A stretch of DNA of 64,000 nucleotides from Sanguinoderma infundibulare. Lineage: Eukaryota > Basidiomycota > Agaricomycetes > Polyporales > Polyporaceae. The notes beneath the pieces are model-generated. The model was not told where the DNA came from. It saw nothing but the letters and a program-made list of their open reading frames with translations, and did not search any database. The translations under genes and the position numbers were made by a program. This document shows, in pieces, positions 1-64,000 of this stretch. Each line of letters opens with the position of its first letter. The stretch's first letter is position 1. The stretch is from contig JAVLRN010000011.1 in the NCBI GenBank assembly GCA_032821775.1, forward strand, positions 372,001-436,000. Reading direction: 5' to 3'.

Positions 1-729
1 TCCGATGTTCTTCCACCGCCCTGATGTTGTGCGCTCTGTGTCCATCGAAAAATATAAAGCTACACTGTCAAGACAACAGCCAACGGAAGGAGAGTCGTAT
101 AATACACAGTGCCCCGATGTGCTACGAATGGCAGGATAGGAGCTCAGAATGTCGTGCCACACTGGGTCTGGCAGTGCCACCAAGGCACGGCACTACTAGT
201 CATGCATGGTGCGCGGTGCACATGGCATTTTCCTTCAAGCATCCTCCACAGAGTCTCGGAACACACTCGGGTGTTAATATGACGGCTCGAGAGCATCTAT
301 GACATCTATGAATTGTGAGGTATACATTATACATGCTACTATCCTATACAGTAATGGCGTCCGTCAGTATCGTAATACGAAGGTACCTGCTGAGTGGGGG
401 AGTGTGGTGGTGCCTGCGCATGCTTGGTGCGCGTGTGGCGGTTACATAAGGTTCCTTCCTGCAACAGATGGCGAAGATGGAGCAGTTGAGTCGGTGGCAC
501 AGAAGAGTCGACAAGAAGCAAGCGCAATCATGCCGACCTGGCCGTCAGTGGTCACCGGTCAACGGCGCTCACCGCCAACCATCATGCCGCCGCGACCGGA
601 GCGAGAGCAGGGAAAATCGGCGCTTCTCAGGCCGTTTGTGAGTCCCGGTCGACAAACCGACCTTGCGGATTTTTGACAGCCTGCAGAGCATCCAAGTCAG
701 TCGAGCCACATCACCCCGCGATAAAATAT
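1..729. other. Stretch without a supported gene
   Basis: Short open frames exist on both strands, but none shows a recognisable domain, consistent codon use or plausible splice partners. The right end is the 3' flank of the MRS2-like gene. I see no RNA gene or repeat here. Confidence 0.5.
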
Positions 730-3719
730 CTAAGGGCGAACGAGGTCGCACCTGTGCACCCCAAGCCACGCCGTGCCGATGAACAGCGCAAACGAGCCGG
801 CGCCCATCAGATAGAACGCGTACTCGTGCTCCTCAAAGTGGCTCTTCAGCTGTTGGACACGAAACGTCATTGTCAAATCGACGTGGGAGGCGAGGCGAAC
901 AGCACCCGAATTTGATCCCTACTCACGTTCATACCGAATACGCCGACAACGAGCGTCCCTATGCCGATCCCCATTGTCAGGATGGAGATTTGCAGGTCAA
1001 GCGCCAGGAGCGCGTTCCGGTTCGAGTCCAGGATAAGCTCGACGATCTCTTGAGTGGATTGCACGTTCGACTGCGGAATGCGGCGTGATCAGCAAAGTCA
1101 ACGCAACCTCAACTTGGATAGCAAACAAAGTGTTGTCAATGGAGGACGATGGCCTCCGGTGTCAAATGCGGAAAGCGCGCCCTGGATGAGACAAGGATAC
1201 GGTCGCTACACATCGAGGGCAAGTTTCAACGATTCCTGCTGAATAAAGCGCGGAACGTGAAAACAAGATGCTGGAAATGGGATTCGGAGAAACGTGGTGA
1301 AATCGTTGTAATCTCCAGCTAGATTGGATGGTTCCTCGGGTTTAACAATGATTCCACCGTGCTTCCCGCAATCCCACCTTGGTACTCATATTCCATGCTC
1401 CACACATATTCCAGGGAATCATCGGAGCGCTGACAACTGAAGTACGCACTCACCTGGATGGTCTCGGCTTCGTTGACGATTTCCTCGACCTGCTTCGAGA
1501 ACGACTCCAGCAGCACCTCAAGCTCCTCATGATCGTGCGTTTTCCTCTGCACCTCGTTCTTCTTGTCCGTCAGGTACATCGCGTCCAAGTCCTCATCTAG
1601 CGTAAAATCGCGTCATCCATTGAGCCGAGTTGCATGGAAGCGGTGCGGGGCGTCCTTACCTTGTTCCAGAACCTCTTCGAGCGCCTCTTCCACCTGCAGG
1701 CACACAGATCAATGTGTCAATCACCCATTGGACACAACGATGACGCCAGACGGGTCAGATGCCAGACACGTACCAGCTTTGCGCGGTTCTGGAAGCTGGC
1801 TAACCGCCGCGAATAATGCAGTAAACGCTTGAACCGGTCGTGGTCGATGTCGTCCTCGAGTTCGGCCAAGAGGCCGCCGACAAGGTTGCGGATGAAGACC
1901 ATCTCCGCCTCGAGCGCGCTCAGGACTGACAGCAATATTGACTCCAGTGCCCTGTGGATGAGGATTCAGGTTGATGGACCGAGGTACGAGGTTTGCGTGA
2001 ACCGGGGAGAGACACGGATGTATGAAGTCTACGATTTCGCCTCATCAGGGGTGCTCAATTCCTCCGGATGGGGACGCTGGGCGGACTCGGAGCTCGTCTG
2101 ATGGAGTTATTGCCTACGCAATGTTAGCCGACGAACTCGTCTTCGACAGAGGCTAGGTACCATGACATTGTTGTCAAACAGCGCGGTTTGATTTTGCCTC
2201 TAACATACTCGCGAGTCGCCGTTAAAAGAAAGCGAGTGAAGAGACCGACGTTGATCCCTCGCCATACGTAGACCGCTCAGCTAGCCTATCAGTCCACAAT
2301 AATTGCCTCCGAGGGCGTCCAGCGTCCAGAACCATTGAGTGCCTATATGCTCTTCGCATTTGACTAGAGGGACAGATTGGCGCGGCATTACCATGTACGC
2401 GCGACATGAACCCAACATGTGGAGATGGGTCGGACAGCTTATGACGCGTCCTGGAAGTACTTCGTGGCTCATGCTGGCAAGGGCTCCTTCGCGCCTTGGT
2501 TCCGCACCGACGCCTTAACCGCTCGCTTGACAGTCATACTCAACCGACGCTTCCATAGCATTATAGACGCGTCATGCGTGATTCGACTCATGCAGACACC
2601 CAAGGCGCGCATACACGACCCGTGCCCAACCCCAGCGGGAACACAGCGGTGCGAAACTCACCGGAATTCGTAAGGAAGCCCAGACACCTTCGACCTCAAG
2701 TTGTGCTGCGCCGCGGTGAGCAGACGTGTCTAAGAAAAAAGCCGAACGCGCACACACCTCGAGGTGATACAGAAACACCGAATGCAGGCGGGAATCGGCG
2801 GAACCATACGTGTCGAAGAGGACGACGGTGTCGGCCTTGACGAGTGCACGGATGTGGAGGATGTTAACCTTGTTGGGGGAAGGTGGGGGAAGGCGGGAGA
2901 AGGACAGGGGGTTTGGTTAGAGGGAATGCAGGAGACGGAAGGGGGCTACGTACAAGGATAGCTTCCTTTCGCACCAGGATGGTGGGCACGAGGTTGGGGA
3001 TCCGTGAATCAATTTTGCGGAGATCACGCGGCTGCCCGCTGACCGATTAGCAGGAGGCGCGGACGTGCGGGCGTGCGGGTTCAGGCCCGCTGATGGACGA
3101 ACTTACGTTCAGACGGTGCTCGGCACACAGTTCGGCCTTCCTGAACTGCCCCGAGATGGTCTTGACGTTTCCTGGGGACGTAAAGCGAAAGACAAGGCAG
3201 TCGAAGGTTAGGCGAGTACGTAGGGGGGAGAAGGGAAGGGCTTCAGCTGACCGTCTGCATCGAGGATCGTACCTGTGGGTCTGTCAAGGTTAACGAACGT
3301 GTCCGGTGTGCTTGACCAAGTGTGGACTCACAGCGGAGCATGAGGTCGGCGGGCTGGCGTCCCTTCATGGCTTTCTCGAGCACTGCGACTTTTGCGGCAT
3401 CCTCATGGCAGTCTGACGGTTCGTCGAGGGGGTCTGGAGACTTGCGCGGGGCGAGGCGTTTGATCCAGGTGGTGAAAGGCCTTGTGGCAGGATTGCGCGG
3501 CTGTGACGATGAATGCCACGGATGGAAATACCGGGAAAGCAAGCGAGAGGTGCGCGTGGCCGAATAGGGCACAAGCGGCCTTGTATTCCGAGCAGCCAAG
3601 CACGTTCTTTGGGGGAAGAGGAAGTGAGACGAGGCAGGCCAAGGAAGACATGTCGGCGATGCGCGGTAGTGTATGGTTGTTACATGGCGTTGTGCCAGCC
3701 GTGGTAGGAGCGTATGCAT
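730..3719 (-). CDS. MRS2: MRS2/LPE10-type mitochondrial inner-membrane Mg2+ channel
   Basis: CorA-superfamily magnesium channel of the mitochondrial inner membrane. The first exon (3332-3719) encodes an Arg/Ser-rich presequence-like N-terminus ending in RPFTTWIKRL. The join across intron 3273-3331 reads LMLRC-TILDADGQ. Further exons give KTISGQFRKAELCAEHRLN, PRDLRKIDSRIPNLVPTILV and VSGLPYEFR. The core then reads ALESILLSVLSALEAEM and MYLTDKKNEVQRKTHDHEELE, and the first membrane helix ends in the diagnostic GMN signature near 930. Splicing GMN across 850-926 gives GMN-LKSHFEEHEYAFYLM, as expected for MRS2, followed by the second helix and a short tail; the stop is at 730-732. One intron, 1952-2661, is 710 bp while the others I resolved are near 60-80 bp; the split Arg codon rejoins correctly across it. 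The family call is firm. The start was chosen because it begins the presequence, and some small exons are not delimited. Confidence 0.88.
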
Positions 3720-4739
3720 ACGCAAACGAGCGTGAGGATGGCGACGGTGACAGAGCCGGACAGAGAGCTCGAGGAGGGATGTGGAGGACGACGTGCAGCG
3801 TCGCTTGCAACCCGCGTCTGCCCACGCACCCGAGACGCCCATCGTGGACCCATGACCACAAAGTCCTCCATTAGGTAAGCACATCGAGATCACCGGTTTC
3901 CGGTCCATGTCTCCGATGTCGTTCACCCCCAGCTGGCTCCGGTTCGGCGAGGGTCTGTCCGCAGCCAAGACAGAGGCGTCGGACTCCAAGCGGACCCAGA
4001 CCGCGGTAAGTACCCCATCGCGGAAGTATTTCATTCGTCGTATTGCAGCTCTTTCCCGCTAGTGGTCCACCCGAGCTATAACCCCCATCTATTAGTATTC
4101 TCCCGCCCGCCTTCACCCGTATGCAGTTCTTTCTCCCCAACGTGTCTTCCCAGACGTGCCCACCGGTGTCCAAACAGAAGCATCCGCTATGACTACCGTG
4201 GGTCCTGATGCGAAGCACTCATTTCCTCGACTTCGACCAGCCCATCGTCGCCACAACGTCCAGTGAGTTGCACTTGATCAGTTCCTGATTTGCTGATTGC
4301 ATGGCAGACTCCCGCCGGAAAAGTCTCCACGCGTTTCCCGCTCCTTAGGTCATTTTACCTATACTCTTTCGTCAACTTTCGACTACGCCGATTCGTGCGC
4401 ACGCACCCCGCCCATGTGACCCCAGCCTGGATCTGACAGTCTCTTGACTCGCGAACGCGCAGGACACGAGCCCGCTTCCTTGCTCCCCACCTGTCTTCCT
4501 ACCGTCAGACCCAGATCATCCCGTCCGCCTATGCATCATCTCCTCTTCGGCGTTCCCCAGACCCTGGACGCCACGGATCTGGCTCCGGCCCCATTTCCAC
4601 ACCTCCCTCCTTCACAACTTCCCGACGCCTTCACCCCGGCCCAATTTACATGGACCTCCCCGGTCAGATGCGCTCCCTTTTGCCTCTCCCTTTCTCCTCC
4701 CCCCTCCATCTGGACTCCGACCCCGACTAGTTCCTGACG

Positions 4740-5654
4740 ATGCACGAAGTCTCCCGCTTGCTCCAGGCTGCCGCCGCCCTCTCCCAACTCTTACGCGATG
4801 CCGGCGTACCTCATGCGTTCTACGGCAGCATCCTCACCGCCGTCCTCTCAAAAGCACCCATGGCCGATGTCCGTAACCCCCAAGCCCATCTCGCCCTCTA
4901 CTGATCATGACACATGCACAGGAAATAAGCTGCATAGTAGAAGGTGGGACGGCTCACCCCTTTCGTCGCGTACGTCAGGCTTGCGCAGGGAACGACGACT
5001 TCCTAATCGTCCCCTCCCCCTGGAGTAACCGGTGCGTCAGAACGTCCTTTCGAAGGCCTCCCCACCCACAACCCCCATTCACCAAGCCACAGCTTGCACG
5101 TGAAATACCAACGCCTAATCCCGCCCATCGACGTGAGCATTGCCATTTTCCTTCCGCGGCCCCCCTCGACGCCCCTTGACTGACGCAAACCAGATCGAGA
5201 TCTTGCCTGCCGGCGAAGAAGGGCCTCGACGACTCGACGGCGCGACGGTAATGATGGTCGGGAGGGTCCCGTTCCTGACAGTCACAGAGTTCATCAGGGC
5301 CAAAGTCAAGGCCTGGTCAATGTATGTCGGCCGCAGTTCATTCATCTTCTACCTCACGCCGCTTTCGCACGGCACTCAACCTTTCTACGCAGGCGCGGAT
5401 CGGAAAGGGACGCGCAGGAAATCACGTTCGCCATGTCGCGCTACTGGAACCGGGTAGATCTGAACCGCATTCCTGAGCAGGAGATGAACGAATTCGCGTC
5501 GCGATTCCCCGCCGTCGGCCCATCATGGCAGGAGCTCAAGCGGAAATATGGCATGTATGTGTCCCTTTGCTCCCTCGATACCGTTTGGGGTCCGCGATGC
5601 TCAGTTCCCTTAGGTCATAGCCCCCACGTAAAAGTAATAGTCCGAGGACGATAA
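4740..5654 (+). CDS. Uncharacterised basidiomycete protein, possibly nucleotidyltransferase-like
   Basis: A multi-exon gene that rejoins cleanly. Exon 1 begins MHEVSRLLQAAAALSQLL and continues VPHAFYGSILTAVLS. Splicing then gives DEISCIVEGG and HPFRRVRQACAGNDDF, LHVKYQRLIPPID, IEILPAGEEGPRRLDG with VPFLTVTEFIRAKVKAW, and finally MRGSERDAQEITFAMSRYWN with IPEQEMNEFASRFPAV and ELKRKYGM. It resembles a basidiomycete family I know only as hypothetical. The order of a GS-containing segment, acidic residues and a conserved ID-IEILP strand suggests a nucleotidyltransferase fold, but that is inference. The last exon is ambiguous: reading through gives a stop at 5652-5654, while alternative splices after KYGM would end a little earlier or later. 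It is transcribed away from the MRS2 gene. Confidence 0.65.
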
Positions 5655-7073
5655 TGGCTAATATTGTACCTGTATATTTAGCATCATGTTTGAACATGCA
5701 CTCATTGCACGCAGAGCATCGGACTCGCAAGAGGCTCCTTGAAGTCCGAGGTGTTCCGCTGGACGTTTGTCATCCACCACTCACGCACCTCATGCACCTC
5801 ACGCCTCTTACCTTGTTCTGTCTTTTCTCAGATCGTCAGGGAGGTGAGCGCGTTCAGTTCGCTAGTTCCTTCCAAGCACGGCACCCCCGGCCCTGTCTCT
5901 GTCCTATCGTTTCGTACCCCAATTCGCATGACGGAATATGTTCCCGGACTTGATGTGCTTTCGCGCTTCGCCGACCCCACAGATCGCGCAAGCCCAGCCC
6001 AGAGCCTAAAGTGCGGGGCGCCACCAACGTACATAACGTACAGAGCTCTCTCGGCATCGACGTGCCACAGGCACCATGTACCAGACAGGGAAGACTCAGA
6101 AGGCGTGCGTGCTGCACAAGCCTCCACATCCCCGGGCCCCCTTCCTCGTCCGCCGTATCGTCCGTATCTTGTCGCGCGAGATTGCTATCGGTATCCGGGG
6201 CATTCCCTACCCCACCCTCCCACCCCCCACCCCCAACCCCACGCAGACAGCTGGGTACAGGCTCGGGTAAAATGATGGTCTGCTGACTGCAGGGCTCGGT
6301 CGGGCGCAGGAGATGGACAAGCCGTTGAAGCCTATCGGTGAGAAGATCGCTTGCACGCCATGGCGCGCGACCGACTGGGCGAATATCAGATAAATAAGAC
6401 GCCGGAGATGCGCGTCCTTGCATCCCCCGTCCTGGGGCGAATTCGGAGAGGTCGGGGTGGAGGGGACGCCGGCAGCGCAGAGGGCGGAGCGTGCATCCCG
6501 GGCCGATCGGGGAGGTCATGCTGCATTGACGGGCGCGCCTCGTGTCGAGGGGGCGTCGGCGACTGTGGAGGTATTGTATGCCGTCGACTGCGCATGCGAA
6601 CCGTTGATGTCGAGCTGAGTTGCCTCAGGCGTACGGCTTGTCTCGTGCCGTTCAGCTTCAAGTTGCAGCAGCGGCCTGGGGCGGTACCTGCGTGGATGCG
6701 ATGGGACATCGAGCCAGAGTCGATGGTCAGACGTGCTGATCTAAGCGGGGGTTGGTTCTGACTCCCGTTTGTTATCTGCTACCGAGCTGAGGGTACAGAC
6801 CGAGTCCGGTATGGCCTTCAACTTCTTGAAGGCCGAGGCTGAATATTAATACATTGATCCTCACTGAGCGGAGTCGGTCATCATGAGCTCCCGCACCTTC
6901 GTACTACATGAACTGGATCCGGGTTGATCAGTTATGTCCGAGGCAGAAGAGCAGAGAGAGCCTTTTAGGTGGATTTTGCGAACCAGATCTCGACGATCCT
7001 TCTGCACTTCCCGAAAGAGAAGAGTGTCACAGCGCTTGGGCTTGGATCACATGACGTGTCACAGAGGACGCGT
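5655..7073. other. Stretch without a confidently identified gene
   Basis: Open frames at 5739-6275 (plus), 5854-6519 (minus) and 6351-6761 (plus) overlap one another in GC-rich DNA and show no domain that I recognise. A small spliced gene cannot be excluded. The right end is the upstream region of RPT6. Confidence 0.4.
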
Positions 7074-9030
7074 ATGCTGAGCTCGTCGCGTCCGACGAGG
7101 CCGCGTACGACGCCGACCGCATCCCCCACCAGCCCCCAGCCCCCAGCCCCCGTTTCCACTACCACTGCTGTGCCGAACACGATGCCAGGAGCCATCATTA
7201 CGCCTTCACCATCTTCTGGACTCAAGTCCTACTACCAGGCCAAGATCGAGGCGGCGGAGCTCGAGATTAACCAGAAGACCCAGAACTTGCGCCGTCTGGA
7301 GGCACAAAGGAATGCTCTCAACGCAAGAGGTGAGTGGTGGATGTTTTGTGGAATGAAACGAGAGTCTTACCTGGCTTATACAGTGCGGTTGTTGCGGGAG
7401 GAGCTGCAGCTACTACACGAACCTGGGAGTTACGTCGGAGAGGTCGTGAAGGTCATGGGCAAGAACAAAGTGCTCGTAAAGGTCCAGCCCGAGGGCAAAT
7501 ACAGTGCGTAACACATTACTTTCTCCAACAATCAAGGTTGTTGCGGCCGGTCGTCCTTGCAGTCGAAGATGACGTTCGCCGATTAACCGGCTTGGCTCTC
7601 TGGTCGCGGTCGGGCCATATCTGCATCTTGTCGGCTGCCAAAAAACATGTCCTGACCAGAATGGTGGGGGTGACTGCCACCGGACATCCGAGACCCCTAC
7701 CCCCCCCCTCTCAGACTGTCGTTGGGTTGCACGTCTGGGCCTTTCTGGCATTCATATGGAGCACTGGCGCGCGCATCTGCACGACGTCCGCGACTTGCGC
7801 GCTCGCAAGCTCGAAGTCTCTACAAACGTCCCCGCTTTCGTGGCGTGTCTTGGGTATTCGCCCACGAGATACGTGATGAATGGTGTCACAGTCCATGCCA
7901 TAGACCGGACACACAACCTTCCGCTATTCCTTCTCAATGGGTTTCGTCTCGCTAAATTCCGCGCATAGTTGTCGACTTCGACTCCGAGATCGACGTCTCT
8001 TCATTAACCCCTTCACTACGCATCGCCCTCCGTTCGGATTCGTACACAATACATAAGATCCTTCCTAACAAGGTCGACCCTCTCGTTTCGCTCATGATGG
8101 TGGAAAAGGTCCCCGACAGCACGTACGAGATGGTCGGTGGTCTCGACAAGCAAATCAAGGAGATCAAAGAGGTCATCGAATTACCCGTCAAGCACCCCGA
8201 ACTCTTCGAGTCCCTCGGTATCGCACAGCCCAAAGGTGTCCTCCTCTACGGTCCTCCTGGCACCGGAAAAACTCTGCTTGCACGTGCGGTGGCGCACCAC
8301 ACGGACTGCAAGTTCATCCGTGTATCTGGCTCCGAGCTCGTTCAGAAGTACATCGGCGAGGGCTCGCGGATGGTGCGCGAGCTGTTCGTCATGGCACGTG
8401 AGCACGCGCCGAGCATCATCTTCATGGACGAGATCGACTCCATCGGCTCCTCGCGTGGCGAGAGCGGCTCGGGCGGCGGCGACTCGGAGGTGCAGCGGAC
8501 GATGCTCGAGTTGCTGAACCAGCTGGACGGGTTCGAGTCGACGAAGAACATCAAGGTCATCATGGCGACGAACCGGATAGACATCCTCGATTCAGCCCTC
8601 CTTCGGCCTGGTCGGATCGACAGGAAGATCGAGTTCCCGCCCCCGGGGCCTGAGGCGCGCGTGGCGATTCTGCGTATCCACTCGCGGAAGGTATGTTGGG
8701 GTTGTCGTCGACCTGCATGATTCGTCCGGGCTGACGCATCATGTTCCCGCAGATGTCGCTGCAGCGTGGCATCAACCTGCGTGCGTTGGCGGAGAAGATG
8801 GGGCAGTGCTCTGGTGCCGAGGTGCGCGGTATCTGCACGGAAGCGGGCATGTACGCGCTGCGCGAGCGCCGGCAACACGTCACCCAGGAGGACTTTGAGT
8901 TTGCGGTCGCGAAGGTTCGTGTTGTCGATCACGTCCACATCTTGCTCCGCATTTATCTGACGGGTACGGTCCGCAGGTGCTGAAGAAGAACCAGGAGGGG
9001 AACACATCGGTTAACAAGCTGTTCTCGTGA
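7074..9030 (+). CDS. RPT6: 26S proteasome regulatory ATPase subunit 8 (Rpt6)
   Basis: AAA ATPase of the 19S regulatory particle, one of six subunits that unfold substrates. Exons 7074-7329, 7384-7503, 7969-8690, 8753-8914 and 8977-9030 sum to 1314 nt (437 residues). The order is a Pro/Thr-rich N-terminus, a coiled coil around [18 protein letters not shown], an OB-type segment ([14 protein letters not shown]), then the AAA domain with Walker A GPPGTGKT, Walker [13 protein letters not shown], the pore-loop region, Arg-finger region [12 protein letters not shown] and the C-terminal lid ending NTSVNKLFS. The start at 7074 gives about 30 residues more than usual; Met at 7182 would give 401 residues, closer to the family norm. 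Intron 7504-7968 is 465 bp whereas the others are 54-62 bp; the codon split across it restores KYIVDFD. Very likely a single-copy housekeeping gene. Confidence 0.95.
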
Positions 9031-9451
9031 TGTAGATCGTTCCCGGTGGTGGACTTGTATTCGTGTAGTCCTTGCAGTTTCCTTTCTCTCTTCGTGTCCC
9101 GACGCGTGATTTGGAAGCAATGCTGTGGGCTAGGTGAGATGAACCCTTCGCGTATTGACACGTTCGCGATAGGTCACCCATGAAATACGCTGGGCGTTTA
9201 TGTTTGTCCAGGGACGTTGCGAAAGTGGCGTGCGCAGTGCGAACTGGTAAGTAGAAGCAGCATTCATCGCGGGCAACTCGGAAGCTCATATAGACGTCCC
9301 AAGACGTCCCTCACCTTATTTTCGAAGCATAGGCATTTTGATTGCAACAGCATCCTGCACGGTTGCATCTTTGTTATATTTGAGTCGTCCATAATGCATA
9401 AAGGCCGCTCACTTATCGACGTTCGTCCCCGTTTTTGTATCTTTCATTTCG
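9031..9451. other. Intergenic region between RPT6 and a membrane-protein gene
   Basis: No gene is supported here. It should hold the RPT6 3' UTR and the promoter of the next plus-strand gene. Confidence 0.5.
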
Positions 9452-10792
9452 ATGAGCAGCATGGCCGGCCTCTCCAGCCCCATCGGTTGCGGACTGTGCA
9501 GCACATCTATAACCGCACCAGCCACCCTGCCCACTCCCACGGGACCCTTTTCCTTCGAAGCCGTCCCCAACTGCCTAACATGCACACCCGCGACATTCTA
9601 CTGGAGTTACTTTGGCCCTCCGGAAACATTTACGCTCATCATATCCGAACCATGCCCTTTCCAGATCTATCCCCTCTCTGACGTGACCCACGTCAGGCGA
9701 GACGTTACATCCTTCCTCATCGCGGAAGGCCTGGACGCGACGGACCTCACATCGTCGTGGCCAGCAGTTAACGTTCCGTCAGGGTGGTATGTACTGCAGG
9801 CCATCGGCACTGGATTCTCCGCCACGTCTCGACAGTTGTTCGTAGGCGTCGGGACCGACACGTCCTGTCTCGACATGCCTGCTCCTCCTGCGCCTTCCTT
9901 CGGTCCCCCCACTCCAATTTCGACCACCCTTGCCACATCCGAACTCTTCATTTCCACATCTACTGCCCCAGCGGGAATCACACCTTTCCCCTCCGCCATT
10001 CCCCTCTGGTCATCCTCGCCCACGGTCGATACGAAGGAGACGGACGGGATAATCGGTGGGCTGGTGGGCGCCGCAGTGCTCCTCGCCGCAGCATTTGGGA
10101 TATACCGCTTGCTACGCCAACGTCGCACGCCGCCGCTGCGTCTTGTGGCCTTCCTGAATTCTTGTCGCCGTCGACGACGAGAAGCCGTACGATGGGGCTT
10201 CGGTATTGCTTCCCGTCCTTCGTCGCCTGTCCACGAAGATCTAGAGAAGGATGCCTTTGGATTTGATAGACCACAGCTCGGGGCGGTGCGGACCGCTTGC
10301 GGTAGGCCGCGCTCTACCGCATCCATGTCCAACGCGTCGGACATGGTCGAGCTCTCTGCCGCGTGCGAGCCTGTCATGGATCCTGGAGTAGAGCCGCAGC
10401 GCGCTATCGCCCTCGCAGCACTCGATGCAAACTCTGCCTCGAGCTCACTCCGGTCCCAGGCCCCTTCCCCTTCCCCTTCCGCCGATTCGTCCATCCTCAC
10501 CGTGACCCCGAGGCCGCGGTACCCGCGCACGCCGGAGGCGCTGGACCTCTCGACGTCGGCGAGCACGAGCACGAGGTCGCCGCTCACTCCCAGCAGCTTC
10601 GTGAGCGGGCAGCTGGCGACGCCCGCGTCGGCTGTGCCGTCGTCGGCGACGTCGCGGATGTACCGCGTGCGGGATAGCGCGTGGAGCGAGTGGCCTATGC
10701 CCGAGAGCGAGCCAGGCGCAGCGGGTACGGACTCTGTCGATGGGCGTACGAGTATGGGCGATGGGGAGGCGGACGTTGTACAGGCGCAGTGA
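9452..10792 (+). CDS. Single-pass membrane protein with Ser/Thr/Pro-rich ectodomain, unknown function
   Basis: An uninterrupted frame of 446 residues. Residues 1-190 are Pro/Ser/Thr-rich with several cysteines (CGLC, CLTC) and end in a Ser/Thr-rich stalk. Residues about 199-220 form one hydrophobic helix (GIIGGLVGAAVLLAAAFGIY) followed directly by basic residues RQRR and a second RRRRR cluster, which fits a type I or III orientation. The cytoplasmic tail is long, disordered and Ser/Pro-rich. This layout is common among basidiomycete cell-surface proteins of unknown role. There is no clear cleavable signal peptide at this start, so an unrecognised upstream exon is possible. The 428-residue frame on the other strand is its GC-rich shadow. 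Confidence 0.7.
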   Translation: MSSMAGLSSPIGCGLCSTSITAPATLPTPTGPFSFEAVPNCLTCTPATFYWSYFGPPETFTLIISEPCPFQIYPLSDVTHVRRDVTSFLIAEGLDATDLTSSWPAVNVPSGWYVLQAIGTGFSATSRQLFVGVGTDTSCLDMPAPPAPSFGPPTPISTTLATSELFISTSTAPAGITPFPSAIPLWSSSPTVDTKETDGIIGGLVGAAVLLAAAFGIYRLLRQRRTPPLRLVAFLNSCRRRRREAVRWGFGIASRPSSPVHEDLEKDAFGFDRPQLGAVRTACGRPRSTASMSNASDMVELSAACEPVMDPGVEPQRAIALAALDANSASSSLRSQAPSPSPSADSSILTVTPRPRYPRTPEALDLSTSASTSTRSPLTPSSFVSGQLATPASAVPSSATSRMYRVRDSAWSEWPMPESEPGAAGTDSVDGRTSMGDGEADVVQAQ

Positions 10793-11330
10793 CCGTCGGG
10801 CGGTTGTGACTGTGGGGCGGTGAGGAAGTTTGCCTCTGTCACCGGACTAAGTTCGTACGGCGTAGTATGCCATCTACTACCTCGAGTGGCTTGTATTGAT
10901 GCATTGTTCTGCGCCCCATATCCCTTCCTCGATCGGATTACTTGAGGGTTCATATGTATACCTTGTTCCTGGACTCGGAGTTTGCGCTTGGTATGAGTCG
11001 CTCAAGGGCGTATGAAGTGTTGGCGCCCACTCTCTGCCATCGACCACCATCATCCCTCGATGAGCCGCAGCATCCGTCCGCAATGTCTTCGCTGTGCTTC
11101 AGGGTCCATTATGGTCATATTCTCCTAAACTAATATACTCTTGGACTGTACTCGGCGGCTTTTCCTGCTCAAGGCGCTGGGTGCTTCGCCGGAGCACGCG
11201 TGCTGCGGTAAACGATGGGTGGTCTCGTTCAAGCAATGGGTCGCCTTGCCTGGTTCTGTGTGGGATAGTTGGGTGGTCATATAACTTCCTGAACTCTTCG
11301 TGCGTTCTTCGCCACCTTCTCCTTCTTGCA
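10793..11330. other. Intergenic region upstream of the first MOV10-like helicase
   Basis: Short frames only; nothing recognisable. A TATA-like AATATACT lies near 11,131, about 200 bp before the helicase start. Confidence 0.4.
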
Positions 11331-14300
11331 ATGGCCCCGTTGATCAGCACGAATTTCTGTCCTAACGTCCTCTACGGCGGTGGCTGCGAAGACCAGTCTT
11401 GTCTGGGCCAACATGACGTCCGGCTTTGTGAGCTTTGTGTCATAATCTGCTCTCCTGCATCCAATTTCGACTCGCACGTCCACGGCTGGCTGCATCGCGC
11501 GAATGCTGCCAATGCAGCACCACCGCGAGGCTTCAACGCACGGCTCCAAGTGATACCCTGTCCCCCCTGCTCCATGAGTGTGCCAGTCACGCAGTGGGGC
11601 ACCCATCTCACGAGCGATTCGCATCGCAAACACCAGGAGCTAGCGTCTCTCCGTGCGGCGTACGAGCTCGCGGAAAACGACAAGCAGGGGGTCAGCGTCT
11701 CCCGTGTCGACACCGGCGTCGACTTCGGGACCATCGGATTGGAGGAAGCCTCTGCAGGTGCTCGCATAGAGCTATCCTTGTCCTCCCAGCACCATGTCAC
11801 GCTCGTTAAGACTTGGGTGCGTGCTCGCATCCCAAACCACGCGGCGCTGTGAGTGCCGCAGTCTGACTTGCGCATGTGCTGCTGATGTTTACGCGCATGC
11901 AGGTTCAAGGCGCTCTGCCGTCCCAACACTTCGCTTGGCCCTGGTGCCGGCCTCAACATCCCTGTCCTATTCCGCCACGACCAACTCGGGCGTTACGAGG
12001 CGCGACTGGAGTTCACGTTCGAAGGCCAGTCTGGGCGGGAGTTTGTGATTGCGCGACGGCTCCTCGCTCAGGTGGGCGGGTCCGAAGAGCGGGACCTGCT
12101 CAAGCCGGTCACGCAATATGTCCGTTCCCGCGGCGTACGGTGGGAGCACAACAATCCTGTTCTGGCTGGCGAAGCCCCTCCTAGGACTCTCCCAATCAAA
12201 TGGGCGCGGGAGCTCCTGCCCTTCACGATTCCATCTGCCCTCGCGGAGATCCTGAAGTCTGGGACCCACACGGAGGTCCTCACGCGGTTGTCTCAGGAGT
12301 ACTTCCCAGAGGCGCTTTCCTTGAAAAACTATCAGATGTACTTTTCTATCCTCCTGTGGATTGAAGAGGCGCGGATGGTGTGAGCACATTAATCTTGACT
12401 TCGTAACCCAAGCTGACATCAATATCTAGAGATGACCTCAGAATGTATGACATGCATAATGTGCAGTTCACGAAAGAGGGACGACTGTATGGGTATGTTG
12501 TAACTTTCCTGGCACATCTTGGATGCACACAAGCTTACAAATGTTTCAGGCTTCATGTTCACGGCTTAGCTGAGAATCGTCCCAGCGTAACGATTGGTAT
12601 GTTTGTGTAGCACGATTTCGAACATGTTCATTGCTCACGGGTGGACTTCAGGCGACGTCATCCTCGTCCAGGAGGCGGGTGCCGGTCACACGTTCAAAGG
12701 GGTAGTGCACGAGATCAAGCAGGAGGACATCCGGGTCTCATTTCATCCAAGCTTCCCGGGAGCAGGTGTAAGATTCAATGTCTGCTTCCAACTGAACCGC
12801 ACCCCGCTTCGCAGAGAACACCAGGCGATTGTCGCCACAATCCCATCTCCACGGCGGTTGCTGTTTCCGGAGCCTGGTCATGAGGGTCTGGAGAGGCCGG
12901 TTGCGGGCGTCGACTCGCGCCTCGCATTGTTCAACAGCTCGATTGGGACCAATGTCCCGCAGCTCGTCGCCGTGAGGTCCATTGTGGAGCTTCGGGGTGG
13001 TTCAGCGCCATTCATCCTCTTTGGCCCGTAAGTGCAGCACATTGCATATGGAAAATCGTGCTGACCTTGTGCACCTCCAGACCTGGGACTGGGAAGACGG
13101 TGACGATGGTGGAATCGATCAACCAGCTCCTTGTGGAGCAACCAGATGCCACGATCCTTGCTTGCGCTCCAAGCAACAGTGCCGCCGACATCCTCGCCCA
13201 GAGGTTGTGTACTCTCTCGCCCGAAGAGATGTTCCGATGCAATGCGGCGATGCGTGACCCCCGTTCTGTCCCGGCAGAACTGGTCCCATATTGTTATCGT
13301 CCTGGGAACCTCTACACGCTGCCTCCAATGGATACCCTCATGCGGTTCCGCGTTATCATCTCCACGTGCAACAACGCCTCTTTCGCATACAACATCGGGA
13401 TGCCCCCAGGACACTTCACACATATATTCGTCGACGAAGCAGGCCAGGCGGCTGAGCCGGAGATCTTGGTGGCTATCAAGCCTCTGGCGGTGGAGTCGAC
13501 GCGGATCATCTTGTCCGGGGACCCCAAGCAGCTCGGCCCCGTCATCCGATCAAGCATGGCACGGCAGTTCGGATTAGAGAAGAGCTATCTGGAGCGTTTG
13601 ATGGAGCGGCCGATGTATAGCAGCGAGTACGGGCGGGGCTTGTCGTACGTATAGACACCTCACTTTGTTTTGCCAATCTCACAGGCGATCACGATTTCCT
13701 GCAGGTTCGTCAAGCTCGTGAAAAACTACCGCTCGCACGAAGCTATCTTGCGCTATCCGAACGAGTTGTTCTATGACAACGAGCTGGAAGTGTGCGGTGC
13801 CGCGGCGACGATCAACGCGTTCCTCGGTTCACCACAGCTCGTTTCGCCACGCTTCCCCGTCGTCTTCCACGCCATTTCCGGCAAGAACGACCGGGAGGCG
13901 TCGTCACCGTCCTACTTCAATGTCGACGAGGCGATACAGGTCAAGGCGTACGTCATGTCGCTACTGGCGGATCGACGCTTCCCCGTCCGTGAGTTGTCTT
14001 TGTCTTGTACGCTAGCAACGTCCTGCTTTGTTTTCTGACACGCGAGCCTACAGAGGCGCGCGACATTGGTGTGATCACCCCGTACCACGCTCAGGTCCGG
14101 AAGATTCGGCAGCTGTTGCGCCTGGCGAACCTCGTCGATGTGAAGGTGGGCAGCGTGGAGGAGTTCCAAGGGCAGGTCCGTATCCAACTAATTCACCTAT
14201 GGTTCTATTCGTTCACTGACGTCTCCACCCAGGAACGGAGGGTTGTCATCGTCTCGACAGTGCGGAGCAGCACAGACCTGCTCTCGTATGATGCCAAGTT

Positions 14301-14702
14301 CGCAATTGGCTTCCTATCGAACGCACGGCGTTTCAACGGTGCGCGACCTCTTGCACTCGCACGATATGCAGCCGCTGATCCTTCCATCCTTATTGCTTAG
14401 TCGCGATGACCCGTGCCCAAGCGCTTCTCATCGTCGTTGGCGACGCCGCGATCCTCTCGGTGGATCCGCTCTGGCGCTCGTTCATGAATTACGTCCATAC
14501 GAACGACGGATGGCGGGGCGACGCGCCGACATGGGACGTCGACGCGCCCGTGGACGCCAACGCCGACTATATCGACGAGCTGCGGGAGGCGATCGCGGCG
14601 GACATGAACGCGGTCATGGCCCAGCTGCCGCCAGAGGAGGACATAGAAGCGGAGGCGAACTTGGAGAGAAGCCTCTGGGAGCCTGGCGGGAGCGAATGGT
14701 AG
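11331..14702 (+). CDS. MOV10/SDE3-like SF1 RNA helicase with N-terminal zinc fingers (copy 1)
   Basis: UPF1-like superfamily 1 helicase of the MOV10/SDE3/ZNFX1 group, whose relatives act in RNA silencing and RNP remodelling. Ten exons (11331-11848, 11903-12379, 12430-12492, 12550-12596, 12652-13027, 13081-13644, 13705-13988, 14054-14175, 14233-14338, 14401-14702) sum to 2859 nt, 952 residues. The N-terminus has a Cys/His-rich segment (CPNVLYGGGCEDQSCLGQH) and a C2H2-type finger (CPPC...HLTSDSHRKH). Helicase motifs are I GPPGTGKT (493-500), II DEAGQ (612-616), III GDPKQLGP (640-647), IV KLVKNYRS, V VEEFQGQE and VI AMTRAQ, so the catalytic set looks intact. All introns are 50-65 bp. A paralogue with the same exon layout lies at 29,079-32,615. 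A role in RNAi is inference from the family. Confidence 0.9.
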
Positions 14703-16025
14703 TGGGACCCTGTCTATTACATGCGTGCATCGTGGCAGATTCGAAATGGCGTGCTTGACTTCGGACTAGAGAGCTTAGAAGTAGATGAGGCTGGTAGACA
14801 TGTACAACACCAATGAATAGAACTGGCTCGTAAATCTTGCGACCGTAGCCACTTTGGCAGCACTGCTCGCGCGGGTACATTGTAAGTTGAGCGCAGGCAT
14901 GGCGAATCGGTAGAGATGCGGGGCCAGAGAAGGTCAACACGAAGACGGAAGCAAACACAAATACCATATTGAAGAGGACGACGTCACGTAAACGGTATAC
15001 TATAGATGGTATGTACATACTGTGAGAAGAGCATGCTGCATGCTACAGTGCTGACTTCCGGACCTGGAGTGTCCCTTATGCTGCGAAGAGCATTTCCTTA
15101 ACATTGCGCCGCGCATGCATCGTGTAACTGGCTCGAACACGCCCGCCGGACCACTACACCAAAAGGCAGGATAACTGAAGAACTGCTTCTTCAGTCACCG
15201 GCGGGTATATATGTGCCATACCGGGCTTGTGCCTGTTATAGGATGGGGTATGTGATGGGGAGGTCCGTCTGGCAACCTGGGGGTTGGATTCGAAGTTTCA
15301 GCGTCGTGCTCTGGTCGGGGATGGTGCACATAGCGAGGTCAAAATATTCAATGGCATGTCCAGAGTATTCCTGGACCAGAAGACGGCAACGCGAGGAGTA
15401 GGTGTATACCAGACTTGCTTCGCTTCCTCGTTGCCCACGACCGAATGTGGTGAACCCCTTGCTCCGACGTATTGGGGTGCTCAGGATGGAAACCAAGCCT
15501 GGGGCTCACCTGAAGATGCTCATACAATTGCGAGGGATCATTTTCCTTGTCCTGCCCATCGAGGACGGCGGGCTGAACGGGCGCCGCTGGGGAGGATTCC
15601 TCGGAAGGGTCCATATGGGTCTTGGAGAGGAATCCTGGTTTGGATGGGGCGAGGACTGGGATTCGGGGGTGTCATACATGTTGCGGGGTGTTTCATAGCG
15701 TACTTATCGTCGAATCGCCGCCGAGTGATATGCAGAAGGACGATGGAGAACGGACTGCATAGAACTTACAGACACCGCGGTCCACTGGACGCGTCGAACA
15801 AAACAATACGAGTTTCCATACATCTGCTAGTTTACATCGCATCAATTTAAACGGTTTCATACATTCAAATAGAGACATTGCAAACATACAATCCCAAAAA
15901 CCAACCCAATTCGCGAGTCGATGACATTCTCAGAGCGATTGAAAAATCGCGAACTCTCTAAGGCGCTCTGAATCGCGCTGGAATGTTCTGGGACAGTGTT
16001 GAGGCTTCAGGGCGGCGGCTGTGCC
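14703..16025. other. Intergenic stretch with one diverged repeat segment
   Basis: No complete gene is supported. The segment 15,278-15,421 has a diverged relative at 18,793-18,949 and is listed separately. The open frames at 15,284-15,850 (plus) and 15,348-15,614 (minus) look non-coding. Confidence 0.4.
15278..15421 (-). repeat. Diverged repeat segment, copy 1
   Basis: Read on the minus strand, this segment aligns by eye with the minus strand of 18,793-18,949. Shared blocks include GTTGCCGTCT, CTCGCTAT, GCGCC/GCACC-AT-CCCGAC and AACTTCGAA. In one frame both read as similar peptides (NTLDMPLNILTSLCAP versus NAVDVPWNVLSSLYAP), which suggests remnants of one coding sequence. I do not recognise the protein. 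Confidence 0.5.
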
Positions 16026-18053
16026 TCAGCGTGCCCGAGACAAAACGACTTGCTCCTGCCCGCTTACAGTGCCGCTCCATGCACCCGATCCGCAGGTATT
16101 GGTGCCGCCCTGGTCCATGTTGTTGCGGATGTTGTCCCACTTGCTGTTCGGGAAGTTGATATGGTTCGGGGTCTGGTCGAGGTTAGCGATGCCGTACACG
16201 TCCGCGGAGGTCGTGACGAGCGAGTCCTGCCCAGTCTTGTCCGTGGCGAGCTGTTTCAAAACGAAACGAAATGTCAGCAACCGAACGGGCCGCGAGCGAG
16301 ACGCGCTGTGCGCTTCTACTCACTTCCCAGAACATGGAACCGCCAAGGCCCTTGGACTTGACGTATTGAGCCTTGAGGGCCGCGATGTGCGGGGTGTCGT
16401 ACGAGACGAACTCGCGCTTGGTCGAGTCGTACGAGTAGCTCGTGACGTCGGTGGTGTTCTCGAAGACATCCGCGCCGGCGATGGGGAGATCCTTGTACGA
16501 GTAGATGCCAGGTTCGAACGATCCGGGGCCGATCTACCAGAGAATGAACACGTCAGTTAGCTATGCTGCGCTCGGTGATCGGGTCAGGCTGGGACACGTA
16601 CGCCGTTGTAAGGCTTGCAGAGGCCGTCGGTGTTCTCAAACGCGCGGCCGTAAATCGGAATGCCGACGGCGATCTTGCTGGCAGTGGCGCCATTGGCAAG
16701 GTAGGCGGAGACGGCCTCGTCCGTGGAGATGCCCGTGCGAGCGCCGCCGTACAGGTTTGCCTGGTTGTCGGTCCAAGCCAACCAGGAGCCGGCATAGTCG
16801 TAAGCCTGGCGGACGTGATCAGTTCAGGGTACAGTTTTCCGAAGCTCGATGAAAGAAACTAACCATCAAGTTCCAGAAGTCGAGTGAGGCGTCCATCTCC
16901 GAGATCTTGAGCCAATTGTAGTTGGCCGGGCCCGCGGGGACGGCAGCCTGCAGGAGCGAGGTCGCAAAATCAGCATTATATCCCATCCTGTCAGTCTAGT
17001 ACCCAGATAAGCACGTACGGCGAGCAGGTAAGGAGTCGTATCGCCCTTCTTGATTTCAAGATCGGTGAACGCAGTGCGCAGCTCGGAGAGCAGAGACGCG
17101 AAGCCTGAGGCGAGGGCGTCCGAGTTGGGGTATTCGTAGTCGATGTCGACACCGTCGAAGCCGTAGTCCTCCACCAGCTGGACAGCGCTGGAGACGAAAG
17201 TGGCACGCTTCGCAGGGTCGGTGACGAAGTTGAAGTGGCCCGCCTGGGAGTATGTCCAGCCGCCGATGGAGAGGAGCACCTTGAGGTTCCTGGATGGGGT
17301 GGGATGGGATGGGATTAGCGGAAGAGGCGTTTGATACGGGGGCACGGCTAGGCAGAGCGGACACCGACCTCTGGGAGAGCTTGAGGAGGTAGAGCTTGTG
17401 TAACGGAGTGGGTTAGTCATCGAAGAAGGATGCCCGCGTGACAAGCTTACCTGCTTCAGGTTTCCATAGAGGTTATTTCCGGGCTCGGTCCAAGAGTCGC
17501 CAGGATAGTGTTTCTGCACCCGCCGCACGTCAGCCAACCTGCCGTGTCTCGACGCATCACGAGACTCCACACCTCTTCATCCGCCCATGAGTCCGTGAGG
17601 AAGATGGACCCGGTGTCCGCAGAAACGTCGGCAAACGAGTAGAGGATGTGTGTCAACGGAGTGGGGTTGATGTCCGTTGGCTCTGAGGAAGCGCATCCCC
17701 ATTGACAGTGAGCACGCCAGGTCCTATCAGTGGGAGGCTGGAAGATACCCACGGAAGTTCCGTGCATAGATGCCCCTGCAAGTAATCAGAACGTTCTCAG
17801 CACACGACGTGGACCGATAAACTGGAGGTCACGGAGCGCACCAGCTAGTGAAGTATGCAATTTGGGCATATCCACTCGTTGTCGCGGGCTTGTGGATGCT
17901 CTTCATATCCGCCAAGCCCATCTTGACCCCATGGGGCGCGTTTGTGAAACCCTCCGGACGGTGCATAACCGGAGTCGATTCGACGACGGTGCCGGTGATC
18001 AGCGCGACCGCGGCTAGGAGAAGCACGTACTTCATCATAGCCGTCAGAGTCAT
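16026..18053 (-). CDS. Secreted GH18 chitinase
   Basis: Family 18 glycoside hydrolase, an endo-acting chitinase secreted from the cell. The start MTLTAMMKYVLLLAAVALI forms a signal peptide; Met at 18,038 is an alternative. Splicing restores the expected core: YFTSW-GIYARNF-QPTDI, then LTHILYSFADVSADTG, KHYPGDSW, KVLLSIGGWTYS (conserved SxGG), DGVDIDYEYP (catalytic DxxDxDxE), MAYDYAGSW, a helix rich in Ala, and YDTPHIAALKAQYVKSKGLG-GSMFWE near the C-terminus. Stop at 16,026-16,028. I see no chitin-binding module after the catalytic domain. Exons are separated by typical short introns. Likely roles are cell-wall remodelling or nutrient release; the sequence alone does not decide. Confidence 0.92.
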
Positions 18054-20290
18054 GAAGTCCGAGAAGGAGGTATGGATGTGTCGGATGCAGCGAGGGGGTG
18101 GCCACGTCCTTGGGGCTGAACAGAATCCAGAGGGCCCTTTTGTATCTCCAGCTTTGTACCCTTGAAGTTACTACCCTCCCTCCATCGCACCCCCTTCTCC
18201 CGGCCATCCAGCGCTGCGCCGCCCGTGTCCCCAGGTTCTACCACTCTTCGCTCTGTGAACTCTTCCTCGCCTTTCCTGACCTCCGCCGCGTGGAACCTAT
18301 CGATCCGGTGCTTCTCGATGGGGTGACTAGCCGCGCCGTCGAGCTACTCATTGGGGAGTGCGATGGACATCCGGAAGAGCGGTACCCTCTGCGTGTCTGC
18401 GCAGGGAGTATTGGGCACAGTAGGTGTTGCGGCAGCTGCATTTGGGAAGGATGCGGCGTACCGATCGCGTCGCGCATTCCTGGGTCCTGCGGATCCACTA
18501 CGGCAGCCGTGCGATTCCGCGCTTGCAGCGCTCTCACTGGCAGTCCAGGTGGTGGCAGACGAGAACGTCGCGCATGGCAGTTAGTACTAGAGGCCGATGT
18601 CGCAAGGTAACATCTATCGATATGAGGCGTCTCCCCCCATGGGGAGACAGCTGCATATCCCGACGGGGAAGGACCGCAAGCGACTTGAGGCAGTCGGCGT
18701 GTGAATGAGGGCGTCGCTGGGCCCGCGGTCGCGTATGATAATAGGATACGGACCGAGTCACAATACCACGCGCGATCGTCCAACGACTACAGACCCCATG
18801 AGGGTTCGGTTCGAAGTTTTCGAATGATGCTGTAGTCGGGAATGGCGCATATAGCGAGGATAATACATTCCATGGTACGTCGACAGCATTCCTTGCACCG
18901 ATAGACGGCAACACGGCGAGCATCTACATAGAAATGTCTGCCTGCTTCGCCATCGTCTCTGCCTCCTCGGACCGAACATGAAGCCTCTGGAAAACCATTC
19001 CTCCGACATATTGCGATGATGGGATGGAAATGAAGAGAAATACTCACCTGGAACATGTCCATCGCGCGAGACACGCATCAGCAGGATGAATGCCTGACAG
19101 TATGACACCGACGCCATACAATCGCGATCGCCTGTGGCCGCTCCCGTGTATCGACATCCACTCCGAGACGGCGCACTCCCTGGCGCGATGAAGATGGAGT
19201 ACTCATCGAACGTGGTGCAGCGTTCGCAGTCCTGTATGACAGTCCGGCCGAACCGGCAGGGCAACATGAGCTCGGCGTGCGTCATGCGAATAGAGAACGC
19301 GCGACCTAAGAACGTACGCATGTCAAACTACGAAAGCGGCGTGAGGTGCGAGTCCAGCGAGGGGCGCGTCTTGCGGAAGACCGGCACGCTGCATGAGGTG
19401 TCCGAGGCCGTGGTCAGCGAGGCTTTGAGCCTCTGGACGGCCATCCGACGAGGACAGAATACAATATGCACAGCGAGTGCAGGATGAGGGCGGTCGAGAG
19501 GGCATCGCCGAGCGTGAAGCGGTCAGACTGGGGTTGGGGGCGGAAGAGACGCGTCGTCATCGTCGTGGGCAGCGTCGAGCGGGCGCCACTGTTGCGTCCA
19601 TAATTGGTAACGGAAACGCCCATCGGCAATTTCGCGTGCGTGGCTGTAGAATTGCTTGGACTCGAACCTCCACAGTGAAACTCAGAAGCCACGGCCAGGC
19701 ATGCTCCTATCACCGAGAGAATTCTTGCGTTGATTAAGAGGCATCTTACTCAGCAGTGTTTCCTGCTATTCGCAGACTACACGGAGGTTCCTGAATCATC
19801 TTGGGGCGGTTCAACCATGGCATCTGCCACGGAGCGACGCTGTTGCTGAAGATCGAAAAGGTGACTCTCCATACGTCGGTTGTTCGACTGGTAGCCAACG
19901 TGCACCGCAGTTGCACATTTCCTCCGGTGCTAGTCCTAGTCCGAGCTCGGTACGTTTGACAGATCTTCTTCGAAAGATGTCCAACGTTAACGTCTCCTCT
20001 GGTTCCATATTCCCTGCGGCTGCCTTGGGGCCCTATTGGGGGGGGGTGGGGTGGGCCCTTGTGTTCGACATCATGCACCCCCTGAACCTTGGATCTATAT
20101 TTGGAAGTCATTAGATTCAAGAGTGCGGCTTCGCGCGACGATCCATGACTGCAGCGTCTCCGACGATTCCGACGCCAGAGTTCGACACGGGTCTTGCTCC
20201 GTGGCACTGAGTATAAGTATGCTTGTGTCTCTTTGGGGGAAGATCGTGACTGCCTTTCTCTCCAGACCTTTCAGGGCACTTGGAATTCAG
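18054..20290. other. Long stretch with only degenerate coding-like fragments
   Basis: No complete gene can be built. On the minus strand between about 19,700 and 18,800 there are coding-like pieces, for example FTLGDALSTALILHSLCILY (a possible membrane helix) and LTTASDTSCSVPVFRKTRPS, but they do not join into one frame. The T-loop-like GGTTCGAGTCC near 19,660 (minus) does not fold as a tRNA. A decayed gene, perhaps of a membrane protein, is the likeliest content. Confidence 0.35.
18793..18949 (-). repeat. Diverged repeat segment, copy 2
   Basis: Partner of 15,278-15,421 in the same orientation, about 3.5 kb away. The two flank the chitinase gene on either side. Similarity is roughly two thirds by eye, with several small indels. 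Confidence 0.5.
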
Positions 20291-22159
20291 ATGAGTGTCA
20301 ATCCTTCCACCATCGTGCACGTCTATTGGTACATACTCGATAAAGTGAGATACTTGTCTCGTCCTCGGAAAACCAAATACTGACAAAGTCACTTTAGTAT
20401 GTCATAGGTAATCATCCTCCAGCCTTGAGAAAGCATTACTTATCGCGAAATTTAGCTATCTCTGCGACGTGTTCGGCACGTGTTCGACGAAACTCAAATT
20501 TGACGAAAGTGCTGAGTGCAAATCTATCGCAGCTGCTAGAAATGATTGCTACACTCCCCGACGAGGTATGGTACTCCTTTGCGCGAATGCCTCATGCTCG
20601 ATATAAATGCATTTTCAGATCGATTTGGTGTGGCCGGCAAAATGGAGCTTCATGAAGGTCATCTTCTTCGCCAACAAGTATATGTCCTTTGGGGACATAA
20701 TCATCGTGGTAATAGTAGGTTGGTCTTGCTGCTCATATCATAGCAAACACAAACGGAGGCTAATTATACATATTTAGTGTGGGCTGATATCCAAGCACCT
20801 GGGGTGAGTTCAGTGTCAGCCATGATCCCGAGGTTCAAGCTGTTCATGGCCGTGCCTAGTCGAACCCGAACTTTTGTTTCACTAGGTTTCAACTCTTGTC
20901 CTGTGCGTCTTCCTGTGACGTTGAACGGATAAAATATTCACTGTAACGCAGTCTGGTACCTCATCGGGATGATATTGTCCGAATGTGAGTTTCGACGTAA
21001 TCTGGATTTGCTCCTCCGACTGACATGGCAGCAGTGATCCTCATGGCGCGAACGGTTGCATTGTGGGAATTTAATAGATACATTATTGCTTTCCTCGTTC
21101 TTGGGATGCTCCAGGCCATTGTGAGTAAACACCCTATTGTTGGTTCCTGGATCACTGTTTATGTCAATATGATCTCGAACAGCCCGAGGTTTGCTACGCC
21201 GTGTATGAGATGACATTGTCCTTCGGGTGTCAGTTTTAAACCATCTAGTCCTCAAATCAACACTTATATTCCTTATTTATAGTTACTCCCAACGAGCTCC
21301 CATCGGGATTCTCAGCTGCCTGCTATGGGGATGTGGATATTCAGCAGGCATGGCCGGGGTTTCTTCTTTTGGTGACAAGCGAAGCCAGTGAGTTGGGGTT
21401 GTTGGCACATCCCTCTGGGCGGCGAATGGCTCACCTCGATTGTAGTAATCATTATCGCAACATTTGTCAAGCGTTGCATGGACCCCGGTGGTGAGTATCG
21501 CGTTATTCGACCCGATCCTACGAGCGAATGCAGACCGGCAACGTCGTTCTACCAGTTGCCAGCGACGTCTCGCGTCACAATCGTATTCATCGGACCCTGT
21601 ATCGGGATGGTGAGAAAGCCACTAGCACTCTGGTTTCGCATCGCGAACACGCTTATTGAGACATCCACAGGTACCGTGTTCTGGTTCATCGTTCTTGGTA
21701 CGTCCCCGCGAGCACGTATGCTACCCCGCTGGCCAACAACGCTCAACATAATTCAACACAGGATTCTCTGTCGCAAACTTTGTCATGATGTTCGTCGCAC
21801 CCGTAAGTCCGAGTCCACCTCGTCCATCTCATAGGCTGTACAACTCATCATTCTATCCACCCGTCGTCGCAGCGAGAGATCGCCGCCTTCGTGCAGATGT
21901 CAGTACTTGCGCGATCCCGAAGTGTCTCGCTAACCGCCGTTTTACGCTTTTCTACAGGCCGCTCCGTGCCGTGCACAGTTCGCTATGCACCCGCGTAATG
22001 CTGAACCTCCGAAAAGCTGCAGCCAACGCGTGTCATTCGGATATCGAAGACTTTACGATGCAGACGACTCTGGCGTTCATTCAAGATGAGGCAGACCTCG
22101 AGCTACACGACATGGATCAGCATCATGAGCTCGCGGATCCAGCTGAGGATCATGTTTGA
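20291..22159 (+). CDS. DUF6533-type multi-pass membrane protein, paralogue A
   Basis: Basidiomycete-specific family with an N-terminal DUF6533 segment and about seven membrane helices; function unknown. Exon 1 encodes MSVNPSTIVHVYWYILDK. A 10-nt exon (TATGTCATAG, around 20,398) and a 20-nt exon (around 20,451-20,470, apparently with a GC donor) restore DK-YVIAISATCS before LLEMIATLPDE. Later exons give IDLVWPAKWSFMKVIFFANK, AVWYLIGMILSE, VILMARTVALWEFNRYIIAF, DIQQAWPGFLLL, VVIIIATFVKR, GTVFWFIVLG and the tail PLRAVHSSLCTRVMLNLRKA ending at the stop 22,157-22,159. The ARTxALW and SSLCTRVxLNLRKA signatures recur in paralogues B-D. First of four plus-strand copies. An upstream Met near 20,219 is a less likely start. 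Confidence 0.75.
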
Positions 22160-22409
22160 CCTATGTACCCATTTTCTGGGGTACAACCTGCTTGGTACAT
22201 CCGACTAATATATGTTCAGAGAATGGAATTTCCGGTCTTGTCCACGGCGCGCATAGGCTCGCGCAGCCTCGTTGCTATCACACCAAATGCATAATCTACA
22301 CGGTAAAGTATACATGACAACACGACCAAGCTTACTTTGACAACTGCAAGAGGAGAAGAAAACGTAACCGTCTGCAAGACCGCCTCTCGCGTGGTCGACC
22401 AGGCTCTGA

Positions 22410-22553
22410 GGCGCGTTATGCACCCGGGTGCTGCTCAACCTCCGGAAAGCCGCCGCCGCCACAATGTGTCCATCCGACATCAAGGACTTCACGATGCAGA
22501 CAACGCTGGCGTTCTCTTTCCCGGAAAACTTGGAGTCGCTCATACTAGCTTGA
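22410..22553 (+). pseudogene. Last-exon fragment of a DUF6533 gene
   Basis: This segment reads GALCTRVLLNLRKAAAATM then CPSDIKDFTMQTTLAF and a stop, matching the C-terminal tail of paralogue A, whose stop lies only about 250 bp upstream. A TGA directly precedes it in frame and none of the upstream exons is present, so it is a truncated duplicate rather than a gene. It ends with its own variant tail (FPENLESLILA). Confidence 0.75.
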
Positions 22554-23186
22554 GGAATGAATTTATCGTGCATTGAACTGAGGCTGGCCCTGGAGTGATC
22601 ACACGGGGCGCGGCCTAGTTCACAAGCCTGTGTTACTTAGTTCCGAGGATTGTACTATTTATGGGGCCGGAACCAGCGATATCGTTCATTTAAGGACGTG
22701 TGAATGACAGGAAAAATAACCATCCATCTCCGGTATCGATCTTGCGGCGTCGAGGAGCCGCTTGGTGCTGTGCGGTCCGGCGTTTTCCGGCAGTGAGTTG
22801 ACCTTGCTCCCATCCGAACCGTGACCCTCCGCTTCAAGTCGAGGCTGTGCCTGGGACAGCATGCAGCGACGGTACGAGTTCACGTCCTTCCTCCCACATG
22901 CATCATCAACTTCCCTTCCTTCCGCAGCTTCTGTGGCTTAATTGAATCATTGCTTTGTGTCGCGTGCATCATCATTACAGCCTTTGCGGATCCTGTCTCG
23001 CCATCCGTCTGGCAGATGTTCCATTCCTCCCACCTTGTGCTCTCCGGTGATAGGGAAAGAAGGTTCGTGCCTCTGTCTGCTTCTCTCCGGCCGGAGGAGC
23101 TAGGGCAGCCGGGTTGATTTAGTTACTGGTCCACCATCGATAGGTTAATTCGTCTGTAGTGCCGTCTCTGCTTGTTTGGGAGTTCG
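22554..23186. other. Intergenic region between DUF6533 relic and paralogue B
   Basis: No gene supported. It contains scattered short frames and should include the promoter of paralogue B. Confidence 0.45.
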
Positions 23187-25082
23187 ATGGCCACTCTCCC
23201 TTCCGCTCTCAGTCAAATCGTCGCGCAGGCAGGAGACCTTTATCTTTACGAAGTCCACAAGGTGCGTTGTGGAATCGAGTTCGTTTCGGTACAACACGCT
23301 GACCGATTAAGCCTGCCAGCACATACAGAGTAAGTCCTTGTCCGATTGGTCGCCTAAGGCATGCTCAGTTGGGTGATTCAAGCCGCTGCGATTACATGCT
23401 GCGTGAGTGGCGTTGGTCATGAAGTCTTGTGACTTGGTAGTGAAACTAACCACATCTCAGGCCCTCGAGGCGATTGCAACTCTTCCTGACGAGGTGTGTT
23501 ATCTCCTGCTCGTGTTCGCACTATTTCTCTCAGCGTGCGTACTGTAGGTCGCGTATATTTGGCCATCGGAATGGAGCCTTATGAAGGTGGTATACCTCGT
23601 CAACAAGTACTCCCCTCTCGTCGATGTGGTCCTGTTAGTGCTAGGTTTGTTCCGTTCTGGGTTTTCTGTTGGTAGGGCGAGTGCCGCGCTGAAACAAAGA
23701 ACTGTAGTCGACATGGTATCCCACGATCCTCATGTCAGTTCTCTTGTTCCTCTGCGAGTTATCCCGTGCTCATTGGTTCCCTAGGCATGTGCAACACGCT
23801 TCCAGATATTGACATGTACGTCCGAGTACTTGTCCGCGCAAAGATCTTTCCCTTAACATGAATGAATAGACTGGTTCATCGTGGGCACGCTCTTTTCGGA
23901 ATGTGAATTAGAAATTAGAGACACCCCGTCGCACAAGTGTCCTGCTAACACGATCGATCTTGATCTAGTCATCCTCATCGCCCGAACGTACGCTCTGTGG
24001 GGCTGCAACAAGCTCATCATGTACTTTACCCTTTTCACAGCGGGGATGATGATCGTACGCCGTCCTATCTTTTCCATTGGCGAGGCGTCCTCACGTGATG
24101 CTGATATCTTTAGCCTCATGCGTTTTACGTCGTGTACGAGATGCTCCGTTCAAACTTGCAGTCATGTACGTGGCCTATAGCTCGAATACCTTCCCGCCGC
24201 TGATTGTCAGGATCAGTTGCGGACAACGGCCCAGTGATCCGCGCTTTTGGCTGTATGCCTGCGATCAACGACAGCGATTCCTGGCCGGCATTCGTATACC
24301 TGATTTGTGGCGAACTCAGTGCGTTGATGTATACGCAATGATGCAAGGTCGAAACTGATCTCTGCCACCCAGTGATCATCCTGCTGACATTACTGAAGCG
24401 GTATCTGGATCCAGTGGCATTTGGTATGTGTTGCGTTGCCTTATCGTCGCTTGTGCTGATTCCGGTCATCACCATGTAGCTGATCATAGTTCCTACTCGA
24501 GCGTCCTCCTCTACACTATGTACCGCGATGGTCCGTGACTCCATAATTCTCCAGTCGCAATGGTCTCATGCAGTGGCATTCCATCTCCATATAGGAACAT
24601 GGTTCTGGGCAATCGTGCTTGGTAACGTCACGTTTCACCCCTTCCAGATGGTGTCGGCTAAAGATGCCGTGGTCCAGTTTTCTCCGTAGTGAACCTACTC
24701 GTCATGTTCTTTGTACCCGTGAGTGCTTCTGCCTCCTTGTAGCGACTGAAAGCTCACATTACACTCTCGTTCCTAGCGAGAGCTTAGGTTCTCGATGCAG
24801 CAGTACGTCGACTCGATGCCCTGTGCTTCCGCCGAATTTCAAACGCAGACTTGTGCTCACCTTTGGTTTCTTTGTGCTTACAGGTCTCTGCGAACGGCGC
24901 ATAGCGCGTTGTGCACTCGCGTCCTGCTCAATTTGCGAAAAGCGGCCGCGGGCGCATCGAATACGAGAGCCGGCGAGTTCTCGGTGGTGACAACTCTCGC
25001 GTTCGAGTCGCTCCCAATGTTTGCACCTCGCGGCAGTGACTCGGAGGAAGACCTAGAGTTTGAAGCAGAGAGTGGGGCATGA
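23187..25082 (+). CDS. DUF6533-type multi-pass membrane protein, paralogue B
   Basis: Start MATLPSALSQIVAQAGDLYL. The 10-nt exon CACATACAGA (about 23,321-23,330) and a 20-nt exon (about 23,382-23,401) give HK-HIQTAAITCC before ALEAIATLPDE. Then follow WPSEWSLMKVVYLVNKYSPL, DWFIVGTLFSE, VILIARTYALWGCNKLIMYF, MPAINDSDSWPAFVYLICGE, VIILLTLLKRYLDP, GTWFWAIVLG, VNLLVMFFVP and the tail RTAHSALCTRVLLNLRKAAA ending at 25,080-25,082. Micro-exon lengths, phases and the order of helices match paralogues A, C and D. Apparently intact. Function unknown; the multi-pass topology permits a receptor or transporter role, but nothing decisive is visible. Confidence 0.75.
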
Positions 25083-25876
25083 TGGGCCTGGCGCGCGCGA
25101 CGGATGCGCATTACAGCACGGAGGGGGAGGGCTGTTGTCCCGGACAATTGTACACTGCAGACGTCATTTAAAAGCTTTGCGGTATTCATGCTAATTATTT
25201 ATCAGAACGATGCTCCTCTTCGCCTCAAGCCGACCAGTGCCTTGCTTACACGCCGATGCGAGCGGTCAACTCTTCATTTATTTTTGCACAGTTCTTTACG
25301 ATCACTCGTCCATGCATCATGATGGTAAACGGTGGTGCCAGGGATTCCTGTAAGTACAGGTTCCGCCGAGTATGCCGACCGGAAACACGGATGACTCCTC
25401 GGGCGTGCGAAAGGAGCCTTCCATGCCAATAGCCAAGAACCTGAATCATGCAATCAGATGTCCGACGCCCGAGCACAAGCATCACGTCCAACGGATATAG
25501 ATTCCACAAGGTGCGCCCCTCAAACATGCTTCAGTTGCCACATGGATCTTCTACATCGCAGACGCAGCTAATAATAATGCGCTGAGCCCGCCGAACGTGT
25601 TCGGGATAGCCTGTCGAACACTAACTACACTGCCGGGGTCAAGGTGCTGCCTTGTGTTGGTCGATCGAGCTATGGACGTGTGGCAGATATTCCCTTCCTA
25701 GGGCTCGGTACCGATCTAACTCTATTTCATGGAAGCCGGTGTCGCGGCTTGGCGGACGGACCTTAAGGCAGCTTTATGCCCTGGGATGAGGTCTGTGCCC
25801 GGAGTGACTGCGCCTCTTCTGCCCTTCCATGTCCAGTCCCCTTGCGACTAGCATTGTCACCCAGACTTCGAAAACG
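25083..25876. other. Intergenic region between paralogues B and C
   Basis: No gene supported. The minus-strand frame at 25,246-25,527 has no recognisable domain. Confidence 0.45.
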
Positions 25877-27830
25877 ATGGCCACACTACCATCGCCTCCA
25901 TCTACCCTAGCGAATGCCCTGCCTTCAGTCGATGATATTTACTTGTTCGAACTTGACAGGGTGCGTCACATCTCCGACTGACTTTGGATGCCCCTACTTA
26001 TCACAACAGGTTTTCAGTATTTCATCTGTGCGTTGTACACATAACCATCTTGCTTTCTCGTACGCTGAACCGGTTTTCTCAGTCGCTTCAATAGCATTTT
26101 CGGTATGTAGGCCACGGTCACCTCATCCAGCCCTTGGCTCATCCTGCTTTGCAGCTATTCGAAATATTCGCAACGCTACCCGACGAGGTACGCTGAAGTA
26201 TAATCCTTTGCGGTTAGATCTCCTCACCAAGATGAACGTGATCCAGGTCACCCTGATCTGGCCGGCGAGGTGGGGGATTATGAAGGTCATTTATCTGATC
26301 AACAAATACACACTTTGCTTCGACTTCGCGCTCTACATTATCAGTACGTTGTAGGCGGTCTGACGTCATAACATCCCCGCGTACTAAATCATATCTCAGT
26401 GGGCATGGTCGCGCGAGAACCAGAGGTCAAGTCCAAGTGTTTATTCTCATTGCGGAGGTGTCTGCGGCTAATGCGAAGTCATTATAGGCATGTCGCATTT
26501 CCTTCCGAGTAATGTCATGTGCGTCTACCGATCGTATACCTTGTGGCTGGTACCCTAACCCCGAAGCCTTGAACCCAGATTGGTACATCGTCGGCACACT
26601 AGTGTCCGAATGTGAGTCTGTGCACGGTGTTTTCGAGTCGTGCATCCCAGTCCCTTCAACGCTGAACGTCTGACTCAACAGCTATCCTGATCGCGAGGAC
26701 GTACGCACTCTGGGGATGCGATAGGCTGGTGATCTACGGCGCTCTGTTTGTAGGAAGCCTGATGGTCGTACGTTACCCGCGTTCCCCCTCCTCATCCTGA
26801 TCCCCATTTCTGAGTGACGTTCCTTTAACCGAATTAGCCCCACGCCTTCTACATTGTGTACAAGATGCTGCAAGAAAACACTTGTACGTTTCAGTGCTTC
26901 TGAGTGGAGTCGATCCGCTCTCATGCGCCGCGCGCACAGTCGAATCCGGTCAGGAAGCGATCCGCCTCTTTAGCTGCATCGCCAGCATCAACGACCAAAA
27001 CGCGTGGCCGTCGTACACGTACCTGATATGCAGCGAGACGAGTGAGTGGGTTCGGAATGCTGTGGGACCGGCGAGATTGGCCCTAACCATTAATATTCGT
27101 GACAGTGCTGGTTATTTTGACAGTCCTCAAACGATACGTGGACCCATCAACTCGTACGTCCGGCAGAGTATTGGTTTTCTTTCCATCTATCGATGATGAC
27201 GTTCGGAATGTATGTCAACCTTCCAGGGGAAGGCTCATTCGCAAGCGTCGTCCTGCCCATCATGTACCGCGATGGTCAGTAATATACTTATGAATTGCCA
27301 CAAACTCGCTTTACTGACGTATGCTCAAGGAACATGCTTCTGGGCGGTGGTGCTCGGTACGTGGACGTCGCCACGCATACAGTACACTGCCCATGGCAAG
27401 TGTTGACGATTCGGACTTGTCAGCGTTTTCAGGTGTGAATTTGCTCATAAGATCCTTTGCCCCTGTGAGTCTATCCACCGTCCGATAAAGAACCAATCTA
27501 TGTACTTACCATTCGTTCCTCTATGGCATGCACAGCGAGCACTTTCAACCTCGATGCAGCTGTAAGTCGACGGGCCGGGAGCACCCCGTTAACACCGAGA
27601 GAAAGACCTCGTATCTTGACTCACATCATCGTTTTATTTCCGCCGTCTGCAGACCATTGCGCGTCGTGCACAGCTCGCTTTGCACTCGTGTTCTACTCAA
27701 CCTCCGGAACGCGGCCGCTGAAGTCTCCCGCGAGGGAATCGGGGAGCTGACCATTGAAACTACTATGGCATTCGAGCCACCGCATCGGCGCACGGTCTTG
27801 GAATCGCGTGGTGGAGCCTTTGCTGCTTGA
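25877..27830 (+). CDS. DUF6533-type multi-pass membrane protein, paralogue C
   Basis: Start MATLPSPPSTLANALPSVDD, sharing MATLPS with paralogue B. A 10-nt exon TATTTCATCT and a 20-nt exon give YFIFASIAFS before LFEIFATLPDE. Next come WPARWGIMKVIYLINKYTLC, DWYIVGTLVSE, AILIARTYALWGCDRLVIYG, PHAFYIVYKM, CIASINDQNAWPSYTYLICS, VLVILTVLKRYVDP, GTCFWAVVLG, GVNLLIRSFAP and the tail LRVVHSSLCTRVLLNLRNAA, stop 27,828-27,830. Closest to B by eye. The CIASIND/CMPAIND loop with a conserved Cys and Trp-Pro is shared with the other copies and probably lies outside the membrane. Confidence 0.75.
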
Positions 27831-27959
27831 ATGCCTGCGACGAACCTATGATGTCGGGCAACTGTGAATCCGGGCGACAGGTACAAAGGTTTTGAACTTA
27901 GCATGAGACGCGGACGTGCTTTGATACGTTGCACAACTTTCTCCTTAGGCAGCTTTAGC

Positions 27960-28410
27960 GGGTTGTACACAATCAAATCTCCAGGCTTCACCATAGTACC
28001 GGTAACGTCGGAAAGGATGGGGATTTTCGGCGGGGAGACCTGGACTTCGTTACCGAACTCGCGGAGGCTGTCAAGTACAACATCCATCATCGCTTGACAC
28101 TGAATGGTACGTGAATGAGCCCTCCAGGCGCGCAATGGAGCCCCGGCGAGACATCCACCGCCCGAGGAGGAGCGGGATGCTCCTCAAGAATGAGCGCGGG
28201 GCTCAAGCCAGATGCGCCGAAGTTGTTGAGGAGCGCCAGCCGTTTCACGCCCGGTGTCCACGGAACGTTTGCGGCATCTATCTAAATGTTGTCTACGCGT
28301 ATGTCGGAGATCCGAGCATTAAGTTGGGCGAACGAAGGGTGGCGAGGAATGGTGTTCATGCGAAGCCTCGCGTAGATTGTTGGTTTTTTTTGGATTCCCT
28401 GAAACACCAT
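27960..28410 (-). pseudogene. Polyketide synthase relic (KS end fused to AT end)
   Basis: On the minus strand the upstream part (28,410 to about 28,125) reads MNTIPRHPSFAQLNARISD, then VPWTPGVKRLALLNNFGASG and ALILEEHPAPP. This matches the C-terminal edge of a fungal type I ketosynthase domain and its linker. It is interrupted by an in-frame TAG at 28,282-28,284. The next part (about 28,112 to 27,960) reads MMDVVLDSLREFGNEVQVSP and KIPILSDVTGTMVKPGD, typical of the end of an acyltransferase domain. About 250 residues of AT that should lie between are missing. The stop codon, the internal deletion and the loss of both ends make this a non-functional remnant. Confidence 0.75.
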
Positions 28411-29078
28411 GTCTCGTGACTCGTCGAATGATCTGTTCGTATGCACTATCATGAATGGACACCGGTAGTAGATTATTTATGACGCACAGTACGAGCACCC
28501 CTTGCCTGCGCCTTCACTCGACTGCTGAACCGAGAAAATGGGAGAGACAATGATTTTGTGCGTGTTGACGACACTTACCGCCATCGGACAATTTCGGAGC
28601 GCCCGTCGCGTCCACCACGCACGGAATAACTCCAACTTTCCAAGGCTTTCTTATGTTTTCTCGTTGATCCTGGCCAGAGCTTCGACAGTCACCAATGTAG
28701 CGCAATCCTCAAGTCTGCCTATCATCCCTTACTAGGTCAAGAGTGCACCCCCAGTGCCGTCAAGCACTCAGTACTTACTCAGGCTTGGGCCCCGCACCGC
28801 GACTAGGCGACCGGCATCGAGCTAGTCGTGCCACTGTACGGTATAGATTCTGTACATGGGCGATGTGAGTCCCCTTGCAGCTTTGAGTGCTTCATTATAC
28901 TAATTGGACTACTACCCACGTCATTCATGCCTACGAAGGTTTGATCTCGATTCCTGCGTGCTGCGGTAAGTGGCGACCGCTGAACTTCGGCCTCGTGGCG
29001 TTCTCGAGGCCACAAATACTACCGCGGCTGCTGCAGTGAACCTTGCGACTCGACCTTCTCCCACCGACCCCCTTTCAA
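28411..29078. other. Intergenic region upstream of the second helicase
   Basis: No gene supported. The minus-strand frame at 28,514-28,705 is not recognisable and may be further PKS debris. The right end should hold the helicase promoter. Confidence 0.4.
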
Positions 29079-32000
29079 ATGCCCCTCGTCTTGTCAAAGT
29101 TTTGCCCAGATGCGCTCTTCGGCGACGGCTGCCGCGTCCCGAACTGTCCTCGCGCAAACTATCACAACGCTCGGTTCTGTGCCCTCTGCCCTGCTATCTG
29201 TCTTTCTGCCGCAGTGCATGCTGCACACCTTGGCGGACAATGCCATCGCAAGAAGCTGGCCACTGCGGCAAATGGGTTACCGGAATCGTGGATGCACTGT
29301 CCCGTTTGCGACATTCAGGTTGAGGGTCCCAGAACCTGGTCATCGCACATCCTCGGTCGCCCACATGCTCGCAAGTCGGCCGCCCAAGGACTGGCACCTG
29401 ACGAGGTTCGTCCCGACCCGCCTCCCCCAACACGCTTCAAAGAGTGCAAGCTCTGCAAAGAGGCCGTTCGCCAAAACAAGTGGGCTCGCCACCTCTCTCT
29501 CCGTTCGCACAAGCTCCGAGAGGAGCACGTCGCGCTACGTTCTGCCTTCGAGAGCTCCGAACGGGATAAGCAGGGTGTCACTGTCTCCCATGCTGATGAC
29601 GGCATTGACTTCGGGGTCGTCGGATTAGCGGACGCAGGCCGTGGAGTGCAGACTGAGGTATCCATTACGGTCGCCACGTCGCGCTCTAGTGTCTCCAACT
29701 TACGAGCAGATGTGGTGTCCTTCCCAGGACAACAGACAACCCTGTACGCTACTCGATGTTTATCCTTCGCGCGACAGTGCTGATCTCCTGCAGGTTCTCC
29801 GCTTCCCCAGGCACGGCCACCATCGCACGGGGTCAGACGTTGCGCGTCCCAGTCCGCTTCCGACACAGTCAGCGCGGTACATTCGAAGGTCGCCTGGAGC
29901 TCACCTTCCAGGGCACGGATGGACGCGCCGTTCTGATCTGTCGTACCATTCGCGCTGTTGTTGGGGAAGCTACGGACCGTGAGATGCTCAAGCCTGTCAC
30001 CGCCTACGTTCGTCGCCGACGTGCGCCATGGCACCACGGTCGGCCTACCGTGTCTGGCGAGCGCCCGCCTGCGCTTATGGCTACTCCATGGGTCAAGAAA
30101 CTCACCCCAGCCCCTATCCCCAAGGACCTAGCAGAGCTGATGAGGACGAAACCTGATGAGGAGGTCATTGATCACGTCATGCAGCGCTACATGGAATCCT
30201 CGACTACGTGGACGAAAGGAAATCATATTTCAGGCTTCCGTGCCCTGCTGTGGGTCGAAGAAGCGCGAGCTGTGTGCGTTTCATTCTCTTGTAGTACTAT
30301 CTACTGTGATTCTCACATAATTTTCTTTCTGCAGAGAGGATCTTCACATGTACGATCTGAGCGATATCCAGTTCACGAAGGAAGGAAGCCTCTATACGTA
30401 TGTGATCTCTATTTCTCAGCATCACATCACCTTTTCTGACAAATAGTAGTGTACGCGTCGACGGGCTTGCAGAAAAGCGACCTAGTGTCGTCGTCGGTGA
30501 GCACGCACCCACTCACTATGCGCATACAATGTGCTAACCAGCCCACCAATGTAGGGGACACGATACTCGTACAGGAAGCGAACACGGAAGCGGATCGAAC
30601 GCATGAGGGCTTCGTCCATACTGTCCGCCAGGACAACATACGCGTTAGCTTCCACAGGTCCTTCAATCACATGGGGAGGCGATTCAACGTGTGCTTTCAA
30701 CTGAATCGCACGCCTGTCCGACGACAGCACCAAGCTCTCTGTGCCACCACACCCGCCACTCAGCGACTGTTATTCCCGAAACACACGCAAGCGGGACTCG
30801 TTCGGCCGCTTACACCCACGGACGCTCCTCTCAATGTATTCAACGATCTCATCGCAAACAACCCATCTCAGCTCCAAGCAGTCAAGTCTATTGCGACCCT
30901 GAGGCCAGGCATGGCGCCCTTCATCATCTTCGGGCCGTGAGTACATGTTTGGCTGCACCTCGCGTTGGTCTAGCTGACGTTAGCATACCACTAGTCCGGG
31001 AACAGGGAAGACGGTCACAGTGGTGGAGGCCATACGCCAGATCTTGCACCGCCAGCCGCGCGCGAAGATCCTCGCATGCGCGCCGAGCAACAGCGCGGCC
31101 GACATCATCGCAGAACGCCTCACCAGCACGCTCAGCCCCGCCGACATGACGCGATGCAACGCGGCCTCGCGCGATCCCGCGTCCGTGCCCGCAGCCCTCG
31201 TGCCATACACGCACTGGGCAGTAGACCACTACGCGATCCCCTCGCGCGAGCAGCTCATGCAATACAAGCTGACGGTGTCTACGTGCGGCAACGCGTCCTT
31301 CGCGCACAACGTCGGCCTTCCCCAGGGCCACTACACGCACATCATCGTCGACGAAGCGGGACAGGCGTCGGAGCCCGAGGTGCTCACCGCGATCAAGGCC
31401 ATGGCGGGCGCGAACACGATCGTCGTCCTCGCGGGGGACCCGAAGCAGCTCGGGCCGGTCATCCGGTCGAGCATCGCGCGGGGGCTCGGGCTTGGGAAGA
31501 GCTACCTCGAGCGCCTCATCGAGATGCCGCTCTACAGCGGCGCGAACGGACGCGGGACATCGTGAGCCCTGTATTGCATTAATCGTACTGCACACTATGG
31601 ACTGAACGCGGCGCTTGGCAGGTACATCAAGCTCGTGAAGAATTACCGGTCGCACGACGCGATCTTGCGGTTCCCGAACGAGAAATTCTACGACGGCGAG
31701 CTGGAGGTGTGCGGTCCGGCGGCGAAAATCAACCAGTTCCTCGGATCGCCTCAGCTCGTCTCGCCGAGGTTTCCTGTTGTGTTCCATGCGATCTCGGGGA
31801 CGAACGAGCGCGAGGCGAGCTCGCCGTCGTACTTCAACATCGACGAGGCTTCGCAAGTGAAGGCATACATTCAGGCGCTCCTGGGAGATCATCGATACCC
31901 CGTCCGTAAGTGCCCTTGCCTTGGAGCCTCGTGACCACACAGTTAACGGGCCGATATGGAACAGGACCGGAAGACATAGCGGTGGTGACGCAGTACCACG

Positions 32001-32615
32001 CGCAGGTGCTCAAGATCCGGAAGCTCCTCCGCGAGACCGGGATCCAAGGTGTCACCGTGACGAGCGTCGAGAACATTCAGGGACAGGTATGTCTGGAGCT
32101 TGTATACCGCCGCCGGGCTCGAACAATTTGCTGAACGGAAGGGAACAGGAACGTCCCGTCATCATCATGTCCACCGTCCGGAGCAGCCGCGATCTATTGA
32201 CGTATGACGCGAAGTTCACGCTTGGGTTTGTCTCGAACCCGCGGCGGTTCAACGGTACGCATTCAATTCCCTTTGCCCCAGACACGGAGGTAGTCTAAGG
32301 CAGTTTCTCCTTTTTCAAGTCGCCATCACGCGCGCTCAAGCGCTGCTAATCGTCGTTGGCGACCCGTCCGTCCTGTCCATCGACCCGCTCTGGCGCGGCT
32401 TCATGAATTACATCTACCTGCACGGCGGATGGCGCGGAGCGGCTCCCAATTGGGACGTCAACGTGCCCGTGAAGACGGCTGGCGACTATGCCGAGGACAT
32501 CCGAGAGGCCGCGGCGGAGGAGATGAACGCGTTCATGGCGCGCCTGGGAGACGAGGACGGAGGTGATCTCGAGGCCGAAGCGAACGTTGAGCGAGCCTTT
32601 GTGGAGATGGATTAA
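29079..32615 (+). CDS. MOV10/SDE3-like SF1 RNA helicase with zinc fingers (copy 2)
   Basis: Paralogue of the gene at 11,331. Ten exons (29079-29743, 29794-30273, 30335-30397, 30447-30496, 30555-30936, 30995-31561, 31622-31905, 31965-32086, 32149-32254, 32320-32615) sum to 3015 nt, 1004 residues. All nine intron positions and phases match copy 1, and exons 3, 7, 8 and 9 have identical lengths. The start MPLVLSKFCPDALFGDGC aligns with copy 1. The N-terminus is longer and has three Cys/His clusters (CPDALFGDGC.., HCPVCD..HILGRPH, CKLCKE..HLSLRSHK). Helicase motifs are GPPGTGKT (546-553), DEAGQ, GDPKQLGP, KLVKNYRS, VENIQGQE and AITRAQ. Motif V differs from copy 1 (ENIQGQE versus EEFQGQE). No stop or frameshift is seen, so both copies could be functional. 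Confidence 0.9.
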
Positions 32616-32767
32616 ACTATGGACTCTCGTGAATGTTGCATGTAAGTCGGGCCCAGCTGTTATTAGAATTTAGAGAATCCCCGCCAGGCTGCTTCATGAT
32701 TCCGCCCTATGTGCCGCCCCGCCCAGTTCGAATTCAAATATTCTGTTCCAAAAATATGTCCTGGCCA

Positions 32768-32776
32768 AAACACTAT
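32768..32776 (+). promoter_or_regulatory. TATA box of the DUF6593 gene
   Basis: The sequence CTATAAATA lies about 110 bp upstream of the ATG at 32,883, a normal distance for a fungal TATA element. Confidence 0.55.
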
Positions 32777-32882
32777 AAATACAGGGAGGAAAACCGCGAA
32801 GTCTTCCTCATCTCATCGTCTCCCGCTCTCCGTGCACAGCAAGCTCAACACCCAATTCACAACACTCGTACCTGTCATCCCA

Positions 32883-33687
32883 ATGGCCCCAGTTACGGAA
32901 ATCGGCATGACCTTCTACTTCACCCAGGACAACATCGAAAACACAGCGATCATGTCCGCCAACGGCCTCATCCATTACCGAATCGACACCACCAAGCGCG
33001 ACAACCTGGGCCAGCACACCTCGCGCATCTCCCGACCTCCGGGCGCCGACTTGGGCGACGACTCGGCGGTCGCGAAGATCGACTGGGGGCACGGCAAGTT
33101 GGGCATGCATGGCTCCGTGACGAGCCACATTTTCGAGGGGAACAGGCAGATCACGATCCCGGTGCGCCAGTTCCTGTGGAAGATGGGTCGCTACTGTTCG
33201 TCGTGAGTGTGCTTTCGATGCATATATCCTTGAGTCTGTGTGCGTGCATGTGTGCTGACGGGGTGTGGGAAGGACGCGGTACTTCCTTGGGACGGACAAC
33301 GAAACATACAGGTGGAGGCTGCACAAGGACCGCAGGAACTACGTCGTACGTGCACTCGCGCGAGTCTCGTTGTACGATCCGCTGACGTGTCCGTTGCCCG
33401 CTGTGCGTATTTAGCTCCTCCACTCCTTAAAAGAGGAAGAGGTCGCGCGGTTCGTGCATGAGGACGTGAACGACGGCTTCTTCCGCGGTCAGAAGCTGTG
33501 GTGTCTCATCGTGCAGCCGACGTCGCTCGACATCGACATGATCATCCTCAGTTTCTTCATCATGGAGAAGAAACGGCAGGACAGCGTCACGAAGGATATC
33601 ATGAAGGGCGTGTACCGTCACGTATACACGGACGAAGAACGCGCCAGGTTCACAAAGTCGACTTGCATATGGGACAAGTACTACTAG
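32883..33687 (+). CDS. DUF6593 domain protein
   Basis: Small basidiomycete-specific protein of unknown role. Exons 32883-33202, 33273-33345 and 33415-33687 sum to 666 nt, 221 residues. The N-terminal strand MTFYFTQDNIENTAIMSANG with LIHYRI, the middle AKIDWGH, the segment STRYFLGTDNETYRWRLHKD across the first junction, and the hydrophobic strand DMIILSFFIMEKKRQD are the usual DUF6593 landmarks. Downstream of helicase copy 2 in the same orientation, with its own TATA box. A Met at 32,709 would add residues before the TATA box and is rejected. Confidence 0.8.
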
Positions 33688-33971
33688 CTTCAAGCTCAAG
33701 TTCTTGGTTGTGCCGAGTACTGCTTAATATATACTTATCCTCGGACTGAGCGTCTGTATTTCCAAATCCGTGCAATCAATCCTCGGATAAACCCGGGAGG
33801 TCGAATTCGATCGCCAGCGTGCGCCGACCTTACCGAAACGCTCTTGCTTGTTCCCATTATTTCCGCCTCAGAGACATGCATACAATGCCCCACCACAACT
33901 ATCTGCTGAGATTGCTGTTCTTGGTGCGTCCTCACAAGCTCCCATGCACGCCCGGCCGCGAGCCGTCTATA
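33688..33971. other. Gap between DUF6593 gene and an inverted-repeat element
   Basis: No gene supported on either strand. Confidence 0.5.
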
Positions 33972-34021
33972 CACCCTTTTGCAAGTGGGTTTAACACACC
34001 GAGCCCACTTGCAAGAGGGTG
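33972..34021. repeat. Left terminal hairpin of inverted-repeat element
   Basis: CACCCTTTTGCAAGTGGG pairs with CCCACTTGCAAGAGGGTG, with a loop of about 14 nt and one mismatch in the stem. Confidence 0.75.
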
Positions 34022-34543
34022 GAAGGTTCCACCGTGTATGATCGGACTGCCCGGTCACCGCAATATGACAGTTACGCGATGATGCAGTCCTCGGCAGCGG
34101 GGACACAACGCCGGTGGTCGGCCCCAAGGCCTGCCGCCTCGGAGAAGAAAGGTGTTCAAGCTCAGAGCTCCGCGCGGTGCTCAGCGCATAATGCAAGCGA
34201 AGAGCTGCAGCGCATTGAGCATCAGCTGCCCGGGAACACGCGGAGAGACAAGCAGAGAGCATCGGAGATCAAGCGGCTCGTGGCGCAGTTGCGGCGCGCT
34301 CGCATTTGTTTTCCCGGTGCTCCGGTGATATGCGTGTTCTCACCCTGATGCAAGCCATCTCGGAAGACATCCCTGGTGCACGGCCATCGCCTGCCTATTC
34401 GACAGGGGCAGGGTAAGGTTGGGCTTGCGCACAATGTGGGGCATCACGTGACTGTAAACTGTCACGCTCGGGCACTTTTGGCGGGGAGGAAATACTACAA
34501 AACTATAGGCTTGACGGGGAGGCTCTTAAATAAAAATGTAGCT

Positions 34544-34584
34544 CCTAAACTTTGTGAAGACAGTGCCAATCTACAAAGTTTAGG
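34544..34584. repeat. Perfect 12-bp stem hairpin
   Basis: CCTAAACTTTGT at 34,544-34,555 and its exact reverse complement at 34,573-34,584, separated by 17 nt. It lies inside the inverted-repeat element; its role is unknown. Confidence 0.8.
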
Positions 34585-34954
34585 AAGCTGATTTTCGGAT
34601 TTGTCCCGCGTGCGAGAGGAGATGCAGAAGTTCTGTCGGCCATGGCACACGGGCGTCTGCGTAAGTCTATATTGGGTTATACCAAAAAGGAAGCCGGTAG
34701 CTGGCAGTCGCTCCACCGCCGTCACCTTTCCCGCAGGAACCATGCCAAAACGGTCGCTGCAGGCCCCGTCTTCGATGACAAACCTTGGCTATGGAAACCA
34801 CGTACCCAAGAAGGCAAGATTAGCAACAGACCGGGGTGAGGAAGACAAGGCCTCCTCCCACTCTGGAGGTGCATCATGTCAATTTTGGCAGCATTCCATC
34901 ACTGACATGACTTGCATCCTCTCCAGAAACCTTCAGGAACTCCGATAGAGTTTT

Positions 34955-35083
34955 ATGGACGCATACCGCCACGGTTTAACCAGAAAGCAGGCAGCATGGG
35001 CTGCAAAGAAACACCACAGCCATCAGGTGCTTCCCAATGACATTCTTGTGGAGCTCGATTGCGAGAGCATTACACCAACTTGA
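34955..35083 (+). pseudogene. Possible transposon-protein fragment
   Basis: The frame reads MDAYRHGLTRKQAAWAAKKH then HSHQVLPNDILVELD and a stop. The pattern MDAYR-x-GL-xx-KQAAWA-x-KK resembles a segment I associate with repeat-encoded proteins of Agaricomycetes. I cannot name the family with confidence. Upstream frames (34,601-34,948) do not join it cleanly. Confidence 0.4.
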
Positions 35084-35284
35084 TTCTCTTTCATTCCTGT
35101 CCCTACAGTACAGGTACAAGTGTCCCTCCCATCTGCGTCCACACATAGCTTACTTAACACACAATATTAATCGTTAATCGTGTCAAGCGCCCAATTCACG
35201 TGCATGGTCACGGTGTGACATAGCCCCACATTGTGCGCAAGCCCAACCTTACCAGCCTGAGGTGGCAAGGCCGCGGGAGCGGTC

Positions 35285-35337
35285 CACCCGCTCGCAAGTG
35301 GGTTCGATATATTAAACGGCCCACTTGCAAAAGGGTG
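35285..35337. repeat. Right terminal hairpin of inverted-repeat element
   Basis: CACCCGCTCGCAAGTGGG pairs imperfectly with CCCACTTGCAAAAGGGTG. The right arm is the exact inverse of the left arm of the hairpin at 33,972. Confidence 0.75.
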
Positions 35338-36150
35338 TGTGGACTCTACCGGCCACGGCCGCTGAGTTGAATGAGCTCTGAGTCAAGCCATCCTGTTAAT
35401 AGACAGAAGCAAAGGTGCACATTAAAGACACATATAGCTTCCTGCAATGTGAATCTCTCACAGCAAGTTCTTCATCAGCTGCTGTGATTACATTAAGTAC
35501 CTAATCGGGAGTCCCAGTCCCTAGTCGAATCATGATTCGACATCCGCCGGTTGGATGGGTAGCGGCAAGCGTCGAGCTCAGGCTCACCTGACTTCGCTGC
35601 TGGTATCCATCGCAGGGTAAGCCCGGTTTGATAAATGGGATCGTCTGACGAACTCAGTCAACCATGTGAACCACGGCCATAGCTGGCCGAGAAGAATCCA
35701 GCAGTGGCAAATGCGTGGAAGGGAAGGTGTCCGTGTCGGGCAGTACATCTGACCCTCACTGCCGCAATGGTGTGAGTGTAACTCCCTCCGTACATTGTCA
35801 TGAATCTACAACAGCTAATCTCCACGCAGCGGGCTACGACGTACATTTCTCCACATGTTCCTACAGTCAGCCCGACGTCCGAACGCCACTGGAAGCGCGA
35901 ACCAAACACGACGTGGCCCCAACTGGCCGCATTGACGTTTCCTCAATCTCCGTTCGACTCTACGACGTGTACGTGTCATGTTAAACCTTGCTTGGACTTC
36001 TGACAGTTGATTCGCATCCCCATTCATCCTTCCGGGCGACCCAACTTCATGCGTGCCTCTTTTAAGCGACGGGCAGTGGATTGGAAGCTCTCCTCACGTA
36101 TTGCTTACCCTCACCATTGTCTTTGGGTCCTCCACGTCCACAATTGTCCA
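35338..36150. other. Intergenic region upstream of DUF6533 paralogue D
   Basis: Overlapping short frames at 35,658-36,027 on both strands are not recognisable. No gene supported. Confidence 0.4.
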
Positions 36151-38110
36151 ATGGCTCAGGTGGTAGTCTTTATAGACACAAGGACTGTCTATCTTATTGG
36201 AATCGCCAAGGTACAACTTCCTTCTGACAGGTGACGTAGTGACTAATCATGAGCCCCAGCATGCCCAAGGCAAGTCCCTCACCTTTCTCTGAAAGCTCAT
36301 TGGGGAAAATCAATAACCTCACTCCAGCGGCTTCAATCTCATGCGCTGTACGTGCCCTCATCATTATCTGGACGCCGTGCTCAATGCTTTCAATTCAGTT
36401 CCTCGCAATCATCGATACACTTCCCGACGAGGTTCGTGATTCAACATCCACAGACACTTGCTCTGTGTGCTGACTAGTTCTGAAGGTCATCCTTGTATGG
36501 AGAACCGAGTGGAGTCTAATGAAGGTTCTGTTCTTTCTCAACAAGTACTCCCTCCTCGTGGATGTAGCATTCACTGTATCCCGTACGTTCCGTGCATCTA
36601 CCTTTTCCCGTGCATCACACATTGACCGCGTTGTTCAGTAACCTGGGCAACCACCAATTCGCAGGTGGGCGCTCTCGTCATCGCTCCTCCTGCCGGCCAT
36701 AACCATCCGTTTGGGATCCAGTCTTGCGCGCTGCAGCTCAAGATGGTATCATGTAGGTGTTTGCTTGTAGGAATCAATTTCGTACTGGCGTGCTGATTTT
36801 GCATCTCCAGATTGGTATGTCGTTAGCATGTTGTTTCCCCTTTGTAGGTCTCTGGACATCTTGCCTCGAGAAACCTCGTCGACTGAACGGGAGGGGCGCG
36901 CGCCATAGCGATTCTCATAGTCAGAACATTGGCGCTTTGGGGCCGCAACAAGTACCTCGTCTGGTTCGCCCGTCTCGCAGCTATGCAAATGTTGGTAGGT
37001 AATTGCGCATTCCACTGGTGCGCGAACCCGTCATTGTCAGAGCACTGAAAACACATCCAAAAAGACAGAAGCCTTCTACGTGGTCCATGAGATGCTACTT
37101 TCGAACACGTGTTGGTGATGACATGACTCAATCTTCTCTGCAACCAGTGTCGATATCTCACCTTCAAGGTTTCGGAATTGCCAGTTGTACCAGAGGCGGC
37201 ACAGGTGCGCATTTTGGGCTGTCCAGCCGGCTTACACACCCAAGAGTCGTGGCCCGCATATCTCTTCTTCAGGCTCATCGACCTACGTGAGTTATCATTA
37301 AGTACTTAATCAGCCCTTGGACTCCGATCCTACTTCTAACGTTCATTGCGACAGATATCTTTGGATTTACGGTCATCAAGCGCTATTCGGGTTCAAGTGC
37401 GCTGCCATTTGCTTTTATCTCTTTCATTGAACTAACCGCCTACGGTCGATAGCCGTGCACCCCATCGATGGCGTCCTCTTCCGAACTCTATATCGTGACG
37501 GTACGCGTGTCATCTCTCCGCCATAATTTACGTCGTACTTAACCATTAGAAAGGCACTCTTTTCTACTTTATCATGTTTGGTACGTTCCGGTCCACTGCT
37601 TGGGCTTTGAACAGTCGCGAGTAGGATGCCGAATGTTTATTCTGCTTCTAGCGGTCTCCGTGTTCAACCTAGTCGTCTTGTTCGCTGCCCCTGTAAGTCT
37701 ATCCTGGACTTCCAGCGTGCCATAAACCGTAAACTGATTCTCTTCACGAACCCGAAGGACGAAGTTAGTTATTCTGCGCAGGTGTACGTGAGTGGGTGAT
37801 CTCATCGTAACCCTTCTCCTGTCCTCTCCCTTCGGTCGTGACTCGTTTCGTTCGTACTACTGACCAGGCTTGGACCGTTTCTAGGCTGCTGCGAGTGGTG
37901 TGCAGCTCGTTGTCCACTCGTGTCCTGCTCAACCTGCGCAAGGCCGCCGCCAAATCGTGCCCCACGTCATATGCGGAATTGACGTGGCAAGCTACCTTGG
38001 CGTTCGAGGTCCCTCTGGAACCGGAATTAGATGAACGCGGTCCATCCGAGAATTACGAGTTGGAGGACTCAGGACATCACGGTGGCGTTGAAGAGCCGAG
38101 TTTGGACTGA
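36151..38110 (+). CDS. DUF6533-type multi-pass membrane protein, paralogue D
   Basis: Start MAQVVVFIDTRTVYLIGIAK. The 10-nt exon CATGCCCAAG (followed by a GC donor) and a 20-nt exon give K-HAQAASISCA before FLAIIDTLPDE. Then follow VWRTEWSLMKVLFFLNKYSL, VRTLALWGRNKYLVWFARLA, EAFYVVHEMLLSN, CPAGLHTQESWPAYLFFRLI, IFGFTVIKRYSGS, GTLFYFIMFG, AVSVFNLVVLFAAP and the tail LRVVCSSLSTRVLLNLRKAA, stop 38,108-38,110. It has the same layout as A-C but lies about 8 kb from copy C, beyond the second helicase. The acidic C-terminus (EPELDERGPSENYELED) is longer than in the others. Confidence 0.75.
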
Positions 38111-38700
38111 AAGCAGACAGACACGGACGTACTAGGTGTAGAGCAAACTGGCAATATATTCTGAATACCGTTACGGCCTCGTCCGGTCGAACTCCTTTGG
38201 ATACACGAATGCTAAGCGCAACATGATCCCCCCTGGTTTCTTTATATATATAAGGCATGGCGCTTTTCGATATTGTCACCGGAGTCAAGTTGAATGCTCC
38301 GGGTGAACAAGTCGTTGTTGAACTTATCTTTCGTGAGACATGCATGGCTGAGTACGGGCGTGGGCAGAAGGCCTGTCTCTGTCTCGTCGAGATATGCCCA
38401 CCACCGACGCGCTCGCCCCCGTCGATGTGTTCAAGGGTCGTCTTCCGTAGGCTAGAACGCCGTTCAGGTCCTGTATCCCGATCCGCGGTTTAGCCATGTT
38501 GCCTTTCTGCCTGTAAGACATGATCTGTTGATCCTCGGACGCGGAAGGCGGTCTCTTTGGTTTCGTGGCGTCTGACGTCTCGATGGGCACGGAGGCCGCC
38601 TCACATTGTTGATAGAATGCATACATGCAGGTGTTTTGTCGCCGAGTCATCCGCAACGCAGGCATTCGGTACGCCTCTGCCCCTTCGAGCTAGCGGCGCG
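38111..38700. other. Intergenic region downstream of paralogue D
   Basis: Contains an AT-rich TATATATATAAG motif near 38,244 but no gene that I can support after it. Frames on both strands between 38,257 and 38,665 look non-coding. Confidence 0.4.
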
Positions 38701-38739
38701 TGGCCCCGTGGCCAACACTACGCTCAACGTCCGCTCTTC

Positions 38740-38820
38740 TACAGCTTCCCACAGAAGATTCCGGCGAACGCTGATCTTACGATCTATGAGAAGAACGCGG
38801 GTGTCGGTGGTTTCAGCCAC
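38740..38820 (+). pseudogene. Fragment of a FAD-dependent monooxygenase
   Basis: The short reading KIPANADLTIYEKNAGVGG matches the second strand and glycine motif of the FAD-binding fold in flavin-containing or Baeyer-Villiger monooxygenases, where TWFENRYPG normally follows. Here the expected continuation is absent. I could not find the N-terminal GxGxxG exon upstream or the rest of the enzyme downstream. Probably a relic. Confidence 0.45.
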
Positions 38821-38829
38821 GGATATCTA

Positions 38830-40270
38830 CAAGTCTCGCGATCCTTTCCCATTCGTTCTCTATCGAGGAGGATTGTTGGGACTGCGAGTGAAAGTAGTAA
38901 GGATCAAGTGGATCTGCCGAGGCCAACCTGAACGAGGAAGGTGGATTGAAGATACACCGGTGAGTCAAGGCGCGCTCCCGCCGCTACGACATGGTCTTCC
39001 ACGAGTGATCACATAACGACGGCTATCGCTAGATTCGGCCCCAGAACGTGCCGTGCGATTCATTTGAAGCTGGTGCAAATGCTGGTGTTGTATCCGTCGT
39101 ACGCGCACCAGATGACTCCTGTGCTTGTACTTCCTTGTCGCGTTGAATACAGCTGATGTGAACCAGCATCGCGTCCACCGCCTCCGGGGTGTGTTCGGAC
39201 CAGCAGCGAATCCCGGGGGAGAAGACTGTAGGACATCCTGTGTACGATCAGCTTTTTGGATACCCGCGGGTAATGGCACTCGCCTCCGCTGTTAGTTTTC
39301 GCACTCGTTCCGGCGATCAAGCTCAAGGTTAAGTAAAGGCAAGGCAATCGGTATTGTACTGCATAGGCATGGTTTCCAAGATCAAAGTTTCGTAAACCAC
39401 GCATTCCCGACCTCCCGAACACCCCCGCCCGTCCGTTGCTCCAGCGCAGCTGTGGCCAGCTCGTCCGTCATCAGAGCGTCCATTTGCGTTCCTAGATGAC
39501 GAACTCTACCCGGCCCATGGAGATCTGTGAGTCGTAGAACTCGAACGGTGTCGTGTTACTATCGTAACCGTGGGGGAACAGGCGCAAGATCTGCGAGGAC
39601 GTGCGAGCAGTAGTTAGAGGTATTGATGGTCGGCACACAGAAGGCCTTCTCTGCATCATCATGATCTCTTGGTGCGGCTCCTTCGATGGTTTTGGCTAGC
39701 GCAGATGTGCTGCTGGTGCCGGTGAGATATTGGGAAGCGCTGTGGAGATCGCGCGACGAAAGTTCGAAATGCGCTCACAGAGCGCACCATGCGGCCCGAG
39801 AAAAACCTATCAGCGATTACTTCAGTAAGGGTAAGTGTAAGTATGTAGTCCGACGATGCGCAAGGAGCCACTATTGCTACAGCGATTCTAAGTATAGTAA
39901 CATGTCAACGAACGGATTGTACAAAGGAAGGGTGCGCGTAATGCACGTCGCAAATAACACTACAGTACGTCGTAAGGGTCGTGAAGCATGGGCATGACGA
40001 GAAGGGAACGCATGTGTGACATTATATGTAAGTGCACGAACGAAACGCAAGGAATCGGATGGGAGTGCAGTCCACGTCCGTGTGTCATAGCATGTATCGT
40101 GAGTCGCCACGCAGTGGCTGCTGAGAACAGAGAAACGATCGTTCATCCAGACGATGGTGATGGTTGTAACAGAAGAAAAACGAAGTGTCAACATAAGAGT
40201 CCCGGAGAAAGACGAACATAGAAAGGGGAAGGGAGATGAAGCCACGGGCCGCCTGCGTCCCGCGCCCTCT
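38830..40270. other. Stretch with unassigned coding-like frames
   Basis: On the minus strand, 39,740 to 39,497 reads FCVPTINTSNYCSH and, in a second frame, FPHGYDSNTTPFEFYDSQIS ending in a stop, so a short spliced gene or a relic is possible. I do not recognise it. The frames at 39,686-40,383 look like the 3' flank of the LRR gene. Confidence 0.35.
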
Positions 40271-42055
40271 TTATGAGAACTGGCAGACACCACACCCGCC
40301 CTGCGCGGTGAGCGCTGAGCCATGGACGTCGCAGGTCTTGAGCTGTGGTAGGCCACAGAAGGACGTCCCGGGGGCGATGGCACCTGCGAGCTGTGTGTTG
40401 TTCGTCAGTGTGAGCGCCTGGAGGGTACTCGGGAACTTGGACGGGAGCGGGTTCGTGAGCGAGTTGTTGTCGAGGTGGAATTCGACGAGGGACGTGAACG
40501 CGGACAGGTCGGAGGGCAGACTACCTCCAAGGGATGTCGACGAGAGATCGCTGAAAGATTGTCAGCAAGACGGGCATGGGAAAGAGAAAGCAAGGACGTA
40601 CAGAGTCTGGAGCTTGGAACTTGCAGATGGGCTGGATAGCAATGCTGACACGGGGTTCACTGGAAGAGGCTGGTTGTTGATGACCCTATGATAGAATCAG
40701 TAAGGAGTGTGCATAGACGAGGCAACGCGAAATTGACATACAGATTTACCAGAGGCAGAGACGCGAATCCGGACGTCATATCAACAGTCATCTTGGCATT
40801 CTTCACCAACGTGATCGTCGACAAATTCGTGAACGAAGAGAGCGCCGTTGAAGGAATGGACGTGATTCCAGTGGATTCCAGATGAAGGGTGTTGAGGGAC
40901 GTCAGCGAGTTGAACGACGCGGGAAGAGCTCCAGCTGTACCAAGTTAGTCAGGGATCAGAGTAAGCGAGGAGCAAAAAGGCATTCTACTCACCAGGGATG
41001 TTCGTGTCACCTATAATCTCGACGCTGGTGAGACCTGTCAGCGCAGTGACCTCATCTGGGACCGTGGCAGGAACATTCGGGAAAAACAATTGTCTGTACA
41101 AGGGTGGAGTCAGTACGGGAACGCGCGACAACGAGGAAAATACGCACACGCTTGAGACACGCCCAAACCCGTCACAATGCACTCCAGACCACGTGCAAAA
41201 CCGGACATCCTTCACCCACCCGCCGTTCAACAAGCCAAGTTGCCCTTGGCTGTTGGCAGTCTCAAAGATGCTCCAGAGGCCGCAGAACTGTACGGCATTG
41301 GTGATCTGCTGAGTGTCCTGAGAGTTGCCCGACGTAACGTTCGATGGAACGCCCTGCAGAACGGAAAGGCAGGAGGAACAGGGGTAGGACTGAGGGTTTG
41401 AGGGAGCGTTCAATACGAACTGCGACAAGCAGGACTGAGCATTCACGGAGAGCCCGGTCGAGTCAGAAGTGTTGGTCGTGGTCACAGTCGTGGAGGTCGA
41501 TGACACCGACCAAGGCTGAGAAAGGCGCACAACGTGGACATTGAGGAAGATCATGTTGCCGAACAAGTACAGCAGCAGTATGACCAGAGCGATGAAGAGG
41601 ATCCTGTTCCACCTTTGCCAGCCATCGCGCTGTTGACACTGCTCGCAGAAATCGCAGTGGTGCTTATCCAATGGGGGCCACGTCTGTAGTGGAGGTTCCC
41701 GCATGGGATACAATTCCTCCTGAGTACTCTGTCCGGGCATCCTCAGGTCGAAGAAGAACTTGGTGAGGCGGTCGAGGGTGTGTGGTGTCTGGCGAGGATA
41801 TGTCTTGCCGAGCTCGGGGTCGCTTGTGGAAGATCTGGCGGTGACTGTATCCGTCCAGTCCGAGCGAGAGCGTCCGCGGTGCGTATGCAAGTGATGCGAC
41901 TCGGGAGAAAAGTGCGAGGTCTCGATAGGATAGTCTGGGGGTGGCACGGTAACCGCAAGAGGGGCCTGGCGGGAAGGGTTGCAGTCCCAGGAGTATTTAG
42001 AGGGCGTCGGAGGGCTCATTAGTGGTCGTGAATGGGTCAAAGAGGAAAGATACAA
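40271..42055 (-). CDS. Single-pass membrane protein with leucine-rich repeats
   Basis: The N-terminal third is a Pro/Ser/Thr-rich cytoplasmic-type region with a Cys motif (CDFCEQC) before one membrane helix (ILFIALVILLLYLFGNMIFL). A Ser/Thr-rich linker follows, then a Cys-paired segment (FCTWSGVHCDG) of the kind that caps LRR domains. The LRR exons include PDEVTALTGLTSVEIIGDT, LPASFNSLTSLNTLHLESTG, LPSDLSAFTSLVEFHLDNNS and PSTLQALTLTNNTQL. The protein ends CDVHGSALTAQGGCGVCQFS with the stop at 40,271-40,273. This suggests a type II surface protein that recognises a ligand; the ligand is unknown. Met at 42,019 is an alternative start. Introns are short. Confidence 0.8.
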
Positions 42056-42810
42056 TGGAGGGATGAGCTTTCTCCTGCTCTATAAGTCCTATGTTGAGCA
42101 CCGAGCTGGCAAAGCTCATGGCGGAGAACAATAGCAGACACACAATAAATGCCAAGACACACCATAGCTTGGGCAACGCTTATCCCGCAGCCTCCTGCCA
42201 AAGGTGGGCCATGCCTCCCTCAATGTTAAGAATCAGCGAGGCTACATTTTTTGATTGAAAGGCCTGGATTGTCGACAATGAGAGCACTACCAATCTTGCA
42301 CGGTCCCCAGCAAGCCAGAGGAGAACACGAGGACGATTCGCAGCGAGAAACCATGGAGAAGCGGGAATGGAGCCCGTGTCAATGAGGTTTGGGCTGGCCA
42401 AATCATGGGGTAGGTACGGTTGAGGTTGAGTTGAGAGGTCTCTGCGCTGCGCTGCCCCTCGGGCGCGACACCGCCCTTGCTTGTACTTGTTTGCCTTCCG
42501 CCACGCGAGCGCGCCGACCTGGCGAGGACAGCGATGGCTTCACTGTTAGTAGCCTCAGCCTTCAGCCACCCCGACTGCCACAATGATCATGAGCGACTTG
42601 CTGGTGCGCGAAAGTTTGGCGAGGAGTCTGGCAAGCTGATCTGCTACTCGACTGTTGACTTCAACTTCGACCGCGCGCGCCGCGCGTTCTGCCTCCCCCG
42701 GAATCTCTTTGACTCGGCCTGCCTGCGACTTCCGCTGGCCACCCGCTGAGCGACAATCCAACACATCCTCGTCCAGTATGATTTCAGCATGTCCTCGCCA
42801 AGCGACTATG
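42056..42810. other. Intergenic region upstream of a small acidic protein gene
   Basis: Overlapping frames on both strands between 42,389 and 42,764; none recognisable. An upstream exon of the following gene may lie here (a Met at 42,779 is in frame with it). Confidence 0.4.
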
Positions 42811-43092
42811 GAGGTGAAGGTCGCTGATGAGATTGAGAACGAGTTCCCGGACAGCGAGCTCGCGCAGGTGCGTTTTTATGCATCTTATTCGGCTGCATTG
42901 CTTCAAGCTTTTCTGCAGCAAGCATACACGGCTGAGACGAGCTCGCGCGGGACATCGTGGCATACGGACTCGGAGGATGCGGTGGCGAGCGCGAAGGCGC
43001 AGATTCGGGCGAACGTGACGGGCGGGCTGGACGTCGAGACGTTCGCGGACTCGGACGCGGATACGGACCAGTTTGCTGGGGGTGCTGCGTAG
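42811..43092 (+). CDS. Small acidic protein, unknown
   Basis: Two exons, 42811-42867 and 42919-43092, around a 51-bp intron with consensus ends. The product is 76 residues: MEVKVADEIENEFPDSELAQ, then QAYTAETSSRGTSWHTDSED and an Ala/Asp-rich tail. Met at 42,779 would add 11 residues. No domain is recognised. It could be the last part of a longer gene whose upstream exons I have not found. Confidence 0.4.
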   Translation, partial: EVKVADEIENEFPDSELAQVRFYASYSAALLQAFLQQAYTAETSSRGTSWHTDSEDAVASAKAQIRANVTGGLDVETFADSDADTDQFAGGAA

Positions 43093-43311
43093 TTGGACCG
43101 CACCTTCCAAAGCTCCAGTCCATCCGGGGCAACTGCGGTACAATGATACAGATGAGACTAGGCGTAAACCATGTTAAATCGAAAAGCCCCAATCTTGAGC
43201 GGACGTAGGCACCAAGTACGTAGGCTCGAGCGACCTCTCCCCATCCAACACTACTGCGATGCTGTGTAGTAAGTCCTATGTCTCTACCCCACATACGCAG
43301 GTGATTGACAT

Positions 43312-44172
43312 ATTGTATTTATTCCACACGGTGCTTCGGAAACTATGGGCTAGAACGTGAAGCTATGCTCGTTCGGTTCGGCGAGCCGCAAACCACATCG
43401 ACTGCCTTAAGAGGCCATAGGCTCGTCACATCGTCAGCCTCGAGATCGCCGCACATGTGAAGGGCCGGCAACCAAGAATATCTCGCCAAGAGCGACGACG
43501 TCAGCCTCGGGCCTGACGAGGGGTATAAGACCCCGTCCAGTACGCCTACCGCTCCTCACCTCACACCACCAGCAGCTCGCGTGCGCCCTCCCCTCTTGCC
43601 CGCTATGAAGCGCTACTTCTTCCATCCTACTCGTCCTCCAGACACCCTCATCTCGGGCTCAGACCGTGGCTCGTGCCTCCACGGTCTATATGCCCTCTGG
43701 TGCATCCGCCGCCGCCGTTGGCAGCACCATCACCAATGACGTCCACCTCCGCGCGTCTGCAGGGTCCTCAAGAGCGCCTGACTCGAGGTCTGGGCTGCCT
43801 CTCGAGGTGAGCTTGTGCATGTGAACAATTCCAAAGCTCTGGCTCCTGACGACGGCTGCTGCAGAAACTGCGTCATTGCCCCCAGCTTTGTCGCCCTGTG
43901 CATGTGCCTTCGGGTGCGGTCGATGGGAAACAAAGCTCCCTTTCGTGCACGCGCGCCTTCGGCTGCAGCGAGCGGGAAAGGATTGGTGGTCAATGGCGTA
44001 GTCGCCATGGGTTGTTGGTGATCGGGGCGGAACATTTCTTTTCTGTATCTCTCTGGTTTCTCGTTCCATGATCTTCCTATGTATCTCTCTCTCGTCATAA
44101 ATCATAAAACCCTTGCTGTCATCCAGTACTCGTAACATTTTCATTTGGAGGAACTACAAGGATCGGAATGAC
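43312..44172 (+). repeat. Left arm of the palindrome
   Basis: It carries a TATAAG motif near 43,525 and a downstream ATG at 43,604, so each arm could contain a small transcription unit pointing toward the spacer. The longest frame lies on the minus strand, 43,686-44,144 (MKMLRVLDDSKGFMIYDERE...), with no known relative. Confidence 0.8.
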
Positions 44173-44512
44173 AACACCGGGATATTGACCCACCGGCCCA
44201 GGCTCATCGCATCACTTGTAGCATGCAAAACCACGCTGTACTCAAATTCCCATTGGGCACATGTATCACCGTATTCGTCCTAATTTTACTACTACTCAGC
44301 TATGTAACCCTACAGGCTGCGCTACCTGTCATCACCTTCAACTTCCTTACTCAAACATTTACTGTCTGTGCAGCATCCAATGTCATGCTCCCCGCACCGG
44401 AGGCGGCATGTTATCCCTGTGCCAACAGACGGCGATGCCACCACCCAATTCCGCAAGCTAGATGGGTCGATTATTTGTACTTGAACGAGACCGCATCTGC
44501 ACCGAGATAGCC
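44173..44512. other. Spacer of the palindrome
   Basis: Single-copy sequence containing a plus-strand frame (44,223-44,510) with one hydrophobic stretch (CITVFVLILLLLSYVTLQAA). I do not recognise it. It may be a captured fragment or chance. Confidence 0.4.
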
Positions 44513-45378
44513 CGGGTATCATTCCGATCCTTGTAGTTCCTCCAAATGAAAATGTTACGAGTACTGGATGACAGCAAGGGTTTTATGATTTATGACGAGA
44601 GAGAGATACATAGGAAGATCATGGAACGAGAAACCAGAGAGATACAGAAAAGAAATGTTCCGCCCCGATCACCAACAACCCATGGCGACTACGCCATTGA
44701 CCACCAATCCTTTCCCGCTCGCTGCAGCCGAAGGCGCGCGTGCACGAAAGGGAGCTTTGTTTCCCATAGACCGCACCCGAAGGCACGTGCACAGGGCGAC
44801 AAAGCTGGGGGCGACGACGCAGTTTCTGCAGCAGCCGTCGTCAGGAGCCAGAGCTTTGGAATTGTTCACATGCACAAGCTCACCTCGAGAGGCGGCCCAG
44901 ACCTCGAGTCAGGCGCTCTTGAGGACCCTGCAGACGCGCGGAGGTGGACGTCATTGGTGATGGTGCTGCCAACGGCGGCGGCGGATGCACCAGAGGGCAT
45001 ATAGACCGTGGAGGCGCGAGCCACGGTCTGAGCCCGAGATGAGGGTGTCTGGAGGACGAGTAGGATGGAAGAAGTAGCGCTTCATAGCGGGCAAGAGGGG
45101 AGGGCGCACGCGAGCTGCTGGTGGTGTGAGGTGAGGAGCGGTAGGCGTACTGGACGGGGTCTTATACCCCTCGTCAGGCCCGAGGCTGACGTCGTCGCTC
45201 TTGGCGAGATATTCTTGGTTGCCGGCCCTTCACATGTGCGGCGATCTCGAGGCTGACGATGTGACGAGCCTATGGCCTCTTAAGGCAGTCGATGTGGTTT
45301 GCGGCTCGCCGAACCAAACGAGCATAGCTTCACGTTCTAGCCCATAGTTTCCGAAGCACCGTGTGGAATCAATACAAT
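44513..45378 (-). repeat. Right arm of the palindrome
   Basis: Inverted copy of 43,312-44,172. The 152-residue frame is at 44,546-45,004 on the plus strand. The two arms are so similar that either the duplication is recent or gene conversion keeps them alike. Confidence 0.8.
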
Positions 45379-45786
45379 TTGCGCACGCCGGATGGAGACA
45401 CAGGACTTACTAAACAGCCAGCGGAGGGGCGCGAGCCTGGCATACAGCGGCTGCTGGCTTCCCAATCTCTCTCACCGCCCGCCAGGTATGCACGCCCGCG
45501 AAGTCTTGACCGCATCGAGACTCACTGACTCTCTCACCGCCAGCTTTGTATGTAGGACATTATTCAAGGACACATGATATAATAACGAAACACGACGGGC
45601 TATATCACGTCTTCAAGATCAATAAATAAGGATCGAAAGGAGGACGAAGGAGGGGAATTACTTTGAAAAAGCCAAGTGATGTGCAAAGGGAGTGGCGAGG
45701 AACGATGTGGGTCTGGGTGGGAAAGCATACGGAAGGCACAGGGATAGGCGAGAATGGGACATCCCGACGGTTGAAAGGTTGTTCAT
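45379..45786. other. Gap between palindrome and large transposon
   Basis: No gene supported; short frames only. Confidence 0.5.
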
Positions 45787-45808
45787 CAGTAATTCGCGCG
45801 AGTTCTGA
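45787..45808 (+). repeat. Left terminal inverted repeat of the transposon
   Basis: Shares AATTCG(C/T)GC(G/A)AGTTCTGA with the reverse complement of 59,412-59,433, preceded by CAG(T/A). The match is about 19 of 22 positions. Confidence 0.65.
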
Positions 45809-45880
45809 ACATCTGAATCATCTGACCGCGGCTAGGTCAGAGGTTCAGATGCCGTCAGATACGTCAGATGTTCAGACATG
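45804..45880. repeat. Left subterminal TCTGA/TCAGA repeats
   Basis: At least seven TCTGA or TCAGA pentamers in both orientations within about 80 bp. In CACTA-type elements such repeats bind an accessory element-encoded protein; that role here is inference. Confidence 0.65.
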
Positions 45881-45925
45881 ATCTATTGCTCGACTATCGT
45901 CAAAAACCGTAGTACACCTATTTAA

Positions 45926-48900
45926 TTAGCATAGCGTCTCGTGTGCATGGTAATCTGAATACCAGTTGACATAATATCTACGAAAAGCGTCCAAAGCGTC
46001 CGAATAATGGAAGTCATGCGGGAGCCGAGTAGTACCATATACACCAATGAGATGACACCCACGAACAATCGACTGTAAGGGAACAATGGAAGTAAGTCGT
46101 TCTAAGTTATCCGAGTCCGAGTCCGAGTCCGAGTCCGAGTCCGAGTGCGACCCGGGATCCTTCCATGCAGGACTGACAACATACATCCCGGTGACTCGAT
46201 CCACCTCATCCTCTTTATCAAACCATTCGACTAACGCACATCTATATTCGGTGTCATCGTGCTCGAATGAAAGAAACGCTCGAACGCGGGCTACCTCCAA
46301 TCCATCCATACCAAGAGCATCCTGATCAGTGCAAATAAATACAGTGTCATAGCGAGGGAACTCCCCCCACCATAACGGCGTCGCCCGTATCATCTCGCGC
46401 TGCATCCCGTTCGGACCGCCATGTTCGCTCGGAGCAAAAAAGGAGGCGGACGCACAGTAGTAGACAGAAACTTGAGAGCCGCCCCAAAAGTAAGGGCACT
46501 GATCGAGTGGGATGTCGTCGGCATCGTCGGCGTCGGGATACGCCTGTGCATAAAGAAAACGACGTATCATGTTGGTGAGCTGCGGCTGGTCAAGCAGCTC
46601 AGCAATTGCGTTCGCTGGTTTGGCGTATGCTAATACTTGTGTCAGTGTTCAATGTCTCGGTCGTGAACTGAACTTACAGGGAAATACAGTCACTTACCGG
46701 GGCGGTCGCTGACTGTTACACATGCATCGGCAGGCGATTCGTCACTCGCCATTGCTTCGGCAAGCTGCTGGAATCGCTCATCTTCGTTGGCTTCAGTATC
46801 TTCTGAGTCTGAGTGGGACTCATCCGACGACACGTCCGCTCTGGCCACCAAACGCGCGTGAACAAGAACATCACCGTAAAACATCCCACGACGTCCAAAC
46901 TCGGCACGAGCAGCAGCGAGCTTGTTGAGCCGGGTGACTTTGCGGATGATTTGTCCAATAGGATTCCGTCGATTCGACTCGCGCCATGGCTGTTTGACGG
47001 CGGATATGTGCTTCGACTCGGTGATGGATGAGCAGAGTCCATTCGGCGACCCGAAGAGTTGAATGTTATGGACCATGTGGCCAAGCGAGTGCTGTCGAGG
47101 AAGCGCAAACCCATCCGGTCGAATACCAGCTTCGATGAAGATGGAGCGAAGATCGTGAAAACACTCAAGGAGTGCTGCCATGGCCTTGAGACATGGTGTG
47201 TCATGGGAGGGACGTCGCGCGAGATAGCAGAAGTCTAGGAAAGCGGCAATGCATTCCACCATCTTGTCCGGAACATGGCCAGCGATGGCTGGCAGAAAAA
47301 CCTAGGATATTATGAGTACAGATCCACGCGACCTGCAGAGCATCGCCATACCTTCATCAGGGCCTTTGAGTCGTCACCCGTCCACTGTTTGAAGTTACAC
47401 CCTTGTGGAAATCGGCGTAGCCCGGGAAAACATGAAACCGCCGAGATTCTGCAAAACTGTCAGTATTGTGTGGAACCTCAGAGATCACATCCTCAGCAAC
47501 CAGTTCACGAAGTCTGGTTACCCACTCGGGCTCATGCTGAACACTTGTGGTCTGTGCTTTGTCAACAAAGGCGAGGATTTTCGCAACCACACCTACACGA
47601 GGTTTGGTTGTGAGATCCTGGCCCAGCCAGGCAGCTACGCCTTCCATGTGTGCCAGAAATATCCAGGAGGGAGCGGATTGACTGCCGGTGCGGTATTTAG
47701 GGGAAGGTTGGTCGAGAGGCGGCACATCTCAAATTGGATCTGTAAGGCACAGTTCGACCGCCTCCACCGGTTGTCCGCCTGGCTCTTCCTCTAGCGGGCG
47801 TGGCGGCGCCGACGCTGGAGATCCAGCACGTGCGCCCCACTGTCCATTACAGCCCGACGGGGCACATACTCACCGTCACACCCAAGGACTTTGGCGTGAA
47901 GCGTCATCCCGCGCCCCTCTTTGCGAACGTGCTGCCTCAGATTGCCACGTCTGCTGTGGTGTCGCCGAAGACTGCTAATGCTGCTGCAGCCGAGAGGGCG
48001 GTTAAATTCGGCTCTGCTCTTTCCATGCGAATGGGGCCGTCCCCGCTGGAGACGCCTCGCACAGTGAGCGTAACGCGCACGCCGGAGGGTTCGGTGAGCA
48101 GCCGTTTCTATGAGTATTTAGTATTTGGTGCGCTGCAGCTGATATCATCATGTTGTGCTGTAAGATCAAGCTCAAGATCGCGCCCAAGACTACCCCGCCG
48201 GCACCAATAGCAACACCAACGGTAAGTACCCACTCGTTAGTCTCTCCGCCTGCAAATGCCAATGGACATGACGTCTCGAGCAGGACAGGTTACAGTTAGC
48301 AAGCGCGCTGACAGAGCACGTCCCTCCGATGCAGTCATTGAGCACGCCCCACAAGTCTAAGAAATGCAAATGCGCGGCGCGGACGTGCGAGTCGCCCGGA
48401 TGCGGGAACCCGATCCTGCGACAGTTCAAGGGCATGCGGTGCGTCAAATGCGGGTTTGTGCAGTGGCGGACGATGTTCCGCGAGCGGTTTGAAGGCATCC
48501 GTGCGGAGCTGGTGACGGCGGTGAAGAAGGAGTCGGAGGTCGAGGAGGAGGGACTTAGTGTCAAGGAGGAGAAGGGTGCTGCGCCACAGACAGCTCAGGA
48601 TGGAACTCTGTCTGCGGAGCATATGGAGGTCGACGAGCCCCAAGCTGCTGCTGCTCTTCCGAGTCTGGTGTGGGAGTCATCGGCGGCGAGTGCAGGAGTG
48701 AACAATTCCGCTGCTTCAAGTGGCGGGGACGTCTCTATGGCTGACGCGTGTTCTCCGATTGGAGTCGATACGCCTGCCATCAAGTCCGTCAAACTCGCGG
48801 TCTCTGCTCCTCGAGATACGAGTGCTGCAGACGGCGTCGAATGCGCTCCCAGCTCGTCCCACATGCAGAGTTTGCCATCATTCAAGATCGCCGGCGTCAC

Positions 48901-51900
48901 AGGGCCCCAGTCTGCGAAGCTTGGACAAGATGAACGGGATGCGGACACGCTCTTAGAGCTAATGGCTGCAGTGCCGAGGAGTAATGGGTAGACGGTGCGC
49001 TAGCATACAATCTGTGGCACTAGCCACTACACAACAGGTTCCTGGGCCATGGCACAAATGATTGAACATGAGGCCTGAATTCTACCGAAGCCCACAAACC
49101 CGGGTCTGGTCCCTATGCCCGCTACCACGGCGCATCATCGACGCTTGCAAATGCAAAAGAAGGAGCAACTCGATGACGATGCGCAGCGGTCGAGGACTAG
49201 TGCGATGCGATGAATGTATTCTTCCCGAACAAGGCATGCGGTCCTGATCAGATACAGAGAAGCAACTCATAGCATTAGAGCAACGACCTGCAAATGTGAT
49301 GTGCCACCAGAATATGACGTGAGGAGACAAGTAGCATCGTGCAGGCCATCAGCGACAGTTTTCATGACCTGTGGATTGGATCGGCTGCCTCTGTGCAGTG
49401 TGCCCAATACAATGTCCGAAACACAAGTTGATGTGAAGACGGAGATGAAGCTCACCGGCGATCAATGTCATCGAGGATCCGGTCAGCCTCGCGCTCACTT
49501 GGGGCCATTGCCTTGATATATTCGATAACCCACTCGACGAGGTGGTCCTTGAATGTTCCTTTGATAACTTGATGCAGTAGGTCGGACGTCAGGAGCTCGT
49601 GGATATCGGCGTGGGGAAAATAGTCTGTAAATGGCTGTGGGATACATTAGAGTCTGTACAAAGTGTTGTGCAACATACGAGAGAAGGGAAACTACTTGCC
49701 GTAACATCAGGGTTTATGCTGAACGCGTCCCAAAGCTCATCATCACTGTAACCAGGGTGGCCTCCCTCACGATCCTCGCGCGCACGAGAATCACCGACAG
49801 AAAAGTCATCCTTGGGCACCGAATAACACCTGGGCACACATCAGCGAGTGAACATTTCCTTCTGAGCCACACCATTCCCCCATCTCAAAGGTTCACCTCC
49901 ATGGACAGCCAAAGCCAAACTCAACCCCTCACCTATGACCCCCAAACCGACATCGTGACCCAGATCCATGTGTTTGGATATCTCGATGTACACGCGAATG
50001 CGGGTAGGCTGTGGAGAGACCGATCGTGCGTGCTAGTAGTGCTTGCGCACGCCATGGGGTGCCGCTGGGACCTGAGTGCATACTCATCACTAGGATCGGG
50101 TTTAATGCTCGTTGGTGGGGAAGGACGTGCGAATGCGACGTGCGTATCGATATGATACAGCTCCAGGGCAGGTAAAGTTATGCATCACAGGCAGCGCTGT
50201 GGCGCATGACGGATGCAGACAGGTGAATGGGGATCGTGTGCTGTATGGCAGAGAATCGTCCTGACTCAGATGTATTAAGGGAGGCGAAGCCGAATCACAG
50301 ACTGACTTCGAGCGTCCAGTCATGCAGCGAGACAGACTAGCGGACAGCACGCTCGTGAGCTCCGAGATGCTGTACGAGGCATACAGCACACTGGGACATG
50401 AGCGACAACCGGACTCCGGCAGCGGGACATCTGCGGACGTAGGCGGCGGTGGCCGTCAATGCGGGAGTGCACCACAACGCACGTTTGCACGTGGACACCA
50501 TCAGCTTGACCATGACCGGCGCGGCAGCAGACCGTGGTGCCCTCCCTCCGGCCCTGGATCTCGCTCACGAACCTCCGCACGATGCACCTCAACTCTCTCG
50601 TCCTGCACTCGCCCATCCGCACCCTCTCGCAGACATTCAATGCCTGGCGCACGCTCGTCGCCCTCCAAGACACACCCGACCATCCGGTCGATCGCCTCGA
50701 CGAAGGATTGCATGTCCCCGCAGCGACTGTTCAGAATCGCGCAACTACGCGGTGTCACCCCCCTCTGTGGTACGATGAACGAACAGCATATGGACGAGGC
50801 TCTGGCGTCTGAGAAGCTGGACCTGGACGACATTCAGGCATCCATGAACGATGTCCTCAAGATCATCCAAGGCTAGCTTCCCCCTCTATGTCGCCTTCAG
50901 CATCAGATGTACAAGCAGGATGTGCAGAGTATGCGCGGCAATGTAAAGTATGAATTTGGTCCACGCTTGATCAGGACGTGGCCTGCCACGTCCCGTGCAT
51001 GCCGCGAGGGTTTGAGATTTGAAAGGAATTTTATATTGAACAGGAAACGCAACCACTCACTTAGGACACCAGCCCTGGACGACACCTGATAGGTACACTT
51101 GCTCCGGATAGTCAGCAATAAAGGGGCCCAGTTCGAAGATTGCACGCCGGAAGTGGCTGTCTGGACAGCGCATAATATGAGGAGTGTTCATGCCGGGTCG
51201 GAGAGGGGCGAGGATATGAGCGAGGGACTGGTGGTAGAGTCGCTTCTTGAAAACGCGGAACTCGTCGTCATTGCCCCACTCGTGTGCAGCTAAAGGTCCA
51301 TATATTAGCACGAAATATACAACTAAAGCGAGGTTGGTAGAATGCACTTACAGGATGGAATTGGGAGGAAGGCAAGTGGTACAACGCTGTCGCGATGAGA
51401 CCGTCGCATGTCGTTGTGAATGTTCCCGAGCGACATGTATACAGGATGGAACTCTTGATGACCGGTGGCGACGGAAACTGTCGTTTTATCCGCACCGAGC
51501 ACAATGGGTACGAGCATCGCACCACCAGAATCGATTGTCGGATCAGCCGCAATGGTGTTCTACAAGCAGGGTCAGTCACATAAAACAGCATCCTCTGCGC
51601 ACGAATTCGCCAATCCCTGCAGACGAGGGAGCAACTACGAGGGCATCCAAGACTGCGGAAAGGCTTTGGAGGGAGGTGACATTGATAAACGTACCGCCTT
51701 TTTGTATGCCCACAGCCCCGACATAAGATCTGACACTCGACGGCAGTTGGGACCGGTAGACTCCACGTAGGGTGCGTAATCGAAGTGGCCATTGAACTCG
51801 GGGGACGACGCGAGGTTTTCGGCAACACGGAGAGCATTACGGCAGTGCAAAAAGTAGATCTCGGTCTTCCACGAAGGGGAAGTGGGGTTAACGGGGCCAT

Positions 51901-52398
51901 CGTATCGGAAGGTGTATGTTGTCCAGGATGCTTCGCCATACTCGAGGGAGTCGATTGCTTCGAGGATGTCCTTGTAGTTCTTATAGAAGGGGCGGTAGTC
52001 GGGCATATTGTCGATGACCCACTTGGCAGCGAGCACACGGAGGATGTGGTCGACCTTCCCCTTCGACATGCGAGCCTCCTCGAAGACAGACTCGGCAAAC
52101 TCGAAGGTGGGGCGATCGGGAAAAGGGGTCCAATCCATATCATCGGGTCGGGGGATAGGAGGCGTGTTCGGCGCAAGGAAATTTCCCTGCGCATCGCACG
52201 GCCGACCTTAAAACCATAGTAAGACAAAAATGTATGAGCAAAAAACAATGAAGTGTACAAACCGACAAGAATAGGATGCCGCTGATACGTTGAGCGTGGT
52301 GGAGGCGGTTTGGGCCGGGAATGGACATTGTGGCGATGTTCTTTATAATGACGTCGGTTGGAGTACGATAACTTGCAGGGCTTGCAATGGCGGGCCAT
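45926..52398 (-). CDS. Plavaka-type transposase, apparently intact
   Basis: Start ATG at 52,398 gives a C2H2 finger (CKPCKLSYSNRRHYKEH). Splicing at short introns yields CDAQGNFLAPNTPPIPRPDD, WAYKKA-NTIAADPTIDSGG, VPIVLGADKTTVSVATGH, MSLGNIHNDMRRSHRD and HEWGNDDEFRVFKKRLYHQS. IADYPEQVYLSGVVQGWCP follows. Joining 51,061 to 49,829 restores GWCPKCYSVPKDD. The protein continues PFTDYFPHADIHELLTSDLL and DRILDDIDR. Joining 49,456 to 47,448 restores DDIDRRISAVSCFPGLRRFP, then CNFKQWTGDDSKALMK-VF, FGSPNGLCSSITESKHISAV and the C-terminal SDALDAFRRYYVNWY. These blocks are hallmarks of the Plavaka transposases abundant in Agaricomycetes. A (CCGAGT)6 tract at 46,111-46,146 encodes a Ser-Asp run. Introns 47449-49455 (2007 bp) and 49830-51060 (1231 bp) are about 20-40 times longer than normal and carry foreign sequence. 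Confidence 0.85.
46111..46146. repeat. Hexanucleotide microsatellite inside the transposase
   Basis: Six units of CCGAGT on the plus strand encode alternating Ser and Asp on the minus strand (SDSDSDSDSDSD), which expands a surface-type acidic loop without breaking the frame. Confidence 0.85.
47480..47725 (-). other. Unidentified coding-like frame inside a transposase intron
   Basis: Lies in intron 47449-49455. It reads HMEGVAAWLGQDLTTKPRV, ILAFVDKAQTTSVQHEPEW and RLRELVAEDVISEVPHNTDS, which looks protein-like. It is not part of the transposase, whose exon begins at 47,448 in a different frame. It may be another captured fragment. Confidence 0.4.
47810..48991 (+). pseudogene. Zinc-ribbon gene lacking its start, nested in a transposase intron
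   Basis: Plus-strand coding sequence opposite to the host transposase. It opens without an ATG (AAPTLEIQHVRPTVHYSPTG) just inside the inserted segment, so the 5' end seems lost. Two of its own introns remain: 48104-48138 (35 bp) and 48222-48281 (60 bp). Removing them gives SSPDIIMLCCKIKLKIAPKT, ATPTDRLQLASALTEHVPP and then a Cys-rich zinc-ribbon-like segment CKCAARTCESPGCGNPILRQ followed by MRCVKCGFVQW. The C-terminal half is acidic and Ser/Ala-rich with the stop at 48,989-48,991. Retained introns mean the piece was moved as genomic DNA, not as cDNA. The protein family is unknown to me. It could still be expressed from an alternative start, for example Met at 48,027. Confidence 0.6.
50322..50876 (+). 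pseudogene. Unidentified gene fragment in a transposase intron, perhaps F-box/LRR-like
   Basis: Lies in intron 49830-51060, antisense to the transposase. One frame ends in a plausible C-terminus (MNEQHMDEALASEKLDLDD, then MNDVLKIIQG and a stop). Another frame reads LRPWISLTNLRTMHLNSLVL, which resembles the leucine-rich part of basidiomycete F-box proteins. The two are in different frames, so the fragment is probably shifted or spliced. Identity is uncertain. Confidence 0.35.
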
Positions 52399-52601
52399 GA
52401 TAGAGGATGTATGAGAGCAAGGGTGCGTCGGCGATGGGGTGAAGCGGTAGAGGTTCTGCTGGGAGGGATCGGACGCCTGCTGGGTCGTCAGGCTGTGAGG
52501 AATGGTTGCGGGGAGCAGCCCAAATCGTACAAGTCTGCAAGGGGCCGGCGTCAAATTTCGTCGCCATTCCTCTTTCTCCCCACTCACCCGCTGCTCAGCT
52601 A
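52399..52601. promoter_or_regulatory. Shared promoter region of the two transposon genes
   Basis: The transposase ATG (52,398, minus) and the DUF6532 ATG (52,602, plus) are separated by about 200 bp, so both promoters must lie here or overlap their 5' ends. I see no clear TATA box on either strand. Confidence 0.5.
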
Positions 52602-55600
52602 ATGTCCGGTAAACGTCGCAGAGGAGGCGGTCGAGGATGCGGTCAAGGCCGTGGTGGAAAGGCCAAGAACTCGGACAGACCGCTGTCGCCTCCCTTAGAC
52701 GACGCTGCCCCGCCCAATGCCGCCGAGGCCACTCCCGGGCCCAAGCGTCGTCGGACGGCAGACTCCAATACTCCCACAAACCAGTCAACCGCTATCCAGC
52801 CATCTAATGACCCAGAACCGGACCCGGACACATCTGTGCCTGGCATCGAAGCAGTAAGTCATTTTAACCACTCTCGACATTGTTGTGCTCACCCTTACGT
52901 TAGGCCGATACGCCTGGTCCCACGGCGGACAGCCGCTATACGCTCCGCAAACCTGGACGCCACCCGGCCAAGGACGCTGGCCTCGTCCCGAAACCCATGT
53001 CTGAAATTATGGCTGAAGCTGCTGCCAAGCGAGCAGCTGAGAAGAGCATACAGGATGCCAAAGCCACTGAACAGGCTGTGAAAGCTGCAGAGCGCGCCGC
53101 CGATCGTGACAAATTTGCGATAATGTTAGAAGAGAGAGCTCGGTCCCAGGCTGAGGATGCCTTGTACTTCGGTACGTACTTAATAACCTCTAGATAGACG
53201 TCAGATGCTGCTTGCCATCGACGCAACACTTGACCCTCTCTCCATCCTCGTCCGTGTACACTGCCAGGCGGCACGTAATCGTTGCGCCATATGGTGTCTT
53301 GATTCCATTTGTGACCGAGGCACGAGACCTCCCGTGCGGTACACGCAGGAGGTCTCGAGCCTCCGCGCTGCCACCTTCAACGGGTCCGAGTCCCGGTTCT
53401 CCCTATCCTCCGGTGCCGCCTGCGCTCGCGTGCGCTTCTTCCATGCGACTGTCGGCGGTTCGGCATATAGGTCTTTGAACTCGAGCGTCGCGAGCGGTTG
53501 GCACGGCTCTCATCCAGTGCTGTGACTGCTCTGCGGGCAGTGGAGGGCTTGACGGGGCTTGACGACTTGTCGCGCATCAACCCCGCTCTGGAGTGCCAGT
53601 CGGACAGACCCCCGTCGGAGAAGTGCGGCATTGGCAGCGGCGAACGGTGGTGCGCGCTGCAGTGCTTGTGAGGGGTGCGGAGTGCATGCGTTAGGCTCCC
53701 AGACGACGACGAGGCTTCCTCCGATAGTTGGTCGAAACCCGCCTTCTGGACGGAAGCCAGGAGGATTGGTGCGATGGAGTTCTCGGTCGTCGAATGGCTC
53801 GAGTGTGACGTCGACGTCAGCCTGTGAGCTAGAGCCTGCCGCAGGCAGGTCCTTCTCTCCCAAGACGTCAGGAGCGAGATGAGGCGGGCGCATGTTCTCC
53901 TTGTCCTTGTTCACGTCGTAATCCTCTGTCGGAACGTTCTCCTTGTCTTCGTCCTCCAAATCACCGGCGTCATCGAGGTGCAATAGTTCAGAGCGCGCGG
54001 GATCGACATCGAGGTAGAGATCGTCGATGTTGTGTTCGCAGTTTCGCATCCGGCCAGACCATCTCTGAAGGAGATGAGACGGGTGTGGCACACGATAGTA
54101 GGGAGATACGAACCTCGGTAGGGCGCTGGGCATACTGGACTGGCAGTATTTCAAGCAGAAGGGCCTCTACGTGTTCAACGCGTTCATCGCCCTCGTCGAA
54201 AACGGCTTCACGGCGACGGATGTCGGCATCCCCTGCTACATTGTGCGCTCGAAGGCGGACGTGCACATCCGGAACGTCATGATTAAGCGGGGATATGACA
54301 GCGACGAGAAGGAGGAGGATGCGCCGAAGCCAGGCGTGGCTCGAGAGGGAGGCGAGGGAGCACTTCATCACCGCGACGAGGCAGAACATGCGGGACAACC
54401 TGTGTGGCAGAGTTGCCGGACCAGCGGGTGTATATTGTCTGGAACTCCACGATGCTGAGCATCGTCAGGCAGTCGGTATTTCACATTTTTGTGGATGAGC
54501 CCTGGACAGGTTGAGGCATCAGTGAGCATATATATCCTCGGAGACTGCTGTCACGTACCATGCAACTGCTTGGTCGTATAGGAGCGCGCGATGGGGGATG
54601 AGAGGCACGGACCCGATTCAAACTTGCTGGGGTCCTGGTTCTATTCCTCCTCGAGCTCATCAAGGTCTTCTTCATAGTCGCTGATCCTAATGTCCGATGA
54701 AACTTGTAGGCGAGGTTACTGATTCCGCCTTGATTTCTCAGATACGTCCATTACAGAGGATAACCCGACCGAGAACCAGATTGAAGACTATGAAACAGCA
54801 CTAGAGGCCCAGCCAGATATCCAGGTATGACTTTACAGAATGAATCGTAGCGTCGAGGTCGAACTAACGTTCAGTGGAAGTCGTCTACAAGTGAGAGGCA
54901 GACAAGTGCTCATCAACGTTCGACACCGGCCCGAACCGAAGAGGCACTGCCCTCTCCGAACGTTTCTCGCACGCCATCCGCGGTTTGCATTCATCTTTCA
55001 TTCTTATCCTTACGACACTGTCGACTAACTATCAATACGCCAGGCATCCAAGACGTCGAACGTGCAGAGCAACAAGCGCAAGCCTGAGGACACCGAGCCC
55101 AATGGTCAGAGTAGGTCCAAGGTATGTGTGGCGATTACTGTACATGCGCAATATGGCCGTGAATATGCTTAATACATTCGCAGAGGCCTACGGCTTCGGA
55201 CCGGCGTTCTCAACGTCAGGCCAACGTTCACGAAGATCTTTCTCAGCGCTGTCAGGCTGTCGTCGAGTCGACCATTTCGGCCTCTGTTAGCGGCGGAGCT
55301 GGTGCCGCTATTCAAATGCCGAGGTATGTCCCTAAACAACTGATTGCTTCAGTAAATATCAACTTATCTTCTTCACTACAGAATTCCCACTGTTACTCGT
55401 CCAGCAAACCCACAAGACACCCCAACAAGTGCCTTCCGCCCGAACTGGCGGCACACGCTCATTTCTCATTCACGTTCTCAAACTGACACCCCCGCTGCTC
55501 TTACCAAGGCACCCGATACGCCGACGCCCATCAAACGTAACACCAAGGACACGCCGCGCGCTAGTACGTTCAATATCCACTACATCCCCACCAGTTGCTA

Positions 55601-58600
55601 GCCTCCTCTCTTCCGATCGCCCGCACCCATAAGCCCGACCTTTAATCGACGGGCTGCGATGACGAGCTCGCCCCAGCCTCTACCGTCTCTTCCGCCGTCC
55701 CCGACCTCAAATACTAACATTGCGCACGTCTCCTTTGTCTCAGGGCCTGCGCACACCACGAACGCCCACGCCACACATTCCGTCGAGGACAATGAGTTGG
55801 ATTTCGAGGAAATCCAAGGACTCAACGATGCGGATGTGACTGCTGACCGCGACAAGACCCTGGCGAATGTGGGGCCGCGCAAGCTCGCTGGGAAAGGGAA
55901 AGAGAATGTGAGTGCCGTCATTAGAATTTAGCCTTCTCCACCTCCGCCTTCTTCGCCGCGCTCTCTATCACCACCCGCGTCTCCATCGCAGCCTCCGCGA
56001 GGTAGTTCTTGAGATCAGCAGTATCCTGCCTCAAGCTCGTGATCGTCCAACGGACGTAGTGGTCCCCGATCGAGTACGAGAGCCCGTACCCGTCGGGCAC
56101 GATTTCGCCGTAGCTTCGCCCTTCCTTGAAGGGCGAAGAGAGCTGCGAGGTCGAGAGCTCCCAGTGGTTGGTCTTGCTCAACGCCCCGTTGGTGTAAATC
56201 GCTGGCACGGGCTCGCCCTCCTTGAGCAGCTTCTTGAGGCTGAAGAGGTGGTGGTCGACGCCCTGACCGTCGGCGGCCCATGCTGCGTACTGCAGGTGAC
56301 GCGAGATCGCCTTGCGGAAGAGCGCGGCACGATGCTCGTCCTGGATCACAGCACGTCAGCTTTCCGCACAGTCCGAATGTAAAGTAGGGGGATGAGTGGG
56401 TCGACGGAGAGCTCGAGGAGGTTAGAGAATGTCGTGAAGAATGACGAGAGCATGATGCGGTTTGCCGCGTGATACTGGTCGTCCCCATAGCACTCGAGCC
56501 ATTCTGCAACCGATGGTCCTGCGATGTTGTCGTCTGGATCGTGGCTGCTCTCGCCTTCTCGGGACAACTGATGAGCACCAGCAGCTCCTTGTAGATCATA
56601 CGACTCGCGCATCTTTATGATCCCGCCTCCGCCAAGCTTATTGAGGTGCTGAGTCCGTAGAGCGCGGCCCCACGCACCTTGGGCGAGTTGTCAGAGAGCA
56701 GCGCGATGAGCTTGTCCTGCACGCCGTAGTCGACCCCCCACTCCTTCGTCTCGTTGTTCGTCTCATGGATCTGCGCGATAAACAGCGCAGACCACTGGCG
56801 CAGAAGGAAGTCGCCATTGTCGAGGTGCTCGAGGCACACATCGAAGACGTGTTCGCGAATGCACACGTCCTTGCCATGCGCAGCGGGAACCGATGCTGGG
56901 GGAGGGGGTTGGTGAGGATTGTGGTGCGCAGGCGGCGCAGGCGGAGGCGCATAATGATGGTGTTGATGCTGCCGTTGCACGTATGGATCGTACGCCGGTG
57001 ATGCTGCCGTTGCACGTATGGATCATACGCTGGTGTCGGTGTGTATGGTGTTGATGCTGCCGTTGCACGTATGGATCGTACGCCGGTGTCGTTGGCGGGG
57101 GCCAAGTATGCGATGTGGTAGGCGCTGGAGCGGGAGCGGGAGCCCGGGCCGGAGCAGTAGGTGGACTGTACTGGTATGGAGGGTGGAGGCGGCGGCGGCG
57201 GCGGCGGATGGTGAGTACGCTGCTGGTGTTGATGAGGCAGAGGGGGAGGAACAGAACAACTGTGCGTTGGAGGCGCATAACGATGAGATGATGGTGGAGG
57301 AGCGCCGTGCGCGTGAGGATCATACCGGTATGCGGGCGCAGGACTCGGAGCCGGCGCAGACGGTGCGGAATAACGATGGTCGCACGGGGCCGGTGCAGGG
57401 GCAGGGAGCGCAGACGTATAGTGCGGGTGTTCGACAGGTGCAGGTGCATGAGAAAGGGCGGGGGGCGCACTTTGAGCGGGGGTAGAAGGATGTTGTGGTG
57501 CAAGTGTAGGATCGATCGCACTCTAAGCGGTGTTCGTGCCCGACGGACCTATCTTATCAACGCCAGCATCATCTGGCCTTGACCGTTTCACTCCACGTCC
57601 TTTCTGACTCTCTCGTCTGCTGAGGTTCCCACCAGCGCTCGGACCGGCTACACTCCCGACAGATTCTCTCCTCTCCAGCTCGCGTTCGCGGTCACGATCT
57701 CGGTCCCTTTCACGGCCCATTTCGCGTTGCTCACGCTCGCGCTGCTCCTTCGAGCGGTCATCCTCTGCGTAATCACGCGCGATCGTCGAGAGGATGAAGG
57801 CGCACACCACCTGGTGCTCGGAACTGTTCGGAAACATCCCCCGGCGAGGGTAATACTGTCTCACGCGCGCGGACACGCAATACTTGTAGCCTTGGTTGTT
57901 GTGCAGGTCTACTTGGCAGCCCTGTCCGATGTCCGCTCCTCAGCCTCTGTCCTCGCATGGTCGCTGAATTGTCCTGACGTTAATTATACACAGGGGTTCG
58001 TCATTCGCCAGGTCTCGGAGAAGGCGGAAAAGAAGAAGAGCAAGAAAGAGCGCAAGCCCCAGAAGAAGAAGAGCAAGAAGCGTTCTTCCCGAGAGTCCGA
58101 GAGCGATCAGGACTCGACCGACAACGAACACAGCGGCGACGACGGCAAATCCCTCAAGTACGAGACGTTACCCGATTGGACGAAGCCCACGATCAAGACC
58201 GCCATCGTTCCATCCATCATCGAGTACCTTGGAGCTCAAGACAATCCATGGGAGCTCAACACGAAGGAATACACGTTTCTTGAATTAGTGCAAAGCTATC
58301 TCGACGACCTCTTCCCCCGCCGTCCAAGCTACACCCTTGCAAAGAAAGACCGCATATATAGATGGGTATGAATCTGATATTCCTCTCGAGTCGCATTGCA
58401 CTGATTCCTGTCCCGCGTCAGTGTCAACAACAGGTGTACGAGTGGCATCGGGGTTTCCAGAGGACGGCCCAGGTCGTCATCGCGAATGCAATCGAGGCCC
58501 GCCGCGTGAACACCAAGCTCCGCGCTGAACAGCGTACAGATCGAGCTCTCTACCAGTGGGTTTGCAATGCGATCAAACCGGGGGGCGAAGCCACGTTCGG

Positions 58601-59170
58601 AAAGCCGAACATTGCAGAGGTACGTCACAACTAGGCTCTACGAGCCATACAAATTTACGCTTACTCGATTGCCCTCATGCAGCCTGACGACGCACGCGAG
58701 CAACTTCAATCGCCGTATGTCCTGCAGACGGTCTCATTCCACCTCAAGTCAATAATCGGGACCACCAACGACGACGATTCCCTCACTCCGGTTGGGGCTA
58801 TTTCTCTTGCCGCTGCAGCTGTAAGTTTCGTGTCACAAACACCGCGCATCTGCTAACCGAAAGATAGGTTGAGCAGGCTTTTAAGTGGCACGTTGAGGGC
58901 CAACCCAAGGGCCTTGCACGTCCGCCGTTCTCGAAGCGTCGTGCAGGCCCTCTTACTGGCGAATGGCGAGAGACGGGTGTCCAGGATCTAGTCGACCGTC
59001 CGAAACGTATGCAATCGTTGCTCGACCGCGCATCGGCGCTGTTAGATCTCAAGGACGGAGCTGACAGTGGGATGGTGGCGGCGAGTACTGCAGGTCCACG
59101 CCGCTCGCTCTACCGGCGCGAGCGTAGCAGTTCCCCGCCTGCCCCAGTTGATGATACCCATATGATATAA
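52602..59170 (+). CDS. DUF6532 domain protein encoded by the transposon
   Basis: Start MSGKRRRGGGRGCGQGRGGK, a basic N-terminus followed by low-complexity sequence. Splicing gives GIEA-ADTPGPTADSRYTLRK and an Ala/Lys-rich coiled coil (MSEIMAEAAAKRAAEKSI). Joining 53,171 to 54,742 restores YFDTSITEDNPTENQIEDYE. The chain continues SERQTSAHQRSTPART, ASKTSNVQSNKRKPEDTEPN and TRPANPQDTPTSAFRPNW. Joining 55,907 to 57,994 restores GKEN-GFVIRQVSEKAEKKK, a Lys-rich nuclear-type stretch. The DUF6532 domain follows: LPDWTKPTIKTAIVPSIIEY, YTLAKKDRIYRW, YQWVCNAIKPGGEATFGKP, SPYVLQTVSFHLKSIIGT and VEQAFKWHVEGQPKG; stop 59,168-59,170. One junction near 55,560-55,630 is unresolved and may hold a frameshift. 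The domain is common in Agaricomycetes with unknown role; placement beside the transposase suggests an accessory DNA-binding protein, which is inference. Confidence 0.75.
53400..54060 (-). pseudogene. Unidentified host-like fragment in a DUF6532 intron
   Basis: Inside intron 53172-54741, antisense to the DUF6532 gene. One frame reads MRNCEHNIDDLYLDVDPARS, LEDEDKENVPTEDYDVNKD and ENMRPPHLAPDVLGE. A further piece near 53,600-53,400 reads KSSSPVKPSTARRAVTALDE and SSKTYMPNRRQ. This looks like the disordered N-terminal part of a nuclear protein. I cannot name it. Confidence 0.4.
54121..54500 (+). pseudogene. Fragment of an IRG-like dynamin-related GTPase
   Basis: In intron 53172-54741, same strand as the DUF6532 gene. 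It reads ILDWQYFKQKGLYVFNAFIA, GIPCYIVRSKADVHIRNVM (RSKAD corresponds to the guanine-specificity motif), then in a second frame LEREAREHFITATRQNM and in a third ELPDQRVYIVWNSTMLSIVR. This order matches the middle and C-terminal part of fungal IRG-like GTPases. Two frame changes show it is decayed. The N-terminal P-loop part is absent. Confidence 0.6.
55921..56349 (-). pseudogene. C-terminal fragment of carnitine O-acyltransferase
   Basis: In intron 55908-57993, antisense to the DUF6532 gene. Uninterrupted reading: FRKAISRHLQYAAWAADGQG, VDHHLFSLKKLLKEGEPVP, TNHWELSTSQLSSPFKEGRS, YGEIVPDGYGLSYSIGDHY and VRWTITSLRQDT, with a stop at 55,921-55,923. The WELSTSQ, PDGYG and YSI blocks are diagnostic of the carnitine acetyltransferase C-terminus, including residues that bind carnitine and CoA. 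The catalytic His domain and everything before it are missing, so it cannot be an enzyme. Confidence 0.75.
56350..57876 (-). pseudogene. Fragment of Raptor/KOG1 (TORC1 subunit)
   Basis: In intron 55908-57993, same orientation as the acyltransferase fragment and directly upstream of it. Readings include FPNSSEHQVVCAFILSTIAR, a low-complexity Arg/Glu and Pro/His/Gln-rich insertion, REHVFDVCLEHLDNGDFLLR, QWSALFIAQI, GVQDKLIALLSDNSPKVRG and TTFSNLLELSVDPLIP. These are consecutive pieces of the Raptor HEAT-repeat region. The caspase-like N-terminus and WD40 C-terminus are absent and the frame changes between pieces. Confidence 0.65.
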
Positions 59171-59255
59171 CCTAAGTCGCCGCCGTATATACCAGGCTTC
59201 CATCAGCGAGTTACACATGCGCATATGGCAGCCCGCGCCTCCCGTCCATACGTCT

Positions 59256-59418
59256 GAAATGTCTGACAGTCTGAAAGGTCTGGCAGTCCCCTGGCGAAAA
59301 CCTCTGAACAGCAAAAAAAAAGCTCTGACTTCTGAGCTCTGTCGTGTCTGAAATGCATCTGAAAATGTCTGAAAATGTCTGAAAACGTCTGAAATGTCTG
59401 TCACAGACGTCTCAGAAC
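59256..59418. repeat. Right subterminal TCTGA repeats
   Basis: A dense cluster of TCTGA, mostly as TCTGAAAATG or TCTGAAATG variants, with a few CTGACAG and TCAGA units. It mirrors the cluster at 45,804-45,880 just inside the opposite end. Confidence 0.7.
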
Positions 59419-59433
59419 TTGCACGAATTTCTG
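59412..59433 (-). repeat. Right terminal inverted repeat of the transposon
   Basis: The reverse complement begins CAGAAATTCGTGCAAGTTCT, matching the left end at 45,787 at about 19 of 22 positions. Confidence 0.65.
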
Positions 59434-60496
59434 AAGTTGATGCGGGATCCGAGTCCTAGGGCGCGCCTTTTGGCGCGAGCCAAGGACTGCCGGGCGTCGG
59501 CGGTGGTGCCTGCAGTTCCAAGATGTGCGACGAACATACTACATTGGCATGGCTGTCAGAGCACCATGGAAAGATCAGAGTCAACTTGGGGTGCTCACAA
59601 CCAGTGTTTGCCCACGCTCGGACAGCCGACCGCTTTCGTACCAACCGATGGTCACGTCTACGATAGAAATGAGCCACCATGGACATGTACCGGTCGGCGG
59701 GTTACATACCTCACTCGCACTCTCCTCCGCTGGAAGCACGCCAGCGGTGGTTCCGAATGCGCGCGCCACGGTTTCTATCGAATCTGGGGGATGTTCTACT
59801 CTGTCGGACGGATCAGACAGGGGAGAGTTCACTCTCGTGGCGGCAGTCGACGTTGCCGCGGGGGCGGACTATAGAAATCCTGCGTGAGCAAAAGGCGAGG
59901 GGTATCGGGAAATGACCCCGAGTCCGTACCGACGCCGTGCTGATGCTGGGTTCTACGAACAAACAACCAGCCAGGCGACAACCGCGCTCGACGAGCACCT
60001 AGAACGACGTGCGTCAGCCAAGGAGACCTGTGAAATTGCTTACACACTTACGAGAGAGTCAAGGGGTTTGACAGGAAGAGGGGTGGCGTATACCATCGAG
60101 TAGACTAGGGATCAGAACATCAGCAACTCGGAGGTCGTAAACGAAGCACCAATGAATACAGAAGAATATGTCTGTCAAACGTCAAGGACTTGGAACCTTC
60201 GAAAAGCAATAGTGCGGCAGACGTCCGTTTCACGAAAGACCCCACTTAATGGGCACACAGTTCCGCGGATGCGAACGCTTAGACATAAAAGTGCTCACCT
60301 CCGACGAGAACCGCCGAGATCGCGAAAGTAGGTGTGAGAATAAAAGCAACCATGTCGTCCAGCAACTGGGGAGACAGGGGAAAGAACGAATTCGAAGATT
60401 TGAAGACGTGCACGAAGACGAGACTGTCTGGGCGAGGGACCTGGCATTCCCCCATGCACGATGTCTGCACTTATACTCGTCCCTCATGGGGCCTAC
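59434..60496. other. Gap between the transposon and the second inverted-repeat element
   Basis: Overlapping frames on both strands (59,419-60,103 and 60,230-60,580) have no recognisable domain. A short GC-rich hairpin (GCGCGCC-TTTT-GGCGCG) lies near 59,461. No gene supported. Confidence 0.4.
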
Positions 60497-61067
60497 CTGT
60501 CGCGTGCACACGCGTCTGTTCCATGATTGTCGGCTTTGCTCTCTTCCACCTACCGACCGCCGTCCTACTGTGAACACCATCAGTATCTGTTTGGGAGCCC
60601 TTAGTCTCGGTTGTCATGAACATCTGTGGGTTATGACACGTTGTTTCGACTGATAGACCACCATTCTGTTGATCAAGTTGGACCTGGCACAGCATGGGCG
60701 ATAATTTAACCAATGTTGCCATTGAACATTTGGTAAGCTGTCGCCCGCATATTCAATGTTGACCATCTAGCATGCTGATACAACCCAGTCGAAGACCCTC
60801 ATCTTCCTCGCTTCTCAACGTCTCCCCAGGACTTCCTCAAGACTGCCAGATGTAAAGTGCGGCTTTACGCCCGCTGTGCACTGCCAGCCATTACCCAACA
60901 GCCTGAGTGGGCGTTATTGCTGGCTTTAGCCTAGGTAGCAAGACATTCGACGTCTACTCTGTTCCATGGCCTCCGCAATACGCATCCACTCTCACCTCTC
61001 TGTTGCGTCTCCAGTGCAGCCTGCCGCGTCAGGGTCGCATCTCGGATGCAGCAAGCCGCGTCGCTCC

Positions 61068-61140
61068 GCGTCAGTGTCGCATCCGTGTCGCGTCCGTGTC
61101 GCGTCAGTGTCGCGTCAGTGTCGCGTCCGTGTCACGTCGG
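61068..61140 (+). repeat. 11-bp minisatellite in the left arm
   Basis: About six tandem units of GTGTCGCGTC(A/C) with small variations. The right arm keeps only about one unit at the matching place (near 62,045), so the array expanded or shrank after the arms formed. Confidence 0.75.
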
Positions 61141-61317
61141 GGGGCGGCATGCCGCGTCTATCCGCATCACAGTCGCGTCGCAGTGCACCACTGAGCGTCA
61201 GGTGTGCGCTTCTAGAACCAACACCAAACTTGAGGTACGCACCACTTGACGGATCCGAGTTTGACAATGACGTGCGCCTGGGCACACAGAAAGACGATCA
61301 CAATGTACTCCACCATG

Positions 61318-61772
61318 CTTCCACGCGACGAACGTCGAGGCGCGGCAGTGCCGGAACAGCATAAACTTTGGGGGCGGGCTCCAGACGGAGGTCTCGTCTG
61401 CGATCTGCAACAAGTGCGAGGAGATACTGTTCAAGTACGGGCGGCAGGCGTATGAGGCGAACAAGGCGCATGTGGTGATGCCTGCGCTGGAGGCGGTCGT
61501 CGAGGCGAACACGCTGCTGTCTGGGCTGGGGTTTGAGTCTGGGGGACTGGCGGCGGCATATGCGGTGAGTGATCCGTTCCGGCTTTTTGATGACTCAAGG
61601 GCGGGCGGAGCAGGCGTGGTGCGGTTACGGGGGGTAATGGTGCGTTGCTGACCATCTTATCACGGGCAGATCCACCGGAATCGTCTGCGAACTCGTCCTC
61701 GACGGATCCCCCACGACCGAGCTCGATCGCTACATTGAGCTCATGCTCTCTGTCGACCTCCCGGTGACGCTG
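61318..61772 (+). pseudogene. Glycerol dehydrogenase (GldA-type) fragment in the spacer
   Basis: Reads [60 protein letters not shown] and [19 protein letters not shown], then a GTGAGT donor. After a gap of about 110 bp it resumes with GIVCELVLDGSPTTELDRY and IELMLSVDLPVTL. The block [15 protein letters not shown] is diagnostic of iron-type glycerol dehydrogenases. The short linking exon with the metal-binding His is not found, and both ends of the gene are missing. Retention of an intron boundary shows it came from genomic DNA. Confidence 0.7.
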
Positions 61773-62738
61773 CATTGTTCTGCTTCGTGTCGCATCACAG
61801 CCGCGTCGTGTGGCGTCGTGTGGCGTCACAGAGCCGCGTCCTTTCGCGCCGTGGCGCGTCATGGTGCGCCACAGCGCGTCGTGTCGTATCACGACTCTGC
61901 ATTTTCGTTATGCCCGTCAAACTCGGATCCGTCAAGTGGTGCGTACCTCAAGTTTGGTGTTGGTTCTAGAAGCGCACACCTGACGCTCAGTGGTGCACTG
62001 TGACGCGACTGTGATGTGGACGGACGCGGCATGCCGCCCCCCGACGCGACACTGACGCGGAGCGACGCGGCTTGCTGCACCCGAGACGCGACCCTGACGC
62101 GGCAGGCTGCACTAGACGCAACAGAGAGGTGAGGGCGGATGCGTATTGTGGAGGCCATGAAACAGAGTAGACGTTGAACTTCTTGCTACTTAGGCTAAAG
62201 CCGGCGATAACGCCCTGCTCTCACTCAGGCTGTCGGGTAATAGCTGGCAGTGCACAGCGGGCGTAAAGCCGCACTTTACATCTGGCAGTCTTGAAGAGGT
62301 TTTGGGGAGACGTTGCGAAGCGAGGAAGATGAGGGTCTGGGTTGTATCAGCATGCTAGATGGTCAACATTGAATATGCGGGCAACAGCTTACCAAATGTT
62401 CAATGGCAACATTGGCTAGATTATCGTCTATGCTGTGCCAGGTCCAACTTGATGAACAGAATGGTGGTCTATCAGTCGAAACAACGTGTCATAACCCACA
62501 GATGTTCATGACAACCGAGACTAAGTCGAATAGGGCTATATCAATGGTGTTCACAGTAGGACGGCGGCCGGTAGGTGAAAGAGAGCAAAGCCGACAATCA
62601 TGGAACAGACGCGTGCACGCGACAGTAGCGGCACTGTGGCGCGGCCCGGCCCCGCGCGTCACGACTCTGCATATTCTCAGCTGTAGGCCCTCTCTGAAGC
62701 CAGCGCGATCGACTATCCGCTCATTATATACAACATAC

Positions 62739-64000
62739 CTATCTACCAAAGAGTGCACGCTCGATAACTCTGTACGCAGGATAGCAGATCGCAGCAACTG
62801 TGAACCCCACGATGATCCCGATATCTCCAGTGCCTGCCTTAGCAATCGGCCCTTCGTACCACGCCTGCGACATGCAAGGTATAACGATGCCGGCGGCACA
62901 GAGAAAGGCGAAGACGGCGGCGAGTCCTAGAGGGAGCCTCGTCGGGTCGGACCACTGCGAGAGGTCATACCGCTCCCAGTCGTTCTTGCGAAAGGCAATG
63001 TGTTCGATGATGATAATCGCAGCGAAGAGGGCGGTCCAGTAGCCGACGATGCTGAAGATGTCGACGAAGGTCGCGTAAAAGTCCTTTGCGGCCACGATTG
63101 CGATGGGTAACCCTCTAAAGAACGAGTTGAGTGATGATTGTATCTACACGGGCTCACAGGGAGGATTGCTCACATGGCCACGGCGATGACGGCATAGACA
63201 TAGCGCGGGACGCGTCTAAGCGAAGCGTGGATTGCCATGAAGCTCCACACGAGGGTGTATATCGTCGGGACGCAGGAGCTGGGCACGAAGAGCGCGATGA
63301 CCACCATCAGAAACTTGCCGAACCCGCCCGCGGGAGACAGAATGGCATTGACAAGGCCGCCGACGCTGTTCCCGTTGTCGAAACCGGTGACCCATTCGGG
63401 CACAGCGGGCGCCGCGGCCGCGAACGCAGCGCCGAGCATGTTCGCAATAAGCTATTGAAGGCTGTGAGCGCGCTTTTGAATGCACGGACTTGACGTGAAG
63501 CTTACGCTAGCGGAGAGGAATCCGGCATAACTGTACAAGAAGACGCGCATGCTATCCACCGACGTGTCAGTACCATGCAGGGAGCGGACAGGTGGTTGAC
63601 GATGGAAACCTAGATGCCTTGCTAGTGTGGTACACGCCGTAGTCGGGGGTGTTGACATCCCAACTGAGGATACTTGATGCAACAGTAGTCCCGAAAGTCA
63701 CGATTGAGGTCGCCGATGCTGGCTGATTGGGGGGAATGTGGCTCCCAAGATGCTTGCCTCCAGTGGCGAGCATGGCAATATAGACAGCAATGCACGGGAT
63801 CCATGCCACTGACTCATACCTGTGCATCGGAAGAAGTTCATACGCAGCATAAACGACTCGGAGGACCATTATCTCTCACCAGTGGATGACACGGTAGCCG
63901 AAAAATGTGACCTGGTGCTAAACGTCAGTGAGTGGGTTGGGAAAATGTCGGTCTCGTACCCCGCCGCTGTAACCTCGCACCGCTCCATGCCCGATATCTG
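62739..64000 (-). CDS. NCS1-family purine-cytosine permease, C-terminal part
   Basis: Proton symporter for purines and cytosine in the plasma membrane (Fcy2-like, NCS1 family). The gene enters from the right edge, so the N-terminus lies outside the window. Visible pieces in order are FFGYRVIHW (about 63,900), YESVAWIPCIAVYIAMLATG, ATSIVTFGTTVASSILSWDV, VPEWVTGFDNGNSVGGLVNA, GGFGKFLMVVIALFVPSSCV, YATFVDIFSIVGYWTALFAA, IIIIEHIAFRKNDWERYDLS and the last helices with MSQAWYEGPIAKAGTGDIG; stop 62,739-62,741. Introns are short. Appears intact as far as it goes. Confidence 0.85.

Follow-up and report, generated by a model that had tools for sequence, protein, structure and literature searches.

Host gene fragments in the introns of both genes of a Plavaka transposon

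The element and its two genes

The analysed stretch (the window; 64,000 nucleotides of Sanguinoderma infundibulare DNA) contains a 13,653-bp element, which starts with CATCAG, ends with CTGAAG and is flanked by a target-site duplication read from the sequence. Termini and duplication place its limits at 45784-59436, close to the 45787-59433 proposed in an earlier note on this DNA. The two genes of the element are divergent, and in each of them the joined exons give an open reading frame, as that note had described.

45782-45783, no strand: left target-site duplication TT
45784-59436, no strand: whole element
59437-59438, no strand: right target-site duplication TT
45926-52398, minus strand: gene 1, transposase, 932 aa, 9 exons
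52398-52263, 52206-51695, 51559-51352, 51289-51061, 49829-49700, minus strand: gene 1 exons 1-5
49634-49456, 47448-47352, 47301-46698, 46629-45926, minus strand: gene 1 exons 6-9
52602-59170, plus strand: gene 2, 761 aa, 12 exons
52602-52853, 52904-53171, 54742-54824, 54875-54982, 55044-55121, 55184-55323, plus strand: gene 2 exons 1-6
55382-55563, 55744-55907, 57994-58365, 58422-58619, 58683-58820, 58868-59170, plus strand: gene 2 exons 7-12

The lengths first reported for the four large introns (1231, 2007, 1570 and 2086 bp) were reproduced exactly, each intron being bounded by GT..AG, and judging from the sequence these are real introns. The spliced 932-aa protein matched PF18759 over its full length (1-325 of 325, E 9.3e-111, 370.6 bits with a cut-off of 26.3), and this match spans the 1231-bp intron of gene 1. 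The same intron divides the codon preceding the last C of a CPKC motif found in the transposase. The 761-aa product of gene 2 gave no match in the Pfam search.

The left end of the window copy, as well as both ends of two sister copies elsewhere in the genome, matched the Plavaka termini CATCA..TGATG, and the right end of the window copy, TGAAG, is one base off TGATG (CTGAAG vs CTGATG in the sisters). The target duplications, TT for the window copy and TG/TG for each of the two sisters, fit the 2- or 3-bp rule of Plavaka elements. Judged by transposase, termini and target duplication, the window element is a Plavaka transposon, probably of the PlavakaB type. Helitrons lack terminal inverted repeats and encode a Rep/helicase protein; membership in that group is ruled out by the inverted ends with target duplication together with the Plavaka transposase.

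A C(2)C and an H(3-4)H motif, placed between the second D and the last E, are among the PlavakaB criteria. The available text of the PlavakaB description (Kojima 2025, PMC12730594) gives a transposase of the PF18759 type, termini CATCA..TGATG, target duplications of 2 or 3 bp and an occurrence in Agaricomycotina, and these four features agree with what was found here. As passenger gene the elements described there carry a TET/JBP dioxygenase, whereas gene 2 is without such a Pfam match, and that text does not mention captured host fragments in introns.

Host fragments in six introns

Donor loci in the same genome cover 6,524 of the 13,653 bp (48%), bearing out the estimate that half of the element is cargo, and none of the 5,085 exonic bp. 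The cargo derives from 13 sources with 80-97% identity to their donor loci and occupies six of the 19 introns.

51560-51694, minus strand: gene 1 intron 2, 135 bp (sister intron 273 bp)
51579-51643, 51646-51682: two pieces, in changed order, of a multigene family which we take, from the donor frame, to be F-box-like; the sister intron carries the same family
49830-51060, minus strand: gene 1 intron 4, 1231 bp (sister intron 49 bp)
49858-51045, plus strand: aldo/keto reductase gene fragment, donor C9:1869278-1870161, 83-89%, matched in three pieces (49858-49968, 50561-50694, 50673-51045)
49970-50539, no strand: C7:2872996-2873617 fragment, 80%, nested within the aldo/keto reductase fragment
47449-49455, minus strand: gene 1 intron 6, 2007 bp (sister intron 753 bp, other cargo)
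47475-47731, plus strand: FAD_binding_2 gene fragment, C7:3028823-3029530 region, two pieces, 86-89%
47758-48889, plus strand: C8:698263-699399 gene fragment, 88%, antisense to gene 1
48964-49332, no strand: family piece with four matches on C2, 87-89%
53172-54741, plus strand: gene 2 intron 2, 1570 bp (sister intron 1270 bp, partly other cargo)
53182-54699, no strand: base fragment from C9:95559-96023, three pieces (53182-53298, 54041-54125, 54488-54699), 84-86%
53345-54038, minus strand: C2 multigene family piece, 82% to C2:798 kb, between C9 fragment pieces
54131-54475, plus strand: piece of an IIGP-like GTPase gene family of C8, 82%, between C9 fragment pieces
55564-55743, plus strand: gene 2 intron 7, 180 bp (sister intron 62 bp)
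55576-55703, plus strand: C13:86301-86428 fragment, 128 bp, 93%
55908-57993, plus strand: gene 2 intron 8, 2086 bp (sister intron 1155 bp)
55922-56399, minus strand: carnitine acyltransferase fragment, C7:1582784-1583261, 92%, antisense to gene 2
56398-57920, minus strand: HEAT-repeat gene fragment, C1:4167516-4168326, 83-90%, in pieces 56398-56554, 56554-56608, 56646-56881 and 57767-57920
56879-57774, minus strand: C4:3580747-3581541 fragment, 91-92%, nested within the HEAT-gene fragment

All four large introns contain foreign gene pieces, as had been claimed, with E-values of the best donor match ranging from 0 to 9e-169. The accompanying statement that the other introns are short holds for 13 of the 19 (47-68 bp), but the 135-bp and 180-bp introns also hold host pieces. 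Chance similarity was rejected as the source of the cargo: the single 4-kb host region used as control found itself and no more than 10 further matches, with identities of 72-79%. For seven window sources the genome search returned one donor locus each, some donors being multicopy families on C2 and C8, and for 49333-49450 in gene 1 intron 6 it gave no donor. The HEAT-repeat donor may be a raptor-like gene; Pfam gives HEAT only.

All six cargo introns keep the native 5' splice site, from which the cargo is separated by 10-15 nt, in one case by 123 nt, and at the 3' side each of them still has a native part containing a CTRAY motif. Among 23 joins between assigned pieces, seven overlap (five by 1-3 bp, one by 8 and one by 22), one is flush, six have gaps of 1-5 bp and nine have gaps of 9-74 bp. 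Strand counts did not support a purging of splice-like motifs from the cargo: GTRNGT occurs 17 times on the transcribed strand and 8 times on the other, with 6 vs 6 for GTRAGY and 8 vs 11 for branch..YAG.

Sister copies and the history of the cargo

The two sister copies are 99.7% identical to each other over 9,948 bp and have the same 21 exons as the window copy, with open frames. Between the lineages, dN/dS is about 0.09 for the transposase and 0.45 for gene 2; the transposase, its frame intact, is by this measure under constraint. A search comparing sisters, suggested in the earlier note, found the same introns loaded with partly different content, whereas two sites that hold cargo in the window copy are short introns in the sisters. 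Six sources are common to both lineages and three are private to the sisters, and for the shared fragments the sister is nearer to the donor in three cases and the window copy in two. Donors persist elsewhere in the genome for the 13 window and the three sister-only sources, in line with the expectation that donor genes would be found there.

Single fragments report on the order of events. The outer breakpoints of the HEAT-gene fragment are equal in the sister within 1 bp, and the C4 fragment divides it at one donor point (2-bp overlap), where both sisters are uninterrupted. The C2 family piece of gene 2 intron 2 is in part common to the sister, and the IIGP-like piece, in sense orientation in the window copy, is partly inverted there. 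The FAD fragment has been lost from the sister save for an 18-nt stub, which is identical to the donor.

The genome search found only three loci with the 5' exons of the transposase, all with cargo introns. A MITE family has matching ends, with 29 of 41 matches near full length and one listed match 100% identical to the query copy; one MITE copy used as query for captured genes returned only the MITE family. The near-identical sisters and the MITEs are indirect signs that the element may move by its own means, but the other, diverged Plavaka transposases of the genome (40 matches) could have moved sisters or MITEs.

Origin and confinement of the cargo

We consider it quite probable that break patching from host loci, together with the survival of intronic patches, explains the element. 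A Plavaka element with both genes intact would incur DNA breaks, some of which would be repaired by copying an unrelated host locus, by template switching or end joining with copied filler, the donor staying in place. Patches in exons or harming splice signals would destroy the copy, while those between 5' splice site and branch point would be spliced from the RNA and survive. An enlarged intron would then offer a bigger neutral target, so that later patches land within earlier ones, and copies laden with cargo would still move. Patching by copying is likely because the donor loci are still present and stretches resembling donor introns have been kept. Several observations count against this account. 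The joins are untidy, splice-like motifs are not depleted on the transcribed strand of the cargo, the shared fragments disagree on which lineage is nearer to the donor, part of gene 1 intron 6 gave no donor, and the diverged transposases offer another source of movement. The bias towards introns over other native non-coding DNA is also not significant (probability near 0.07 for six first hits, all intronic; our own arithmetic, in which introns make up about 1,090 bp of the roughly 1,700 bp of native DNA outside exons). Survival best accounts for the confinement to introns, and the earlier wording that the element stores fragments 'placed where splicing can hide it' is better read as survival of captures that splicing removes.

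Capture could instead be steered to introns, e.g. if DNA breaks where introns form RNA-DNA hybrids during transcription, or at splicing-exposed sites. All 16 donor sources over the two lineages (13 in the window and three sister-only) are intronic, and three of the six introns hit were hit repeatedly (gene 1 intron 6, gene 2 introns 2 and 8). The same pattern is, however, expected from selection, enlarged introns offer larger targets, and no common motif was noticed at fragment edges by inspection. We regard steering as unlikely.

Equally unlikely, in our estimate, is that the introns of an active transposon form a running hold for host pieces, mostly antisense, with intron RNA that affects silencing or donor expression favouring the cargo. 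That antisense fragments are useful, yielding host-like RNA which protects the element against silencing or damps host genes, seems marginally less probable again. Ten of 13 strand-assigned sources lie antisense to the element gene that contains them (one-sided 0.046), a count that leaves out C2fam_955, C7_2873 and C9_95 and takes the strand of C4_3581, the intron 2 multigene family and C13 from reading frames, codon scoring being ambiguous on the captured part; with two short sources set aside after the fact it becomes 10 of 11. A camouflage of this kind has been put forward in the accessible text on CACTA elements (PMC8978399). The bias is nevertheless weak, nested pieces are not independent, the length split is post hoc and the contents differ between lineages. 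Antisense survivors are also expected if sense pieces import splice sites, as described in the text available for Tgm-Express1 (PMC1947982).

Arrival via RNA, as reverse-transcribed host messages inserted in introns, is very improbable. A transcript was proposed as source of the histone H3 sequence of a Pseudocercospora fijiensis hAT element, according to the consulted part of PMC6710886. Some fragments here do lack internal donor stretches, such as 451 bp between the FAD pieces, but the donor frame continues through this gap, which therefore points to a deletion and not to a removed intron, and two stretches resembling donor introns kept in the C8:698263-699399 fragment disfavour the route. 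An origin of the inserts as ordinary nested transposons, or as a chimera of the assembly, is hardly credible: some donors are indeed multicopy families, but many are single-locus, fragment edges are without evident inverted repeats or target duplications (no inverted repeat of at least 20 nt was listed at fragment ends), and three separate copies, each with its target duplication and with donors lying at separate places, agree with one history on contigs of 2.6 to 4.3 Mb, which also argues against the misassembly that had been named as a possible refutation.

Gene capture by DNA transposons, fungal ones included, is already known. The proposed novelty of intron-confined capture by a Plavaka element holds in so far as we found no paper describing it, and the literature searched gave no case of an element with intact genes whose captures are nested and confined to introns, but capture in related CACTA and fungal hAT elements has been published. 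Fungal hAT elements of Pyrenophora tritici-repentis (PMC3538342) and P. fijiensis (PMC6710886) likewise hold host gene sequence, histone H3-like, within a cut-and-paste transposon, and the Pyrenophora long form has a full-length transposase and was termed likely autonomous. In the portions of these papers at hand, the cargo is one gene, which lies next to the transposase as a separate reading frame or as copied exons, neither nested nor in introns of element genes. Pack-TYPE elements (Pack-MULE, Pack-CACTA and others) carry co-mobile host fragments between DNA-transposon terminal repeats, as does this element with its 13 donor sources, but are described as non-autonomous in the excerpted text of PMC8903248, whereas here both genes appear intact, with the fragments in their introns and a constrained transposase frame. 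CACTA elements of Chenopodium, from a related superfamily, combine gene fragments with retained transposase sequence, but in the text seen of PMC8978399 these lie upstream of the first reading frame, with no nested series or sister-copy history. Soybean Tgm-Express1, likewise a CACTA element, contains five host gene fragments, the RNA of which undergoes splicing; it sits in a host gene intron and has its fragments spliced in as exons according to the same partial source (PMC1947982), in contrast to cargo inside the element's own introns. For animal Pack-TIRs a mechanism like the one favoured here, gap filling and template switching, was proposed, and short homology occurs at their junctions (with a median of 2 bp where there is any), but the available passages of PMC8277862 do not describe cargo restricted to the introns of an intact element.

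Nearly half of the element is borrowed DNA, yet its own genes would stay readable if the cargo introns are spliced out. With donors, before-and-after sisters and nested order in one genome, it constitutes a natural record of repeated gene capture and offers a model for the growth of transposon introns. Introns are a place to look for captures missed by scans for pieces beside or instead of the transposase. The suggested rule, which is widely testable, is that introns let a transposon gather foreign DNA repeatedly with its own genes intact.

Structure and relatives of the element

The window, C11:372001–436000 of a 48.9-Mb genome in 87 contigs, carries a Plavaka transposon with the left end CATCAG, the right end CTGAAG and TT at each flank. 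Two sister copies, located on C4 and C3, show CATCAG..CTGATG ends with TG at each flank. The end type and 2-bp duplication class match those given for the PlavakaB lineage in the accessible parts of Kojima 2025 (PMC12730594).

Features of the window copy and its surroundings
45784–59436: Plavaka element, 13,653 bp
52398–45926, minus strand: gene 1 (transposase), 9 exons, 932 aa; introns, in order, of 56, 135, 62, 1231, 65, 2007, 50 and 68 bp
52602–59170, plus strand: gene 2, 12 exons, 761 aa; introns, in order, of 50, 1570, 50, 61, 62, 58, 180, 2086, 56, 63 and 47 bp
52423–52482: ~60 bp between the divergent genes, missing from the sisters
43309–44171 / 44519–45381: inverted repeat ~400 bp left of the element, arms of 863 nt (99% matching), spacer of 347 nt
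61181–61265 / 61916–62000: inverted repeat right of the element, 85 nt, 100% complementary

Reading of the sequence yielded GT..AG ends for 18 of the 19 introns and GC..AG ends for one. The Pfam model PF18759 matched the predicted spliced gene 1 protein over all 325 positions (370.6 bits), spanning the 1231-bp intron. Gene 2, for whose protein a Pfam search returned no match, changes faster than the transposase.

The sisters are 99.7% identical to each other across 9,948 bp, and the longer blocks that they have in common with the window copy are 84–93% identical. All 21 exons were recovered in the sisters, where the frames of 2,793 and 2,289 nt are open with no internal stops. Exon projection gave proper ends for 8/8 sister gene 1 introns; for introns 1, 3 and 4 of gene 2 (3/11) one end was misplaced because the alignment stopped short of those exon edges, so that the gene 2 dN is somewhat inflated in the Nei–Gojobori comparison of window copy and sister, which resulted in dN/dS values of 0.09 (dS 0.32) for gene 1 and 0.45 (dS 0.21) for gene 2.

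Host DNA within the introns

Searches followed by a joint map located donors in the same genome for most of the extra DNA, with 13 sources in the window copy. Donor-assigned sequence accounts for 6,524 of the 13,653 bp of the element and for 0 of its 5,085 exonic bp; no donor for 49333–49450 was found in the same-genome search.

Captured host DNA (cargo) in the window copy, with intron lengths in sister and window where compared
Gene 1 intron 2: two pieces of one multigene family
Gene 1 intron 4 (49 vs 1231 bp): aldo/keto reductase fragment (C9_1869) with a C7 fragment (C7_2873) nested inside
Gene 1 intron 6 (753 vs 2007 bp): FAD_binding_2 fragment (C7), 1.1-kb fragment of a C8 gene (C8:698), C2-family piece (C2:955)
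Gene 2 intron 2 (1270 vs 1570 bp): fragment from C9 ~95 kb whose parts are separated by an IIGP-like GTPase piece and one of a C2 family
Gene 2 intron 7 (62 vs 180 bp): 128 bp from C13
Gene 2 intron 8 (1155 vs 2086 bp): carnitine acyltransferase (C7_1583) and HEAT-repeat gene (C1) fragments, the latter with a C4 fragment (C4_3581) nested inside

Domain names were taken from Pfam matches, apart from 'raptor-like' for the C1 donor gene and 'F-box-like' for the gene 1 intron 2 family, which we presume from their reading frames. Related IIGP-like GTPase matches cluster at C8:402–422 kb (loci L053, L054, L055 and L058; Pfam was run on L053 alone), and this family is the source of one captured piece in window and sister lineages alike.

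Cargo starts 10–15 nt past the 5′ splice site in the six window cargo introns, except in intron 6 of gene 1, where it is preceded by 123 nt mostly unassigned to donors. It ends 19–73 nt short of the 3′ splice site in 6/6 introns, all six of which keep a CTRAY motif 15–30 nt from the intron end, and in sister gene 1 intron 6 it directly follows GTGAG. Such placement would be expected if survival were limited to patches sparing the splice signals. The coding strand could be assigned for 13 of 16 sources, ten antisense to the transposon gene and three sense (the IIGP-like piece, the C13 piece and the intron 2 family; one-sided P = 0.046), which is no more than suggestive of an antisense bias. Splice-like motifs, tested directly, were not depleted on the cargo's transcribed strand.

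We scored 23 joins between assigned pieces (17 window, 6 sister), some of them deletions inside a single donor. Seven showed overlaps (five of 1–3 bp, one of 8 bp and one of 22 bp), one was flush, six had gaps of 1–5 bp and nine had gaps of 9–74 bp; some of the gaps probably represent diverged fragment ends. As these counts carry no chance expectation, the overlaps are compatible with short-homology repair without proving it. At the site of the C4 fragment the C1 sequence picks up again, its donor coordinates overlapping by 2 bp, and the C8:698 fragment retains two stretches starting GTG/GTA and ending AG, resembling donor introns. The retained putative introns and the resumption of C1 fit DNA copied into a break. 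Template switching has been put forward as a model for animal Pack-TIRs in the accessible parts of PMC8277862, and those of PMC4423477 describe rice filler DNA at breaks left by excision.

Two capture histories

The sister cargo map, built on the C3 copy, revealed six sources common to window and sister: the intron 2 family, C9 95-kb, the C2 family of gene 2 intron 2, the IIGP-like family, C1 and FAD. The outer breakpoints of the C1 fragment agree within 1 bp, and the sister still carries 18 nt of the FAD fragment, a stub that matches the donor exactly. Three sources are private to the sister, C3:671488–672204 (90%), C3:1235333–1235844 (96%) and C8:1560912–1561394 (89%), and seven were found in the window copy only. 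For four of these seven (C9_1869, C13, C7_1583 and C4_3581) the sister is short or uninterrupted at the site; the fifth, C7_2873, is nested within C9_1869, and the C8:698 and C2:955 pieces sit in an intron overwritten in the sister. Among five comparable shared fragments, the sister is closer to the donor in three and the window copy in two, which may reflect faster change in the window lineage or subsequent correction by the donor.

Precedents and mobility

Capture by DNA transposons is already known: in the accessible parts of the literature it is described for relatives in plants (PMC8978399, PMC8903248 and PMC1947982) and for fungal hAT elements (PMC3538342, PMC6710886), among them one that is probably autonomous. 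The open-access literature searched contained no description of gene capture by Plavaka, or of host fragments captured into introns of the genes that an intact transposon itself encodes.

The near identical sisters occupy separate sites. A MITE family of ~489 bp with ends matching the element occurs at L029:650–1138 (C4:1171650) and at least 28 further places with 78–100% identity; 29 of the 41 matches listed are near full-length, one is given as 100% identical to the query copy, and one copy lies ~3 kb from the C4 sister. Searching with the 5′ exons placed those exons at at least three loci, with no others among the matches listed (identity at least 89–90%); the 3′ part of gene 2 gave at least three full copies and at least 33 shorter terminal pieces, all exon, terminal-piece and MITE counts being lower bounds. 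Diverged Plavaka transposases exist elsewhere in the genome, among 40 listed matches that include the element's own family. If no other copy or family served, we infer that the enzyme moving the sisters and the MITEs would have come from a gene with cargo introns, in which case those introns must be spliced.
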